A DNA stretch of 64,000 nt from Chloroflexota bacterium (GTDB taxonomy: Bacteria > Chloroflexota > Dehalococcoidia > Lucifugimonadales > UBA2962): positions 24,266-88,265 of the forward strand of contig QGNM01000003.1 in NCBI GenBank assembly GCA_003228095.2, written 5' to 3'. The notes beneath the pieces were generated by a model, which had not been told where the DNA came from, did not search any database, and worked only from the letters and a program-made list of their open reading frames with translations. Made by a program: the position numbers and the translations under genes. Below are positions 1 to 64,000 of this stretch, one piece after another; the first letter of the stretch is position 1; each line of letters starts with the position of its first letter.

Positions 1-2401
1 CCGCGGTTTTTAGCGCATCAACGGCTACTTCAACATTGCGTCTAGCTTTAACCTTAGCGCTTTTGTCGTCTCCTACAGATAAATTAATCCGTCCGCAACA
101 GGACCAGTTCGGCAGTAGCACTTCATATCCGAGATGTTCCAATAATTTGATGGCTGCATGGCCAATTTCAGGATTATGGTAATTAGTGAAAGTGTCGTTA
201 AATATGGCGATAATGCCTTTGTTAGAAATGGTTTTTTGTGACCGTTTATCCGTTTTTGACTCCACCGACGATTTAAAAGTTTGAGGCGCGTATTTTGGTA
301 GCGACCGTCTACTATCTAGACCGATATTGTCTAATAACATCTTGATAGGGAATGAAGCCATCATCCAGTTAGAAATCGGGTATGTGGCAGAGCCAATAAT
401 GCCTAATTTATCTAAATTCCCAAGTATGATATCTCTGAAACTAGCACCATTTGCTTTACGATAACGTGATAGAAAATCATACTTTAGTTTAGCCATGTCA
501 ACATTTGAGGGGCATTCTGTCTTACAAGCCTTACAGCTTAAGCAGAGATCCATAATTTCCTTCATGCGGTCACTTGTCATAGCATCTGCTGGTAAATTGC
601 CTGTGATGATTGTTCTTAAAGCATTAGCTCTTCCGCGAGTGGAATGTTCTTCATCTCTTGTGGCCATGAAAGAAGGACACATTGTTCCTGAAGTCACTTT
701 CCTGCAGGCTCCTTGTCCATTACATTTTTCAATTGCTGAAGTTATGTTGCCTTCTCTTTGAAACGAAATTTCTGTTTCCGAAATTTGGGGCAATTCTAAC
801 GGAATTGTTCTGAGGTTATTGGTGATTGGTTGCGAGTTAGTTATTTTGCCGGGATTCATAATCCCTTTGGGGTCGAATATATTTTTAACTTGTTCAAATG
901 CGTTTATTATTGTTGTTCCAAACATTTTCTCAAGGAATGGACTACGTACCAATCCATCGCCATGTTCTCCACTAATAGATCCTCCATATTCCAAAACAAG
1001 GGAACTAATTTCATCAGCTATATCTTTTAATTGTTGAATCCCCACTGAATCTTTTAAATTAATTAGAGGTCTTATATGAAGGCAACCCACACTTGCATGT
1101 CCATAATAACCTGCTTTAGTACCGGAGTTTTTTAAGATTTCATCGAACCTTTTTACGAATTGAGGTAATAAATTAGGCTCTACCGCAGTATCCTCTACGA
1201 ATGGAATCGGCTTGGCATCGCCAATCACATTCATCATGAGCCCAAGTCCAGCCCTTCTCACTGCCCACACATTAGCCTGTTCAGCTTCATCTAAAATAAT
1301 TGTAGTGTGATAACTTAGTTTAGATTTAGACATTTTAATTTTGATAGTGTCTAAATGTGATATGACTTCCTGTTCAGAGTTACCAGTAAATTCAACAATT
1401 AACAATGAATTTGGATCACCATTGACAAAGCCCATCAGCTTTCTGTATTCGTTATGTTTTCTCGCTTCTTGGAGAATGATCTCACCTACATGTTCGACCG
1501 CAGCGGGATCCATTTCTAATATTTCTACGGTTGCTTCCATGGATTCGATCAAATCTTTAAAGTGAATGACTGCTAGCCCTTTGTGTTTAGGCTTATCGAC
1601 CAATTTCAACTCGACCTCAGTTATTGTTAACAATGTCCCTTCAGAACCAACCACGAATTTAGCTAGATCGATCTGATTTGAATCTATAAGTTGATCTAAG
1701 TTATATCCTGATACACGCCTCATTATTTTCGGATATCTATTTATGATTTCTTTTCGGTATTCGAGTCCAATTTGCTTTAATTGCGTTGCTATTGAATTAA
1801 CTCGATTGGAATGTCCGTTATCCCTAGCAAAATTGTCTAAGTTAATGTTATTGAGTTGTGCTATTGAGCCGTCTGAAAAAATTCCTTCTATTTGCTCAAC
1901 ATTATCTGAAGTTTTGCCCCATCTTATTGAATGTGCACCGCATGAATTGTTGCCAAGGGCTCCGCCTACATTGCCTCTGTTAGAACTACTAGGATCTGGC
2001 GCAAAAAGTAAATTATGAGGGGATAATATTTGATTCAACTCGTCGAGGATAATTCCTGGTTGAACTATCACTGTTTTTTCCTCTGGATTGAAATCTATGA
2101 TGTTTCGCATATACTTCGAAAAATCTATAATTATAGAGTTTCCGACTGTGGACCCAGCTAAACTTGTGCCTCCGCCTCTTGGCAGAATGGAAACATTGTG
2201 TTTATTTGCCAATTCAACCGTAGCAATTACGTCATCTCTTGACTTAGGTAGCACAACACCTACTGGTAATATTTGATATAAAGATGCGTCTGTACTGTAT
2301 AGATGTCGAGAAAATGAATCGAACTTCACATCCCCATCCACAACCTTTTTAAGGTCATTTGATATTTCGTGGGAATCAGAAGTAGTAGATTTATTTTTCA
2401 A
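1..2401 (-). CDS. FAD-binding oxidase with C-terminal Fe-S domain (GlcD/D-lactate dehydrogenase-like plus GlpC-like), partial at window edge
   Basis: Manual reverse translation from the TTG at 2401: ...NKHNVSILPRGGGTSLAGSTVGNSIIIDFSKYMRN (FAD_binding_4), ...RGNVGGALGNNSCGAHSIRWGKT. Downstream DLCLSCKACKTECP (4Fe-4S) and PNWSCCGR (CCG domain). Open at position 1. Confidence 0.85.
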   Translation of the reverse strand, partial: MKNKSTTSDSHEISNDLKKVVDGDVKFDSFSRHLYSTDASLYQILPVGVVLPKSRDDVIATVELANKHNVSILPRGGGTSLAGSTVGNSIIIDFSKYMRNIIDFNPEEKTVIVQPGIILDELNQILSPHNLLFAPDPSSSNRGNVGGALGNNSCGAHSIRWGKTSDNVEQIEGIFSDGSIAQLNNINLDNFARDNGHSNRVNSIATQLKQIGLEYRKEIINRYPKIMRRVSGYNLDQLIDSNQIDLAKFVVGSEGTLLTITEVELKLVDKPKHKGLAVIHFKDLIESMEATVEILEMDPAAVEHVGEIILQEARKHNEYRKLMGFVNGDPNSLLIVEFTGNSEQEVISHLDTIKIKMSKSKLSYHTTIILDEAEQANVWAVRRAGLGLMMNVIGDAKPIPFVEDTAVEPNLLPQFVKRFDEILKNSGTKAGYYGHASVGCLHIRPLINLKDSVGIQQLKDIADEISSLVLEYGGSISGEHGDGLVRSPFLEKMFGTTIINAFEQVKNIFDPKGIMNPGKITNSQPITNNLRTIPLELPQISETEISFQREGNITSAIEKCNGQGACRKVTSGTMCPSFMATRDEEHSTRGRANALRTIITGNLPADAMTSDRMKEIMDLCLSCKACKTECPSNVDMAKLKYDFLSRYRKANGASFRDIILGNLDKLGIIGSATYPISNWMMASFPIKMLLDNIGLDSRRSLPKYAPQTFKSSVESKTDKRSQKTISNKGIIAIFNDTFTNYHNPEIGHAAIKLLEHLGYEVLLPNWSCCGRINLSVGDDKSAKVKARRNVEVAVDALKTA

Positions 2402-2475
2402 TTACTGATCAAGGAATTCCTTGTGTTTTGTTAATAAAAAGTTTGAATACTTAATATGCAACATATTGGTAACGA

Positions 2476-3291
2476 TTAAGCAGAAACCTTCACGATTAAA
2501 AATGATTGCTTGCCTAGTGGAGTGTTAACTTCTATTTGCTGCCCAGCCACTCTCTTCATTACTGCTTTACCTACCGGAGACACATTTGAAATTTTATTTT
2601 GTAGAGGGTTTGATTCAGAAACACTCACTACTGTGTAACCTTGTTCTTTACCTGACACAAGATCTTTCAGAGTCACTTTAGCACCGATACCAACTCTAGC
2701 GTCTTTTTTGCGTTTCTTAGGGTCAATAACTACAGCATTTCGTAATTGTAATTCTATGTTAGTAATCCTTGACTCAATATGGGCTTGTTGTTCCCTAGCT
2801 GCTTCTAATGGAGCATTTTCTTTAACGTCTTTATCCTGTGCTGCTTTATGTATGTCTTCGGATATTCGAGGCCGTTCGAGTTTTAGGGTTTCAAGTTCAG
2901 AGTTAAGTTGTTTGTGGCCATCAGGAGTTAATTCAATAATTTCTTGAGACCCGTCTGAAGGTTTGTTGTTTCTAACTCGATTTTTTTTAATGCGTACATG
3001 CTGGGCCAAATTCACCTGAAGATGTCCGCTTTTTCTCATGTAAGAAAGAAATCCTCTAATAACTTGAAGTTTTTCGGCTGCTTGTGGCACAGCTCCGCCA
3101 TCAGTGATTCTTTCAGAATAACTACCAACTTCAGCTGGATCAATTTCTTTTAAAACTCTATCTGACCCATAGTATTGAACAAACCTACCGAGTTCTGTCT
3201 CGGTATGAGGTCCGTCTGTCTTAGTTCTGGGGTTATTAAGATACTTACTTATAGCTTCAATTACGGTTAAGGTCTCAAGTTGCTCTAACAT
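2476..3291 (-). CDS. GreA/GreB-type transcription elongation factor with N-terminal integrase-like SAM (core-binding) domain
   Basis: C-terminal half matches GreA (ELTPDGHKQLNSELETLKLERPRISEDIHKAAQDKDVKENAPLEAAREQQAHIESRI...SPVGKAVMKRVAGQQIEV). The N-terminal ~105 aa resemble a phage-integrase SAM-like N domain. Confidence 0.85.
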   Translation of the reverse strand: MLEQLETLTVIEAISKYLNNPRTKTDGPHTETELGRFVQYYGSDRVLKEIDPAEVGSYSERITDGGAVPQAAEKLQVIRGFLSYMRKSGHLQVNLAQHVRIKKNRVRNNKPSDGSQEIIELTPDGHKQLNSELETLKLERPRISEDIHKAAQDKDVKENAPLEAAREQQAHIESRITNIELQLRNAVVIDPKKRKKDARVGIGAKVTLKDLVSGKEQGYTVVSVSESNPLQNKISNVSPVGKAVMKRVAGQQIEVNTPLGKQSFLIVKVSA

Positions 3292-3379
3292 AATGTTTCT
3301 CCCTAAGAATGCTTCTCCCTAAGAGTGAATTGGGAACTATTAAATCTTATTGGTGCATTGAATCGGTGTCAATGCGTGT

Positions 3380-5239
3380 CTAAGGCTTAGTGGGATCTAA
3401 TAGGTCCATACTGCCCCAATTCTTACCAATTTTCAATTCAACTTTTAGAGGTACGTCAAATGGAATAGCATTGGTCATATTTTCTATAATTATGGACTTT
3501 AATAAATTTAATTCTTCTAAATTAGATTCGAATATTAATTCGTCATGTACCTGTAGTATCATTTTTGATGAAATATTATTTCTGTTAATTTGATCTTGAA
3601 TTTTAATCATTGATATTTTTATCGTATCCGCAGCTGTGCCTTGGATTGGCATGTTTATAGCAGCTCTTTCTGCAGCCTGGCGAGAAATTCTGTTGTTTGA
3701 GTTAATCTCGGGGAGATACCTTCTCCTTCCCTTTAACGATTCTACATAACCTTTTTGTTGGCAGAAATTGATCGTTTCATCTATATAATCTTTAATTCCA
3801 GGATAATTGTTAAAAAAGATAGAGATAAATTCCTTCCCTTGATCAGGAGATAAGTCTGTTTGTTGGGCGATTCCGAATGGTGTTAATCCATATAGAACAC
3901 CGAAATTTAACACTTTTGCTACTCTCCTCATATCGGAGGTAACTCTAGAAACAGGGATGCCATATACTAAGGAAGATGTTGATGCATGGATATCCTCATC
4001 ATTATTAAAAGCGTTTATTAAGTTCAAATCTTGAGATAAATGCGCAAGAATTCTTAATTCGATTTGAGAATAATCAGCTGATATTAGAATTGAATATGGA
4101 TGATCTTTCGTAATGAATGCTTTTCTAACTTGCCTGCCTAACTCAGTTCGAACTGGGATGTTTTGAACATTCGGATCGTTGCTTGATACCCGGCCTGTCG
4201 AAGATCCGGTTTGACGATAACTTGTATGAACTCTACCAGTTTGCCGGTTTATAAGTTGTGGTAAAACATCAACATAAGTAGATTTTAATTTTGCGAGTTC
4301 TCTAAACTGCAAGATATTATCTATTGCTTCATAAGCCCTTGGGTCGGTATTATCTCCGTTTCCTGCAGCTAAGGTCTGTTTAATAGAATCTAATGAAGAA
4401 GCATCTGTAGAGAATCCTGTTGCCGTTTTCTTAACTGGTTTAAGCTTGAGTTCTGAAAATAAAATTTCAGATAATTGCTTTGAAGAACTAACATTAAATT
4501 CATGACCAATTAAATCATACAGAATCTTTTGTATGCTAATGATTCTGTGATTTAAATCTAAAGACATTTTTTTTAGTAATTTCAGGTCAATTGAAACCCC
4601 ATCTGATTGCATTTTTACAATCACATCTACTAATGGCATTTCAATATTGTTAAATGATTCGAGTAAGGATTCTTCTTTTAAACTACGTAATAGTTCATTG
4701 TGGAGTCTAAAGGTGAAGTCGGCATCTGCAGTAGCATATTCAGCGACTTTTAAGATTGGGGCTTGGTCAATAGTAATTTTCTTCTTCCCACTACCTATTA
4801 ATTCTTCAATAGGTGTCATTTGATGTCCGAATAAGTCAAAAACTAAGTTTTTCAACCCTACCGAACGTTTTCCGACCAAATGTGCTGCCAGCATGGTGTC
4901 GAAAAACAGATTACTTACCTGGACATCATATTTACGAAGAACAGTTAAGTCATAGCTAGCATTATGTGCAATTTTGGGTATTTTACTTAGGAATACTGGT
5001 CGAAGCTTATCTAAAACTGTATCTATTGGAATTTGATTGATCAACGTGGGTTGCCCGTCCATATTAAGAGCCAGTTTCTGTACGTGTCCTATAGGAATAT
5101 ACCAACCGCTACCAATTTTATTAGAAAAGGATATGCCAACAAGTTGAGCCTTCATTGGGTCTATAGATGACGTTTCTGTGTCAAATGCAAATGAATCAGA
5201 GGAATTTAAATCAACAATCATTGAATCTAAACCAGACAC
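3380..5239 (-). CDS. polA: DNA polymerase I, 3'-5' exonuclease plus polymerase domains (separate ORF from the 5'-3' exonuclease)
   Basis: FAFDTETSSIDPMKAQLVGISFS (exo), STGRVSSNDPNVQNIPVRTELGRQVRKAF, ADYSQIELRILAHLS, QVHDELIFE. Confidence 0.92.
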   Translation of the reverse strand: MSGLDSMIVDLNSSDSFAFDTETSSIDPMKAQLVGISFSNKIGSGWYIPIGHVQKLALNMDGQPTLINQIPIDTVLDKLRPVFLSKIPKIAHNASYDLTVLRKYDVQVSNLFFDTMLAAHLVGKRSVGLKNLVFDLFGHQMTPIEELIGSGKKKITIDQAPILKVAEYATADADFTFRLHNELLRSLKEESLLESFNNIEMPLVDVIVKMQSDGVSIDLKLLKKMSLDLNHRIISIQKILYDLIGHEFNVSSSKQLSEILFSELKLKPVKKTATGFSTDASSLDSIKQTLAAGNGDNTDPRAYEAIDNILQFRELAKLKSTYVDVLPQLINRQTGRVHTSYRQTGSSTGRVSSNDPNVQNIPVRTELGRQVRKAFITKDHPYSILISADYSQIELRILAHLSQDLNLINAFNNDEDIHASTSSLVYGIPVSRVTSDMRRVAKVLNFGVLYGLTPFGIAQQTDLSPDQGKEFISIFFNNYPGIKDYIDETINFCQQKGYVESLKGRRRYLPEINSNNRISRQAAERAAINMPIQGTAADTIKISMIKIQDQINRNNISSKMILQVHDELIFESNLEELNLLKSIIIENMTNAIPFDVPLKVELKIGKNWGSMDLLDPTKP

Positions 5240-5247
5240 TTCACTAA

Positions 5248-6177
5248 CTATTTCATAGTTAAGAGAATTTGGGTGTTCACTGACTTGAATTTTTTCATCT
5301 GATTGTTTTGGGGTAATCTTTTAACTATAGAGTTAAAGTTTAAAGATCTAAGAAATTGAATTAGTTCATCGTTATCATATTGGGGAAATTCAGCTGACTC
5401 GAGATTAAGATGCACTGGTACATCTCTTCGTATCGTGGCTAGATCTTTACTTTGAAATGCGGTTGTTTTGTTTTGCAGCAACAAATTTTGAATTCTTTCT
5501 GGAGTTACCTCATTGATGTTTTCATAAATCCCCTCAATGGTTGAATATTGTTTAAGCAATTTTAATGCTGTCTTTATTCCTATTCCGGGCACGCCAGGAA
5601 TATTGTCTGATGCATCCCCCTGTAAACCTTTTATGTCTGGAACAATTTCAGGTTTTAGTCCATCATATCTTTTGGATACTTCTTCTATGTCATATGTTTT
5701 TCTGTTGAAGGCTGTGGATATATAAACCTTAGTGTTTTTTGATACCAACTGTAGAGTGTCTGAATCAACAGTAACAATGAGCGAGTCCATTCCAAAGCGT
5801 TCAGATTGACTACTTAACGTTCCAAGTACATCATCTGCTTCATAGCCTTTTGAATCATAAATAGGAATGTTGAAAACATGCATCAGTTTTTTTATTAAGT
5901 CGATTTGTTTGGGCAGATCTTCAGGTGTTGGAGGTCTATTCGCTTTGTATTGATCAAACAACTCATGCCTAAACGTAGGTTCGCGTCTATCAAAAGCAAT
6001 TGCGCAGTGACTCGGCTCAAAGTCAGAAATTATACGTAGAAAACTATTTATAAATCCATAAACCGCACCAATTGGTTCACCGGTAGATGGGAGGTTCATA
6101 GGCATCTTTATTGCATGGTAAGCCACGAATACAAGAGCATGGCCGTCAATTAATAATATTAAGGGGCGCTTTGCCAT
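5248..6177 (-). CDS. 5'-3' exonuclease domain of DNA polymerase I (separate ORF)
   Basis: LILLIDGHALVFVAYHAI, AIAFDRREPTFRHELFDQYKANR, GYEADDVLGTLS, DIKGLQGDASDNIPGVPGIGIKTALKLL. Confidence 0.9.
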   Translation of the reverse strand: MAKRPLILLIDGHALVFVAYHAIKMPMNLPSTGEPIGAVYGFINSFLRIISDFEPSHCAIAFDRREPTFRHELFDQYKANRPPTPEDLPKQIDLIKKLMHVFNIPIYDSKGYEADDVLGTLSSQSERFGMDSLIVTVDSDTLQLVSKNTKVYISTAFNRKTYDIEEVSKRYDGLKPEIVPDIKGLQGDASDNIPGVPGIGIKTALKLLKQYSTIEGIYENINEVTPERIQNLLLQNKTTAFQSKDLATIRRDVPVHLNLESAEFPQYDNDELIQFLRSLNFNSIVKRLPQNNQMKKFKSVNTQILLTMK

Positions 6178-6265
6178 TTATATCTTTTGCTCGATTTAAT
6201 TATGGTTTCATTAAAGTCATGATAATCCTAACAGTAATAGAACTAATGTGCAGATAAATTAAAAA

Positions 6266-7687
6266 TCAAATAGTAATTAATTCTTGGGCAACCTTGAGGA
6301 GAGAGTCTACTTCTTCTTGTGAACGACCTTCAGCGTATGTTCTTAATAGTGGTTCTGTTCCAGAAAATCTGATCAGCATCCATGAACCATTTTTGAGTTT
6401 AAATTTAAAGCCATCAGCTTTATTGATATCGTGCCATTCAGAGCCCATTAGTCGAATGTCTAATCTCTCAATTTTTTGAAGAATTTTTTCTCTGTCGGGA
6501 TTTTTAAACTTGATATCAATTCTTTTGTAATAATGAGGTCCAACTATGCTGAATAACCAATCTATTAATTCTCTAACGCTTTTACCAGTTTTAACCATCA
6601 TGTCCAGCATTATTAATCCGCATAATATTCCATCTCTGTCTGGCATGTGTCCCTCTATTGTAAATCCACCACTTTCCTCTCCTGCCACCAAGGCGTTATG
6701 ATGCTTGATTAGTGGGGCAATATGTTTAAAGCCGACTTTTGTTTCAATCACTGGCACGTCATATATTTTGCCCAGTCGATCAATCATACTGGTTTGAGTT
6801 AGCGATCGGATTATCGGTCCTCTTTTTTTTAGGACTTCTAATTGGTACAAACAAATTAGAGCAAATGTTTCTAATGGAGTAACAAATTCACCGTTTTCAT
6901 CCAGGATCCCAACTCTATCGGCGTCTCCGTCATTAGCAATGCCAATATCATAGTGATTATGTTTAACTGTTTCACTTAGTAACTCTAAATTTTTTCCTAC
7001 TGGCTCTGGCTGTTCAATTCCAGGAAAATCATGATCCTTGATTGAATGGATCTGTTTTACTTCGGTGCGTTTCCCAGAAAATAGTTCAGAAAAGTACCCA
7101 ATTCCTGATCCATACATTGGGTCATGAGCGATTTTAATTCCGGCAGATCCGATCTCATCTATATTCAGTAACTGGTTTAGGTGGTTTAAGTATGGTGATT
7201 TAAGATCAATTGTCTTAACTAGACCAGAAGTCACCGCATCCTCAAGAGGAAACTTTTTTATACTTGGTTCTTGTTCTAAACGTCGTATATGTGTTTCTAA
7301 TTGCTGCACTATTTTTGGGGAAGCACTACTGCCATCAGACATTTTCAATTTATAACCATTATATTTTGATGGATTGTGGCTAGCCGTGATTACTATTCCA
7401 GCAGCGGCAGAATCAGACCACACGGCGTGACTGACAACGGGAGTAGGGACAGGTCCGTTATTTAGCAACACATGTATATTATTTCCTGCAAAAACTTCGG
7501 CGACTGATTTTGCGAACACATCTGATTTTAGTCGTGTATCATACCCAATAATAACCGGTGAGATATCGGTTGGATTTTCAGTTTTTATTAAATCTGCAGT
7601 TGCTTGAGCACATATTTGGACATTACTTAAGTTAAAGTCCTCATCTATTAGGGCTCTCCATCCTTCAGTGCCAAATTTTATGTTCAT
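6266..7687 (-). CDS. Phosphoglucomutase/phosphomannomutase family protein
   Basis: FGTEGWRALIDEDF, GIVITASHNPSKYNGYKLK, DGDADRVGILDENG, RFSGTEPLLRTYAEG. Confidence 0.92.
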   Translation of the reverse strand: MNIKFGTEGWRALIDEDFNLSNVQICAQATADLIKTENPTDISPVIIGYDTRLKSDVFAKSVAEVFAGNNIHVLLNNGPVPTPVVSHAVWSDSAAAGIVITASHNPSKYNGYKLKMSDGSSASPKIVQQLETHIRRLEQEPSIKKFPLEDAVTSGLVKTIDLKSPYLNHLNQLLNIDEIGSAGIKIAHDPMYGSGIGYFSELFSGKRTEVKQIHSIKDHDFPGIEQPEPVGKNLELLSETVKHNHYDIGIANDGDADRVGILDENGEFVTPLETFALICLYQLEVLKKRGPIIRSLTQTSMIDRLGKIYDVPVIETKVGFKHIAPLIKHHNALVAGEESGGFTIEGHMPDRDGILCGLIMLDMMVKTGKSVRELIDWLFSIVGPHYYKRIDIKFKNPDREKILQKIERLDIRLMGSEWHDINKADGFKFKLKNGSWMLIRFSGTEPLLRTYAEGRSQEEVDSLLKVAQELITI

Positions 7688-7719
7688 GCTATAGGTCCGC
7701 TACGAGAAAAATTCGATAT

Positions 7720-8934
7720 TTAGTTACCAAATAGCTCTTTTTTTATTATTGCTGCTTTGTCTGTCACTTCCCATGGTAAATTTAGATCATCTCTTCCAAA
7801 GTGCCCGAATGCAGCTGTTTGTTTGTATATTGGTCTGCGCAAATTTAAATCTTTTATTATGGCTCCCGGTCTTAAATCAAAATGTTTATCAACAATGCCA
7901 ACAATTTTTTCATCATCAATGTGATTGGTTCCAAAAGTTTCGATTGCAATTGATATTGGCTTTGCAACTCCTATTGCATAAGAAACTTGAATTTCTAAGC
8001 GATCCGCAACACCGGCTGACACTAAGTTTTTTGCCACATATCGTGCTGCATAATGTGCTGATCGATCAACTTTAGTTGGATCTTTACCTGAAAAAGCACC
8101 TCCGCCGTGGCGTGCATGGCCGCCGTAGGTATCCACTAGAATTTTGCGACCAGTTAGGCCTGCATCTCCAACTGGACCGCCAATGACAAATCTGCCGGAC
8201 GGGTTCACAAGGTATTTAGTTTTTTTATCAATAAAATTATGAGGAATAATATTTAATGCAACTTGATCAATTAAGTCTTTTTCAATTGTTGATTGATCTA
8301 CATCTGGGCTATGTTGAGTACTGAGTATTACTGTATCAATCCTTTTAGGAACTCCATATTCGTACTCTACAGTTACTTGAGATTTTCCATCTGGCCTCAA
8401 GTAAGGTAGTGTTCCGTCATTTCTCAAATCAGACATTCTTTTGCACAGTTTGTGGGCAAGAGAAATTCCTAATGGCATAAGCTCCGAAGTTTCAGTGCAA
8501 GCAAACCCTACCATCATTCCTTGATCTCCTGCGCCTAGGCTATCAATGTCTGGCTGTTGATTGTTTTTACCTCGCACTTCGAGTGATTCAGTAACGCCAT
8601 CAGATATATCTCTTGACTGTTCTTTTAATGAAACACTTATGCCACATGATCGATGGTCAAAACCAAAATCCGGATTGTTGTACCCTGCATCCTTAACCGT
8701 TTGCCTAACTATAGTAGGTATATCTACATAATGGCTGGTGGAAATTTCTCCGAAAACAAAAACTAAACCTGTCGTTGTGGCAGTTTCACACGCGACTCTG
8801 GCTTCCGGGTCGTGTCTTAATATGTCATCTAAAATGGCATCAGAGATTTGATCGCACAGTTTGTCTGGATGACCTTCTGTTACCGATTCTGAAGTAAAAA
8901 GATATTTAGATGAGTTCGTTAGGCTGTAAGCCAT
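7720..8934 (-). CDS. metK: S-adenosylmethionine synthetase
   Basis: [69 protein letters not shown]. Confidence 0.97.
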
Positions 8935-8976
8935 GGTTCCTCCATATTTATTTAATTAAAAACCTGTTTTCAAGGT

Positions 8977-10257
<1,281 letters not shown>

Positions 10258-10305
10258 CTAATATTTGTGTCGTTTGGTTTTTGATTAATGCTAATAAATA
10301 ATTAT

Positions 10306-11280
10306 TTAAGATATTGTGGTTAGGTTTACAAATTCATTGTAACGGTTTTCAATTTGATTATCAGAGACAATCTTCAATTTTTCTATACTGAATCCTTGAA
10401 CTGTAAATGAACCCATGATCGTTCCATAAACTGCAGCTTTTCTTAAGTCTTGTGAAGATAGTTCGGATATATTCTTCCCGATCGATGCAAGGTGCCCCAT
10501 AAATCCTCCAGCAAAGCTATCACCGGCGCCGGTCGGATCTATTACAGGATCCACGGGCAGCGCGGGACATGCAAATAACGAAAAAGAATTCTCTACATCG
10601 ATACTAATCATTAAAAGACCATGCTCGCCTTTTTTAACAATAACAACCCGAGGGCCTAAGTCGATAATTGATTTGGAAGCCTCGATAAGATTCTTCATGC
10701 CAGTCAGTTGCCTTAATTCCGTTTCGTCTAAGAACAATATGTCGGTTTTTGGGATCAGTTTTAATAGATCGTCCTTATTGTTTTCGATCCATAGATTCAT
10801 TGAATCCATAGCTACTATTTTTGGTTTTGATCCTGCTTGTTTTAAAACTTCCATTTGTAGGGCAGGCTGGATATTTGCTAGAAAAAATACGTCAATAGAT
10901 TTATGTTCTGCCCCCAGTTTTGGTTTAAATTCTGCAAAAACATTTAACTGAGTATCAATAGTTTCTCGGTAATTTAAGTTATTTGGGTCATATTTCCCGA
11001 CCCACCTGAAAGTAGCACCGCTTTTTATTTGTAGCCCAGACAAGTCAATATTTCTGGACTCGAAGAATTCTATGTGGGTACGATCAAAATCTTCTCCTAC
11101 CACTGCTACAACTGTTGGGGTAGCGAAATAGCTTGCTGCTATAGCAAAATACGATGCAGAACCACCCAACGCATCTACTCTTTTCCCGGCATGAGTTTCA
11201 ACTGAGTCGTAGGCTACTGACCCAACGACTAATATCTTGTTGTTTGTGTTTAACATTGAATGATTTAAATTACTTTGCAC
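10306..11280 (-). CDS. PfkB/ribokinase-family carbohydrate or nucleoside kinase
   Basis: ILVVGSVAYDSVETHAGKRVDALGGSASYFAIAASYF; C-terminal DPTGAGDSFAGGFMGHLA. Confidence 0.85.
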   Translation of the reverse strand: MQSNLNHSMLNTNNKILVVGSVAYDSVETHAGKRVDALGGSASYFAIAASYFATPTVVAVVGEDFDRTHIEFFESRNIDLSGLQIKSGATFRWVGKYDPNNLNYRETIDTQLNVFAEFKPKLGAEHKSIDVFFLANIQPALQMEVLKQAGSKPKIVAMDSMNLWIENNKDDLLKLIPKTDILFLDETELRQLTGMKNLIEASKSIIDLGPRVVIVKKGEHGLLMISIDVENSFSLFACPALPVDPVIDPTGAGDSFAGGFMGHLASIGKNISELSSQDLRKAAVYGTIMGSFTVQGFSIEKLKIVSDNQIENRYNEFVNLTTIS

Positions 11281-11620
11281 CCTTTGAACTCGGGTGTCCT
11301 GCGTTTATCCATGATCCGGTGCCCGCTTCTATGTTATAAAGGTTATCTGAACTTAACCCCATAGCGGCAGCCATTTCGCATGCAAGTCCACTGCGAACGC
11401 CGACCTCGCATATAAATAGAAGTTTTTTTGAATCTGAGAGTTCATCAAACCTGGATAATATATCATCAACAGGAATTGATAATGCGTTTGCAACATGACC
11501 TGCAACGTATTCGTCTGGTCTTCTTACATCTATCACGACAGTATCTTCCCGTTGATACATCTCAAGAGCTTCCTCTAAATCTATTCTATAATAGGGTTCG
11601 CCTACTTCCATTCTTGACAT
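11270..11620 (-). CDS. Rhodanese-like domain protein
   Basis: VVIDVRRPDEYVAGHVANALSIPVDDI, LLFICEVGVRSGLACEMAAAMG (active-site Cys loop). Overlaps the start of the PfkB gene. Confidence 0.85.
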   Translation of the reverse strand: MSRMEVGEPYYRIDLEEALEMYQREDTVVIDVRRPDEYVAGHVANALSIPVDDILSRFDELSDSKKLLFICEVGVRSGLACEMAAAMGLSSDNLYNIEAGTGSWINAGHPSSKGAK

Positions 11621-11632
11621 AAACTTCTCCTG

Positions 11633-12505
11633 TTAGTTTTGTGTATTGGGTTGCACGTATTTCGATATTATTGATTTCAGCCTGGCATACTCTACCGCAC
11701 CTACCGAAGCATCTTTAGTAATTATAGTGTTAGCCAATGCATTCTGGCATTCACAAGTTCTTGGTGAAATCAGTTTAGGGATTAAATTTTTTATAATTGA
11801 TTGACCATTGGTTACATTTGATGCTAGATGTGCTGCAACTTTTTCCTGGCTGACATGGTCGCTTTCTTTCCAAGAATCATTATCGGTTACTAAAGACAAA
11901 GAGGCATAACAAATTTCTGCTTCTCTAGCTAACTTTGCTTCTGGAAGTGCAGTCATACCTATAATGTTACCTCCCCACTTTTGGTAAAGACGAGACTCTG
12001 CAGAAGTAGAAAATGCTGGGCCTTCTATCACTACCATTGTGCCACCACGATGAACGTTCATGTAATTCTCGCTCGCTTCAATTAGAGACTCAGACAGTTC
12101 ATTGCAAAAAGGTTTCGCGAAACTTATATGCGCAACCATTGATTTATCAAAAAACGTGTTTACACGCTGATAAGTCCTATCGATTAATTGGTCAGGTATT
12201 ACGGCATCTTCTGGATTTATTTCTTCAGATAAACTTCCGACAGCGCTTATAGATACTAATCGTTCAATTCCTATTGTTTTGAGTGCGTAAATATTCGCAC
12301 GAGCGGGTAAATATGAAGGACTTATATTGTGATCCAATCCATGTCTTGGTAGGAAAGCAACAGTTTGGTTAGCTAGCTCTACTAAAGATATCAAGCCGCT
12401 TGGAGGCCCAAATGGAGTCTCTATAGATATTTGATCTACTATTTTTGTGTTTCGAATATCGTAGAATCCAGTACCACCAATGAAAGCAAACTTTATAGTT
12501 TTCAT
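11633..12505 (-). CDS. mtnP: S-methyl-5'-thioadenosine phosphorylase
   Basis: FAFIGGTGFYDI, TPFGPPSGLISLVELANQTVAFLPRHGLDHNISPSYLPARANIYALKTIG, GGNIIGMTALPEAKLAREAEICYASLSLVTDND. Confidence 0.93.
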   Translation of the reverse strand: MKTIKFAFIGGTGFYDIRNTKIVDQISIETPFGPPSGLISLVELANQTVAFLPRHGLDHNISPSYLPARANIYALKTIGIERLVSISAVGSLSEEINPEDAVIPDQLIDRTYQRVNTFFDKSMVAHISFAKPFCNELSESLIEASENYMNVHRGGTMVVIEGPAFSTSAESRLYQKWGGNIIGMTALPEAKLAREAEICYASLSLVTDNDSWKESDHVSQEKVAAHLASNVTNGQSIIKNLIPKLISPRTCECQNALANTIITKDASVGAVEYARLKSIISKYVQPNTQN

Positions 12506-12511
12506 TTCAAT

Positions 12512-12913
12512 TTATACAATGTTCTCGGTTTGTATTTTGCTAGCTTCAATCGCCATTCTTTTTACAACTGTGTCTGGTCCATCTGCATCATCTCCAGCGA
12601 AGAGCATACGTTTTATAATTTTTGACAAATGATTCCCATTAATTAATTTAATATTAAGACATATTTTCAATAATTTTGAATAATACATATGATCAGAGGG
12701 ACTCAATGATTTTGCAGCTAATACCATCGCAAAAGCCCAAGCATTTTGAGTGTTTTCTGTCCCGGAAATAAGGCCAGTATTGATTGATTGAATCAGATCT
12801 GAATACCTATTTACTCTCATAGTTTTTTTAGAACCATTATCATCAAGATAAGCCATAATTAGCTCATTACTTGTCCATATGAATTTGGCTGTAGATACTT
12901 TTAGAGACGTCAC
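12512..12913 (-). CDS. Hypothetical protein, first gene downstream of the SAM-I riboswitch
   Basis: 133-aa ORF, co-directional with mtnP and starting directly after the riboswitch terminator. No family recognised. Confidence 0.7.
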   Translation of the reverse strand: MTSLKVSTAKFIWTSNELIMAYLDDNGSKKTMRVNRYSDLIQSINTGLISGTENTQNAWAFAMVLAAKSLSPSDHMYYSKLLKICLNIKLINGNHLSKIIKRMLFAGDDADGPDTVVKRMAIEASKIQTENIV

Positions 12914-12947
12914 TAAGTTTCCCCATTGTTAGTACTAAACTTTCGAT

Positions 12948-12988
12948 AAAAAAAACTTCCCTCATAATCAATTTAGTAAGAGAAGTTT
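12948..12988 (-). terminator. Rho-independent terminator (SAM-I riboswitch expression platform)
   Basis: Minus strand AACTTCTCTtactaaattgattatGAGGGAAGTT followed by a U run (eight A residues at 12948-12955 on +). Confidence 0.8.
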
Positions 12989-13006
12989 GTAACGCCTTAG
13001 ACGAAA

Positions 13007-13134
13007 CTCTCATCTCTCGAACAAATATTTAACAATAAGTTTAGTTCGTCGGATTTGGCACCGTTCCGAAATTATAAGTTTCGAATGGTTGCCGGGCATC
13101 GAAGGGCCGTTCCCTCCGCCACTCTGGATAAGAG
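13007..13134 (-). promoter_or_regulatory. SAM-I (S-box) riboswitch aptamer
   Basis: Minus strand CTCTTATCCAGAGTGGCGGAGGGA...GGCCCTTCGATGCCCGGCAACC...GGTGCCAAATCCGAC...GATGAGAG. P1 pairs CTCTTATC with GATGAGAG. Terminator follows and SAM-cycle genes are downstream. Confidence 0.96.
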
Positions 13135-13162
13135 CAATGCTATTTAATTTTTACGGTTACTA

Positions 13163-13191
13163 ATGCTATAAAAGCTAAAGTTTGTTGTCAA
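13163..13191 (-). promoter_or_regulatory. Candidate sigma70-like promoter for the riboswitch operon
   Basis: Minus strand TTGACA (13191-13186), 17-nt spacer, TAGCAT (13168-13163), just upstream of the aptamer. Confidence 0.5.
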
Positions 13192-13297
13192 ACTAAGGAT
13201 CAATTTAAATTTGGAGTGTTAGGTATTACAGAACTGTATGACTCTTATTTCAGGATAATGTATTATTTCGTAAACAATCAGAAGTTTGGAGAAATTC

Positions 13298-14266
13298 ATG
13301 AAGGCAGTTCAAGTTAAAGGATTTGGTACGAGTGATGTGTTGGAATATGTAGATGTGGCTGTTCCTTCTGTTTCTTGTAGCGAAGTCTTGATTAAACAGG
13401 AAGCGATAGGTGTTAATTTTATAGACATCTACCAGAGATCAGGGGCGTACGAAGTTAAATTGCCCTTTATTCCGGGATCAGAAGGTGCTGGAGTAGTATC
13501 AGGGATAGGTAAAGATGTCACTCAGTTTAAAACTGGAGATAGAGTCGCATATTCTATGTCTCCTGGAGGATACGCTGAATATGTTGCGGTTTCTGAGAGC
13601 AATGTTGTTTCTGTTCCAGATGGCATAGATCTTTCTACTGCTGCTGCTTGTCTATTGCAGGGAATGACTGCTCACTATTTAGTGTATTCGACATTTAAAT
13701 TACAACCACAGCAAACATGTTTAATTCACGCTGGGGCGGGAGGAGTAGGTCTTGTCTTAATCCAAATGGCTAAAAATATTGGAGCAAAAGTCATCACTAC
13801 AGTATCTACGGAAGAAAAAAAACGGCTAGCCCTAGAAGCAGGAGCAGATGAAGTAGTTCTATACACGCAAGACAATTTTGTGGAAGAAGTGAATAGGATT
13901 ACCAAGGGACAAGGCCTGGAAGTTGTATATGATTCTGTGGGGCAAACGACTTTTGAAGGTGGGCTTGATTGTTTAAAACCAAGAGGATATTTCGTTTTGT
14001 ATGGACAATCGAGCGGAGCGGTTCCACCGATTGATCCACAACTCTTAAATAGAAAAGGATCGATTTTTTTGACTAGGCCAACTTTGGCAAGCTATATGTT
14101 GAACCGGGAAGAGTTGAATTGGAGATCTGGAGACATTTTTAGATGGATAGAACAAGGTATGCTTCAAATCAGAATAGGGTTATCTTTACCGTTAAAAAAT
14201 GCACCTCGGGCGCACGATGATTTAGCCACGCGTAAAACAACGGGGAAAGTCATATTAACCCCATAG
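13298..14266 (+). CDS. Quinone oxidoreductase / zinc-independent MDR-family NADPH:quinone reductase
   Basis: MKAVQVKGFGTSDVLEYVDVAVP, GVNFIDIYQRSGAYEVKLPFIPGSEGAGVV, IHAGAGGVGLVLIQMAKNIGAKVITTVST. ATG at 13298 has a GGAG Shine-Dalgarno; the track's upstream TTG (13286) is less likely. Confidence 0.9.
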   Translation: MKAVQVKGFGTSDVLEYVDVAVPSVSCSEVLIKQEAIGVNFIDIYQRSGAYEVKLPFIPGSEGAGVVSGIGKDVTQFKTGDRVAYSMSPGGYAEYVAVSESNVVSVPDGIDLSTAAACLLQGMTAHYLVYSTFKLQPQQTCLIHAGAGGVGLVLIQMAKNIGAKVITTVSTEEKKRLALEAGADEVVLYTQDNFVEEVNRITKGQGLEVVYDSVGQTTFEGGLDCLKPRGYFVLYGQSSGAVPPIDPQLLNRKGSIFLTRPTLASYMLNREELNWRSGDIFRWIEQGMLQIRIGLSLPLKNAPRAHDDLATRKTTGKVILTP

Positions 14267-14294
14267 TTGTTTTAATGGGTAATATTGTATTTTT

Positions 14295-15779
14295 ATGCTT
14301 TTAACAATACTTGAACAAAAACCAATTGACTCTATCGCAGTAAAACTTAGTGATGGAGAGGCATATAGTTACCAGGATTTAATTAACTTGGTTGACGACA
14401 TGGCATCAAAACTTTCAGGTCATGGGGTTAAGCCTGGAATGGTGATAAATATTGTTATCGAGAATAGTATTGAATTTTTGATTTCATTTTTATCAGTGAC
14501 TAGATGTGGTGCTATAGCTGCGCCTTTAAACCCAACTTATACGGTTAGCGAATTTAATTTTTATATTGAAGATGCTAATAGCGCTTATTTGATTGTCAAA
14601 GATTTGGATAATCCTAGTGTAGCAGCTGTGCAAAATACTGATGTAAGCGTAATGCAAGTAGGAGTTTCGAAAACTGGAGTATTCTTAAGTGATTTAAAAG
14701 GCGAATTGACGCATAGTCGCGAACCAGAGAATGTTGAAGATGAAGCTGTTGCTTTGTTTTTACATACTTCTGGAACTACCAGCAAACCCAAAGGAGTGCC
14801 TTTAACCCATCGCAATTTGTTAGCTTCATTAGACAATATCGTTAATACTTATAATTTAAGTGAGTCAGACACATCAATATTAGTGATGCCACTTTTTCAT
14901 GTGCATGGTTTAATTGGAGCGGCCTTATCTACGTTTGTTTCTGGGGGCTGTTTAGTTGTTCCCGCTAGGTTTTCTGCTCGTAGTTTTTGGAAAATACAAG
15001 CAGAAACAAATGCAACTTGGTATTCAGCTGTACCAACGATACATAAAATATTGCTTGATAGAGCTGATTCTGACCAAGCTCCTTATGAAAGTTTTCGATT
15101 CATTAGGTCATGTTCATCCCCCCTTCCTAAAGAAGTTTTACTAGGTGTGGAAAATCGTTTTGGAAGCCCTGTATTGGAAGCGTATGGAATGACTGAAGCT
15201 GCGCATCAAATGTCTTCCAATAGATTGCCTCCTTATAAAAGATATCCTGGATCAGTTGGAAGCCAAACAGGGGTTGGGATTACTGTGCGAGATGAAAAAG
15301 GAATAGAGTTGGACTATTCCGAGCTGGGTGAGATATGCGTTAGAGGACCTAATGTTATGAGTGCCTATGTTAATAATTTGTCCGCAAACAAATCAGCGTT
15401 CTGGGGCGATTGGTTTAGAACTGGAGATCAAGGGTTTATGTCTGAAGATAAAAATTTGACTTTAACTGGAAGACTTAAGGAGTTAATTAATAGGGGAGGA
15501 GAAAAAATTTCACCTGTTGAAGTGGACCAAGTTATCTTAAGTCACTTTGCTGTTTCTGAAGCAATTAGTTTTTCCTTGCCGGATGCAAAGTACGGTGAAA
15601 GCGTTAATACAGCAGTCGTATTGTCAGAACCGGTTTCTGAGTCCTCTATCATAAATTTTTGCACGGATAAATTAGCGTCATTTAAAATTCCTGGTCGAAT
15701 ATTCTTTTTAGATGAATTGCCAAAATCTGCTACTGGTAAAATCCAGCGACGTAGCATTGCTGACATGTTTAAAGGTTAA
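14295..15779 (+). CDS. AMP-dependent acyl-CoA synthetase/ligase
   Basis: LFLHTSGTTSKPKGVPLTHRNLLAS, EAYGMTEAAHQM, GDWFRTGDQGFM, GRLKELINRGGEKISPVEVD, PKSATGKIQRR. Confidence 0.92.
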   Translation: MLLTILEQKPIDSIAVKLSDGEAYSYQDLINLVDDMASKLSGHGVKPGMVINIVIENSIEFLISFLSVTRCGAIAAPLNPTYTVSEFNFYIEDANSAYLIVKDLDNPSVAAVQNTDVSVMQVGVSKTGVFLSDLKGELTHSREPENVEDEAVALFLHTSGTTSKPKGVPLTHRNLLASLDNIVNTYNLSESDTSILVMPLFHVHGLIGAALSTFVSGGCLVVPARFSARSFWKIQAETNATWYSAVPTIHKILLDRADSDQAPYESFRFIRSCSSPLPKEVLLGVENRFGSPVLEAYGMTEAAHQMSSNRLPPYKRYPGSVGSQTGVGITVRDEKGIELDYSELGEICVRGPNVMSAYVNNLSANKSAFWGDWFRTGDQGFMSEDKNLTLTGRLKELINRGGEKISPVEVDQVILSHFAVSEAISFSLPDAKYGESVNTAVVLSEPVSESSIINFCTDKLASFKIPGRIFFLDELPKSATGKIQRRSIADMFKG

Positions 15780-15985
15780 TTATAAATTAGTGATTTAATT
15801 CATATCGGGTACGTATCTGAATGCAGTTTTGGTTTTCGAAGTCATTTTAATGTGCTTGACTAGAAGAGGTACTTGATTAGTGTTAGTATTCGTAAAATAT
15901 TAATAATTGGCATAAGAAAAATGAGAAGTTCATTTTTATTTTATGAAAATTACCAAGGTCTACAATATTATTTTAGGAGTTAGTT

Positions 15986-17350
15986 ATGGCAACAAAACCT
16001 TTAACCGGAGAACAGATCGAAGAATTGAAAGGCTTGGGTGAAACGCATTTCTGGCCTCATTCTAGGCCTACAGGTGATATGTCAGATGATACCGGCATCA
16101 AATTGGTTACTCATTCAGAAGGTATTTGGGTAGAAGGCCCGACAGGTGAACGGCATGTTGACTTAATTTCTGGCATGTGGCTTAAGAATATTGGTCATGG
16201 AAGAAAAGAAATTGCTGATGCTGTGTATGAACAGATGTTAGACATTAGCTATTCCCCAGGTGGTACTGTTGCTCCAGCAACTATCAAGCTTGCTTCCAAA
16301 GTGGCAAGTTTAACTCCTGACCCTGAAAGCAGGGTGTATTTTGTATCTGGGGGCTCAGAGGCAGTTGAAACCGCTATTAAAATGGCGAAAAAATATCAAT
16401 ATAATCTAGGTGAAAGAGGGCGATGGAAAGTTATATCTCGCCAAAATTCATATCATGGAGCGACACATTTATGTATGTCATTAGGCTTTAATTCGGTTAA
16501 CAGGCCAAATGATTATGGTCCTCTCGTACCTGGTAATATCCGCATATCGAATCCTGGGGTTACTTATCGCACCATGCCTGGTGATTGGGATATGCAGTAC
16601 GCGTATGATTTAGAAAAAACAATTATAAATGAAGGCCCTGATAGTGTTGCTGCGTTCATTGGGGAACCTATATCAGCCGCTTCTGGCATTCATGTACCAC
16701 ATCCAGAATATTGGCCTACTATAAGAGAGATTTGCAATAAGTATGGCGTGATAATGATTTGTGATGAAGTAATTAACGGTTTTGGCCGAACAGGCAAGAT
16801 GTTTGCAGTTGAGAATTGGGGTGTCAAGCCAGACATAATGACCGTTGCCAAAGCTTTAACTAGTGGGTACTTACCTATAGGCGCTGCAATTGCCTCTAGT
16901 AAAGTAGGAAAGGCAATGGAAGGAGAAGGCTCTCAGACATTTAAACATCTAATCACTTTCGGAGGTAGCCCTCCATCTTGCGCTGCAGGATTAAAGAACC
17001 TTGAAATTATGGAACGAGAAAATCTAGTTCAGAATTCGGCTGACAATGGCAAGTATTTATATGAAAGCCTTCAAGAACTCAAAGCTGAATTTCGAACAGT
17101 AATTGATGTTAGAGGTGGTATGGGTTTACTTGCAGCAGTTGAATTTGGTAAAGATGAGAAAACTTTTGAGAAATTCGAAGGTAATTTTGATTCTAGATTG
17201 GGTCAACTTATGGAGCAGCATTCATTACTAGGTCGAGGAATGGATCAAACTATGCCGTTTTCGCCTCCTCTAACTATTACGAAAGAGGAAATAGACTTTG
17301 TTGTAGACCAGACCAAGAAAGTTATAACGGAAATAGAAAAAGATTTCTAA
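15986..17350 (+). CDS. Class III (aspartate aminotransferase-family) PLP-dependent aminotransferase
   Basis: YFVSGGSEAVETAIKMAKKYQ, VIMICDEVINGFGRTGKMFAVENWGVKPDIMTVAKALTSGYLPIGA (PLP Lys). Confidence 0.93.
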   Translation: MATKPLTGEQIEELKGLGETHFWPHSRPTGDMSDDTGIKLVTHSEGIWVEGPTGERHVDLISGMWLKNIGHGRKEIADAVYEQMLDISYSPGGTVAPATIKLASKVASLTPDPESRVYFVSGGSEAVETAIKMAKKYQYNLGERGRWKVISRQNSYHGATHLCMSLGFNSVNRPNDYGPLVPGNIRISNPGVTYRTMPGDWDMQYAYDLEKTIINEGPDSVAAFIGEPISAASGIHVPHPEYWPTIREICNKYGVIMICDEVINGFGRTGKMFAVENWGVKPDIMTVAKALTSGYLPIGAAIASSKVGKAMEGEGSQTFKHLITFGGSPPSCAAGLKNLEIMERENLVQNSADNGKYLYESLQELKAEFRTVIDVRGGMGLLAAVEFGKDEKTFEKFEGNFDSRLGQLMEQHSLLGRGMDQTMPFSPPLTITKEEIDFVVDQTKKVITEIEKDF

Positions 17351-17374
17351 GCCGCTCTAATATTATTAAAAATT

Positions 17375-17404
17375 AAAAACCAGCTGAATCATCGGCTGGT
17401 TTTT
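17375..17404. terminator. Bidirectional Rho-independent terminator between convergent genes
   Basis: AAAAACCAGCtgaatcatcgGCTGGTTTTT: perfect stem with A and T tracts. Confidence 0.85.
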
Positions 17405-17424
17405 GATTTTTAAGTGTGTCATCA

Positions 17425-18597
17425 TTAACTTAATGGAGGCCAAGACCCTAGTATAATCTTGATCTCAATCAACTTTGAGTCACGAATTATTGTTAAAGTA
17501 ATTAAATCTCCTGGTTTTAAAGAATTCAAGTAATCTACCATTTCGGACACTGATTTAACTTTCACAGTATCTACCTTAATAATGATATCTCCATTCATAG
17601 AGCCGTTTTTTGCATCAGGGATAAGAGAATTTAAGCTAGCAGGACTTTTAGGATATATATCCCAAATATAAACACCGGATTTAATGTTTAAATCCATCTG
17701 TTTAATAGCTTCTTGAGTTAATGTAACGCCAGATATTCCAAGCCAAGGTCGAGAAATCACATTTGGCAATTTAAGATTTGGAAGTAGCTCGATTAGTATG
17801 TTACTGGGTATTGCAAATCCAATGCCAAGATCGCCTTGGTAAGTTATGTGAACTGCAGAATTGATACCTATAACTTCTCCTGATGAATTGAGGAGCGGCC
17901 CTCCTGAGTTCCCCGGTAATAAAGTGGCATCTGTCCATATCATATTTGGGATTGGTCTTTGTAGCGCAGGAGAGATTCTAGAATCTCTTAAAATTGGTGG
18001 ACTATCACCTATACCTGCTACGACTCCTACCGACAAAAAATTCCTCATTCCCAATGGATTACCAATTGCAAGTGCTAATTGGCCAGTTTTAACTAAGTCA
18101 GAATTTGCTAATTTGAGAGGTTCAATATGTGCAACTTTTAGCGGATTAACAGCTAAAAGTGCAAGATCATCTGACTGACTAACCCCAAGTTGTTTCGCAA
18201 GTAATATCGTCCCGTCTTTTAGAGATACTTGTATGTTAGTGGCGCCATGAATCACATGCTCATTAGTAGCTATATGTCCATCTTTATCCAATATAAAACC
18301 TGTACCGCTATCAGTAGAAGTATTGGGCCTTTTTACGATTATTTCTACTACAGCATTAGAAGATTGACTTACTACTCTGTCAATTAACCCTTCATCATAA
18401 AGTGTGGTTTCTTTGTTATTAAAACGCGACGAAGTTATTATCCCAGTTGATGCTATAGATCCTATTAAAATACCAGATAACAGTAATAAGCCTATAACCC
18501 ACATAACAGGGAAAGTGATTCTCACTCTGTAGTTATTGAGGAAATATCTTTCTATGCGATGTCTGGCAATCCTGGTTTTAAATTGTCTCTTTATCAT
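17425..18597 (-). CDS. Membrane-anchored HtrA/DegP-like serine protease with PDZ domain
   Basis: N-terminal TM; GTGFILDKDGHIATNEHVIHGA, DDLALLAV, LLPGNSGGPLLNSSGEVIGINSAV; C-terminal PDZ. Confidence 0.9.
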   Translation of the reverse strand: MIKRQFKTRIARHRIERYFLNNYRVRITFPVMWVIGLLLLSGILIGSIASTGIITSSRFNNKETTLYDEGLIDRVVSQSSNAVVEIIVKRPNTSTDSGTGFILDKDGHIATNEHVIHGATNIQVSLKDGTILLAKQLGVSQSDDLALLAVNPLKVAHIEPLKLANSDLVKTGQLALAIGNPLGMRNFLSVGVVAGIGDSPPILRDSRISPALQRPIPNMIWTDATLLPGNSGGPLLNSSGEVIGINSAVHITYQGDLGIGFAIPSNILIELLPNLKLPNVISRPWLGISGVTLTQEAIKQMDLNIKSGVYIWDIYPKSPASLNSLIPDAKNGSMNGDIIIKVDTVKVKSVSEMVDYLNSLKPGDLITLTIIRDSKLIEIKIILGSWPPLS

Positions 18598-18769
18598 AAA
18601 GTTTAATTTTATAACGTCAAAATAAGAAGTTAAATTTTACAGTTACAACATTAGTTCAATTGTGCAAATATATTCTGTCAATTTAAGCTTATAGATGTAT
18701 TAGATATTCACTTTTATTATTATAAACTTGCCTGCACCCAGAATGGGTATCATTTTATGGGAGAACATA

Positions 18770-19135
18770 ATGGATCAATTTACAATTTTACTTTTCATAG
18801 CAATTTTGATTTTAGGAATGTTGTTTTTAATATCATTACGTCATGTTTTTAGTTTGAAGAGGTATATATCATCTTTAAAATCTCAAAAACAAAGTCAAAG
18901 TACAAAATATGGGCAAATTGCCGAGCAATTCATGCCTTGGGCATCAAACTACCCCTATGACCCTGCAAAGTTTAGATTTATTGGATCACCTATAGATGGC
19001 ATACAGTTTGAAGAAAACAAAGTGATTTTAATGGAATTTAAAACTTCATCCAGCCAGATGACTTCATTACAACGTAAAATTAAACGACTTGTTGAAGAAA
19101 ATAAGGTGACTTTTGAAGAAATACGCATATCTTAA
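18770..19135 (+). CDS. Small membrane-anchored Holliday junction resolvase-like (Endonuc_Holl-type) protein
   Basis: N-terminal TM; GSPIDGIQFEENKVILMEFKTSSSQMTSLQRKIKRLVEENKVTFEEIRI. ATG at 18770 preceded by GGGAGAA. Confidence 0.65.
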   Translation: MDQFTILLFIAILILGMLFLISLRHVFSLKRYISSLKSQKQSQSTKYGQIAEQFMPWASNYPYDPAKFRFIGSPIDGIQFEENKVILMEFKTSSSQMTSLQRKIKRLVEENKVTFEEIRIS

Positions 19136-19145
19136 CTAAGTTGGT

Positions 19146-19817
19146 TTAAGTTGAGGTTTTCAATATCCATTTCATCCAATGAGTGGTCTCGCTTTTAAAT
19201 CCTTTTACATTTTGTAGGGCCCACTCATAATCTGAATCGCTGTCTAGATCAAATTGAAGTCCAGGAGTGTCAACAACTGAGAAGGGAATAGATTTGTCTA
19301 ATACCCACTTCCTGTGTTTAGAAAAACTTAGACATCCTAACATAGGCTTAAAAGCGTGTTCTGCGGGCTGAAGCAATGCGTTTGTGCCTCCATCTTTTGT
19401 TGCTTTAGCTAATACGGTATTTTTTAGAGATTCACTAGCTAAAAATATTTCATGAATATCAGATGTATTTATTAAAGGGAGGTCACCTGGCAAGAATAAT
19501 GTTGCCTCCGCACCCAAGGTATATGCGCTTATCATAGCTTCCCATAAGCTGTCGTTTAAACTATTGGTTGAAGGTTTTTCGGGAACCCATTGGACATTAT
19601 GAGACTTTGCTAGTTTATGGATCAAAGTGTCACCACCTAATATGACACAATTGGTTTCAGCATTCTGGTTTACGGCTTTAATGACTCTATTCAACATCAT
19701 TAGAATTGCTGCTCTTCTAGATAGAGAATCAACATTACCTTTTAAACGACTCTTTGCTTTAAAAAGAGGCTTCATCGGTATAATTGTTTGTATTTTATTA
19801 GTAACAGAGTAGGGCAT
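19146..19817 (-). CDS. cofC: 2-phospho-L-lactate guanylyltransferase (F420 biosynthesis)
   Basis: IIPMKPLFKAKSRLKG, LFLPGDLPLINTSDI; adjacent to cofD. Confidence 0.82.
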   Translation of the reverse strand: MPYSVTNKIQTIIPMKPLFKAKSRLKGNVDSLSRRAAILMMLNRVIKAVNQNAETNCVILGGDTLIHKLAKSHNVQWVPEKPSTNSLNDSLWEAMISAYTLGAEATLFLPGDLPLINTSDIHEIFLASESLKNTVLAKATKDGGTNALLQPAEHAFKPMLGCLSFSKHRKWVLDKSIPFSVVDTPGLQFDLDSDSDYEWALQNVKGFKSETTHWMKWILKTST

Positions 19818-19833
19818 TTGGATTCATTGGGTT

Positions 19834-20766
19834 TTAAGAGTCAATCAAGTTAATTACTTCGCGAGCCAAGTTAATTTTCTCCTGGCTTGAGTTCATGATT
19901 ATAGATGTAATATGTACTTCCATACCAAGTTTTTCAATTGCTTCTGCTTCTGAAGAATCAGCTGTGTCTATAATAAATAAATCGCAAAGTCCTTTGTAAT
20001 GTTTCGCAACTCCTGTTGCGCTAGCATCCTCTTTTAGTTCCCTCATCATTTTTGCAGCAGGGCCCTTTATTGCCTGCCTGCCAACTATTGGGCTAACAGC
20101 GATTCTTTTACCTTTGAAATTACTAATTAATTTTTTGATGCCTGGCAATTCTAAAATAGGAGGAATACTTACGATTGGGTTAGAAGGACATATTATTATT
20201 GCTTCTGATTCAGATATATTTTTAATGAATTGTTTTGTGGGTTTAGCCTTTCTAATTCCATCGAATCTAATTTTTTTTATTATTGGGTTACATTTTTGTC
20301 GAACGAAATAATCTTGAAACTCAAGCTCTTTAGTTTCAGTTATTGCAATTGTTCTAACGGGGTCATCGCTCATTGGAATTAAATCATGCAATATACCTAA
20401 GCTTTTTACGAGTTCGTTAGTGGCATGGCTTAAAGATTTCCCACTGTTTAATATTGAAGTTCTTTTTATATGTGTCGCAAAATCTAAATCACCTAGCTTA
20501 AACCAAGTTTCTTCGCCGAGACGTTCTAGGGCTGATAAAGTTTTAAAAGTATCTCCTTCGATGCCCCAGCCTGTAGTTTTATTAGTTAGCCCTGAAAGAG
20601 CATACATGACGGTATCTAAATCTGGAGATACATATAGACCATGAAACACAGTGTCGTCTGCTGTGTTTACTACTACTGAAAGTTTTGGTGGTTCAAGGAT
20701 TTTTGATAAACCAAAAACTAATTTTGCTCCACCAACTCCCCCTGCTAATGCTAAAACCTTATGCAT
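19834..20766 (-). CDS. cofD: 2-phospho-L-lactate transferase (F420 biosynthesis)
   Basis: VLALAGGVGGAKLVFGLSKIL, VNTADDTVFHGLYVSPDLDTVMYALSGLTN, IKGPAAKMMRELKEDASATGVAKHY. Confidence 0.93.
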   Translation of the reverse strand: MHKVLALAGGVGGAKLVFGLSKILEPPKLSVVVNTADDTVFHGLYVSPDLDTVMYALSGLTNKTTGWGIEGDTFKTLSALERLGEETWFKLGDLDFATHIKRTSILNSGKSLSHATNELVKSLGILHDLIPMSDDPVRTIAITETKELEFQDYFVRQKCNPIIKKIRFDGIRKAKPTKQFIKNISESEAIIICPSNPIVSIPPILELPGIKKLISNFKGKRIAVSPIVGRQAIKGPAAKMMRELKEDASATGVAKHYKGLCDLFIIDTADSSEAEAIEKLGMEVHITSIIMNSSQEKINLAREVINLIDS

Positions 20767-20848
20767 ATTGATTCATTTACTTTCACAAACTATGTTTTTA
20801 CTCTGGTAAAATATGTGTTTACAGATCTTTTGTATATTTACTCTCGTG

Positions 20849-20920
<72 letters not shown>

Positions 20921-21016
20921 ATTATTTGGAGGTATGCTAGAACTTGCCTTCTATATCAACTGTACAATGTACTGTAAGCCATATAAATTTTTATTTCTTG
21001 GAGCGCGTAAGTTAAA

Positions 21017-22018
21017 TTGGAAAAACCTATATCGCAAATAAAGCCACCATCCGATAAAGGCGAATTAAATTTTCGTATCTTAACTATTTTAGGTTTAATA
21101 GCCGCTTTTATCCAGGTGTCTTTGGGAGGTTTCGTTAGAGTAACTGATTCAGGGATGGCTTGCGGAGACGATTGGCCGTTGTGTGATGGGCAATTAGTTC
21201 CTTCATTTAATATTGAAGTTGCCCTCGAATATGCCCATAGGGTTTCAGGAGCAGTACTTATAGTATTAATACTGATAATTTTTATTTATGCATGGCGGCT
21301 ACACAGGAATGATTCTTGGATATTCAGGTCATCGATTGCCGCGTTAATATTTGTTATAGCAGGAGCTGCTTTCGGGGCAGCCACAGTCTTTAGTGAATTA
21401 GGCTGGGGGTTTCGTTTGATTCACCTTGCGGTTGCTGAAGGAGTTATATGTAGCCTTGCTTTTGCGTTCATATCCTCATTGGACTTTAAGCGATACGGTA
21501 TGAATAGTCCTACAGAAGGATCTATGGCAAGCGGAGCTGTTTACATGTTTGGAATGCTATTGTCTATATTTCTCTTAATTTTGTCTGGATCAATTATGGT
21601 CGGTTTGGACGCGGGGACCGCTTGTGGGACATGGCCGCTTTGTAATGGAAGCATTTTCCCTCAAGGAAATAGTCGTTATTCAATTCATATGGGACATAGA
21701 TTGATTGGCATTGTGTCTGGAGTATTGATGTCGTTAGCGTTTTTATGGATTTGGCGAATGCGAGAATGGATTCACGGAGCTGGGAAAGTGGGGATAGCCT
21801 TGTTTGTTTTTATGATCATCCAGGTATTATTTGGGGCTGCCTTAGTCTGGACAGGGTTTGCTCCAGGATGGCGAGCTATACATCTTATTGGAGGCACATT
21901 AGTTTGGCTTACAGCGTGTATTTTATTTGCTATAGTGTTTGTCTCAAGAGACCCTGTAAATGAGAAAAAAATAGAAGCGAAAGAAATTAGCAATATATAT
22001 GGTGAGTTTTCCTCCTGA
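21017..22018 (+). CDS. ctaA: COX15/CtaA-family heme A synthase
   Basis: VSLGGFVRVTDSGMACGDDWPLCDGQLVP, EYAHRVSGAVL, YSIHMGHRLIGIVSG; multiple TMs. Confidence 0.92.
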   Translation: MEKPISQIKPPSDKGELNFRILTILGLIAAFIQVSLGGFVRVTDSGMACGDDWPLCDGQLVPSFNIEVALEYAHRVSGAVLIVLILIIFIYAWRLHRNDSWIFRSSIAALIFVIAGAAFGAATVFSELGWGFRLIHLAVAEGVICSLAFAFISSLDFKRYGMNSPTEGSMASGAVYMFGMLLSIFLLILSGSIMVGLDAGTACGTWPLCNGSIFPQGNSRYSIHMGHRLIGIVSGVLMSLAFLWIWRMREWIHGAGKVGIALFVFMIIQVLFGAALVWTGFAPGWRAIHLIGGTLVWLTACILFAIVFVSRDPVNEKKIEAKEISNIYGEFSS

Positions 22019-22029
22019 ATTAACATACT

Positions 22030-22911
22030 ATGCAAAACATTTTTATTAAAAATATAATTAAAGACTACGTAGCTTTGACCAAACCTAAAATCATTAGTTT
22101 GCTATTGATAACAGCTTTAGGTGGATTATTCTTGGCATCCAAGGGGTTGCCTCAATGGCAGCTTGTATGGGTAGTTTTATTTGCTGGCTCATTGGCTGCT
22201 GGTGGGGCTAATGCTATTAATCACTTTCTTGACCGTGATATTGATAATATCATGAAGAGAACTAAATCCAGGCCTGTTGCGGGCAAACGGATACTACCCA
22301 GAAATGCACTAATATTTGGAATATTGTTAAATGTGGTTGCATTCGTCCTATTGGTTTCACTTGCCACTTGGCTTAGCGCAATTCTCACTTTAGCAGCTAC
22401 CCTTGTGTATGTGTTTGTTTATACGATAGGCCTAAAGAGAAACACACCGCAGAATATTGTCATTGGAGGCGCTGCTGGTGCATTCCCTCCTTTAATTGCT
22501 TGGGCTGCAGTTACCGGGGATATTGGATTAGGTGGAGTATATTTGTTTGCGATTGTGTTTTTTTGGACTCCTCCACATTTTTGGGCTTTGGCACTTATGA
22601 TTAAAGATGATTATGCTGAAGCCGGCATACCGATGCTGCCAGTAGTGAGAGGAGATGCTGAAACTAAGAAGGCAATAGTTTTGTACGTAGTACTACTACT
22701 AGCTTTAACTCTGATGATGGTCGTGACTAGGTCGGTCGGTTGGATTTATGGAGTTGCAGCTGCATGTTTGGGTCTAGGGTATTTGTATTACGCGATACAG
22801 TTATATAGGTCAGAAGGGATACTAAAAGCTAAACCAGCTTATTTATACTCACTAGCATACCTTGCCCTTTTATTCATCTTTGTAATGATAGATGCCTCAG
22901 TAACAATATAG
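22030..22911 (+). CDS. ctaB: Protoheme IX farnesyltransferase (heme O synthase)
   Basis: GGANAINHFLDRDIDNIMKRTKSRPVAGKRI, WTPPHFWALALMIKDDYAEAGIPMLPVVRG. Confidence 0.95.
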   Translation: MQNIFIKNIIKDYVALTKPKIISLLLITALGGLFLASKGLPQWQLVWVVLFAGSLAAGGANAINHFLDRDIDNIMKRTKSRPVAGKRILPRNALIFGILLNVVAFVLLVSLATWLSAILTLAATLVYVFVYTIGLKRNTPQNIVIGGAAGAFPPLIAWAAVTGDIGLGGVYLFAIVFFWTPPHFWALALMIKDDYAEAGIPMLPVVRGDAETKKAIVLYVVLLLALTLMMVVTRSVGWIYGVAAACLGLGYLYYAIQLYRSEGILKAKPAYLYSLAYLALLFIFVMIDASVTI

Positions 22912-23008
22912 GTTACTAAATGGTGAGGTAACGGGGACAGGATATTGTAATAAATGATCTTAGTCATTAAGACGCTGCTTAGATAAGTTTAAATAGATTG
23001 TGAAATAC

Positions 23009-23037
23009 TTGACAATCTATATGCCGTCAGCTAGATT
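23009..23037 (+). promoter_or_regulatory. Candidate promoter of the cytochrome oxidase operon
   Basis: TTGACA (23009-23014), 17-nt spacer, TAGATT (23032-23037), upstream of coxB. Confidence 0.45.
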
Positions 23038-23106
23038 TTGTATGTAGCCGTAGCAACGCTCGGCATCCTTTACTAAGATATTTTCTGGAGTCTTTTTTTT
23101 CGCATA

Positions 23107-24165
23107 ATGCCGACAATTAATCGACAATTTGCCAAGTATAGTTTTGTATTATTGGCTGGAATTATTCTGGCTCTTATTTTTGGATGTACCAATGACCATC
23201 CTCAATCGCCTTTCGATGCCGTAGGGCCTGTGTCAGAGTCTCAGGCATTAATTTTCTATATCATAAGCTACGCTGGCATAGTTGTTTTTGTGATTGTCAT
23301 GGCATTGTTAGCATACTTTACTTTTAAATATCGAAAAAGAAGTGAAAACGAAGGCGACCCAGAGCAAATTCATGGAAATAGTACGTTTGAAATTGCTTGG
23401 ACTGTTATTCCAGCTCTACTATTGATAGCTGTAGCCGTTCCAACTATTAATTCTTTATGGGACACAACAGTGTCTCCTGAACCTGACGCTTTGGTAGTTA
23501 GGGTTACAGGCAATCAATGGTGGTTTCGATTTGATATTCCCGAATTAGGGGTTGTTACTGCTAATGAGCTGCATATTCCAGTTGGAGAGGTGATTAATAT
23601 TGAATTGGACTCGAAGGATGTAATTCATAGTTTTTGGGTTCCAAAACTGGCTGGAAAAGTCGATATGATACCGAATAATGAGAACACTATGTGGTTTCAA
23701 TCTAACGAAGAAGGCATCTTTTATGGCCAGTGCGCCGAGTTTTGTGGAGAGTCACACGCATTGATGCGCTTTAAGGTTGTTGTTGAATCTAGGAAGGAAT
23801 TCGATGCTTGGGTAGCAAGTCAGTTGCTTGATGCCATTAAACCATCTGACCCGTTATCTCAGCAAGGACACGATCTGTTTATGTCATCCGAAGCTGGGTG
23901 TTACGCGTGTCACACTATTAGAGGAAGTCAAAAAGCATATGGTGAAGTGGGGCCTGAACTAACTCATTTTGCGAGTCGTCTGCATATGCTATCAGGCATA
24001 ATGGACAACACGCACGAAAACTTAATCTCATGGTTAACTGATCCTGATGAAGTAAAGCCGGGTAATATTATGTCGAAAAACGCATCGGTTTATAATGACC
24101 CAGATAAAGTGCTTAGTGATCCTGAAATTACCGCTTTGGCGGCATATCTGAGGAGTTTAAAATGA
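23107..24165 (+). CDS. coxB: Cytochrome c oxidase subunit II with fused C-terminal cytochrome c domain
   Basis: GNQWWFRFDIPELG, CAEFCGESHALMRF (CuA), AGCYACHTIRGS (CxxCH heme). Confidence 0.95.
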   Translation: MPTINRQFAKYSFVLLAGIILALIFGCTNDHPQSPFDAVGPVSESQALIFYIISYAGIVVFVIVMALLAYFTFKYRKRSENEGDPEQIHGNSTFEIAWTVIPALLLIAVAVPTINSLWDTTVSPEPDALVVRVTGNQWWFRFDIPELGVVTANELHIPVGEVINIELDSKDVIHSFWVPKLAGKVDMIPNNENTMWFQSNEEGIFYGQCAEFCGESHALMRFKVVVESRKEFDAWVASQLLDAIKPSDPLSQQGHDLFMSSEAGCYACHTIRGSQKAYGEVGPELTHFASRLHMLSGIMDNTHENLISWLTDPDEVKPGNIMSKNASVYNDPDKVLSDPEITALAAYLRSLK

Positions 24166-25988
24166 CTACTCTACTCATCCCTATGATCAAACGCCCGTTG
24201 CATCCGACTGGCATATGGAATTGGATAACCACGATAGACCATAAAAAAATTGGTCTACTTTATGGTGCGACAGCATTTATTAATTTTCTTATTGGCGGGA
24301 TCGAGGCCATTTTGATTAGAGCCCAGTTATCAGGGTCGAATGCAGACATAATAACTCCGGAAGTGTATAACCAGCTGTTTACTATGCATGGAACTACGAT
24401 GATATTCCTTGCGATAATGCCTCTTAGCGCGGCGTTCTTTAATTACTTAATTCCTTTACAAATTGGGGCTAGGGATGTTGCGTTCCCAAGGTTGAACGCG
24501 TTTAGTTATTGGGTATTTCTAGCGGGAACAATAATTTTGCATAGTAGTTGGTTGTTTGGTTCTGCGCCCAATTCCGGCTGGTTTTCTTATGCTCCATTAA
24601 CCTCAGTTGCATATAACCCCGGTCATGGAATGGATTTCTGGATTGTTGGGTTACAGGTGTTGGGTATAGCTTCTCTCGCGGCCTCATTTAATTTTATAGT
24701 GACAATAATTAATATGAGAGCACCTGGAATGACGTTAATGAGAATGCCATTGTTTACTTGGATGACTTTCATAACTGCGATATTGCTTGTTCTAGCATTT
24801 CCAGTGATAACAGTTGCACTTATTGAATTGATGTTTGACCGTAGCTTTGGCACCAATTTCTTTTTTGCGCCTGCTGGAGCAGACCCAGTATTGTGGCAAC
24901 ATCTATTTTGGGTCTTCGGGCATCCAGAGGTGTATATTTTAATCTTGCCCGCAATGGGCATTGTGTCGGAAATCCTACCGACATTTTCAAAAAAACCTCT
25001 TTTCGGCTACTCTACAGTTATTCTTGCCGGAGCGATTATAGCTTTTATGGGATGGCTGGTATGGAGCCATCATATGTTTACTGTTGGCTTAGGCCCAATA
25101 CCTAATTCAGTCTTTACTATTACCACTATGGCAATAGCAATACCAACTGGTATAAAGATATTTAACTGGATTTTTACCATGTGGAAAGGTTCGATTACGT
25201 TTTCTACGCCGATGCTTTATGCCATCGGATTCATAGTAACTTTTACTATTGGAGGCATTAGCGGAGTAATGCATGCTATGTCTTCATCTGATGCACAACA
25301 GCAGGATACATACTTTGTTGTAGCTCACTTCCATTATGTTTTATTTGGGGGAGCGATGATGGGCATTTTTGGAGGATTGTATTATTGGTTCCCGAAATTT
25401 TCTGGCAGAATGTTTAGCGAGAAACTCGGAAAGGTTCAGTTCTTTTTGCTATTCATTGGCCAGAATATAACATTCTTCCCAATGCATTTTGTTGGCATGG
25501 ATGGAATGCCTAGGCGAATATATACATATAGTGGTGAAATGGGCTGGACGGCCTTGAATGCTTTGGAGACGTCAGGCTCAATATTAGTTGTAATTTCTGT
25601 ATTACTGTTTTTGCATAATATAGTAAAGAGCTGGCGCTCAGGCGAGGAAGCTCCAGGTGACCCTTGGGACGCCAGGACATTGGAGTGGTCTATATCATCT
25701 CCACCGCCTGAATATAACTTCGAGGTAATACCAGAAGTTCACACCGTAGACGAATGGTGGGCACGTAAAAGAGGCCTTTTAGGAGAACAATCTCCATCTG
25801 TAGGGTCAAACGAAAAAGGTGAAATACATTTGCCACAACCATCATTTTGGCCGTTAGTATCAGCAATCGGTATATTCATTGGTGGGTATGGATTGATCTA
25901 TAGTTATCCGGTAGCCATTGTAGGTTTAGTAATTATGATGGTAGGCGTATATTCTTGGTCATTCGAACCAGTGAATGACCCTGACTGA
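24162..25988 (+). CDS. coxA: Cytochrome c oxidase subunit I
   Basis: WITTIDHKKIGLLYG, WVFGHPEVYILILPAMGIVSEI, DTYFVVAHFHYVLFGG. ATGA overlap with coxB. Confidence 0.97.
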   Translation: MTTLLIPMIKRPLHPTGIWNWITTIDHKKIGLLYGATAFINFLIGGIEAILIRAQLSGSNADIITPEVYNQLFTMHGTTMIFLAIMPLSAAFFNYLIPLQIGARDVAFPRLNAFSYWVFLAGTIILHSSWLFGSAPNSGWFSYAPLTSVAYNPGHGMDFWIVGLQVLGIASLAASFNFIVTIINMRAPGMTLMRMPLFTWMTFITAILLVLAFPVITVALIELMFDRSFGTNFFFAPAGADPVLWQHLFWVFGHPEVYILILPAMGIVSEILPTFSKKPLFGYSTVILAGAIIAFMGWLVWSHHMFTVGLGPIPNSVFTITTMAIAIPTGIKIFNWIFTMWKGSITFSTPMLYAIGFIVTFTIGGISGVMHAMSSSDAQQQDTYFVVAHFHYVLFGGAMMGIFGGLYYWFPKFSGRMFSEKLGKVQFFLLFIGQNITFFPMHFVGMDGMPRRIYTYSGEMGWTALNALETSGSILVVISVLLFLHNIVKSWRSGEEAPGDPWDARTLEWSISSPPPEYNFEVIPEVHTVDEWWARKRGLLGEQSPSVGSNEKGEIHLPQPSFWPLVSAIGIFIGGYGLIYSYPVAIVGLVIMMVGVYSWSFEPVNDPD

Positions 25989-26048
25989 AAATAGAAAACA
26001 TAAACTGTAAAATATAAATAAAGTCAAACAAAAGATACGGAGAAAATT

Positions 26049-26777
26049 TTGGCAGAAGCCACAGCTTCAAATCATGAAAGTGAGCATCAAACTACAACGG
26101 GTTTGAATCACAGAAAAATACTAATGTGGGTTTTTCTTGGTTCAGACTGTATGTTTTTTGCTACATTGATAGCCACATACCTTGTGTACAAGGGTAAGAG
26201 TTTGAGCGGCCCAATGCCGTTAGATGTATTTAGTATTCCTGTCACAACTGTCAGTACTTTTGTGCTTTTAATGTCCAGTATGAGTATGGTGTTAGCTTAT
26301 GCTGCATTGAGAAAAGGATCCCTGAAAGGCTATAGGACATGGATACTTTCGACTGTCATTTTAGGGAGCACTTTTTTGGGTTTTCAGACTTTTGAGTTTT
26401 ATGAATTTGCAAATCACCATGTGCATATTGATTGTATTAACCCTGTAGATTTAACTGATTATGAACAGGGATTGTTTGATAAAAACTGTAAAGATGGCGT
26501 TGATCATTACGATGCTCAACATGGCTTAACTCCCAAAACCAACCTGTTTGGTACAACATTCTTTGTACTTACCGGGTTACATGGAACCCACGTGACAATA
26601 GGCGTCATATGGCTTATGTCTTTATTTTTGTATTCATTCAAAAAGGGAGGAGTGACACCAGAGAGGCATCTAGACACGGATTTGGCAGCTTTATATTGGC
26701 ATTTTGTTGATGTTGTCTGGATTGTTATTTTTGCGGTTGTTTACCTATTTGGAGTATTTGAAGGGTTTCCGTCATAA
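26049..26777 (+). CDS. coxC: Cytochrome c oxidase subunit III
   Basis: KILMWVFLGSDCMFFATLIATYLVYKG, FGTTFFVLTGLHGTHVTIGVIWL, DLAALYWHFVDVVWIVIFAVVYL. Confidence 0.95.
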   Translation: MAEATASNHESEHQTTTGLNHRKILMWVFLGSDCMFFATLIATYLVYKGKSLSGPMPLDVFSIPVTTVSTFVLLMSSMSMVLAYAALRKGSLKGYRTWILSTVILGSTFLGFQTFEFYEFANHHVHIDCINPVDLTDYEQGLFDKNCKDGVDHYDAQHGLTPKTNLFGTTFFVLTGLHGTHVTIGVIWLMSLFLYSFKKGGVTPERHLDTDLAALYWHFVDVVWIVIFAVVYLFGVFEGFPS

Positions 26778-26779
26778 CA

Positions 26780-27118
26780 ATGGCTATGCAGAATATAAAC
26801 AAAGCATCTGACTCCACTAAGGTTGATACTTCTCATTCCGAGCACCCCTCAGCCGTAACATATTTCAAAGTGGCTGTGGCACTATGCTTACTTACAGGGC
26901 TTGAAGTAGTAGTATTTTTCTTTGAATGGTTGAGTTACGGAATCATTCCAGTATTGGCTGTTTTGTCGGTTGTAAAGTTTGCTCTTGTAATTATGTTTTA
27001 TATGCATCTTAAGTATGATCACAGACTTTTTAGCACATTATTCTTAACAGGTTTATTTTTAGCAATCGGTGTTATTTTCGCTTTAATGGCTCTTTTCGGA
27101 TGGTTTAACGCAGGATAG
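26780..27118 (+). CDS. Cytochrome c oxidase subunit IV-like (CyoD/CtaF-type) protein
   Basis: Three TMs; VKFALVIMFYMHLKYDHRLFSTLF; operon context. Confidence 0.85.
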   Translation: MAMQNINKASDSTKVDTSHSEHPSAVTYFKVAVALCLLTGLEVVVFFFEWLSYGIIPVLAVLSVVKFALVIMFYMHLKYDHRLFSTLFLTGLFLAIGVIFALMALFGWFNAG

Positions 27119-27157
27119 ATCAATTCACTCAATGGTGATAGATGGGGTTTCATAGAC

Positions 27158-28054
27158 ATGGCCTATTTTGATTTTACTGGATTCTGGTCTTCAATTTGGA
27201 CAAAATGGCATTTTCATCCCGATGTTCTAATTGGGCTTACTATTCTATTGGGCTTATATTTGTTCATAATAGGTCCTGGAAGAATAAAATATCGACTATC
27301 AGATACCCCGGTGACATCAAAACAAATTTTGATGTTTGTTTCATCAATACTGATAATTTTATTCTCTTTAATATCTCCATTACACGAATTAAGCGATAAA
27401 TACCTTTTCTCAGCACATATGATTCAACACGTTCTGCTTACCTTAATAGTTCCTCCTTTGATGATTGCTGGGATTCCTGGTTGGGTATTCAAGCCAATCA
27501 TGAAAATAAAAAGTTTCGCATGGATTTTAAGATTGTTAACAAACCCGATTGTAACTTTTAGTGCATTTAACTTAACATTTTCGTTTTGGCATTTCCCTGC
27601 CTTATATGCAACTTCAGTAGATTTTCATTCTATTCATGTATTAGAGCATCTAATGTTTATTTCCACAGCTATGATGATGTGGTGGCCATTGATGAGCTCT
27701 TCTGAAGAGCTACCTCCTTTGCCTGAGCCCGCCAAGATGTTGTATTTGCTTGGACTTGCTATAGCACAAATTCTTGTATTTGCTCCTATTACATTTTCAG
27801 ATGCACCATTATATGAATTTTACGTAGAGGCGCCAGCAGTGTGGAGTTTAAGTAATCTTCAGGATCAACAGATTGGAGGGTTAGTAATGAAGGTTGGTGG
27901 AGGGATGTTGTTTATGTTTCTTTTCATTCGTATCTTTTTGAGATGGGCTCATAATGAACTTGATAATACAAAAAATTTCAAAAAAAAACAGATTGAAATT
28001 AATTCTATTAAAAATAAGACATCATCGAACTTTATAAGTAGTGTAAACTCTTAA
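27158..28054 (+). CDS. ctaG: Cytochrome c oxidase assembly factor CtaG
   Basis: FSAHMIQHVLLTLIVPPLMIAGIPGW, NLTFSFWHFPALY, HVLEHLMFISTAMMMWWPLM. Confidence 0.88.
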   Translation: MAYFDFTGFWSSIWTKWHFHPDVLIGLTILLGLYLFIIGPGRIKYRLSDTPVTSKQILMFVSSILIILFSLISPLHELSDKYLFSAHMIQHVLLTLIVPPLMIAGIPGWVFKPIMKIKSFAWILRLLTNPIVTFSAFNLTFSFWHFPALYATSVDFHSIHVLEHLMFISTAMMMWWPLMSSSEELPPLPEPAKMLYLLGLAIAQILVFAPITFSDAPLYEFYVEAPAVWSLSNLQDQQIGGLVMKVGGGMLFMFLFIRIFLRWAHNELDNTKNFKKKQIEINSIKNKTSSNFISSVNS

Positions 28055-28081
28055 TAGTAAAAAATAAATTCTTGTTAGGGA

Positions 28082-28309
28082 GTGGAAATGGTTTTTGATC
28101 AGATTAAGATGGCAATACTTATACCATTAATTTCAGTAATTTGTGTTGCTATCATTGGTGGACTCATAGGATTTATTTTCATATTGCTTTATAAAACCAC
28201 GGGTCTTCATGAATGGGGAGCTGTAATTTTAGGGATGGCGCTAGTAGTTTTGGTTCCTGCAGCTGCATTTTTATTGCAAAATTACTTTGAAAAACAAACA
28301 GCTACTTAA
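28082..28309 (+). CDS. Small membrane protein in cytochrome oxidase operon
   Basis: 75 aa with two predicted TMs, between ctaG and the SCO gene. Confidence 0.6.
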   Translation: MEMVFDQIKMAILIPLISVICVAIIGGLIGFIFILLYKTTGLHEWGAVILGMALVVLVPAAAFLLQNYFEKQTAT

Positions 28310-28323
28310 ATAGATAGTTAATC

Positions 28324-28989
28324 TTGGCTGTAAAAATATTTAGATTAAATCTTCAACTTAGATTTATTTACCTGATTGTAGTTTTATTGATCATGCCTGG
28401 GTGCAACTCAGTAAGGGATAATACTTTTTTGGGAACAGTCCTTTCAAAATCACCTAAAGCAATGGATTTTAGTCTTGTGGATCAATTTGGACAAAGTGTC
28501 AGACTGTCAGAGTTTCAAAACAAAGTGGTTGTTCTTACATTTGTTTACACATCATGTAATGAGATATGTCCATCAATAGCACTTAAGTTAAAAGATTCAG
28601 AAAGATATTTAGTTGATCAGACTGATGAAATTTCGACATTACTTATATCTGTAGATCCTAGAGGAGATACCCTAAATAATACTCAGAAATTCTTGCAAGA
28701 TTATGGCATGGTGAACAAATGGAAATATCTCGTAGGAACAGAAGCCGAGTTGAAACCTGTGTGGGATGCATATTATGTCTCAACAGCGGTTAAAGAAGTA
28801 GATACAAGTTTAAGTGAATCGGCATCTAAAGATGAGTTTCAAATAGAGCTATTACAAAACTATTCCGTAACCCATCAAGGCCCGGTTTATATAATTGATC
28901 GGACAGGGCATGCCAGATCTGTGTTTACTCTTCCTTTTGATCCTGAAGACTTAGCAAATGACATAAAACTATTGCTAGATGAAAATTAG
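28324..28989 (+). CDS. SCO1/SenC-family copper chaperone
   Basis: FSLVDQFGQSVRLSEFQNKVVVLTFVYTSCNEICPSIALKL, ISVDPRGDT. Confidence 0.9.
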   Translation: MAVKIFRLNLQLRFIYLIVVLLIMPGCNSVRDNTFLGTVLSKSPKAMDFSLVDQFGQSVRLSEFQNKVVVLTFVYTSCNEICPSIALKLKDSERYLVDQTDEISTLLISVDPRGDTLNNTQKFLQDYGMVNKWKYLVGTEAELKPVWDAYYVSTAVKEVDTSLSESASKDEFQIELLQNYSVTHQGPVYIIDRTGHARSVFTLPFDPEDLANDIKLLLDEN

Positions 28990-29351
28990 CTAGCTACAGG
29001 TAGTTGTTCTTTTGCTTTAATAACGAGTTGACTGAAAACTTTGGAGTCCAGTATCGCTAATTCCGACAGCATTTTCCTATCAATATCTATACTTGATAGC
29101 TTTAATCCATGAATAAATTGACTATAAGAGATCCCGTTTTCACGGGCTGCAGCCCCTATACGAATATTCCACAGCCTTCGCATATCACTTTTCTTTGCTT
29201 TGCGATGCGCATATGCGTACGATAGAGCGTGGATCATGGACTCATGAGCTCTCCTATAGAGAGAGTGCCTCACACTTCTATGTCCTTTAGTTGCCTTAAG
29301 TATTTTTCTATGTCTATTGCGTTTGGTAACGCCACGTTTTATTCTAGTCAT
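28986..29351 (-). CDS. rplT: Ribosomal protein L20
   Basis: MTRIKRGVTKRNRHRKILKATKGHRSVRHSLYRRAHE...LWNIRIGAAARENGISYSQFIHGLK. Confidence 0.97.
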   Translation of the reverse strand: MTRIKRGVTKRNRHRKILKATKGHRSVRHSLYRRAHESMIHALSYAYAHRKAKKSDMRRLWNIRIGAAARENGISYSQFIHGLKLSSIDIDRKMLSELAILDSKVFSQLVIKAKEQLPVAS

Positions 29352-29382
29352 AATTAATTTCTGTTATATTTAATAGATTGCT

Positions 29383-29586
29383 TTAAGGTAGCCCATACGG
29401 TAGCAACCTTCTTAATCTGGGTTGATCTGCTGCGGATACAGGAAGTTTTCCTGAATACAAACGCCTTACCTTAGCAGCCTTCTTTCTACGAAGGTGACTT
29501 CGATGGCCTTTCATTCTAACAAGCTTACCTGTCCCCGTTATTCTGAAACGAGCGGCTGCACCTTTATGTGTTTTCATCTTAGGCAA
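29383..29586 (-). CDS. rpmI: Ribosomal protein L35
   Basis: MPKMKTHKGAAARFRITGTGKLVRMKGHRSHLRRKKAAKVRRL. Confidence 0.96.
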   Translation of the reverse strand: MPKMKTHKGAAARFRITGTGKLVRMKGHRSHLRRKKAAKVRRLYSGKLPVSAADQPRLRRLLPYGLP

Positions 29587-29601
29587 TTTTTTATTCGCTT
29601 T

Positions 29602-30168
29602 CTAACTTGTTACAAGTGAGGCAGTAGATTGGCCAGTCGTGTTAGGTTTTTGTCGATTTGGGATAAGAACCATTGTTAAAAATCTTCCTTCAAAAGAAGG
29701 AGCTTTTTCTACCAAAGCTTCTTCCCCTAAGTCTTTTGCAACTGCTTTGAGAACTTCCATTCCCACTTCTGGGTGGGTGATTTCTCGTCCTCTAAACATA
29801 ACGCTTACTTTAACTTTTGCTCCTTCAGTCAATAATCTTTTCACTTGATTAGATTTTGAAGTACGGTCATGTACACTTATTCTTGTTTTTAACCTAACTT
29901 CTCTAATTTCAGTATTGGACTTAGCTTTCTGTACCTTTCTAGCGTTCCGCTCTTTTCGATCGATTTCATATCGAAATCTACCATAGTCCATAATTCTGCA
30001 TACGGGAGGTGACGCCGACGGTGCAACCTCAACCAGATCAAGTCCTCGCCCTTCTGCTAGTGTAATTGCATCTCTTACGGATTTTACACCTAGTTGATTT
30101 CCCTTCTCGTCTACTAGTCTAACCTCCGGGACTTTCACACGCTGGTTTACTCGATAGTCTTTAGCTAT
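29602..30168 (-). CDS. infC: Translation initiation factor IF-3, probable non-canonical AUA start
   Basis: AKDYRVNQRVKVPEVRLVDEKGNQLGVKSVRDAI...ICRIMDYGRFRYE. AAGGAG lies 7 nt upstream of the ATA at 30168-30166. The track ORF extends to an unlikely upstream ATG (30210). Confidence 0.9.
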   Translation of the reverse strand: MAKDYRVNQRVKVPEVRLVDEKGNQLGVKSVRDAITLAEGRGLDLVEVAPSASPPVCRIMDYGRFRYEIDRKERNARKVQKAKSNTEIREVRLKTRISVHDRTSKSNQVKRLLTEGAKVKVSVMFRGREITHPEVGMEVLKAVAKDLGEEALVEKAPSFEGRFLTMVLIPNRQKPNTTGQSTASLVTS

Positions 30169-30282
30169 ATTGATGCTCCTTGATACTGAGAAAATTTTAG
30201 TACAAATCAATCGCCAATTTATGTTTGGGATTGGTTAACATATAGCATATCATTTTGCTTAAAGTATATCTATAAAATAAAT

Positions 30283-32025
30283 CTAGCTTTTTAGTTTAGC
30301 TTCATCAGCTATCGTATTGATTATGGTGTTTATTGGCATAGTCCCAAGGTCTTTACCAGATCGATGTCTTACAGAAACACTTTCTGCGTCTGCTTCACGA
30401 TCTCCGATCACGAGCATGTAGGGAATTTTTTCAACTTGGGCATCGCGGATCTTTGACCCCATCCTATCGTTCCGGTCGTCTAAGTGACACCTTATTCCCG
30501 CATTTGCCATTTGATTCTTAACTTTAATCCCATAGTCCTCATGGCGACTTGCAATTGGTATTATTATTGCCTGTACTGGAGCAAGCCATGTCGGGAATGC
30601 TCCTCCATAATGCTCAATTAGAATACCCATGAACCTTTCCATAGAGCCTAACAAGGCTCTATGGAGAACAAACGGCTCATGTTTCGCTCCATCATCTCCA
30701 ACATATTCAAGTTCAAATCGATTAGGTAAATTGAAGTCAAATTGAACTGTGGTGACCTGCCATAATCTGCCTATTGCATCTTTGATATGTATGTCTATCT
30801 TTGGACCATAGAATGCACCTCCTCCATCATCAACCTCATAGTCTATTTCCCTTGAGTCCAAAGTATCTTTTAAAGCTTGAGTAGCAATTTCCCACTTGGC
30901 ATCCTCCCCAACGGCTTTTTCGGGTTTCGTGGCCAACATCACTCGGTAATCATCAAAACCAAAAGTTTTTAATAGATAAAAGGTTAAGTTCAATACTTGA
31001 TTAACTTCTTCTTGTACCTGGTCTTCACGACAAAATATATGTGCATCATCTTGGGTTAACCCCCTCACTCTAAGTAACCCGGATAATACTCCACCTCTTT
31101 CATATCGATAAACGGTTCCTAGTTCGCCAATTCTTATTGGGAGGTCCCTGTAACTTCTCAAGTCTGTTTTGTAGTAGGTCATATGAAAGGGACAGTTCAT
31201 GGGTTTGAGGTAATAATGTTGTCCATCCATATCCATAGGGGCAAACATATTATCTGAGTAAAACTCTAAATGACCTGAAGTTTTCCACAAATCTGATTTT
31301 CCAATGTGAGGGGTATAAATCAAAGAGTATCCAGCAGAAACATGTTCAGATTTCCAGAAGTCTTCAACGATACCTCTGACTGTTGCGCCTTTAGGGTGCC
31401 ATATAACTAAACCTGGACCAATGTCTTCGGATATAGAAAAAAGGTTTAGCTGTTTACCAAGAACCCGGTGGTCGCGTTTTCTGGCCTCTTCAATATTAGT
31501 AAGATGTTGTTCGAGCTCGGCTGAGGTTTCAAATGCTGTACCATATATCCGTTGTAACATAGGGTTCTTCTCATCACCCCTCCAATACGCCCCTGCTACA
31601 TTTAATAGCTTGTAGGCTTTGATCTGCCCTGTGGATTCAACATGAGGTCCTGCACATAAATCTTCAAATTTTCCATGAGTGTACGTGGAAATTACTTCGC
31701 CATCTGGAATATCGGCGATTAATTCAAGCTTGAGTGGTTGTTCTGCATTAATTGAGTTAGCTTCTTCTCTTTCGTACTCTCGATAAATAAATTTGAGATC
31801 CTCATCGATTACCGCTTGCATTTCTTTTTCAAATTGCTCTAGATCTTCCTCTGAAAATGTTTTTTCAGTCAAAAAGTCATAATAAAAACCATCGTCAGTT
31901 GGTGGTCCAATTCCAATGCGAATGTCTGGATATTTACGAGTAACAATGTCTGCTAGCACGTGCGCAGCAGAATGCCTTATTCTTTTTCTCAGCTCTATTA
32001 GCTCTGAATTCAATTCTCCAGACAT
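30283..32025 (-). CDS. thrS: Threonyl-tRNA synthetase lacking the N-terminal TGS domain
   Basis: HSAAHVLADIVTRKYPDIRIGIGPPTDDGFYYDF, MNCPFHMTYYK, RGLTQDDAHIFCREDQV; 580 aa starting at the editing domain. Confidence 0.95.
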   Translation of the reverse strand: MSGELNSELIELRKRIRHSAAHVLADIVTRKYPDIRIGIGPPTDDGFYYDFLTEKTFSEEDLEQFEKEMQAVIDEDLKFIYREYEREEANSINAEQPLKLELIADIPDGEVISTYTHGKFEDLCAGPHVESTGQIKAYKLLNVAGAYWRGDEKNPMLQRIYGTAFETSAELEQHLTNIEEARKRDHRVLGKQLNLFSISEDIGPGLVIWHPKGATVRGIVEDFWKSEHVSAGYSLIYTPHIGKSDLWKTSGHLEFYSDNMFAPMDMDGQHYYLKPMNCPFHMTYYKTDLRSYRDLPIRIGELGTVYRYERGGVLSGLLRVRGLTQDDAHIFCREDQVQEEVNQVLNLTFYLLKTFGFDDYRVMLATKPEKAVGEDAKWEIATQALKDTLDSREIDYEVDDGGGAFYGPKIDIHIKDAIGRLWQVTTVQFDFNLPNRFELEYVGDDGAKHEPFVLHRALLGSMERFMGILIEHYGGAFPTWLAPVQAIIIPIASRHEDYGIKVKNQMANAGIRCHLDDRNDRMGSKIRDAQVEKIPYMLVIGDREADAESVSVRHRSGKDLGTMPINTIINTIADEAKLKS

Positions 32026-32089
32026 TAAATACCTCTAATTTTTATTTGGTAGGTCAGTGTTGTCGGAACAATATTTGCAATATTGATAA

Positions 32090-33676
32090 TTATGGCACTG
32101 CGTGCCCGGCTAAAATACCTGTACATGAATCGTCTCTCACCGCAAATTCACCATTCACTATTACATGGGGGATTCCAACAGGGAATTGTTTGGGGTCATC
32201 AAAAGTAGCTGTATCAATTATAGTATCTGGGTTAAATACAACTATATCGGCAAAGTAACCTTCTTTTAATAGGCCTCTATTTTTTAAACCAAACCTTGAT
32301 GCTGCGTTATGAGTCATCCTATGTATCATAGTTTCTAAAGTCATAACGTCAGGCAATTGTCTGAGGTATCGTCCTAAGAAGCGAGGGAATGCTCCATATG
32401 CCCGTGGATGAGGTAACCCGCCTAAGGATATTTGATCAGAGCCGAGCATATAATCAGGCCTGGATAAAAAATACATTTGATCTTTCATAAGATGTCGCGA
32501 AATAGCCGGGCTTTCAGGAGGGATGGATCTAAATCCTACTTGTAGATCCTCTTTGATTAATAAATCACATATAATCTGACCTCTTGTCATCCCAGTAGTT
32601 GAAGATATATCCGTGATGCTCATTCCTTCAAGGTCTTGGTTGTTTGGCAGATGAGTAAATACGAGCTTATCTAAAGATCTAGAGTCATAAGTATCGATAA
32701 GTTTTGAGACTATTTTCCGTTTTACTGGGTCTTTTAAGCGATCAAGAATTGCTTCAGTTCCGCCATCTTGGGATATTGAATCTAAGGTCATAATTGCAAA
32801 ACTACTACCGACTGGATAAGGATACAATTCAAGTGTTGAATCAACTTCATTTTTGGCTTTGTCGATCGGACCGATTTTTTCTTCGGCCGTCATAATCCCA
32901 AAATCTTCAGCTGTTGTTCTGAAATGCGAAAAATGTACCTTAACTCCTGATTTGCGACCTATTTCCAATGCCTCTTCTATGCCCCCACCTTCAAAACCTC
33001 TTTCCGTGTTTACGTCACGGAGGTGAGTAACATATAATCCGCCAGCCTCGTCTGCTGCTCCGCATAGCTCTATTAATTCTTCAGTATTGCTCCAGCTATT
33101 CGGGTAATATGACATACCTGTAGCTAATGCCACAGCTCCTTCTTCAATAGATTCTCTAACGAGCGACTTTGCATTTTCTAAATCTTTACCTAATAAGGGC
33201 ACATCATTAAACCCGACTGTCTCAAGACGGATAGCACCGTGCGGAACACAATAGGCAGTATTGATGGCGCATTTTTTATGATAATTTTTTCTAAAAGCCT
33301 TAACGCTACTCATGTCTAAATCTGGCGATGGCATGCCTAATAACCCAGACAGGTATTGACGATAAATTAGGTAGTTTTTTGAGTTTAGGGGTGCATATGA
33401 TAGCCCATCTTGTCCGAGAATTTCCGTAGTAATTCCTTGCCTTATACCTGATGCATGCTGAGGATCAGTCAGCAGAATGCCGTCTGAATGGGCATGAGTA
33501 TCAATGAATCCTGGTGAGACAACCAAGCCGGTTGCATCAATGATATTAACTCCCTCTGTATTGGATAAATCACCGATAGCTTCTATTTTCCCCTGTTTGA
33601 TTCCTAAGTCAGCCTTGATTCTAGGATTTCCACTACCATCAACAATGGTGCCATTTTTTATTAGTATGTCGAACAT
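32090..33676 (-). CDS. N-acyl-D-amino-acid deacylase / amidohydrolase family protein
   Basis: MFDILIKNGTIVDGSGNPRIKADLGIKQGKIEAIGD, GLVVSPGFIDTHAHSDG, LYVTHLRD. Confidence 0.9.
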   Translation of the reverse strand: MFDILIKNGTIVDGSGNPRIKADLGIKQGKIEAIGDLSNTEGVNIIDATGLVVSPGFIDTHAHSDGILLTDPQHASGIRQGITTEILGQDGLSYAPLNSKNYLIYRQYLSGLLGMPSPDLDMSSVKAFRKNYHKKCAINTAYCVPHGAIRLETVGFNDVPLLGKDLENAKSLVRESIEEGAVALATGMSYYPNSWSNTEELIELCGAADEAGGLYVTHLRDVNTERGFEGGGIEEALEIGRKSGVKVHFSHFRTTAEDFGIMTAEEKIGPIDKAKNEVDSTLELYPYPVGSSFAIMTLDSISQDGGTEAILDRLKDPVKRKIVSKLIDTYDSRSLDKLVFTHLPNNQDLEGMSITDISSTTGMTRGQIICDLLIKEDLQVGFRSIPPESPAISRHLMKDQMYFLSRPDYMLGSDQISLGGLPHPRAYGAFPRFLGRYLRQLPDVMTLETMIHRMTHNAASRFGLKNRGLLKEGYFADIVVFNPDTIIDTATFDDPKQFPVGIPHVIVNGEFAVRDDSCTGILAGHAVP

Positions 33677-33774
33677 CTATTTCCTTTCCATTTTCACAAT
33701 CTTACTCCGTCCCATAAAAGTACCTGCACCTCAGGTTAAAGAGTTACTAATCTTACATTGTCTTTATATAATTC

Positions 33775-34812
33775 TTATAGTGACTTCGCTGGGTTTCTAA
33801 GAGGTATTTTGGTTCGAACAGATGGATTGACCAGAGACATAGGATACATCCCCATTAACACTCTTGCTGCCTCTTCTCCAAGCCTTACCCTTCCATCACG
33901 ACTTGAATTGTCTGAAGTGCCGGCTGAATGAGGGGAGGCAATTACATTATCCATTAAAAGTAAAGGGTTATTTTTTGGTGTAGGTTCAACTTCAAAAACA
34001 TCTAATGCTGCTCCAGCTATGTCCTTGTTAATCAAAGCGGATATTAGATCAGACTCATTGTGAGTAGATCCCCTGCATGTATTTATAAAATATCCAGTAG
34101 ACTTCATGCTCTTAAAAAGGGCTGCATTTGCCAAGTTTTGTGTTTCAGAATTTAATGGAACATGCATAGAAACATAATCCGATTCTGCACCCAATGATTC
34201 CAAAGACCCTAATCTTTCCACTTCGTATTCTTGGGAAACCCAAGGTTCCAAGTATGGGTCATACACTTTTACATTAATGCCGAAAGCTTTTGCTTTTTTG
34301 GAAACATGCCGCCCTATGTTTCCAAATCCCACCAAACCTAAGGTTTGCCCATAAACGGCAGGCATCGGAAAAAGATTCTTTACTGTCGTACTAGTCCATT
34401 CGCCATGCTTAACTAATTTATCAAGTTGGAGAAGTCGTTTACTGCACGCTAGCAAAAACATTATTGTGTGATTAGCAACTTCATCAGAACAATATCCGGC
34501 GCAATTAGCTACCATGATTCCCATGTCGGTAGCTGCCTGGTCTTCTATATGATTAAATCCATGTCCTAAACTGATAATTGCCTGAGCTTTATTCATATGT
34601 TGAATAACCGATTTTCCTAGTGGAACCATTTCGTCGATAATTAAGTCTGCGTCCTTTACTGCTTCTATGATTTCGCCCTGGCTTGACACCATATGAATTT
34701 CAAGGTCGTGATCAACTAGGTCGAGGGTTTTTGTTGTTAAAGATAATTCAGCGCTATCAGACCAGAAATCTAAGGCAGCAGATCTTATATACGCAACTTT
34801 AGGTTTTGACAT
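33775..34812 (-). CDS. D-2-hydroxyacid dehydrogenase family protein
   Basis: QTLGLVGFGNIGRHVSKKAKAFGINVKVYDPY, INTCRGSTHNESDLISALINKDIAGAALDVFEVEP. Confidence 0.92.
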   Translation of the reverse strand: MSKPKVAYIRSAALDFWSDSAELSLTTKTLDLVDHDLEIHMVSSQGEIIEAVKDADLIIDEMVPLGKSVIQHMNKAQAIISLGHGFNHIEDQAATDMGIMVANCAGYCSDEVANHTIMFLLACSKRLLQLDKLVKHGEWTSTTVKNLFPMPAVYGQTLGLVGFGNIGRHVSKKAKAFGINVKVYDPYLEPWVSQEYEVERLGSLESLGAESDYVSMHVPLNSETQNLANAALFKSMKSTGYFINTCRGSTHNESDLISALINKDIAGAALDVFEVEPTPKNNPLLLMDNVIASPHSAGTSDNSSRDGRVRLGEEAARVLMGMYPMSLVNPSVRTKIPLRNPAKSL

Positions 34813-34933
34813 TTAATTAATCCCCCAATTTAAATAAAAAAGTTAAACCACATTATACGATTCCTTATGCCAGTTGATGTATCATTACTTTTTTAAATGT
34901 TAGGATTTTTTCAGAAAATGAAAGGTATGTCAG

Positions 34934-35551
34934 ATGTTAAAACTTGAAATTTTCCATGATTACATATGACCGTTTGCTTATAATGCAGCCGTGTGGCTGG
35001 ATCAGGTGAGACGAGATGGGATGGAATTAAGCATCACTTGGAAATCGTTTGTATTAGACGCAAATAAAGATGATGTTGACCATAAGTTGTTTTGGCAATC
35101 ACCAATTGAAGAGCAAGGACGATCCATGTATGCTCATAAAATTGGTAAAGCAGCATTGCGTCAGGGTCAACAGTTATTTGAGCAATTCAATCTACATGTT
35201 TATGTATCTCGACATTCGGGCAAACGGATTCGCCTAGATAAATATGATGAACTTTTAGAAGTGTCGGAGCAATGTGGACTTAGTAAAAAACAACTTTTAT
35301 TAGACCTTGAAGATCCGGATTTGATCTTAGAGATTAAAGAAGATCATGAAGAAGCAGTTGAGCATTATGGTGTTTTTGGCACTCCGACATTCGTATTTGA
35401 AAACGGACAGTCAGTATTTGTAAAAACGTTAATGCCTCCAGAAAAAGATGCCCTTAAAGCTTTTAATGTTTTTCTGGCTCTGTTTGGTGACAGAGATTAT
35501 ATTGGTGAGATAAAACGCCCTCAACCACCTTGGCCGAAAAACGTGAATTAG
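34934..35551 (+). CDS. DsbA/FrnE-like thiol:disulfide oxidoreductase, putative selenoprotein (in-frame TGA at 34967-34969)
   Basis: From ATG 34934 (AAAGG Shine-Dalgarno 8 nt upstream): MLKLEIFHDYI-[TGA]-PFAYNAAVWLDQVRRDGMELSITWKSF... continuous with track ORF 34991-35551. TGA sits at the family's active-site Cys; cis-Pro motif GVFGTPTFVF downstream. Confidence 0.75.
34981..35004 (+). promoter_or_regulatory. Candidate bacterial SECIS-like hairpin
   Basis: CAGCC (34986-34990) GTGT (34991-34994) GGCTG (34995-34999): 5-bp stem with flanking T84-A35001 and A83-T35002 pairs. The first loop base is G, 21 nt after the TGA. Confidence 0.55.
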
Positions 35552-35555
35552 CGTA

Positions 35556-36248
35556 GTGATAAAGAACAATATTAAATTTGATGAAATAGAAGCTAAACTT
35601 GGATTCAACTTTAAAAACCGTGACCTATTAAGAATGGCCTTAACTCATCCCTCTGCTACTAATGAAATGGGCGTTAAACGCAACGAATCGAATCAGAGAA
35701 TGGAATTCTTGGGGGATGCAGTCTTAGATTTGATAATGGCTAATTATCTTTATGAAAAACATGAAGAATGGAATGAAGGAGAATTAACTGTAGAATCGGA
35801 TAAGTTAGTTAATGGAGCTACTTTGGCTAAAATAGCAGCAGAAATTAATTTAGGCCGATATTTAATTCTTGGAAAAGGACTGATATCTCAATCTGGGAGA
35901 GATAACCCTTCAATACTTGCAGCAGCATTTGAAGCGATAGTGGCTGCAGTTTTCATTGAAGGTGGTTATGAAATGGCACATAAGATGGTTGTACAGCTGT
36001 ATAGTAAATATCTTTATGTGCGTGAAGAGGTTGAGAATAGCAAGAAATATTTGCAGGAGTATTTACAAAGCCGAGGCAGCCCTATACCTGAATATAGAAC
36101 AGTCGAGTCTACTGGAAAACCGCATGAGCTAACATTTTTTGTTGAGGTAGTGATAAATGAACAAGTCATGGGGGTTGGTTCCGGATCGAAGAAAATCGAT
36201 GCGGAGCAAGAAGCGGCTAATCATGCACTCAAAGCCTTAAAATATTAG
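35556..36248 (+). CDS. rnc: Ribonuclease III
   Basis: LLRMALTHPSATNE, NQRMEFLGDAVLDLIMANYLYE, C-terminal dsRBD GSGSKKIDAEQEAANHALKAL. Confidence 0.96.
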   Translation: MIKNNIKFDEIEAKLGFNFKNRDLLRMALTHPSATNEMGVKRNESNQRMEFLGDAVLDLIMANYLYEKHEEWNEGELTVESDKLVNGATLAKIAAEINLGRYLILGKGLISQSGRDNPSILAAAFEAIVAAVFIEGGYEMAHKMVVQLYSKYLYVREEVENSKKYLQEYLQSRGSPIPEYRTVESTGKPHELTFFVEVVINEQVMGVGSGSKKIDAEQEAANHALKALKY

Positions 36249-36266
36249 TGTTATAAAACACTAATA
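36243..36266. terminator. Perfect 10-bp hairpin between convergent rnc and glyA
   Basis: TATTAGTGTT-ATAA-AACACTAATA; includes the rnc stop codon. Weak U tract. Confidence 0.5.
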
Positions 36267-37517
36267 ATCTATTCCTGGAACAGGAAATTTTGATGTAAGG
36301 TTGATTACATCATTACGAATATCTGAAAGCTTAGAATCATTATTCTTGTTTTTTAATGCCCTAAGAATTAGTTCTCCTACCAAACAAATATCTTCTCTCA
36401 AAAAGCCTCTTGTTGTTATTGCAGGGGTGCCAAGTCTAAGCCCGCTAGTTATTCTTGGTTTTTGAGGGTCATATGGGATGGCATTTCTATTTGCTGTAAT
36501 ACAAACTTTATCCAATGTTTCTTCTGCGTCTTTGCCAGTTATATTTATCGGCCTTAGATCTACCAGTACCATATGAGTATCTGTTCCCCCAGAAACAATT
36601 CTTAAACCTCCGTTTGCTAAAACATTTGCAAGGGTAACTGCATTTTTAATTACTTGCTCAGAGTATTCTGTAAATTTAAGAGTCATTGCTTCACTAAAAG
36701 CAACAGCTTTCGCTGCAATTGTGTTTTCGAGAGGCCCACCCTGTACGTTTGGAAATACTCCTCTATCCACATTTTTTGCATGGATTTCTTTAGATAAAAT
36801 CATGCCGCCCCTTGGGCCTCTCAGGGTTTTGTGAGTAGTTGAAGTCACCACGTCAGCGTAAGGGATAGGAGAAGGGTGTACTTTCGCTGCCACCAAACCT
36901 GAAACATGAGCCATGTCAACCATTAATATTGCATTTACTTCGTCGGCAACATCGCGGAATTGACTATAGTCAAATATTCTTGGATATGCGGTTGCTCCTG
37001 CCACGATAATTTTCGGTTTATGTTGTTTTGCTAATGATAAAACCTCGTCAATATTTACCAGTTCAGTTTCCTTATCAACTCCATAAGATACGAAATTGTA
37101 ATGCTTGCCTGAAAAATTGACCTTACTTCCGTGTGTTAAATGACCTCCTTGATCTAGTCTTAGGCCAAGCACAACATCCCCGGGTTTTAACAGTGAGTGA
37201 TATACGGCCATATTTGCTTGAGCGCCTGAGTGAGGTTGAACGTTGGCATGTTCCGAATCGAACAGAATCTTGGCTCTTTGTATGGCTAAATTCTCTACTG
37301 TATCGACATGTTCACAACCTCCGTAATAACGCTTTCCCGGATACCCTTCGGCGTATTTATTTGTCATAACCGAACCTTGAGCCTGCATGACAGCTTTACT
37401 TGCATAATTTTCAGATGCTATTAGATTTATATTTTTTCGTTGACGTTCTTCTTCTTTGCCTATAGCAGAAAAAATTTCAGGATCAGATGTTTTTAAGATA
37501 TTCAATTCCCTCTCCAA
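36261..37517 (-). CDS. glyA: Serine hydroxymethyltransferase
   Basis: [61 protein letters not shown]. Confidence 0.97.
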
Positions 37518-37788
37518 TTTAATAAGAAAGTCTTTTTAATTTGTTCATTTGATTTGAAATGATGAAAATACTTGAGGATGGGTGAAATAAACTAATCAAA
37601 ACAGAAAAAGAGCAATTATGATTAATATTATCAAGTATAATTCTATGGTTATTTACACTAGTATTCAAGTTGAATAATTAAGTTAAGAGCTGGTATAAAT
37701 TACTTGTGCAATTATTCAATTGCTCTCAATCAATACACAATAATAGCAAAAATTATAAAAACGATATATTTAGAAACACTTTTATGGT

Positions 37789-38814
37789 TTGCATATATAC
37801 GAAAGACTAGGTGAGTCAATTCCACATCTAAATGTTGATGAAGTAAATTTAAATGGAAATTACATTCAGGACCTAAATGTAAAAGAATGGGACGGCCTGC
37901 TTAGTAGATCTGATAGTTCACACATGTTTTTCTCTCATTGGTTTTTAAAATCTTGGTATAAATTACTGGGGCATGATCAGGAACTCATAAACTTTGAAAT
38001 TCGTAAAAATGGTGATTTGGCGGGTGTTGTACCCATCTTAAAAGAGAAATCCTCTTTTATTCTTGGAGGCGATTCGGAATTATTTGATTATCAACAGCTC
38101 ATCATTGAAAAGGGGATGGAAAGAGAAGTGATAACCGCTTTTTTTGATTACATATCAGAAAAAGACTGGAAAACGCTAGAGTTGCCTTCTGTTTCAAATA
38201 ATTCGCAACAGATAAACATATTGAAGGAAATTGCAAAGGAAAGAAATTATTCAATTGAATCTGAGCAGTCTGCGGTATCCCCAATATTAGAACTGCCTGA
38301 TTCATGGGATCTCTATGTCTCATCATTAAGAAAAAAACACAGACATGAATTAAGACGCAAAATTCGGCGTATTGAAAGCATGGGTCAAGTTCAAAATATA
38401 TCTGTAACCAAACCATCGGATACTGATATAGATGATTTTTTTAATTTGATGCGCCTGACAAGTGATGCTAAATCAGCATTCTTAACAAAAAATATTGAAG
38501 GTTTTTTTAGATTGTTAATTCAAAATGCATGTGAACGTAATCATTTGAACTTGTCATTTTTAGAGTTTAATTCAAAAAGAGTTGCAGGGTGCTTGGTTTT
38601 CGATTATCAAAATGATTTTATGCTTTACAATAGCGGTTACGATGCTTCGAATCGTGAGCTTAGCGCTGGCCTTATTAACAAAGCCTATACAATAAAACAA
38701 GCAATTGAACTTGGCAGATCAAGATTTAACTTCCTGAAGGGTTCCGAGCGCTACAAATATGAATTGGGTGGTGTTGATGAACCAATTCATAACATTTTGA
38801 TAATTAGAAATTAG
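37789..38814 (+). CDS. BioF2/FemAB-like GNAT-fold acyltransferase
   Basis: SSLRKKHRHELRRKIRRIE, AGLINKAYTIKQAIELGRSRFNFLKGSERYKYELGG. Confidence 0.78.
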   Translation: MHIYERLGESIPHLNVDEVNLNGNYIQDLNVKEWDGLLSRSDSSHMFFSHWFLKSWYKLLGHDQELINFEIRKNGDLAGVVPILKEKSSFILGGDSELFDYQQLIIEKGMEREVITAFFDYISEKDWKTLELPSVSNNSQQINILKEIAKERNYSIESEQSAVSPILELPDSWDLYVSSLRKKHRHELRRKIRRIESMGQVQNISVTKPSDTDIDDFFNLMRLTSDAKSAFLTKNIEGFFRLLIQNACERNHLNLSFLEFNSKRVAGCLVFDYQNDFMLYNSGYDASNRELSAGLINKAYTIKQAIELGRSRFNFLKGSERYKYELGGVDEPIHNILIIRN

Positions 38815-38883
38815 AATTACGCTCAATAATAGATTTAAAAGTTGATCTCAACGTGATTAATATTTGGAAAAGAGGACTCTTGT

Positions 38884-40131
38884 TTGAAATATAGAGTAGC
38901 GTTTCTTAGTTTGCATGGGTGTCCGGTGGCGCGTTTAGGTGAGAAAGACACTGGTGGCATGAATGTATATCTAAAAGAAACGGCAAAACACCTTGGAAAG
39001 TTAGGTATAAAGACTGACGTCTATACCCGTGTTCATGATCTTAATGATGAAGAAATTATTTCATTAGGAATTAACGCTAGGGTAATTCATATAAAAGCAG
39101 GCGAACTCAGCCATACAAAGGAAGATTTATATCATACTGGGCCGGAATTTGTGGGAAACATTTTACGTTTTCAAAAAAGAGAAAACATTGAATATGATTT
39201 AGTTCACGCTCACTATTGGTTATCTGGGTATCCTGGGATTGAATTATCCAAATTGTGGGCTTCTCCTCTTGTGTCAACTTTTCATACGTTAGCTAAATTA
39301 AAATTGAAAGCAAAAGTAGGGGAAAAAGAATCTGAGCACAGGATTTCTAGTGAGAGCGAAACAATTCTCAAATCTCACGGAATTGTTGTTTCGACTGAAT
39401 CCGAAGTTAGCGATATAAAAGAACTATATTTTAAGGTTAATGAAAATTCCACTAACTTTAAAATCAGGGTTATATCTCCTGGAGTAGATCTTGACGTCTT
39501 TAAACCTGGAGACCGTTCGGCAGCAAGAAATAAGTTGGGATTAACGAAAGCAAAAATGGTTTTGTATGCCGGTAGGTTAGAGCCGCTGAAAGGTATAGAT
39601 ATAGCTATAGAAGCGGTTTCAAAGCTTGATACTCAGGAGATAGTGAATTTGACAGTTGTTGGAGGAGATTCAACATCTGAAGATATTGTCCTTGAATTAA
39701 AGAGCCTAGCAGGGTCTTTGGGAATTTCTGAAAGAGTTAAATTCATTGGATCAATTAGTCAATCAGAGTTAGCTGATTATTACAGAGCAGCTGATGTTTT
39801 GATATTCCCTTCATATTATGAAAGTTTTGGATTAGTAGCACTTGAGGCCATGGCGTCTGGAATCCCAGTAGTTGCGTCACGAGTTGGTGGTTTAATGGAT
39901 CTAATAAAGAATGGCGAAGCCGGTTATTTAGTTCCGTTTAGGTGTGCTGAGTCATTTGCTGAGAAGCTTGAAGTAATATTGGCAAATCCTTCATTACAAG
40001 AAGCTATGGGAGAATCAGCAAACGCAATTGCAATGAAGTGTGGATGGGAAGATGTGGCTAAAAATCTAGCTAAATTTTATATGTCTCTGTCTAGTGAATT
40101 TAGTTTGAAGTTAAAAAAGTCATCAAAATAG
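38884..40131 (+). CDS. GT4-family glycosyltransferase, MshA/sucrose-phosphate synthase-like
   Basis: DTGGMNVYLKETAKHLGKLGIKTDVYTRVHD, YDLVHAHYWLSGYPGIELSKLW, VISPGVDLDVFKPGDRSAARNKLGL, LIFPSYYESFGLVALEAMASGIPVVAS. Confidence 0.88.
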   Translation: MKYRVAFLSLHGCPVARLGEKDTGGMNVYLKETAKHLGKLGIKTDVYTRVHDLNDEEIISLGINARVIHIKAGELSHTKEDLYHTGPEFVGNILRFQKRENIEYDLVHAHYWLSGYPGIELSKLWASPLVSTFHTLAKLKLKAKVGEKESEHRISSESETILKSHGIVVSTESEVSDIKELYFKVNENSTNFKIRVISPGVDLDVFKPGDRSAARNKLGLTKAKMVLYAGRLEPLKGIDIAIEAVSKLDTQEIVNLTVVGGDSTSEDIVLELKSLAGSLGISERVKFIGSISQSELADYYRAADVLIFPSYYESFGLVALEAMASGIPVVASRVGGLMDLIKNGEAGYLVPFRCAESFAEKLEVILANPSLQEAMGESANAIAMKCGWEDVAKNLAKFYMSLSSEFSLKLKKSSK

Positions 40132-40139
40132 TTTAACTT

Positions 40140-41060
40140 TTAATTCGCTAAATTAAGTTCGTACCAAATGGTTTCTTCCAGTAATTCAAAACCTAATGAC
40201 AGATATAATTCCCTAGCTGGCATGTTGTTTGCGTCTACTTCTAGAGTTACATTCGGTATTTTTAAAGAATTCAAGTAATTGATTCCTGATTGAACAATAT
40301 AACGCCCCAAGCCTAAACCACGCAATTCAGGATGAATTCCAGTCATTCCGATATATCCATGAGTAGATTTATGCTTTTTATGTCGATGTGTCCAATTGTA
40401 ACCCACCATTTTGTTGTTTATATTTTGCAATATAAGGATGCCACCGCTTTCCCAGTCATTCAACCTGGCTTTTGAACTAATTTGTTCAACTGTATTTGGG
40501 CTGAATCCCCAGCTGTCCATAAATGATATGTTTTGTAATTCTGTAAGAGCTTCTTCATCCTGATCTATATTGAAAAACCTTAGCTGATATCCGCTTGGAA
40601 GCGTATTTTGATGAACCCCATTGTTTTTCTTGGTCAGTTTCCAATACCGCCTAACAGCTGCAAACCCAGCTTGTTCTAACAGAAACCTCCCAGCATCATT
40701 ATCAACGGCTACTTGGATATGTAATACTTGAGCATTCAAGTGGCTCGAACGGTCAATCGCTGTCTGTAATAGCTGTCTGCCGATACCAATTTTTCGGTAT
40801 TGCGGATTTACAAATAAATTTGAGACGACTCGATGGATTTTAGCTTCATACGCGACACGTAAAACTCCAACAGTAATATTATCAATCTCAGCCATAAAGC
40901 AATTGTTTTCCGGATCAATATCAGGTTGACTTAAAAATAATTCCTTAGAATTTTCATTGATGTATAGATCGTTATCAGAATCCAATCCGTGGTTTAGGAT
41001 TTCTGTCCATAACTTCAATTTATCCCAGGCAAATGTATTAATTACAGAAGGGGTATGCAT
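40140..41060 (-). CDS. Double-GNAT-domain N-acetyltransferase, MshD-like
   Basis: Two GNAT domains: NLFVNPQYRKIGIGRQLLQTAI and GYIGMTGIHPELRGLGLGRYIVQSGINYL...LEVDANNMPARELYLSLGFE. Confidence 0.82.
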   Translation of the reverse strand: MHTPSVINTFAWDKLKLWTEILNHGLDSDNDLYINENSKELFLSQPDIDPENNCFMAEIDNITVGVLRVAYEAKIHRVVSNLFVNPQYRKIGIGRQLLQTAIDRSSHLNAQVLHIQVAVDNDAGRFLLEQAGFAAVRRYWKLTKKNNGVHQNTLPSGYQLRFFNIDQDEEALTELQNISFMDSWGFSPNTVEQISSKARLNDWESGGILILQNINNKMVGYNWTHRHKKHKSTHGYIGMTGIHPELRGLGLGRYIVQSGINYLNSLKIPNVTLEVDANNMPARELYLSLGFELLEETIWYELNLAN

Positions 41061-41223
41061 TCGTATGTAATATTAATAATATTGGTTTTAATGGACATAA
41101 TAAGCTGAGGCAGTGTATCAGAGGGTTTATTCACTAACAATACCTTTTTAGGTAACTGTTAAAATTTCAAGGCTTGATTATTATTTCAATGGAAGTTTTA
41201 AATATTGTATTGGATGGTTTTAT

Positions 41224-41916
41224 ATGTATATTCCAAAAAGTTTTATGGTCGTTACTCCACATCCTGATGACGCTGAGTTAGGTTGTGGAGGCACTATCTC
41301 TAAATGGGTTTCTGAAGGAGCACACGGCGTTTTATTAGTGTGCACTAATGGTGATAAAGGTTCAACTGAACCTGGTATGACATCTCGACAATTAGCTGAT
41401 ATACGTAGGGTTGAACAGGAAAAAGCGTCTGAAATATTAGGATTGAAGAATGTTATATCTTTTAAATATCCTGATGGTGAGTTAGAAGATTCCAACGAAT
41501 TTAGAGAGCGTGTTGTTAAAAACATAAGGAAATATCAACCAGAAGTAGTATTGTGTACCGATCCTGTGAGGCAGAATTTTTATATTCATAGGGATCACAG
41601 GATTACAGGACAGGTGGTTATTGATGCAATTTATCCTTATGCTAGAGATCGTTTGTATTACCCAAGACATGAAGAGGAAGGGATTTTGACACATAAGGTG
41701 AAAGACATTTTATTTTGGGGGTCTGAGAACCCTAATGAGATAGTTAATATAACGGAATATATAGATATGAAAATCGCAGCATTGAAACAACATTCCAGTC
41801 AATTATCAGATGGAGACTCTGTTGGTTTAAGGCTTAAAGAAACAGCAATTAGAGCTGCATCAGGCCAAGATTATCAATATGGTGAAACTTTTCGCCGTAT
41901 AAGTTTTCGTTCGTAA
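41224..41916 (+). CDS. PIG-L/LmbE-family deacetylase (MshB/BshB-like)
   Basis: MVVTPHPDDAELGCGGTISKWVSEG, NFYIHRDHRITGQVVIDAIYPYARD. Confidence 0.9.
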   Translation: MYIPKSFMVVTPHPDDAELGCGGTISKWVSEGAHGVLLVCTNGDKGSTEPGMTSRQLADIRRVEQEKASEILGLKNVISFKYPDGELEDSNEFRERVVKNIRKYQPEVVLCTDPVRQNFYIHRDHRITGQVVIDAIYPYARDRLYYPRHEEEGILTHKVKDILFWGSENPNEIVNITEYIDMKIAALKQHSSQLSDGDSVGLRLKETAIRAASGQDYQYGETFRRISFRS

Positions 41917-41918
41917 AC

Positions 41919-42644
41919 ATGTACGACCTTCATGCGCATATATTGCCTGGAATAGATGACGGTCCGCGCACTAATATTGAAAGTTTAGAATTGATTTTTG
42001 CTGCTTATCGTAACGGGATTAAAACATTAGTTGCTACACCTCATATGAAAGACGTAAATGAAAAGAGATCAGTTAAATATGCACAAGAATTGCTTAATTC
42101 ATTAAAAAACAAAGTAAAAAACTTGAACATAGATATTAGTTTAAAGATGGGGATGGAGAATCATCTTATTTCAGAAACGCCAATGATGTTCGAAGTGGGT
42201 AAATCATTGACAATTAATGAAACCAAATTTGCATTAATTGAGTTACCATTTTTTGGGTACCCTAACTATGTTGATGATGCTTTATCTGAATTGCAAAATA
42301 TTGGATTGGTTCCTGTATTGGCCCACCCAGAAAGAATCGAACTTATCCAAAAAAATCCTATGAAGTTAGAATATTTTGTGCAAAAAGGAATGATATCCCA
42401 AGTTACTGCTGGAAGCTTAATAGGTCAATTCGGCAGCGAAGTAAAATTCTTTGCCGAAATGTTGGTGAGGAATGACTTAGCTCACGTTATTGCAACCGAT
42501 TGTCATAGGCCTTTTGGTCGCAGGGCGCCTAATCTAGATGTTGGCTATCAAGCGGCTGCCCGTTTGATAGGAAAGTCTAAAGCCAAAATACTAGTAGAGG
42601 GCAATCCAAAGTCGATTATTAATGGTAACTACGGTGGACATTGA
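41919..42644 (+). CDS. CpsB/CapC-like PHP-domain phosphatase
   Basis: MYDLHAHILPGIDDGPRTNIESLEL, TLVATPHMKDVNE, PVLAHPERIELI, AHVIATDCHRP. Confidence 0.87.
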   Translation: MYDLHAHILPGIDDGPRTNIESLELIFAAYRNGIKTLVATPHMKDVNEKRSVKYAQELLNSLKNKVKNLNIDISLKMGMENHLISETPMMFEVGKSLTINETKFALIELPFFGYPNYVDDALSELQNIGLVPVLAHPERIELIQKNPMKLEYFVQKGMISQVTAGSLIGQFGSEVKFFAEMLVRNDLAHVIATDCHRPFGRRAPNLDVGYQAAARLIGKSKAKILVEGNPKSIINGNYGGH

Positions 42645-42702
42645 TTAAGAATCAAAGAATTCACTTAATTAGAATCATAAAATGCTTTTAGTGATATATC
42701 AA

Positions 42703-43353
42703 TCAATTTATATTTGAATTGGGCGCGTTGATTACATCTAATGCTAATGACAATATTTGTTTAGATAATGTTTTTTTATCCAATGTCCCGTCTATGATCC
42801 GCCATCTATCATGGTTGTCGTTAGCTAGCTTTATAAAACCTTTTCTCACTCGTTCGTGGTACTCATTAGGTTTTGTTTCAAACCTGCTAGTTTTTTCTGT
42901 TCGAGACATGGTTCGTGATAGCGCAATGTTTATAGGGCAATCGATCAATATTGTTAAGTTGGGTTTAGAATTCCCTATAACGTAATGGTTTGCCTGTTTT
43001 ATAAAATCAATATCAAACCCGACACCATATCCTTGATAAGCAACAGTTGAATCTATATACCTGTCGCATACAACGACGTTATTTGGTTCTGCTAAAATCG
43101 GGCTAATCCTTTCTGTGACTAGCTGGGCTCTTGCGGCAAGGAATAAGTATAATTGAGATAAGTCAGTGAGATTGGTATGTTGTTGTTGGTTGTCATTAAG
43201 TATTTCTCTTAAATTTTCACCGAGATTTGTTCCACCAGGTTCTCTCAAGGCGGTAACTTTATGGCCCTTGTCAATTAAAGCTTGTGATAGCAGTCTTGCT
43301 TGTGTGGACTTACCAGACCCATCTCCGCCTTCAATAGTGATTAGAATCGACAT
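42703..43353 (-). CDS. tmk: Thymidylate kinase
   Basis: ITIEGGDGSGKSTQARLLSQALIDKGHKVTALREPGGTNLGENLR, VVCDRYIDSTVAYQGYG. Confidence 0.96.
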   Translation of the reverse strand: MSILITIEGGDGSGKSTQARLLSQALIDKGHKVTALREPGGTNLGENLREILNDNQQQHTNLTDLSQLYLFLAARAQLVTERISPILAEPNNVVVCDRYIDSTVAYQGYGVGFDIDFIKQANHYVIGNSKPNLTILIDCPINIALSRTMSRTEKTSRFETKPNEYHERVRKGFIKLANDNHDRWRIIDGTLDKKTLSKQILSLALDVINAPNSNIN

Positions 43354-43404
43354 AATATTGCCTATTAGTAGTTATATTGACTGATTTAGGATGATTTAAC
43401 ATAG

Positions 43405-44979
43405 TTATTTGTATATCACCACCTTTCTTTTGGGATCACGACCTGTACTTGTTGATGAGATACCGTATTTGTCTGCAATGGCATGTTGCAGATGTCTTAT
43501 ATAAGCGCCTTGTGGGGTAAGCTCTATTTCCTTTTCTCCGTCCTTTACTTCAGATGCTGCTTGGTTTGCTTCTTCTAATGCATTTGTGATTGATGGAGTA
43601 GAATCACTTAACTCGCCCTGACGTGATATAGCTTTAATGAATTGTTCAATTTGTTGAGAAGTATTCCTCCTTACAACGTATACTGGCCTCCGTTGATTTT
43701 CAGCCTCTCGTAATGCCTTTGTTCGCCTTCTATAGTAGTTTTTGGTTGTTAAAAGTAAGTCTGCGCTTTTAATATCGTTAACCACATCAATTTTTAAGTT
43801 TGATGCTAGTATAGCCCTTTGCAATCGTCCTTTATTGATTCCATATGGCATTATTTTAATGGTTTTTATGTTCGGTTCAGGTTCATATGACTCTTTAATA
43901 TCTATATATTTATCATTAGGCAGCGCATCTTCCAATAATGGTTTGGTTGAGGCGTTATTGACCAGTATACTTCCTGATTTATCTTTACTCCTTATTTCAG
44001 GGTTGAAACTAGACCCTCTTAAAATCTTATCTACAGTCGAAGCGACATCTTCATGTACTGCAACTAAGTTTCTGCCTTGTATTTCAATTAAAACTTCAAA
44101 TGTAGGAGGGGAGCGTCTCTCCAGGACTGTTTTTTGTGTGCGACGCCTTCTAGCTTCATCGTCTCCCAGCGTAACGGTATGAATACCTCCGATCAGGTCT
44201 GAAAGCGTCGGATTCCTAATAAGATTTTCAAGGGTGTTTCCATGAGCAGTTGCAACTAATTGAACACCACGTTCAGCTATAGTTCTGGCTGCGTTAGCTT
44301 CAAGTTCAGTGCCAATTTCATCAATTATAATTACTTCTGGCATGTGATTCTCTACGGCTTCAATCATGACAGAGTGTTGGTTTAACGGGGTAGATACTTG
44401 CATTCGTCTTGCATTTCCTATGCTATGGTGAGGAATGTCTCCATCTCCAGCAATTTCGTTTGAAGTATCTACTATAACTACACGTTTATAAGCAGTATCC
44501 GCAAGCACTCTGGCAACTTCTCTAAGCATAGTGGTTTTACCTATGCCAGGCCGGCCTAATAATAAGGCGCTTTTCCCCGTGAGGATTAGGTCTTCAATGA
44601 TTTTTATAGTTCCAAAAACAGCTCTACCTACTCGAAGTGTTAGTCCAATTATTTTATTTGACCTGTTGCGAATCGCAGAAATTCTATGCAAAGTTCTTTC
44701 AATTCCAGCTCGATTGTCTTCACCAAAATCTCCGATTCGTTGGGTTATATGATTTATATCTTCAAGTGTGACCTCTCTATTTCCAAGTGAGCTAGTGCCT
44801 GTTGTAAATCTGGCTTGAGGAACTCTTCCAATATCGATTACAACTTCTAATAAATTAGGCAATTCCTTGATCGAGAGCAGGGGGTCTTTTATATTCCCGG
44901 GTAATATTTCTATTAGAGTCTCTACATCATAAATCTCTACGGAATCATAGGTTTCTTGTTGATTATGTGACAAATCCAA
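43405..44979 (-). CDS. AAA ATPase (SpoIIIAA/Ycf45-like) with C-terminal R3H domain
   Basis: [58 protein letters not shown]-terminal [38 protein letters not shown]. Confidence 0.88.
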
Positions 44980-45880
44980 TAGCGGGCTCCTCTACAGCTA
45001 ATTTCTGGCTGGCAGTAATTGGCAAAATATAGATGTTGTAGCTAGCACATTTAAATAAATTAATCTCTAATGCTGCTTTTTGAGTGCTAACTTGAAAATC
45101 TGGGATATAAACCTTTACTTTATCTATGTCAGTCAAAATCGATAAACTGAATTGTAACAAGTGTTTCACAATATTATAGTTATATTCCGGATGAGTGATC
45201 AATGTGACAATTTGAGTTCGGTTTGATTTATAGTTTTTTATATATGCCATGGCATTAGAATCTTCTATTATTGTATATTCAGTAGCAACATTTTTATATT
45301 GGCCATTAAGATCTTTCCAATCGGCGAGTGTGGGGCATGACATGGATCTTATTTTAACCGGAGTGGCTTTATTATAAAGTCTATATATTGCTAGATCATC
45401 TGCCTCAGACTTTTCTTTAATTTGTGTGTTCAAAATTCTTTGTTTTAATGGGAGTCCTTCATATAAAAATTCTCTGTGTGATAGTTTAAATCCTGATTGT
45501 ATTAACAACTTACCAAAATCGGCTGATTCTTTAATTCTTATGAATATCCTGTTAGCTCCTAGTTTTGACAACTCTTTGGCTAGAAATGATATTAACAATG
45601 GTAAGTTTTCTAAATGATATGGCGAAACGAATAGCCTGCTTAATTCCCAGTTTCGGTGATTTACAATTGGCCAGGCCGTTAATAAGGATAAATCTTCTGT
45701 ATTGAACATTGATCTGGGACCAGTTGATTTAAACAAGTTATTAATAGAATCAATTAATAATGATAGTAAACATATTCTAGAGGTGTCTGTAACTGTTGGG
45801 CTACATGCATAATTATTTCCAACTGCGTTGCCAGCTAATAAATATTTGGGCAAGTCAGTTGGGTCGAATATTTTTAGCAT
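44963..45880 (-). CDS. Hypothetical protein, possible GNAT-like
   Basis: 305-aa ORF overlapping the next gene by 17 bp. Weak GNAT-like features ([41 protein letters not shown]). Confidence 0.65.
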
Positions 45881-45889
45881 TTCTAATAC

Positions 45890-46471
45890 TTATGTGGAAT
45901 CTTCAATCATTTTTGCAAATAGTAAATGCATCCTAGAGTCATCAGTTAGTTCAGGATGAAAAGCTGTGGCTAATAAATTTCCTTGGCGTACTGCTACTAC
46001 ATTTCCATTATCAATTTTAGATATTATTTCTACATTTACCCCAACTTTGACAACTATAGGGGCTCTTATAAATACAGCCCTGAAAGGTCCATCTGCCATT
46101 CCATCAACCTTTATGTCAGCTTCAAAGCTGTCTACTTGTCTTCCAAAGGCATTACGATTTACAATAATATCCATTAGTTTAAGAGGTTCTGGCCTTTTGT
46201 CTATCAACTCAGAAGCCATTACTATCATACCGGCACACGTTCCCCATATAGGGAACCCATCGTCAGCTTTTACTTTTAAAGAGTCGCGGAACTTATATAT
46301 ATCAATTAGTTGGACTATAGTTGTGCTTTCGCCACCTGGAATTATCAATCCATCTACATCGCTTAGTTGCTCTGGAAGTCGTATTTCAACGGCTTCTATT
46401 CCCACTCGTTCTAGGGCGTGCGAATGTTCTGTAAAATCACCTTGGACGGCAAGCACTCCTACTCGAACCAT
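45890..46471 (-). CDS. pdxT: Pyridoxal 5'-phosphate synthase glutaminase subunit
   Basis: VGVLAVQGDFTEHSHALERVG, GLIIPGGESTTI, WGTCAGMIVMA, ATAFHPELTDD. Confidence 0.96.
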   Translation of the reverse strand: MVRVGVLAVQGDFTEHSHALERVGIEAVEIRLPEQLSDVDGLIIPGGESTTIVQLIDIYKFRDSLKVKADDGFPIWGTCAGMIVMASELIDKRPEPLKLMDIIVNRNAFGRQVDSFEADIKVDGMADGPFRAVFIRAPIVVKVGVNVEIISKIDNGNVVAVRQGNLLATAFHPELTDDSRMHLLFAKMIEDST

Positions 46472-46500
46472 ATTAGTATGTTATTGCCTTATTTATATTG

Positions 46501-47418
46501 CTACCATCCACGAGTAGCGAGCTGCTCTTCCTCTGGCATAGTCCTAACGTCTAATCCCGGCATTGCATCGCCTAAACCAGTTGAAACTTCTGCAATTATG
46601 TCTGGATCTTCATAGTGAGTCGTGGCTTTGACAATAGCATTAGCCATCAACTGAGGTTTATTTGATTTAAAAATGCCTGAGCCAACAAATACTCCTTCAA
46701 CACCGAGTTGCATCATAAGGGCTGCGTCAGACGGGGTAGCAATACCACCGGCTGCAAAGTTAACAACAGGCAATTTACCAGTTTTATGGATTTCTGCCAC
46801 TAATTCGTAGGGCGCTTTTAGGTCTCTTGCGGTAGCCATTAATTCAGCAGAATCCATGTGTTGTATTCGAGTTATCTCTCCCAGCACTGAACGTGCATGT
46901 CGAACTGCTTCAACAACGTTTCCGGTCCCTGCCTCCCCTTTAGTTCGAATCATAGCTGCTCCTTCGCCTATTCTACGGAGGGCCTCTCCTAGATTACGGC
47001 ATCCGCACACAAATGGAACTTTAAAGTCATGTTTATTAATATGGTTGTTTTCGTCAGCTGGAGTTAATACCTCTGATTCATCAATATAGTCAACACCTAA
47101 AGCCTGTAATGTTTGAGCCTCAACAAAATGGCCTATTCTAGCTTTTGCCATAACTGGTATCGTTACGGCCTCTATTATCCCTCGTATCATTGTTGGGTCG
47201 GACATCCTTGCGACTCCGCCATCAGACCTTATGTCAGATGGAACCCTTTCTAGAGCCATTACAGCGCAAGCTCCAGCATCTTCAGCAATTTTTGCTTGAT
47301 CTGGAGTTACCACATCCATGATCACTCCGCCTTTCAGCATTTGAGCTAAACCTGACTTAACTCTCCAAGTAGCTGTTTCTGTAGAATTTTGTTTTTCCGA
47401 CTTCGTATCAGTTGCCAT
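46501..47418 (-). CDS. pdxS: Pyridoxal 5'-phosphate synthase lyase subunit
   Basis: [77 protein letters not shown]. Confidence 0.98.
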
Positions 47419-47549
47419 TTTATTCTCCTCGTACTAAATACTTAAAGTATAGTTATTGTTTACTCATAACATATGTTTAGTATTTAGGGGTTATTATAAA
47501 CACTCTTATTATTGATAAGCAATTTTAGTTATGTATTCAGGTATTTGTG

Positions 47550-48563
47550 TTAAAAGCCAAGTGTAGAAATATAGTTAGCCAAGTCAGCGGTTCTACAGCT
47601 ATATCCCCACTCATTATCATACCACCCTACTACTTTTACTAAACCTCCATCCATTGACATCGTTGATAGGCCATCAATTATTGTACTATGCGTATTTTGT
47701 TTAAAGTCGCTGCTGACTAGAGGTTCATTGGTGTACTCTAATATTCCTTTAAGGTTAGACTCCGCAGCTTTTTTATATGCATCATTTATGTCATCTACTG
47801 AAGCGGATTTATTAAGAAGTACCGTAAAATCGGTCACTGATACTGTAGATGTCGGGACTCGATAAGCCATTCCATGTATTTTGCCATTAAGATGAGGGAG
47901 CACTAGTCCTACAGCTTTTGCAGCGCCGGTAGATGTGGGAATAATATTCATTGCTGCTGCGCGGGCTCTTCGTAAATCTGATCCTACTTGATCTAAAACT
48001 TTTTGATCATTGGTATAAGAGTGTATCGTGCTCATTAAACCATTTTTTATACCAAATTCATCGTCAAGTACTTTAGCCATTGGGGCGATACAATTAGTTG
48101 TGCAAGATGCATTGGACAGAATGTGATGTTTACTAGGTTCGTATTGGCCTTCATTAACACCCATTACCATTGTAATATCTTCACCTTTAGCGGGCGCTGA
48201 TATTATTACCTTTTTAGCTCCACCTGAGAGATGTCCTGAAGCTTTATCACCATTCGTAAAGAATCCGGTTGACTCTATAACTATATCAACTCCTAGTTTT
48301 CCCCAAGGTAAATTGGCGGGAAGTCTTTCAGCTAGAACAGAGATTGGATACCCTCCAACAACTATAGAATTTTCAGTAGATTCAACAGTTTCCGGGGAGA
48401 TGCCATAATTAGTATCATATTTAAACAAATGAGCATTTGTCTTTGTGTCAGTTAAATCATTAATTGCCACCACTTCAAGTGTTTCTGAATGTCGTTCTCG
48501 TATAGCTCTTAATACCTGTCTTCCTATTCTTCCGAAACCGTTTATTCCTATTTTTGTGGACAT
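47550..48563 (-). CDS. gap: Glyceraldehyde-3-phosphate dehydrogenase
   Basis: KIGINGFGRIGRQVLRAI, ILSNASCTTNCIAPMAKVL, WYDNEWGYSCR. Confidence 0.97.
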   Translation of the reverse strand: MSTKIGINGFGRIGRQVLRAIRERHSETLEVVAINDLTDTKTNAHLFKYDTNYGISPETVESTENSIVVGGYPISVLAERLPANLPWGKLGVDIVIESTGFFTNGDKASGHLSGGAKKVIISAPAKGEDITMVMGVNEGQYEPSKHHILSNASCTTNCIAPMAKVLDDEFGIKNGLMSTIHSYTNDQKVLDQVGSDLRRARAAAMNIIPTSTGAAKAVGLVLPHLNGKIHGMAYRVPTSTVSVTDFTVLLNKSASVDDINDAYKKAAESNLKGILEYTNEPLVSSDFKQNTHSTIIDGLSTMSMDGGLVKVVGWYDNEWGYSCRTADLANYISTLGF

Positions 48564-48633
48564 TCGGCTCTATTACTCTCCTTATTATTTACATTGCTAT
48601 TTTTGACTTTACCATAACTAGTACTGATATTGT

Positions 48634-49971
48634 CTATCTGTCCAAAAATTGTCGATATACAGAATTTCCTGAAAACGACACTTTTTCAGCAAGTTCTGCT
48701 TCAATGTTTAGTAACCTATTATATTTTGCAGTTCGTTCGCTCCGAGCTGGAGCTCCCGCTTTTATTTGCCTAGTACCAGTTCCAATTGCTAAGTCAGCAA
48801 TCATAGTGTCTTCAGTTTCAGCTGATCTATGACTTATTATTGCGCTCCAACCAGCTTTTCTAGTCATAGATATCGCGTCTAGAGTTTCAGTTAAAGTTCC
48901 TATTTGATTTGGTTTGATAAGCACGGCATTACTGGCTTTCGAAGAAATACCATTCTTTATAATGGAGGTATTAGTCGCATAGAGATCATCACCGACAATT
49001 TGAACTTTACTTCCTAGTTTAGCTGTCATATTTTTCCAACCATTCCAGTCGGTTTCAGCCATTCCATCCTCAATACTTATCAAAGGATACATACTCACCC
49101 AGTCATCGTATACTCCAATTAGTTTTTCAGAATTCATAATGGTGTCTACACTAGTTAAATCATATTGATATTCGTCGGGGTTTGGTTCACCAGGTATTTG
49201 AAGCTCAGTGGCTGCCACATCGATTGCTATATGGCACTGGACTCCAGGTTTATAGCCTGCAGCTTCTATGGCTGAAAGTATCCATTCCAAAGCTTGTCGG
49301 TTATTTTTTAGACTAGGGGCGAAACCACCTTCATCTCCAACAATAGTGGTTTTGCCTCTTTGCTGTAAAATTCGTTTTAAACTATGATATATTTCTGCGC
49401 CAGCTCTCAGAGATTCTTCATAAGTCTTGAATCCACTCGGAATAACCATAAATTCTTGAAAATCAGTAGATTCATACGCATGTTTCCCGCCATTTATAAT
49501 GTTAAACATTGGTACTGGAATGGTGTAGTTTTCATTAGCCTTTGTACCATCGTACTGATCCCCAATATATGAGTATAAACTTTGTTTTCGACTAATGGAC
49601 AATGCTCTTGCGTAAGCTATAGAAACTGGAAGTATTGAATTGGCACCTAATCGACTTTTATCTGGAGTAGAATCCAACTCAATCATAGTTTCATCTAGAT
49701 CCCTCTGGTCTTGATATGCTTTGCCATTTAAATTTTGATTTATCTCTGATTTGATATTTCTTACAGCATTAAGCACTCCATATCCACCATATCTCTTTTC
49801 GTCCCCATCTCTGAGTTCAAGGGCCTCAAGTGATCCAGTACTAGCCCCAGATGGGATAGAAGCCCTGCCTAAGGACCCATCCGATAACTGCACATCAGCT
49901 TCTACGGTAGGATTCCCCCTTGAGTCCAGGATTTCTCTTGCGGTTATATTATGGATCTTAGGTTTATTCAA
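48634..49971 (-). CDS. eno: Enolase
   Basis: ITAREILDSRGNPTVEADVQLSDGSLGRASIPSGASTGSLEALELRDGD, IVGDEGGFAPSLKNN, IKPNQIGTLTETLDAI. Confidence 0.97.
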   Translation of the reverse strand: MNKPKIHNITAREILDSRGNPTVEADVQLSDGSLGRASIPSGASTGSLEALELRDGDEKRYGGYGVLNAVRNIKSEINQNLNGKAYQDQRDLDETMIELDSTPDKSRLGANSILPVSIAYARALSISRKQSLYSYIGDQYDGTKANENYTIPVPMFNIINGGKHAYESTDFQEFMVIPSGFKTYEESLRAGAEIYHSLKRILQQRGKTTIVGDEGGFAPSLKNNRQALEWILSAIEAAGYKPGVQCHIAIDVAATELQIPGEPNPDEYQYDLTSVDTIMNSEKLIGVYDDWVSMYPLISIEDGMAETDWNGWKNMTAKLGSKVQIVGDDLYATNTSIIKNGISSKASNAVLIKPNQIGTLTETLDAISMTRKAGWSAIISHRSAETEDTMIADLAIGTGTRQIKAGAPARSERTAKYNRLLNIEAELAEKVSFSGNSVYRQFLDR

Positions 49972-49978
49972 AATATTT

Positions 49979-50476
49979 TTATAACTCTCTGCTCTTACTT
50001 AACTCATCTTTTATAATAGCTGCCTTAATGGCTAAATCAACTGCTTCTGAAGGGTCAATAGCAGGGGTAAAGAGTGTTTTATCCATGTTGTCTTGATTAA
50101 AACTCCATGTTTTTAATCCGATCACAGGGATATTATCTCCTAAGGCGTGTCCAATTTCTGACAATGTTCCATATGCCCCACCTACAGCGATAACCGACAA
50201 TCCAGTTTTCACGATAATGACATTTCTTGCATATCCTAACCCTGTACATATAGGTATATCTACAAATTCATTTGCAGCTTCAGGGTCATTCCCTGGGAGT
50301 ATACCAATAGTCACGCCTCCAGCTTGTTTAGATCCTTTACAAGCTGCTTCCATAACCCCTCCTAAGCCTCCGCATACAATGGTAATTCCATTTCGACCCA
50401 ATTCGAACCCAACTTCAGTTGCAAGTTTTACAAGTTTCTCATTTGCTTTTGATGCGCCAATAACTGCAATAATCAT
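49979..50476 (-). CDS. TIGR00725/LOG-like Rossmann-fold protein
   Basis: MIIAVIGASKANEKLVKLATEVGFELGRNGITIVCGGLGGVMEAACKGSKQAGGVTIGILPG. True start probably 50476; the N-terminal 78 aa of the track ORF look spurious. Confidence 0.85.
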   Translation of the reverse strand: MIIAVIGASKANEKLVKLATEVGFELGRNGITIVCGGLGGVMEAACKGSKQAGGVTIGILPGNDPEAANEFVDIPICTGLGYARNVIIVKTGLSVIAVGGAYGTLSEIGHALGDNIPVIGLKTWSFNQDNMDKTLFTPAIDPSEAVDLAIKAAIIKDELSKSREL

Positions 50477-50546
50477 ATAATTCTTTATAATATATTCAAC
50501 TGTCAAAGGTTTTATGTCTACTAGTTTTAGTAAGGTAAGTATTAGT

Positions 50547-51401
50547 ATGTCTGGCAATTTTAAAAAAACAGTTTTTATAACTGGAGCTTCTTCTGGTATA
50601 GGGAAAATTACATCGCTATACCTTTGTGAAAAAGGATATAAAGTTATTGGGTCCAGTAGAAAACTAAGCCGGTTAGATGCAATAAATGAACAAGCTAACA
50701 CGAGAGGCAAATGCTTTTATCCTGTTGAATTAGATATAAATTTAAATTTTGGCGAAAAAGGTTGCATAGAAGAAGTTATACCCAAATTGATATCAGAACA
50801 TAGTCGTATCGATGTGTTAGTTAATAACGCAGGTTACGGGTTATGGGGGCCAATAGAAGGGATTTCTGTTTCTGAAATGGAAAATCAATTTAAAACTAAT
50901 GTATTTGCGCCATTTAGATTGTCTAAAATGGTAATTTCAAGCATGCGTAATCAAGGTTTCGGCAGGATAATTAATATTAGCTCTGTAGCTGGTTGGGTAG
51001 CAACTCCTTTTAATGGGGCATATGCTTCTTCAAAATTTGCTTTAGAAGCACAAACTGAAGCTCTAAGGATGGAGTTATGGCCATTTGGTGTGACGGTGTC
51101 TTCAATACAGCCTGGCCTGTTTGATACTGATTTCCAAAGCAATATGGTGCAAGGAACCGACGCAGAATCTGAAAAATTGCCTTACGGATATTTAATAGAC
51201 AGGTATAGGAAGAAACATAAAAAGTGGCGAAAGGTAATACGCAATCCAATTAGAATTTCAAAACTTATAGAACGTATTATTGAGGCTGATAAACCACGCT
51301 TAAGATATCCGATTGGGGTTGAAGCAAGGGCAGGTATGATAGGATCAAAAATCTTTCCAGAACGGATTTACCAGTGGATGATAAGTCGTATTTCAATGTA
51401 G
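50547..51401 (+). CDS. Short-chain dehydrogenase/reductase
   Basis: KTVFITGASSGIGKITSLYLCEKGYKVIGSSRK, LVNNAGYGLWGPIEG, ISSVAGWVATPFNGAYASSKFALEA. Confidence 0.92.
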   Translation: MSGNFKKTVFITGASSGIGKITSLYLCEKGYKVIGSSRKLSRLDAINEQANTRGKCFYPVELDINLNFGEKGCIEEVIPKLISEHSRIDVLVNNAGYGLWGPIEGISVSEMENQFKTNVFAPFRLSKMVISSMRNQGFGRIINISSVAGWVATPFNGAYASSKFALEAQTEALRMELWPFGVTVSSIQPGLFDTDFQSNMVQGTDAESEKLPYGYLIDRYRKKHKKWRKVIRNPIRISKLIERIIEADKPRLRYPIGVEARAGMIGSKIFPERIYQWMISRISM

Positions 51402-51418
51402 GTGCTATATAAGTAGAG

Positions 51419-52180
51419 CTACTTAATTCCTTTAAGAAAGGCTCGTGACCTGACTTTTCCATCTATGTGATGATCGATATGTCTGTTAAGAACGTCATTT
51501 ATTTGTGAAACGACGTTCTTGGGGACAGACAACTGTTCGACATCTTCAACATCTGAATTTCCTATGAACCTCAATACTTTTATTGCATTGACCGAAAGAT
51601 TTACTAACGACCGAGTTTGTTTGGGGGCACACTTAGGGCAGATAATTCCACCTGCTGGAGCACTATATAATTGGTCCTGTTGTTTTAATACAGATCCACA
51701 TTCGACACATTCTTTAAATTCTGGAGATAGGCCCGAGATAAAAAGTATATTTAATTGATAATACGTGAGTAATTTATCGACATTGCTTTCATCAGTTATA
51801 TTTAATCTATTTAGTGTTTGATCAAGTAAGTCATAAATATTTTCATTGCCAGGACCTTCAGTAGAAATGTTTAGGGCAAGTTCCATAATGGTTAGAGCGC
51901 AAGACATGGTATCGAGATTGTTGTTTATTTTACCTAGTGTTTTTAGTATTTGAACTTCTGTCACCACATCCGTATTTCTGCCAACAGCAAGGGTGATGCG
52001 TACTTTATAAAAAAGCTCCAAATGTCCAGTAAGTTTACTTGTAGAACGACGAACACCTTTTGCAAAGCCTTGTAGTTGACCTAAATTTCTGGACAATAGG
52101 GTTACAAACCGATCTGCCTCACCATAATTTCGGTATTTAAGAACTAGCGCTGTCGTTGTGTAAATGCGTGGTTTGGCCAT
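51419..52180 (-). CDS. recO: DNA repair protein RecO
   Basis: RIYTTTALVLKYRNYGEADRFVTLLSRNLGQLQGFAKGVRR; CxxC...CxxC zinc motif. Confidence 0.93.
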   Translation of the reverse strand: MAKPRIYTTTALVLKYRNYGEADRFVTLLSRNLGQLQGFAKGVRRSTSKLTGHLELFYKVRITLAVGRNTDVVTEVQILKTLGKINNNLDTMSCALTIMELALNISTEGPGNENIYDLLDQTLNRLNITDESNVDKLLTYYQLNILFISGLSPEFKECVECGSVLKQQDQLYSAPAGGIICPKCAPKQTRSLVNLSVNAIKVLRFIGNSDVEDVEQLSVPKNVVSQINDVLNRHIDHHIDGKVRSRAFLKGIK

Positions 52181-52205
52181 TTGGCCTACTATATGATTAA
52201 CTTAT

Positions 52206-52814
52206 TTAAAATGCCTGTCTGCCTTCCATTGCTCTAGATAAAGTGATCTCATCTGCATACTCTAAATCTCCGCCAACTGGTAAGCCTCTAGCAGGCCTGG
52301 TGATTTTCACTTTAAAAGGCTCAAGAAGTCGTTGAATATATAAAGCGGTGGCTTCTCCTTCAACATTTGGGTTGGTAGCTATGATTATTTCCTCTACTTC
52401 AAGTAGTTTCATTCTTTTAAGCAAGGCATCAATGCGTAGGTCATCTGGTCCTACATCGTTCATAGGGGATATAGCTCCATGTAGTACGTGGTAGGTTCCT
52501 ATATATGACCTTGTTTTTTCAACTGCACGAATATCTAATGGTTCTTCAACTACACATATACGGGTTTTATCTCTGTTGTCGCTGGCACATATACTGCATG
52601 GATTGTTTTCAGTGATATCGAAGCATTCAGAGCAAAAATCTATCTTCTCTTTGACTGTATGAATAGCGTCAGCTAATTGTGAGGCATCATCTTTTGATAT
52701 TCGTACAAGATAATATGCGAGTCTTTGAGCGGTTTTAGGGCCTATTCCAGGCAGCTTATGTAATTCCGAAACAAGTCTTTCGATCGGACCATTATTTGTA
52801 CTATTCAAATTCAC
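52206..52814 (-). CDS. recR: Recombination protein RecR
   Basis: IERLVSELHKLPGIGPKTAQRLAYYLV, CSECFDITENNPCSIC, ICVVEEPLDIRAVEKT, TRPARGLPVGGDLEYADEITLSRAMEGR. Confidence 0.97.
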   Translation of the reverse strand: MNLNSTNNGPIERLVSELHKLPGIGPKTAQRLAYYLVRISKDDASQLADAIHTVKEKIDFCSECFDITENNPCSICASDNRDKTRICVVEEPLDIRAVEKTRSYIGTYHVLHGAISPMNDVGPDDLRIDALLKRMKLLEVEEIIIATNPNVEGEATALYIQRLLEPFKVKITRPARGLPVGGDLEYADEITLSRAMEGRQAF

Positions 52815-52819
52815 TGTTA

Positions 52820-53122
52820 TTACGTAATACCTGGAATGTTTAATCCGCCGGTGACTGCTCCCATTCTTGTAGAAGCCATTTCCTGCGCTTTTTCTAAGGC
52901 TTCGTTTATTGCTGCGGTTATAAGATCTTGTAATAAATCTACATCTTCTGAGATAACCTCTGGGTCTATAGTTATTGAATCCAATCTCATTTTACCAGTA
53001 ACAGTTGCTTTTACTGCGCCTCCTCCAGAAGACCCTTCAGTTTTTGCTGATTCAAGCTCTACTTGAATGTCCATCATTTGTTTCTGTAGTTGTTGTGCTT
53101 GTTGTAAAAATTTTTTATTCAA
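52820..53122 (-). CDS. YbaB/EbfC nucleoid-associated protein
   Basis: QQAQQLQKQMMDIQVELESAKTEGSSGGGAVKATVTGKMRLDSITIDPEVI. Confidence 0.95.
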   Translation of the reverse strand: MNKKFLQQAQQLQKQMMDIQVELESAKTEGSSGGGAVKATVTGKMRLDSITIDPEVISEDVDLLQDLITAAINEALEKAQEMASTRMGAVTGGLNIPGIT

Positions 53123-54786
53123 TTATCTAGTTCCCTTTTTTTGGTTTGTTCAATAATTTGAGCTCCCATTGACTGAGCGACTCTAATTAGTGGACTATCT
53201 AGTTCGCTATTTTTTTTATTTTCGCTAGAGGTTACATTATTGTTTTCAACAATTATTTCGTATCGTTTGCTCATAATATTTGCAAAAGTATCATTAAGAA
53301 TCTTTCTGCTTTCAGGAATTGTTAATTCATGTTCCATTCTTTCTCTATGCGAAGGATGTGAAAATCCTAGAAGAATAGAATCTCCTGTAATTTTCCGACT
53401 AGTGCAGGTAACGAGTAAAGCTTTTAGATTAAATTTTTGTCCCTTTGTGTATCTTAGTGAATCTAAAATTGATTGCCAGCCATTTTCAAGTATTTCGACA
53501 CCCTCAGAGTTGTTTAAGGTATTAGTATCTTTGGCTGTGAGAGAGTCTGCTTCATCAATATCTTTAATCGAATCTGGATAGCTCTTTTTTCCTTTAATTA
53601 TTTTTATTGAATCATTTCTTTCTTTTTTATCCTGAACATTTTCTTCTTTTTGGTCATCAAAAGTTTTTGAGTTATCAACTTGATTAATGTTAACTATTGG
53701 ATCGTTGTAATTGCCAGATTGTATTTCAATTTCGATAATCGCCAATTCAAGACCAAGTGGATTTGATGGATCTGGTTTTATATTTGGATCGATCAAGATT
53801 TTTAGGCAACTCAAGATTGAATTCATTTCACAACGTTGAGAGATCAATTCAATTTTTTTATATATATCTTCGCTGAAACTATCATTAAGTTTTATATTCG
53901 ACTTAATTAACAAAATGGCACGCAGGTATTTAATTAAACCCATGTGAATATATCTTAAATCAATCCCAGAGTTAGTTGCAGCGTTTACGGTTTCTAAAGC
54001 TTTAGTTGTGTTTTTATCTAGTATGTACTTAGATAATTCTAAGCTGATAGTGTCATCACCAATATCTAGTAGGTTTCTAACCTTAGTCTCAGATATTGGA
54101 GGATCGTCCGAAACAACAGACTGTTCTAATATATTGATCGCGTCCCTTAAGGCTCCGCTTGCCAGATTTGCGATCAGTTTTAATGCATCAATTTCAACAT
54201 TAAAGCCCTCACTCTTACAGATCTCAGACAATCTTTTAGAGATAAGTGCAGTTGTTATCCTTGCGAAATCATACCTTTGGCACCTAGACAATATAGTTGC
54301 TGGAATTTTATGAGATTCCGTTGTGGCTAGAATAAAAACAACTTTGTCTGGAGGCTCTTCCAAGGTTTTTAATAGTGCATTAAATGCTTGATCAGTAAGC
54401 ATGTGGGCTTCATCTATGATATAGACTTTATGGCTCGCTTCGTTTGGCGCATAACGAGCTTTTTCTCTTAGGTCTCTTATGTCATCTATCCCTCTATTAC
54501 TTGCAGCGTCTATTTCAATTAAATCTAATGCAACACCCTCATCAATCGAGCTACACATTCTGCAGGGACTACTAGGGCTACATGAGTCTTTTAATTGACA
54601 ATTAATCGACTTTGCTAGAATTCTTGCGGTACTTGTTTTACCTGTTCCTCTTGGCCCACAGAATAAATACGCATGCGCTACCCTGTCGCTTTGTACAGCT
54701 CGAGTCAAGGTTTGTACAACATGAGACTGGCCGACAATGTCTGAGAATTGTTTTGGCCTCCATTTTCGATAAAGAACTTCAGTCAT
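53119..54786 (-). CDS. dnaX: DNA polymerase III subunit gamma/tau
   Basis: VLYRKWRPKQFSDIVGQSHVVQTLTRAVQSDRVAHAYLFCGPRGTGKTSTARILAKSINC, IDEAHMLTDQAFNALLKTLEEPPDKVVFILATTE. Confidence 0.97.
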   Translation of the reverse strand: MTEVLYRKWRPKQFSDIVGQSHVVQTLTRAVQSDRVAHAYLFCGPRGTGKTSTARILAKSINCQLKDSCSPSSPCRMCSSIDEGVALDLIEIDAASNRGIDDIRDLREKARYAPNEASHKVYIIDEAHMLTDQAFNALLKTLEEPPDKVVFILATTESHKIPATILSRCQRYDFARITTALISKRLSEICKSEGFNVEIDALKLIANLASGALRDAINILEQSVVSDDPPISETKVRNLLDIGDDTISLELSKYILDKNTTKALETVNAATNSGIDLRYIHMGLIKYLRAILLIKSNIKLNDSFSEDIYKKIELISQRCEMNSILSCLKILIDPNIKPDPSNPLGLELAIIEIEIQSGNYNDPIVNINQVDNSKTFDDQKEENVQDKKERNDSIKIIKGKKSYPDSIKDIDEADSLTAKDTNTLNNSEGVEILENGWQSILDSLRYTKGQKFNLKALLVTCTSRKITGDSILLGFSHPSHRERMEHELTIPESRKILNDTFANIMSKRYEIIVENNNVTSSENKKNSELDSPLIRVAQSMGAQIIEQTKKRELDN

Positions 54787-55304
54787 GCTAGATAATTAAC
54801 TTCTATTGGAATACTTGATTCACCTAACATGGCAAACAATGTTTTCCTGTGCAAGTTTTCCATTTCAATTCTCTCATCTTCTATTTCATGGTCTTGACCT
54901 AAAAGGTGTAGAATTCCGTGAGCTAAAAGAAATGATATTTCTTGAATAAAACTTATGCCTTTGTCAGTAGCTTGTCGCTCAGCCTGAGGACTGCTAATTA
55001 CTACTTCTCCAATAGACTCAGACATGATTACACTCTCTTTGTCAGAAACGAAACTTTTATTTGGTAAATTTGCGTTCGAAAAGGATAACACGTCTGTCGT
55101 AGTATCTATACCCAGATGCCTAAGGTTTAAGTCCATCATTTTTTCATCGCTTGTTATAGCAATCTCTATTGATTTTGTGTCAGCGACTTCTAGTGAAGTC
55201 AGGGCGGAATGAGTAATAGTACATAGCCACTCTTCAGTCATCAGTTTGTCAACGATAGAAATTTCTGGGTCTATAAAAACAGCTGTATGTCTTTTTTGCA
55301 ACAA
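54783..55304 (-). CDS. ybeY: Endoribonuclease YbeY
   Basis: EIAITSDEKMMDLNLRHLGIDTTTDVLSFS, LAHGILHLLGQDHEIEDERIEM. Confidence 0.95.
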   Translation of the reverse strand: MLQKRHTAVFIDPEISIVDKLMTEEWLCTITHSALTSLEVADTKSIEIAITSDEKMMDLNLRHLGIDTTTDVLSFSNANLPNKSFVSDKESVIMSESIGEVVISSPQAERQATDKGISFIQEISFLLAHGILHLLGQDHEIEDERIEMENLHRKTLFAMLGESSIPIEVNYLA

Positions 55305-55457
55305 AGGAACCTTTTGTTAAACACTAGTACTAAGGGAAGGTTATCATTTCTACTATCTAGCAGGTTAAATATTGTAGGAGATGAAACTAATTTCATCGAG
55401 GTAATATTAATTTTCAGTTAAATGGTATCGGTACAATGTAGATCGAAAAGTTACAAA

Positions 55458-56336
55458 CTAATCAACTGGAAATGGTTCTGGAGATTCCAAGAATTGGAAT
55501 AATTCAGAGTCAGATGGCAAAATTATAGTTGTATTTTCTGAAAACACATATTGATATGTTTCTAGGCTTCTTTGGAACTTATAGAATTCAGGGTCTTGCT
55601 CTAGAGCTTCCGCGAAAATTCGGATAGCTTCAGCCTCTCCTTCACCTCTTAAGACATCGGCATCTCTTTCAGCTTCTGCGGTTATAATTTTAGCTTGCCT
55701 GTCAACATTGGACCTTATTTCAAGATCTGCTTTTGCACCTTCTGATCTCTCAGCATCTGCTATACGTTTTCGTTCAGCCTGCATTCTTGCGTATACAGCA
55801 GTCGCAATTTCATTTGGAAAGTCAGCTCTCTTAATACGGATGTCAACAGTTTTCATTCCAAACTCATTTAACTTAGGAAACACATCGTATTTTACTTCTT
55901 CCATTATGCCTTCACGTTTATCGCGAATAATGTCAACCTGGTCGTCATCAGCGATTTTTTTACGCAATTCAGAAGCGACTATGTCATTAACTCTCGAGAT
56001 TGACCTTTGAGAGTTTTGCAGAGTCTCTCTGAACAATAAAGGGTTATATATTTTTGCTATAGCGTAGGTATCTATAACGAGTCGTTTTTTGTCAGCAGTC
56101 AACAGAGCATCAGGGTTGGCGTCAAAAAGCACATTACGCTTTTCAAAATAGGTGACAGTGTCTACAAAAGGAGTCTTAGCTCTTATTCCAGGACTAATAA
56201 TTGTTTGCTTTACACTTCCGAACCTTGTCACAATTGCTAGTTGCGTTTCATCTACAACGAAGAAAGCCTGAGGGCCTATAATGCCTAATAAAATAATAAA
56301 GATTACAAGGATAATTGCGCTACGATTAATACTCAT
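55458..56336 (-). CDS. hflC: SPFH/band-7 protein HflC
   Basis: VDETQLAIVTRFGSVKQTIISPGIRAKTPFVDTVTYFEKR, FYKFQRSLETYQYVF. Confidence 0.93.
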   Translation of the reverse strand: MSINRSAIILVIFIILLGIIGPQAFFVVDETQLAIVTRFGSVKQTIISPGIRAKTPFVDTVTYFEKRNVLFDANPDALLTADKKRLVIDTYAIAKIYNPLLFRETLQNSQRSISRVNDIVASELRKKIADDDQVDIIRDKREGIMEEVKYDVFPKLNEFGMKTVDIRIKRADFPNEIATAVYARMQAERKRIADAERSEGAKADLEIRSNVDRQAKIITAEAERDADVLRGEGEAEAIRIFAEALEQDPEFYKFQRSLETYQYVFSENTTIILPSDSELFQFLESPEPFPVD

Positions 56337-56338
56337 AA

Positions 56339-57406
56339 TTATTCCGCCATTTTCTCAAGTGAATCAAGGCTTAAATTGCTACTATCATTTGTTAAAGGTA
56401 AAAACTGAAGTAAGTTTCCGCCAACCTTTTCATCAATAATGTACTTTGTAACATTAGGCAGAATAGCCTCCATTGTTTCAAGGTACATTCTCTGGCGGGT
56501 AACATTCTTTGATTTATTGTATTCAGATAAAACAGACAGGAATCTAGCAGATTGTCCAGTAGCTTGTGCAATCCTCTCTACTCTATATGCTTCTGCAAGC
56601 TCTTTTACACGCTGTGCTTCACCTAGCGCTCTAGGTAATATGTCTGCCTCATACGCCTGTGCCAAATTTATAGTTCTCTCTTTATCTTCTCGAGCCCTAA
56701 CCACGTCATCAAATGCGTCTTGCACCTGTGTCGGAGGGCGGACATTTTGTAACTTTACTTCTGTAACGTTTATGCCAGTATCGTAATTATCGAGTAAAGA
56801 TTGAAGTAGTATTTTTGTTTCTGCTTGAACAGATTCTTTTTCGGTGGTTAGGACATCATCGATGTTACGTTGGCCAACCACTTGACGGAGAGACGATTCG
56901 GCTGCGCCTTTTAATATTACTGTGTCTGGATTTACAGATTTAAATAAGAATGCACCAACATCCTTAATGTTGTATTGAATCAGTAGTTGTACATCTACAA
57001 TATTGGTGTCACCACTTATCATTAAAGATTCAACTGGTATAGAAGTTTCGCCCCTAAAACCAAGTTCTAATCTTCTAATTTCATCTACTGCAACGACATT
57101 TAAAGTTCCGATGGGTGCAGGATAATACCAATGGAGCCCTGGGTTGGTTCCACCAATAAATGCTCCAGGGGATGAATCTGCTTGATATGTACCAAATGTT
57201 CTTACAGCCGCCTGTTCACCCGGCTGAACTGTATAGAATCCAGTGCTTATCCAAATTAAAGCTGCGACAGTGAATATTGCAAAAATTATAATTCCAGGCA
57301 GGCTACCTTTGGAAGGACCACCTGAACTACCAAACATAGATCGCAGTCTATTTGCGATATCGTCTAGGTTAATTTCTGGTTCGCTTTGTCTATTATTAGG
57401 GTTCAT
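56339..57406 (-). CDS. hflK: SPFH/band-7 protein HflK
   Basis: GFYTVQPGEQAAVRTFG, PGLHWYYPAPIGTLNVV, VTRQRMYLETMEAILPNVTKYIID. Confidence 0.93.
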   Translation of the reverse strand: MNPNNRQSEPEINLDDIANRLRSMFGSSGGPSKGSLPGIIIFAIFTVAALIWISTGFYTVQPGEQAAVRTFGTYQADSSPGAFIGGTNPGLHWYYPAPIGTLNVVAVDEIRRLELGFRGETSIPVESLMISGDTNIVDVQLLIQYNIKDVGAFLFKSVNPDTVILKGAAESSLRQVVGQRNIDDVLTTEKESVQAETKILLQSLLDNYDTGINVTEVKLQNVRPPTQVQDAFDDVVRAREDKERTINLAQAYEADILPRALGEAQRVKELAEAYRVERIAQATGQSARFLSVLSEYNKSKNVTRQRMYLETMEAILPNVTKYIIDEKVGGNLLQFLPLTNDSSNLSLDSLEKMAE

Positions 57407-57485
57407 TTAGGGTTTATTTGCTAAAAATAATTATTGGTAATTTTATTTAATAAAGATTTAGATACTACAATAACTTTAAATATAT

Positions 57486-58691
57486 CTACCGACAAATAAA
57501 TGGTATCACAGTTGAATCAGTATATGTGGTTTTTAAAGGAGGACCTTTTACATTAAGGTATGCTAGGGATTTCTTAAATTCTTGATAACTGGCGACTCGA
57601 GAAATCTCGTGTATAAACTCCTCCAGATTATCAAAGTAACTACGATATTGATTCACTTGTGGTCCTATAATGCTAATTGATGTCGGGCTGTCCGCATATG
57701 TGCCATAAAAAGCAAAGTAAGCTTGATTTAACTTTCTTATTGGATACCCATTTAAGGAAAAAAATAGTTGCCGATTGTCCATATAGCTTTCTGCTTTATC
57801 TATTTTGCCTTCTGCAAGCAGTCTTTCCGTATTTAATCTTGTCTCATTCATTTCATTTGAAAAATTAAACCCACTGGTTGATTTAGGTCCAGTATGCTTT
57901 ATTAATTTACACAAATCAGTTGGTTTATAGCTCTCTTTTAAAAGTAAGTTGAAGGCGCTAAACCCTATCTCTTTACCGACTATATTGGCCACAGTTTCGT
58001 TTAGTATCTGCATTTCGGGGCTTTTGAATATATTAAACCCTATTGGTTTAAAAAACAGAAACGTATGCACCCATTCATGAGCTGCAGTTTGTAAGCTCCA
58101 TATTATGTCATTTGTTTTGTTTACTATAACCGGATACGTCGCAATACCCCCAATGGGGATAACTAGAGATGACAAGTTTTTCTGGTCCAAAAGTTTATTT
58201 TCTATATTAACTGCTTGATGCAATGATAAATTTGAATTTAATAATACTTCATCACCTCTTTTGATTTCATCTCTAGGGGAGGTGACTAAGATGTTAGGTG
58301 CTGATTCAATGGTTATTAAGACGGGAGGAAAAACCATCCCGCCTAAATATGTCAACCCCTCGAACTTGATAGCATCACTGATTAAACTTTCAATACTTGC
58401 TTCGATGTCTAGCTGAGATAATTTATCTAAATTACTATGCTGCTTATTAAAATATCTATATATATTTTCTGACCGCTTATATTTAGAGTCATCATTCTGT
58501 TTGAATGATGACTGAATTTTGTAATACCATTTTTTTGGTAATCTACGCAATTCCCAATCTAGTATGCTGAAAAGGTGATCTTTGCCGAACTCTTGTGGGG
58601 GATTAAGCCTGTTCGTATCTGCAATAAGTAAGATCCCTATTAATATTGCTGCAGTTAGAGTCAATCGCAATAATTTAAAACGACGGTGCAT
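57486..58691 (-). CDS. Secreted/membrane hypothetical protein with HExxH metallopeptidase-like motif
   Basis: N-terminal signal/TM; SLQTAAHEWVHTFLFFKPIGFNIFKSPEMQILNETVANIVGKEIG. Confidence 0.75.
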   Translation of the reverse strand: MHRRFKLLRLTLTAAILIGILLIADTNRLNPPQEFGKDHLFSILDWELRRLPKKWYYKIQSSFKQNDDSKYKRSENIYRYFNKQHSNLDKLSQLDIEASIESLISDAIKFEGLTYLGGMVFPPVLITIESAPNILVTSPRDEIKRGDEVLLNSNLSLHQAVNIENKLLDQKNLSSLVIPIGGIATYPVIVNKTNDIIWSLQTAAHEWVHTFLFFKPIGFNIFKSPEMQILNETVANIVGKEIGFSAFNLLLKESYKPTDLCKLIKHTGPKSTSGFNFSNEMNETRLNTERLLAEGKIDKAESYMDNRQLFFSLNGYPIRKLNQAYFAFYGTYADSPTSISIIGPQVNQYRSYFDNLEEFIHEISRVASYQEFKKSLAYLNVKGPPLKTTYTDSTVIPFICR

Positions 58692-58830
58692 TAAACCCTA
58701 AACCTATATTTTCATAATATTTCTTAGATATACTCTGGACTGTTGTATGTGTATTAAATTAATGGTTATTAAAGTGTTTTTCATTTGGAATTGCTGGAAT
58801 CGGATGAAAAATAATGTTTATTGTATCGAT

Positions 58831-59532
58831 TTAACCTCGTCTATACAGAGAAAGAAATCTTGCCTCATAGTGTTTGAATAGACCCCACCGGTCTAACTCA
58901 GATTTAAGATCATCTCGATCTTCCATGGTAGATGCTGCACTGAACATTTTTTCAATTCGATCTATAGCAACTTTGGGCGCTCCTCCAAAACTTTTTTGAG
59001 GATTTAACATCCCTCTTGATGAAAATTCTTGAAGATTTGTTGTGGCAGAATTCGAAGTAAATTCATATATAAATTTCAGTAAAGCTACGTCCCACCACTC
59101 ATCTACTCCTACCATAACTACTGATAATTCCTGATCTTTTTTATCTAGATCATCAGCTATTTTGTGTGCTATTTCGGATGGCTCTCCTTTAACAATTTCA
59201 AAATTCTCAGGTACATTTTTATATCTATATAAAATACCTGGGTGCTGTGGACCCATATTCAAAGAAATCTGTTTAAGATATTCATAAGCCTCTGGCCTGA
59301 ACCCTTCCAAATTCATTGCGTAAGTAGGAGTTATAATGGTCGGTTTTTCAGCTATCACTCTGCCCTTCCTAACAACCCCTTCTTGCCCGCCCTGATCAAT
59401 CTCTCTATATATAGGCTCTGTGACTACATAATAAGCAATGTTTGTAACGCCAAATGTAGCTAATTTTTGTTTTGGGTATCGTACTATCCAAGTCTGTTCA
59501 ATAGCGCGTATCCAATCTTGTAGGTCTTCCAT
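58831..59532 (-). CDS. Conserved hypothetical protein
   Basis: Long ORF; likely start MEDLQDWIRAIEQTWIV at 59532. No family recognised. Confidence 0.65.
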   Translation of the reverse strand: MEDLQDWIRAIEQTWIVRYPKQKLATFGVTNIAYYVVTEPIYREIDQGGQEGVVRKGRVIAEKPTIITPTYAMNLEGFRPEAYEYLKQISLNMGPQHPGILYRYKNVPENFEIVKGEPSEIAHKIADDLDKKDQELSVVMVGVDEWWDVALLKFIYEFTSNSATTNLQEFSSRGMLNPQKSFGGAPKVAIDRIEKMFSAASTMEDRDDLKSELDRWGLFKHYEARFLSLYRRG

Positions 59533-59598
59533 ATATAAAATTATATATCTAACTTTGTCTATTTGGCTCAATATTGTGTTCAAAGGCAAGTAATAAAC

Positions 59599-59867
59599 AT
59601 GTATATAAGCGTTGTTAAATCAACCTTACATCTAGAGGGTAATCATAGTTTAAAAACTAGAGGGAATATAATTAAGTCTCTGAGGGGGAAAGTTAAATTT
59701 AAATTAAATCTAACTAGATTGTATCTATTTCATGGGTTAGTCTTTAAGATGATTTTAAAGCTAATGATTTAAGTGTTAATTACGTATCTAATAGTGTTTA
59801 AAACAATCCTGAAGTTAACAATAGAATATTGGATTTTATTGACTCATTATCCAACGGTTATATGTAA
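59599..59867 (+). pseudogene. Degenerate DUF503 (YlxP-like) gene
   Basis: Frame 1: MYISVVKSTLHLEGNHSLKTRGNIIKSLRGKVK (DUF503 N-terminus). After a frame change: ...VSNSV*NNPEVNNRILDFIDSLSNGYM*, like DUF503 C-termini, with in-frame TAA. Confidence 0.65.
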
Positions 59868-59954
59868 ATATACATACAAGTTGAAACGATAAGAAGACTC
59901 TGGTTAATTTGAATATTAAGCACTTAAATGATATTAATTTATGTTCAAGTCAAT

Positions 59955-60031
59955 CGGGGTGTGGCGCAGCTTGGTAGCGCACCTGCATGGGGTGCAGGGG
60001 GTCGCCGGTTCAAGTCCGGCCACCCCGACCA
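59955..60031 (+). tRNA. tRNA-Pro (GGG)
   Basis: CGGGGTGtggcgcagcttggtagcgcaCCTGCatGGGgtGCAGGgggtcgccggttcaagtccggcCACCCCGaCCA: full cloverleaf, anticodon GGG, CCA encoded. Confidence 0.95.
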
Positions 60032-60096
60032 TGCATAATTCATCACAAACAAAAAAATATTAAGTAATATACCAGTAAGCTTATTTTGCTTAGTTA

Positions 60097-61608
60097 TTAA
60101 GTCAAAGTACTTGCTATACGCTCAGCAACCATTGCTACTGGTATATTAGTATTTCCTCTTGGAACATTAGGCATTATGGATGCATCAACTACATATAAAT
60201 TATCCATGCCGTGTACTTTACACATATTATCTACCACTGCTTTTGAATCAGAAACAGGACCCATCTTGCATGTTCCCACAGGATGATAGTAGTGGTATGC
60301 TGAGTCACGAATATCATTGAGAGAGACTACCTTAGAAGTTTCTAGTAGTTCGTCACCGATTAACTCGGAAAGCTCTTTTTGTTGTGATAATTCTCTGATA
60401 AGTTCTAACCCCTCCATTAAAACCGTAATATCTTTATCTCCGGGATCGTTTAAATATCCTTGATCGATTATTGGTAGTCCAAGTGGGTTGGCGCTGTTAA
60501 GGGATAAATATCCTCGTGATATAGGAGCCATATTAGCCGAATAAATTTCGCAATCCCATTTGCCGTTTATGTTCACAGTGGGCCAAGTCACTGGATATAC
60601 ATGTAAATCAAAACCTTCTTTGCAATTTTTACTACGGGTCTTAGCTATAGTCTGTTCGCTATATACGGTATTTCCGTTTTGCTTAAACTCGCCCATTAAG
60701 TTTGATAATAAATTAGTCCCCTCAAATTTTAAATTTATAGATGGATGATCATGTAGATTTTCACCGACGCCCGAGAGGTTTATATAGGGCTTAATTCCTA
60801 ACTCAGATAAACTTGATGCGCTACCAATTCCAGAGCGCATAAGAATACAGGGAGACTCATAAGTCCCTCCAGAAACAATTATTCTGTCAGCAGAAATATT
60901 AATACGCCTTTTATTTATAATGGTGTCGACTGAGGTTGCCTTGTTGCTATTTATATTGATTTTGTTGACTAATGCATCTGCCACAATCGTTAAATAACCG
61001 TTTTCTCGCACTGGATCCAGATATCCAAATGCTGCATTAAACCGTTCTCCGTTTAAGCTATTCACAGGGCAAATGTCGACTCCACGATCTTCATATAAAT
61101 CGTTTAAATTATTTGTTCGAGGTATGCCGATTTTTACTATTGAGTTGACACATGCTTGATGAAAGGGAGTAATTTCTGATTTCTTAAAATCTCGAACACC
61201 TAAGCCTTTATTTGCTTTACTGAAAAATGGCAACACCTCTTTTGTTGACCAGCCCTTATTTCCGTAAGATTCCCAAGTGTCATAATCAACATGACTGCCC
61301 CATATTGCAATACACCCATTATGAGAGGAGCAACCCCCGATTACCTTAGCTCTCTCTAGGTTATGGTTAGGTTTGCCATTTTGGCTTGAGCTCTTATACC
61401 CCCAATCATGAGTTTCTCCAATGACCGTCCCGTTAAGTAGGTCAGAGGGCCAATTTTTATCTTGAAATGAGCCATAATCTGGCCCTGCTTCTAATAAAAC
61501 TACTTTTTGATTTAAGCGGCTAGCTAGTCGACCGGCAATTATTGATCCGGCAGTTCCACCACCAATGACTAATGTGTCTGCGTGTTTAGGTATACTTGAC
61601 AATTCCAT
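60097..61608 (-). CDS. GMC-family FAD-dependent oxidoreductase (choline dehydrogenase-like)
   Basis: ADTLVIGGGTAGSIIAGRLASRLNQKVVLLEAG, VIGGCSSHNGCIAIWG, YHPVGTCKMGP, DASIMPNVPRGNTNIPVAMVAERIA. Confidence 0.93.
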   Translation of the reverse strand: MELSSIPKHADTLVIGGGTAGSIIAGRLASRLNQKVVLLEAGPDYGSFQDKNWPSDLLNGTVIGETHDWGYKSSSQNGKPNHNLERAKVIGGCSSHNGCIAIWGSHVDYDTWESYGNKGWSTKEVLPFFSKANKGLGVRDFKKSEITPFHQACVNSIVKIGIPRTNNLNDLYEDRGVDICPVNSLNGERFNAAFGYLDPVRENGYLTIVADALVNKININSNKATSVDTIINKRRINISADRIIVSGGTYESPCILMRSGIGSASSLSELGIKPYINLSGVGENLHDHPSINLKFEGTNLLSNLMGEFKQNGNTVYSEQTIAKTRSKNCKEGFDLHVYPVTWPTVNINGKWDCEIYSANMAPISRGYLSLNSANPLGLPIIDQGYLNDPGDKDITVLMEGLELIRELSQQKELSELIGDELLETSKVVSLNDIRDSAYHYYHPVGTCKMGPVSDSKAVVDNMCKVHGMDNLYVVDASIMPNVPRGNTNIPVAMVAERIASTLT

Positions 61609-61756
61609 AATTTACCTTTTTTATTTAAGTTGTAAAGAAATAATTCTAAAACTATGATTATGCAGGATATTGTTAAATTTAACATATTGATAGTGAATCG
61701 AAAAATAACCTATGTTAAATGTGATAGTTTATTTCCTAACTTAGGAGAAGGAATAG

Positions 61757-62878
61757 TTGAAGTCGTCTATTAATGTAGCTGTAATTGGTGGTGGCATCAT
61801 TGGGGCTTCCACAGCATTCCATCTTTCCCAGATGGGCGCGCGAGTGACAGTTTTTGAGAAGGAACAACCGGCATCTGGTGCTAGTGGACATTCCTTTGCA
61901 TGGATTAATTCTTTTAATAAATTTCCTCGATCCTACCATGAGCTTAATCATGACTCTGTAGAACGTTGGCCTCGTTTTGAAAGATTGTTAAATCAAGATA
62001 TTGGTTTGAAATGGGGAGGAAATGTTACTGTTGCGACTGATGCGACAAGCGGAAACATGCTTGCTCAAGATGTTAAACGATTACAAATCTGGGGCTATCC
62101 ATCTAAATTGATAACCAAGAAAGAACTGCTTCGGCTTGAACCGTCATTAAAAATACATAAAATCTCCTCTGCGGCGTATACCTGGTCAGAGGGACACGTA
62201 ATCACAGACAAAGTTATTCGCGCCTGTATGAGTAGCATTCTTTCAAATAGTGGAAAAGTATTGTTACAGACTCGAGTGGACTCTATTAGCCAAGATGTGT
62301 CAGGAGCTTCTGTAGTAGTTGGTAGGAAAATTTATAAATTTGATATGGTGGTAGTTGCTGCAGGCGTAAATACAAGTCAATTCTCTGAATCATGTGGGAT
62401 TAATTTGCCTCAACGTGTTAGCCCAGGAGTAGTCATTAAGACTAATCCTTTGCCTCAGATTCTAAAGTCATTGTCTGTACTACAGATTGTTAATAGTGAA
62501 GGCCAAATTAATCAAATACACTTTAGGCAAAGTACTGATGGGGTAGTTATGATTGGTACAGGTAGCCAAGAACATGAAACGACAGACGATTCGTTAGAGC
62601 ATGCTGAGAAATTGATAAATGAAACTTCTAGGTATATACCTGAATTGCAAAACGTCAGACCGATTAGAGTACCGGTTGGGTATCGCCCAATGCCAATGGA
62701 TGAACTTCCAGTTATAGGGTCCACTCCTAAAACACCTAATATTTATTTTCTGTTGATGCATAGTGGTGTGACATTAGCACCGATAGTAGGAGAACTAGCA
62801 TCAATGGAGATTGTAGGAAACCTCAAGGTAGAATGCTTGTCCGCTTTTAGACCTTCGAGATTCGGGCAGAAAAATTGA
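61757..62878 (+). CDS. DAO-family FAD-dependent oxidoreductase
   Basis: INVAVIGGGIIGASTAFHLSQMGARVTVFEKEQPASGASGHSFAWINS; C-terminal PVGYRPMPMDELPVIGSTPKTPNIYFLLMHSGVTLAPIVGEL. Confidence 0.92.
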   Translation: MKSSINVAVIGGGIIGASTAFHLSQMGARVTVFEKEQPASGASGHSFAWINSFNKFPRSYHELNHDSVERWPRFERLLNQDIGLKWGGNVTVATDATSGNMLAQDVKRLQIWGYPSKLITKKELLRLEPSLKIHKISSAAYTWSEGHVITDKVIRACMSSILSNSGKVLLQTRVDSISQDVSGASVVVGRKIYKFDMVVVAAGVNTSQFSESCGINLPQRVSPGVVIKTNPLPQILKSLSVLQIVNSEGQINQIHFRQSTDGVVMIGTGSQEHETTDDSLEHAEKLINETSRYIPELQNVRPIRVPVGYRPMPMDELPVIGSTPKTPNIYFLLMHSGVTLAPIVGELASMEIVGNLKVECLSAFRPSRFGQKN

Positions 62879-63001
62879 TGATCCAATAATTGTCACGGTA
62901 TAAAAATGGTTTTAAATAGTCCAAAAAGAAGGATTATAAAGTGACGAATAGTTGGATAATCCGATCATAGTTATAGGTTTATCTGCAAAGGAGGTAATTT
63001 A

Positions 63002-63697
63002 ATGCGGCAATCAATATTCGTTTGGATTTCAGTTGTTATAGCAGGGTTTGTAGGACTTTCTTTATTTTTAACGATTTCTTCAGTTAATTTGTCAGAAAAC
63101 AATGTCGAGCAGCAATTGGCTTTGGCGAGCCAAAGTGCGGGAGAGGGAATACAAGTTCATGGGAACTGGGAAGTAGAAATATATGATCTAAATGGTGATT
63201 TGTTTGAAAGACGTGTTTTCCAGAATGATTTAACTACAGAAGCAAAGCCCATATTGATAGATTTTTTGAGAGCATCATGGCCTGAGACTCATGGAGTTAC
63301 GAAATGGGATCTGTTTGGCTACGGATATGAGATGAATGGAGTTCCGTATCAACCTTGGAATTCAGGAGATTTAGACGGGCTACTTCGTTATGATGAGAGC
63401 GAACTTGCTGAATCTGATGTCATAACTGTTTTCACGTCTAAGGATGATACTGGTGCTGATTGTGATAATACAACTGAGACTTCATCGGTTGGTGGGACTT
63501 TAATTATGCTTTCAATCTCATGCAGTTTTAATCAAGATGCCAATATAGGGTACTTTACAACATATTTCGAATATTATGTTTCGACTCCAATTGAGGATTT
63601 TAAATATAAGAAGTATCTTACATATAAGAGGCTAGACCCCATAATTGTTCTAGCTGGTCAAAAAGTTTCGGTCAACATGACCATTTCTTTCGAATAA
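63002..63697 (+). CDS. Hypothetical membrane-anchored/exported protein
   Basis: Strong AAGGAGGT Shine-Dalgarno; N-terminal TM (IFVWISVVIAGFVGLSLFLTI) then GNWEVEIYDLNGDLFERRVFQNDLTTEAKPILIDFL. Confidence 0.7.
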   Translation: MRQSIFVWISVVIAGFVGLSLFLTISSVNLSENNVEQQLALASQSAGEGIQVHGNWEVEIYDLNGDLFERRVFQNDLTTEAKPILIDFLRASWPETHGVTKWDLFGYGYEMNGVPYQPWNSGDLDGLLRYDESELAESDVITVFTSKDDTGADCDNTTETSSVGGTLIMLSISCSFNQDANIGYFTTYFEYYVSTPIEDFKYKKYLTYKRLDPIIVLAGQKVSVNMTISFE

Positions 63698-63700
63698 ATA

Positions 63701-64000
63701 ATGATTAGACTTCTACTTTCACTATTTATATTTGCCTTGTTCTCACTTGTTTCAAATTCTGTAGTTTTTGCAGAGGAACCTGACATTGAGATCAACATAA
63801 ACGAGACAATCTCTGTAGGGGACACCGGAAATACTGAGAAAGAGTTCTTTAAAGAAGAAATTCAGGTCACTGAAGCTTTGATGCCAGACACTGATGTAAT
63901 CGAAGAGTCAATTGACTTAGTTGACGAGGTCGATGTGGAGGTTTTTGGCGAGCCGATTAAAGTTGAAACAGAGGTTAGTCTTGAATCAGACGAAAACACA
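63701..64000 (+). CDS. Hypothetical secreted acidic protein, partial at window edge
   Basis: MIRLLLSLFIFALFSLVSNSVVFAEEPDIEININ...: signal peptide then Glu/Asp-rich sequence; open to position 64000. Confidence 0.65.
   Translation, partial: MIRLLLSLFIFALFSLVSNSVVFAEEPDIEININETISVGDTGNTEKEFFKEEIQVTEALMPDTDVIEESIDLVDEVDVEVFGEPIKVETEVSLESDENT

Follow-up and report, generated by a model that had tools for sequence, protein, structure and literature searches.

The question raised by this locus is whether an in-frame TGA near the start of a DsbA-like gene terminates translation or is read as selenocysteine (Sec). The gene lies within the 64,000-nucleotide stretch of a Chloroflexota genome that we analyzed (hereafter, the window), in which standard ORF calling starts it at GTG 34991, downstream of the TGA. 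From an upstream ATG preceded by a Shine-Dalgarno-like sequence, the same frame runs to its stop with a single internal TGA (Table 1), yielding MLKLEIFHDYI-U-PFAYNAAVWLDQV when TGA is translated as U. The original prediction was built on these elements, all of which are present in the sequence. When Cys is substituted for Sec, the product scores 56.4 bits against the PF01323 DSBA domain (E 4.4e-15; Pfam gathering cut-off, 25.6), and the TGA occupies the catalytic Cys column of this domain. The AlphaFold2 model (mean pLDDT 92.9) places residue 12 just before a helix spanning residues 13 to 27. As had been predicted, translation from GTG 34991, which lies inside the gene at the start of a hairpin loop, would leave this confident fold lacking its first strand and its active site, including residue 12.

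Table 1. Features of the predicted selenoprotein locus, in window coordinates
Feature	Position	Strand	Description
Predicted selenoprotein gene	34934..35551	+	205 residues, Sec at position 12; PF01323 DSBA domain; putative single-Sec DsbA/DR2335-like oxidoreductase
In-frame TGA, codon 12	34967..34969	+	TGA in 49/54 aligned homologous loci, TGC/TGT in 5/54, nothing else
Shine-Dalgarno-like AAAGG	34921..34925	+	8 nt before ATG 34934, read directly
Bacterial SECIS-type hairpin CAGCC-GUGU-GGCUG	34986..34999	+	Apical loop after 21-nt spacer from UGA; stem conservation and codon bias
rnc-like gene (ribonuclease III)	35556..36248	+	ORF; 4 bases downstream of the predicted selenoprotein gene

If the TGA were a true stop or a sequencing error, the locus would be a pseudogene or a gene beginning at GTG 34991; this is the start given by standard ORF calling, and TGA serves as an ordinary stop elsewhere. 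We therefore considered what related sequences, all of them assemblies and mostly metagenome-assembled genomes (MAGs), carry at this codon. The host genome is 1.36 Mb and 78% complete, and the nearest named records are SAR202-cluster or Chloroflexi MAGs. A single-protein query of the genome collection returned only three same-genus-like records. When 98 related genomes were searched, 56 had a match, in most cases one containing a single internal TGA. Among the 54 loci of the order with an alignable active site, codon 12 is TGA in 49, TGT or TGC in 5, and no other codon; one copy from genome G062 is counted twice in this set (L030 and L073) and its other copy is absent, and the duplicate entry is dropped from later counts, giving 48 TGA homologs. 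Genome G062 carries two tandem copies of the gene (L030:539-1174 and 1501-2112), with TGA in both. The restriction of a single column to TGA or Cys codons across these loci indicates that the TGA is not there by chance. Aligning homologs at this column had been proposed as a check on the claim that TGA replaces the active-site Cys, and the column proved to be Sec or Cys throughout. Moreover, 48 further loci from many genomes have TGA at the same column with the frame intact on both sides, which argues against a pseudogene or a read error, just as the loss of strand 1 and the active site argues against a start at GTG 34991. We regard a true stop or sequencing error as close to inconceivable.

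The invariant positions in the protein alignment include D9, U/C12, P13, G149, and P151, and a search of the alignment for other conserved Cys residues found none besides column 12. Val lies three residues after the Sec or Cys in 49 of 54 loci, Sec and Cys forms taken together. The enzyme had been described as UxxA-type, which is correct for the window copy, but UxxA is a local variant in a family that is mostly UxxV. In a phylum-wide search, TGA also appeared in one genome outside the class (G289) and one outside the order (G218), and the other close homologs that we read carry Cys at this column; the second active-site Cys position in the phylum-wide homologs read is Ala, Val, or Thr, never Cys. 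Within the order, Cys forms are found in three families (f34, f9, and f28), and this family distribution, taken by itself, suggests that Sec/Cys exchange happened repeatedly.

Sec insertion in bacteria depends on a hairpin downstream of the UGA, which the published bacterial SECIS model describes as a 4- to 16-bp stem with a 3- to 9-nt loop located 16 to 37 nt after the UGA, a G in the first two loop positions, frequently with G or U next, and a minimum free energy of at most -7.5 kcal/mol (PMC13188914). The hairpin named in the original prediction, with its loop G 21 nt after the TGA, is present and fits this model: it has 5 bp, a GUGU loop, and a 21-nt spacer, and the hairpin region folds at -9.5 kcal/mol, a 48-nt stretch at -16.0 kcal/mol. 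Under our own version of the published model, the stem, loop, and spacing rule is satisfied by 42 of 48 TGA homologs (41 of 48 when the energy limit is also applied) and by none of the five Cys homologs, and by 4.3% of the 2511 TGA triplets that the window contains; six of the 48 TGA homologs miss the strict rule. In a synonymous-codon shuffle of the window gene, five pairs arise in 6.6% of trials. Part of the stem is fixed by the conserved NAAVWL peptide, so that, taken alone, the 5-bp hairpin counts as weak evidence.

It is the comparative signal across homologs, rather than the window hairpin alone, that decides for a SECIS-type element. For the inner stem, 93% of base-pair cells are paired in the 48 TGA homologs versus 48% in the five Cys homologs, so that the proposed check for a conserved hairpin came out in favor of the original prediction, and when control partners are slid by 1 to 3 bases, at most 62% of cells are paired. 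The stem is kept despite changes on one or both sides (e.g., GCGACC..GGTTGC and TCAGTT..GGCTGA). Against synonymous-codon shuffles, the mean z is -2.5 in the TGA homologs compared with -0.5 in the Cys homologs. Codon choice at the hairpin columns is also strongly skewed: Ala6 is GCA in 33/41 (versus 18% elsewhere in these genes), Ala7 is GCC in 34/38, Val8 is GTG in 34/43, Leu10 is CTG in 37/47, and Asp11 is GAT in 21/22. Codon deviations outside the hairpin are weaker, with a largest chi-square of 14 versus 23 to 110 at the hairpin. All of these homolog counts, the geometry counts included, draw on related sequences and do not represent independent events, but at 35 to 50% protein identity synonymous sites are expected to be largely saturated.

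We also observed that the host genome encodes the machinery for Sec insertion. The original prediction had called for a search of the source genome for selA, selB, selC, and selD, and all four were found: SelA (522 bits), SelB (327 bits), SelD (353 bits), and a tRNA-Sec with anticodon TCA. The SelD, SelA, and tRNA-Sec genes share a 35.9-kb contig (G000:C10), where they are not adjacent, and SelB is on contig C21. The catalytic Cys or Sec of SelD typically sits at an N-terminal site, and at the matching position the host selD gene (L074:494-1414, minus strand) has its own in-frame TGA (SSAGUAAK); the host SelD is thus probably a selenoprotein itself. A different possibility is that the TGA at codon 12 is decoded as Cys or Trp, through a suppressor or an altered genetic code, in line with Cys being the alternative residue at the column in five loci. 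However, a dedicated tRNA-Sec(UCA) is encoded in the genome together with SelA, SelB, and SelD; the SECIS-like hairpin accompanies the TGA homologs but not the Cys homologs; and no other window gene was found to be interrupted by TGA, a scan of the window for such genes returning only antisense- or noise-like candidates. Decoding as Cys or Trp thus appears very improbable.

The machinery is nearly universal in the order, with SelA above the cut-off in 84 of 98 genomes. Every one of the 48 TGA-copy genomes has SelA, SelB, or both; SelA above the cut-off is absent from four of them and SelB from one, absences that we attribute to incomplete assemblies. Two Cys-copy genomes of one family (G031 and G060, loci L067 and L068; 97% and 95% complete) have neither SelA nor SelB, and G086, of the same family, keeps both the machinery and the TGA. 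The lack of both proteins differs between Cys-copy and TGA-copy genomes (Fisher P 0.007, relatedness ignored). G031 and G060 thus appear to have lost the Sec trait, with Sec-to-Cys exchange; the other three of the five Cys-copy genomes retain the machinery. From gene structure, Sec/Cys conservation, constraint on the hairpin, and the machinery, we infer that Sec is inserted at codon 12, and we consider it very nearly certain that the gene encodes a selenoprotein.

These results led us to consider what the protein might do. Among solved structures, its closest relative in sequence, profile, and fold comparisons alike is DR2335 of Deinococcus radiodurans: the entries 7dk9 and 7dka, which cover the native and C24S forms, are the best solved Foldseek matches (TM 0.82 to 0.83), and DR2335 is also at the top of phmmer sequence and profile searches of the PDB. 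The Cys replaced in the C24S crystal falls in the Sec column of the alignment. At this column DR2335 has a single-Cys CPYA active site, with Cys in place of Sec. The family shares with DR2335 a single active-site Cys or Sec, the absence of CxxC, and the same fold. A 2022 review notes one conserved Cys in DR_2335 and, as of that date, no experimental function data (PMC8945050), and we found no established function in the literature for the single-Cys/Sec DsbA enzyme type. FrnE (DR0659) and Rv2466c likewise have a DsbA-type fold with a helical insertion, but they have CxxC, and FrnE often a C-terminal CX4C too, whereas the SAR202 family lacks the second Cys. Membership in the CxxC FrnE subfamily was rejected, since the second Cys position is Ala or Val in 54/54 loci. 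The original description of the protein as DsbA/FrnE-like thus holds for the PF01323 DsbA domain, but the nearest relatives are of the single-Cys DR2335 type.

Given a DsbA fold with a single Sec/Cys motif, we think it likely that the enzyme is a mono-selenol thiol oxidoreductase. The protein begins directly at strand 1, with no room for a signal peptide, and is therefore probably cytosolic. In the mechanism we propose, SelB carrying Sec-tRNA-Sec would bind the hairpin just past the UGA at codon 12, and the ribosome at this codon would insert Sec and avoid termination. The product would adopt a DsbA fold, consisting of a thioredoxin fold with a helical insertion, with Sec at the N terminus of helix 1 facing the conserved cis-Pro loop (GTPT). 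The selenolate would attack a disulfide or other oxidized substrate and, with no resolving Cys in the protein, an external thiol would release the selenenyl-sulfide.

The main rival to the oxidoreductase reading is that the selenoprotein acts like a kappa-class glutathione transferase (GSTK) or a 2-hydroxychromene-2-carboxylate (HCCA) isomerase, with the selenol activating or conjugating a small thiol and no disulfide exchange taking place. GSTK and HCCA isomerase have no second active-site Cys and carry Ser at the catalytic position; they thus resemble the SAR202 family in lacking the second Cys, and GSTK1 and HCCA isomerase are among the Foldseek and profile matches. The DsbA-type proteins DR2335, SCO1869, and Rv2466c match better, however, and the catalytic column in the family is Sec or Cys, never Ser. 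We judge such GSTK- or HCCA-like use of the selenol to be unlikely.

DsbA-like selenoproteins had been noted as known from metagenomes, and this is borne out by the literature. Sec-containing DsbA proteins with a UxxC motif were reported in a 2005 marine metagenome study (PMC1088965), and the 2008 Global Ocean Sampling selenoproteome included DsbA 3 (pfam01323, UxxV; five sequences) (PMC2398784). DsbA 3 resembles the SAR202 family in its PF01323 domain, Sec at the first active-site position, and Val three residues on, but it comprises only five marine metagenome sequences, for which we found no organism in the text (PMC2398784). Another catalogue entry, from a 2026 review, is DsbA-like protein form 2 (PF01323, DxxUP, MDP6049977.1) (PMC13188914), whose domain and motif agree with the D-Y-x-U-P of the SAR202 family; it differs in being listed also as a crotonase/enoyl-CoA hydratase family protein, cited to Peng 2016 (PMC13188914). 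By domain and motif, compared by description only, the SAR202 family fits both DsbA form 2 and DsbA 3, with the window copy being UxxA. The NF041057 family (Rcas_1661 thioredoxin-like (seleno)lipoprotein) is another thioredoxin-like selenoprotein family, to which 27 of 47 members of the SAR202 family give weak partial matches; membership was rejected, as the window protein gave no match and the highest score among members scored singly was 23.3 bits, where the cut-off is 190.

Selenoproteins of the PF01323 UxxV/DxxUP type are thus already in published catalogues (PMC2398784, PMC13188914), and of the novelty originally claimed for lineage and motif, the lineage appears to stand but the motif class does not. 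Our search of the open-access literature, with most subscription papers outside it, found no paper tying such selenoproteins to SAR202. What is apparently new is the SAR202 assignment, the order-wide conservation, the conserved rnc linkage, and the repeated Sec/Cys exchange. It is rather doubtful that this is a distinct order-wide SAR202 selenoprotein, separate from DsbA form 2 and DsbA 3, that is a DR2335-type mono-selenol protein located beside rnc and present in a Cys form where the machinery was lost.

The downstream gene, which we take to be rnc from sequence recognition, is probably in the same transcription unit as the selenoprotein gene. Of 30 loci examined across the order, 28 have an rnc-like homolog next to the selenoprotein gene, which suggests an old shared transcription unit but offers no clear hint of function. 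A search of plasmids gave no match.

Standard ORF calling cuts short the window gene and, by the same logic, the whole family. Correct reading gives the SAR202 order, in which Sec machinery is nearly universal, a conserved selenoprotein, which is useful for understanding marine selenium cycling and for the study of Sec-to-Cys exchange, and marks the enzyme type as worth assaying. If the family does prove to be distinct, it would point to an uncharacterized redox reaction that depends on selenium in a lineage abundant in the ocean.
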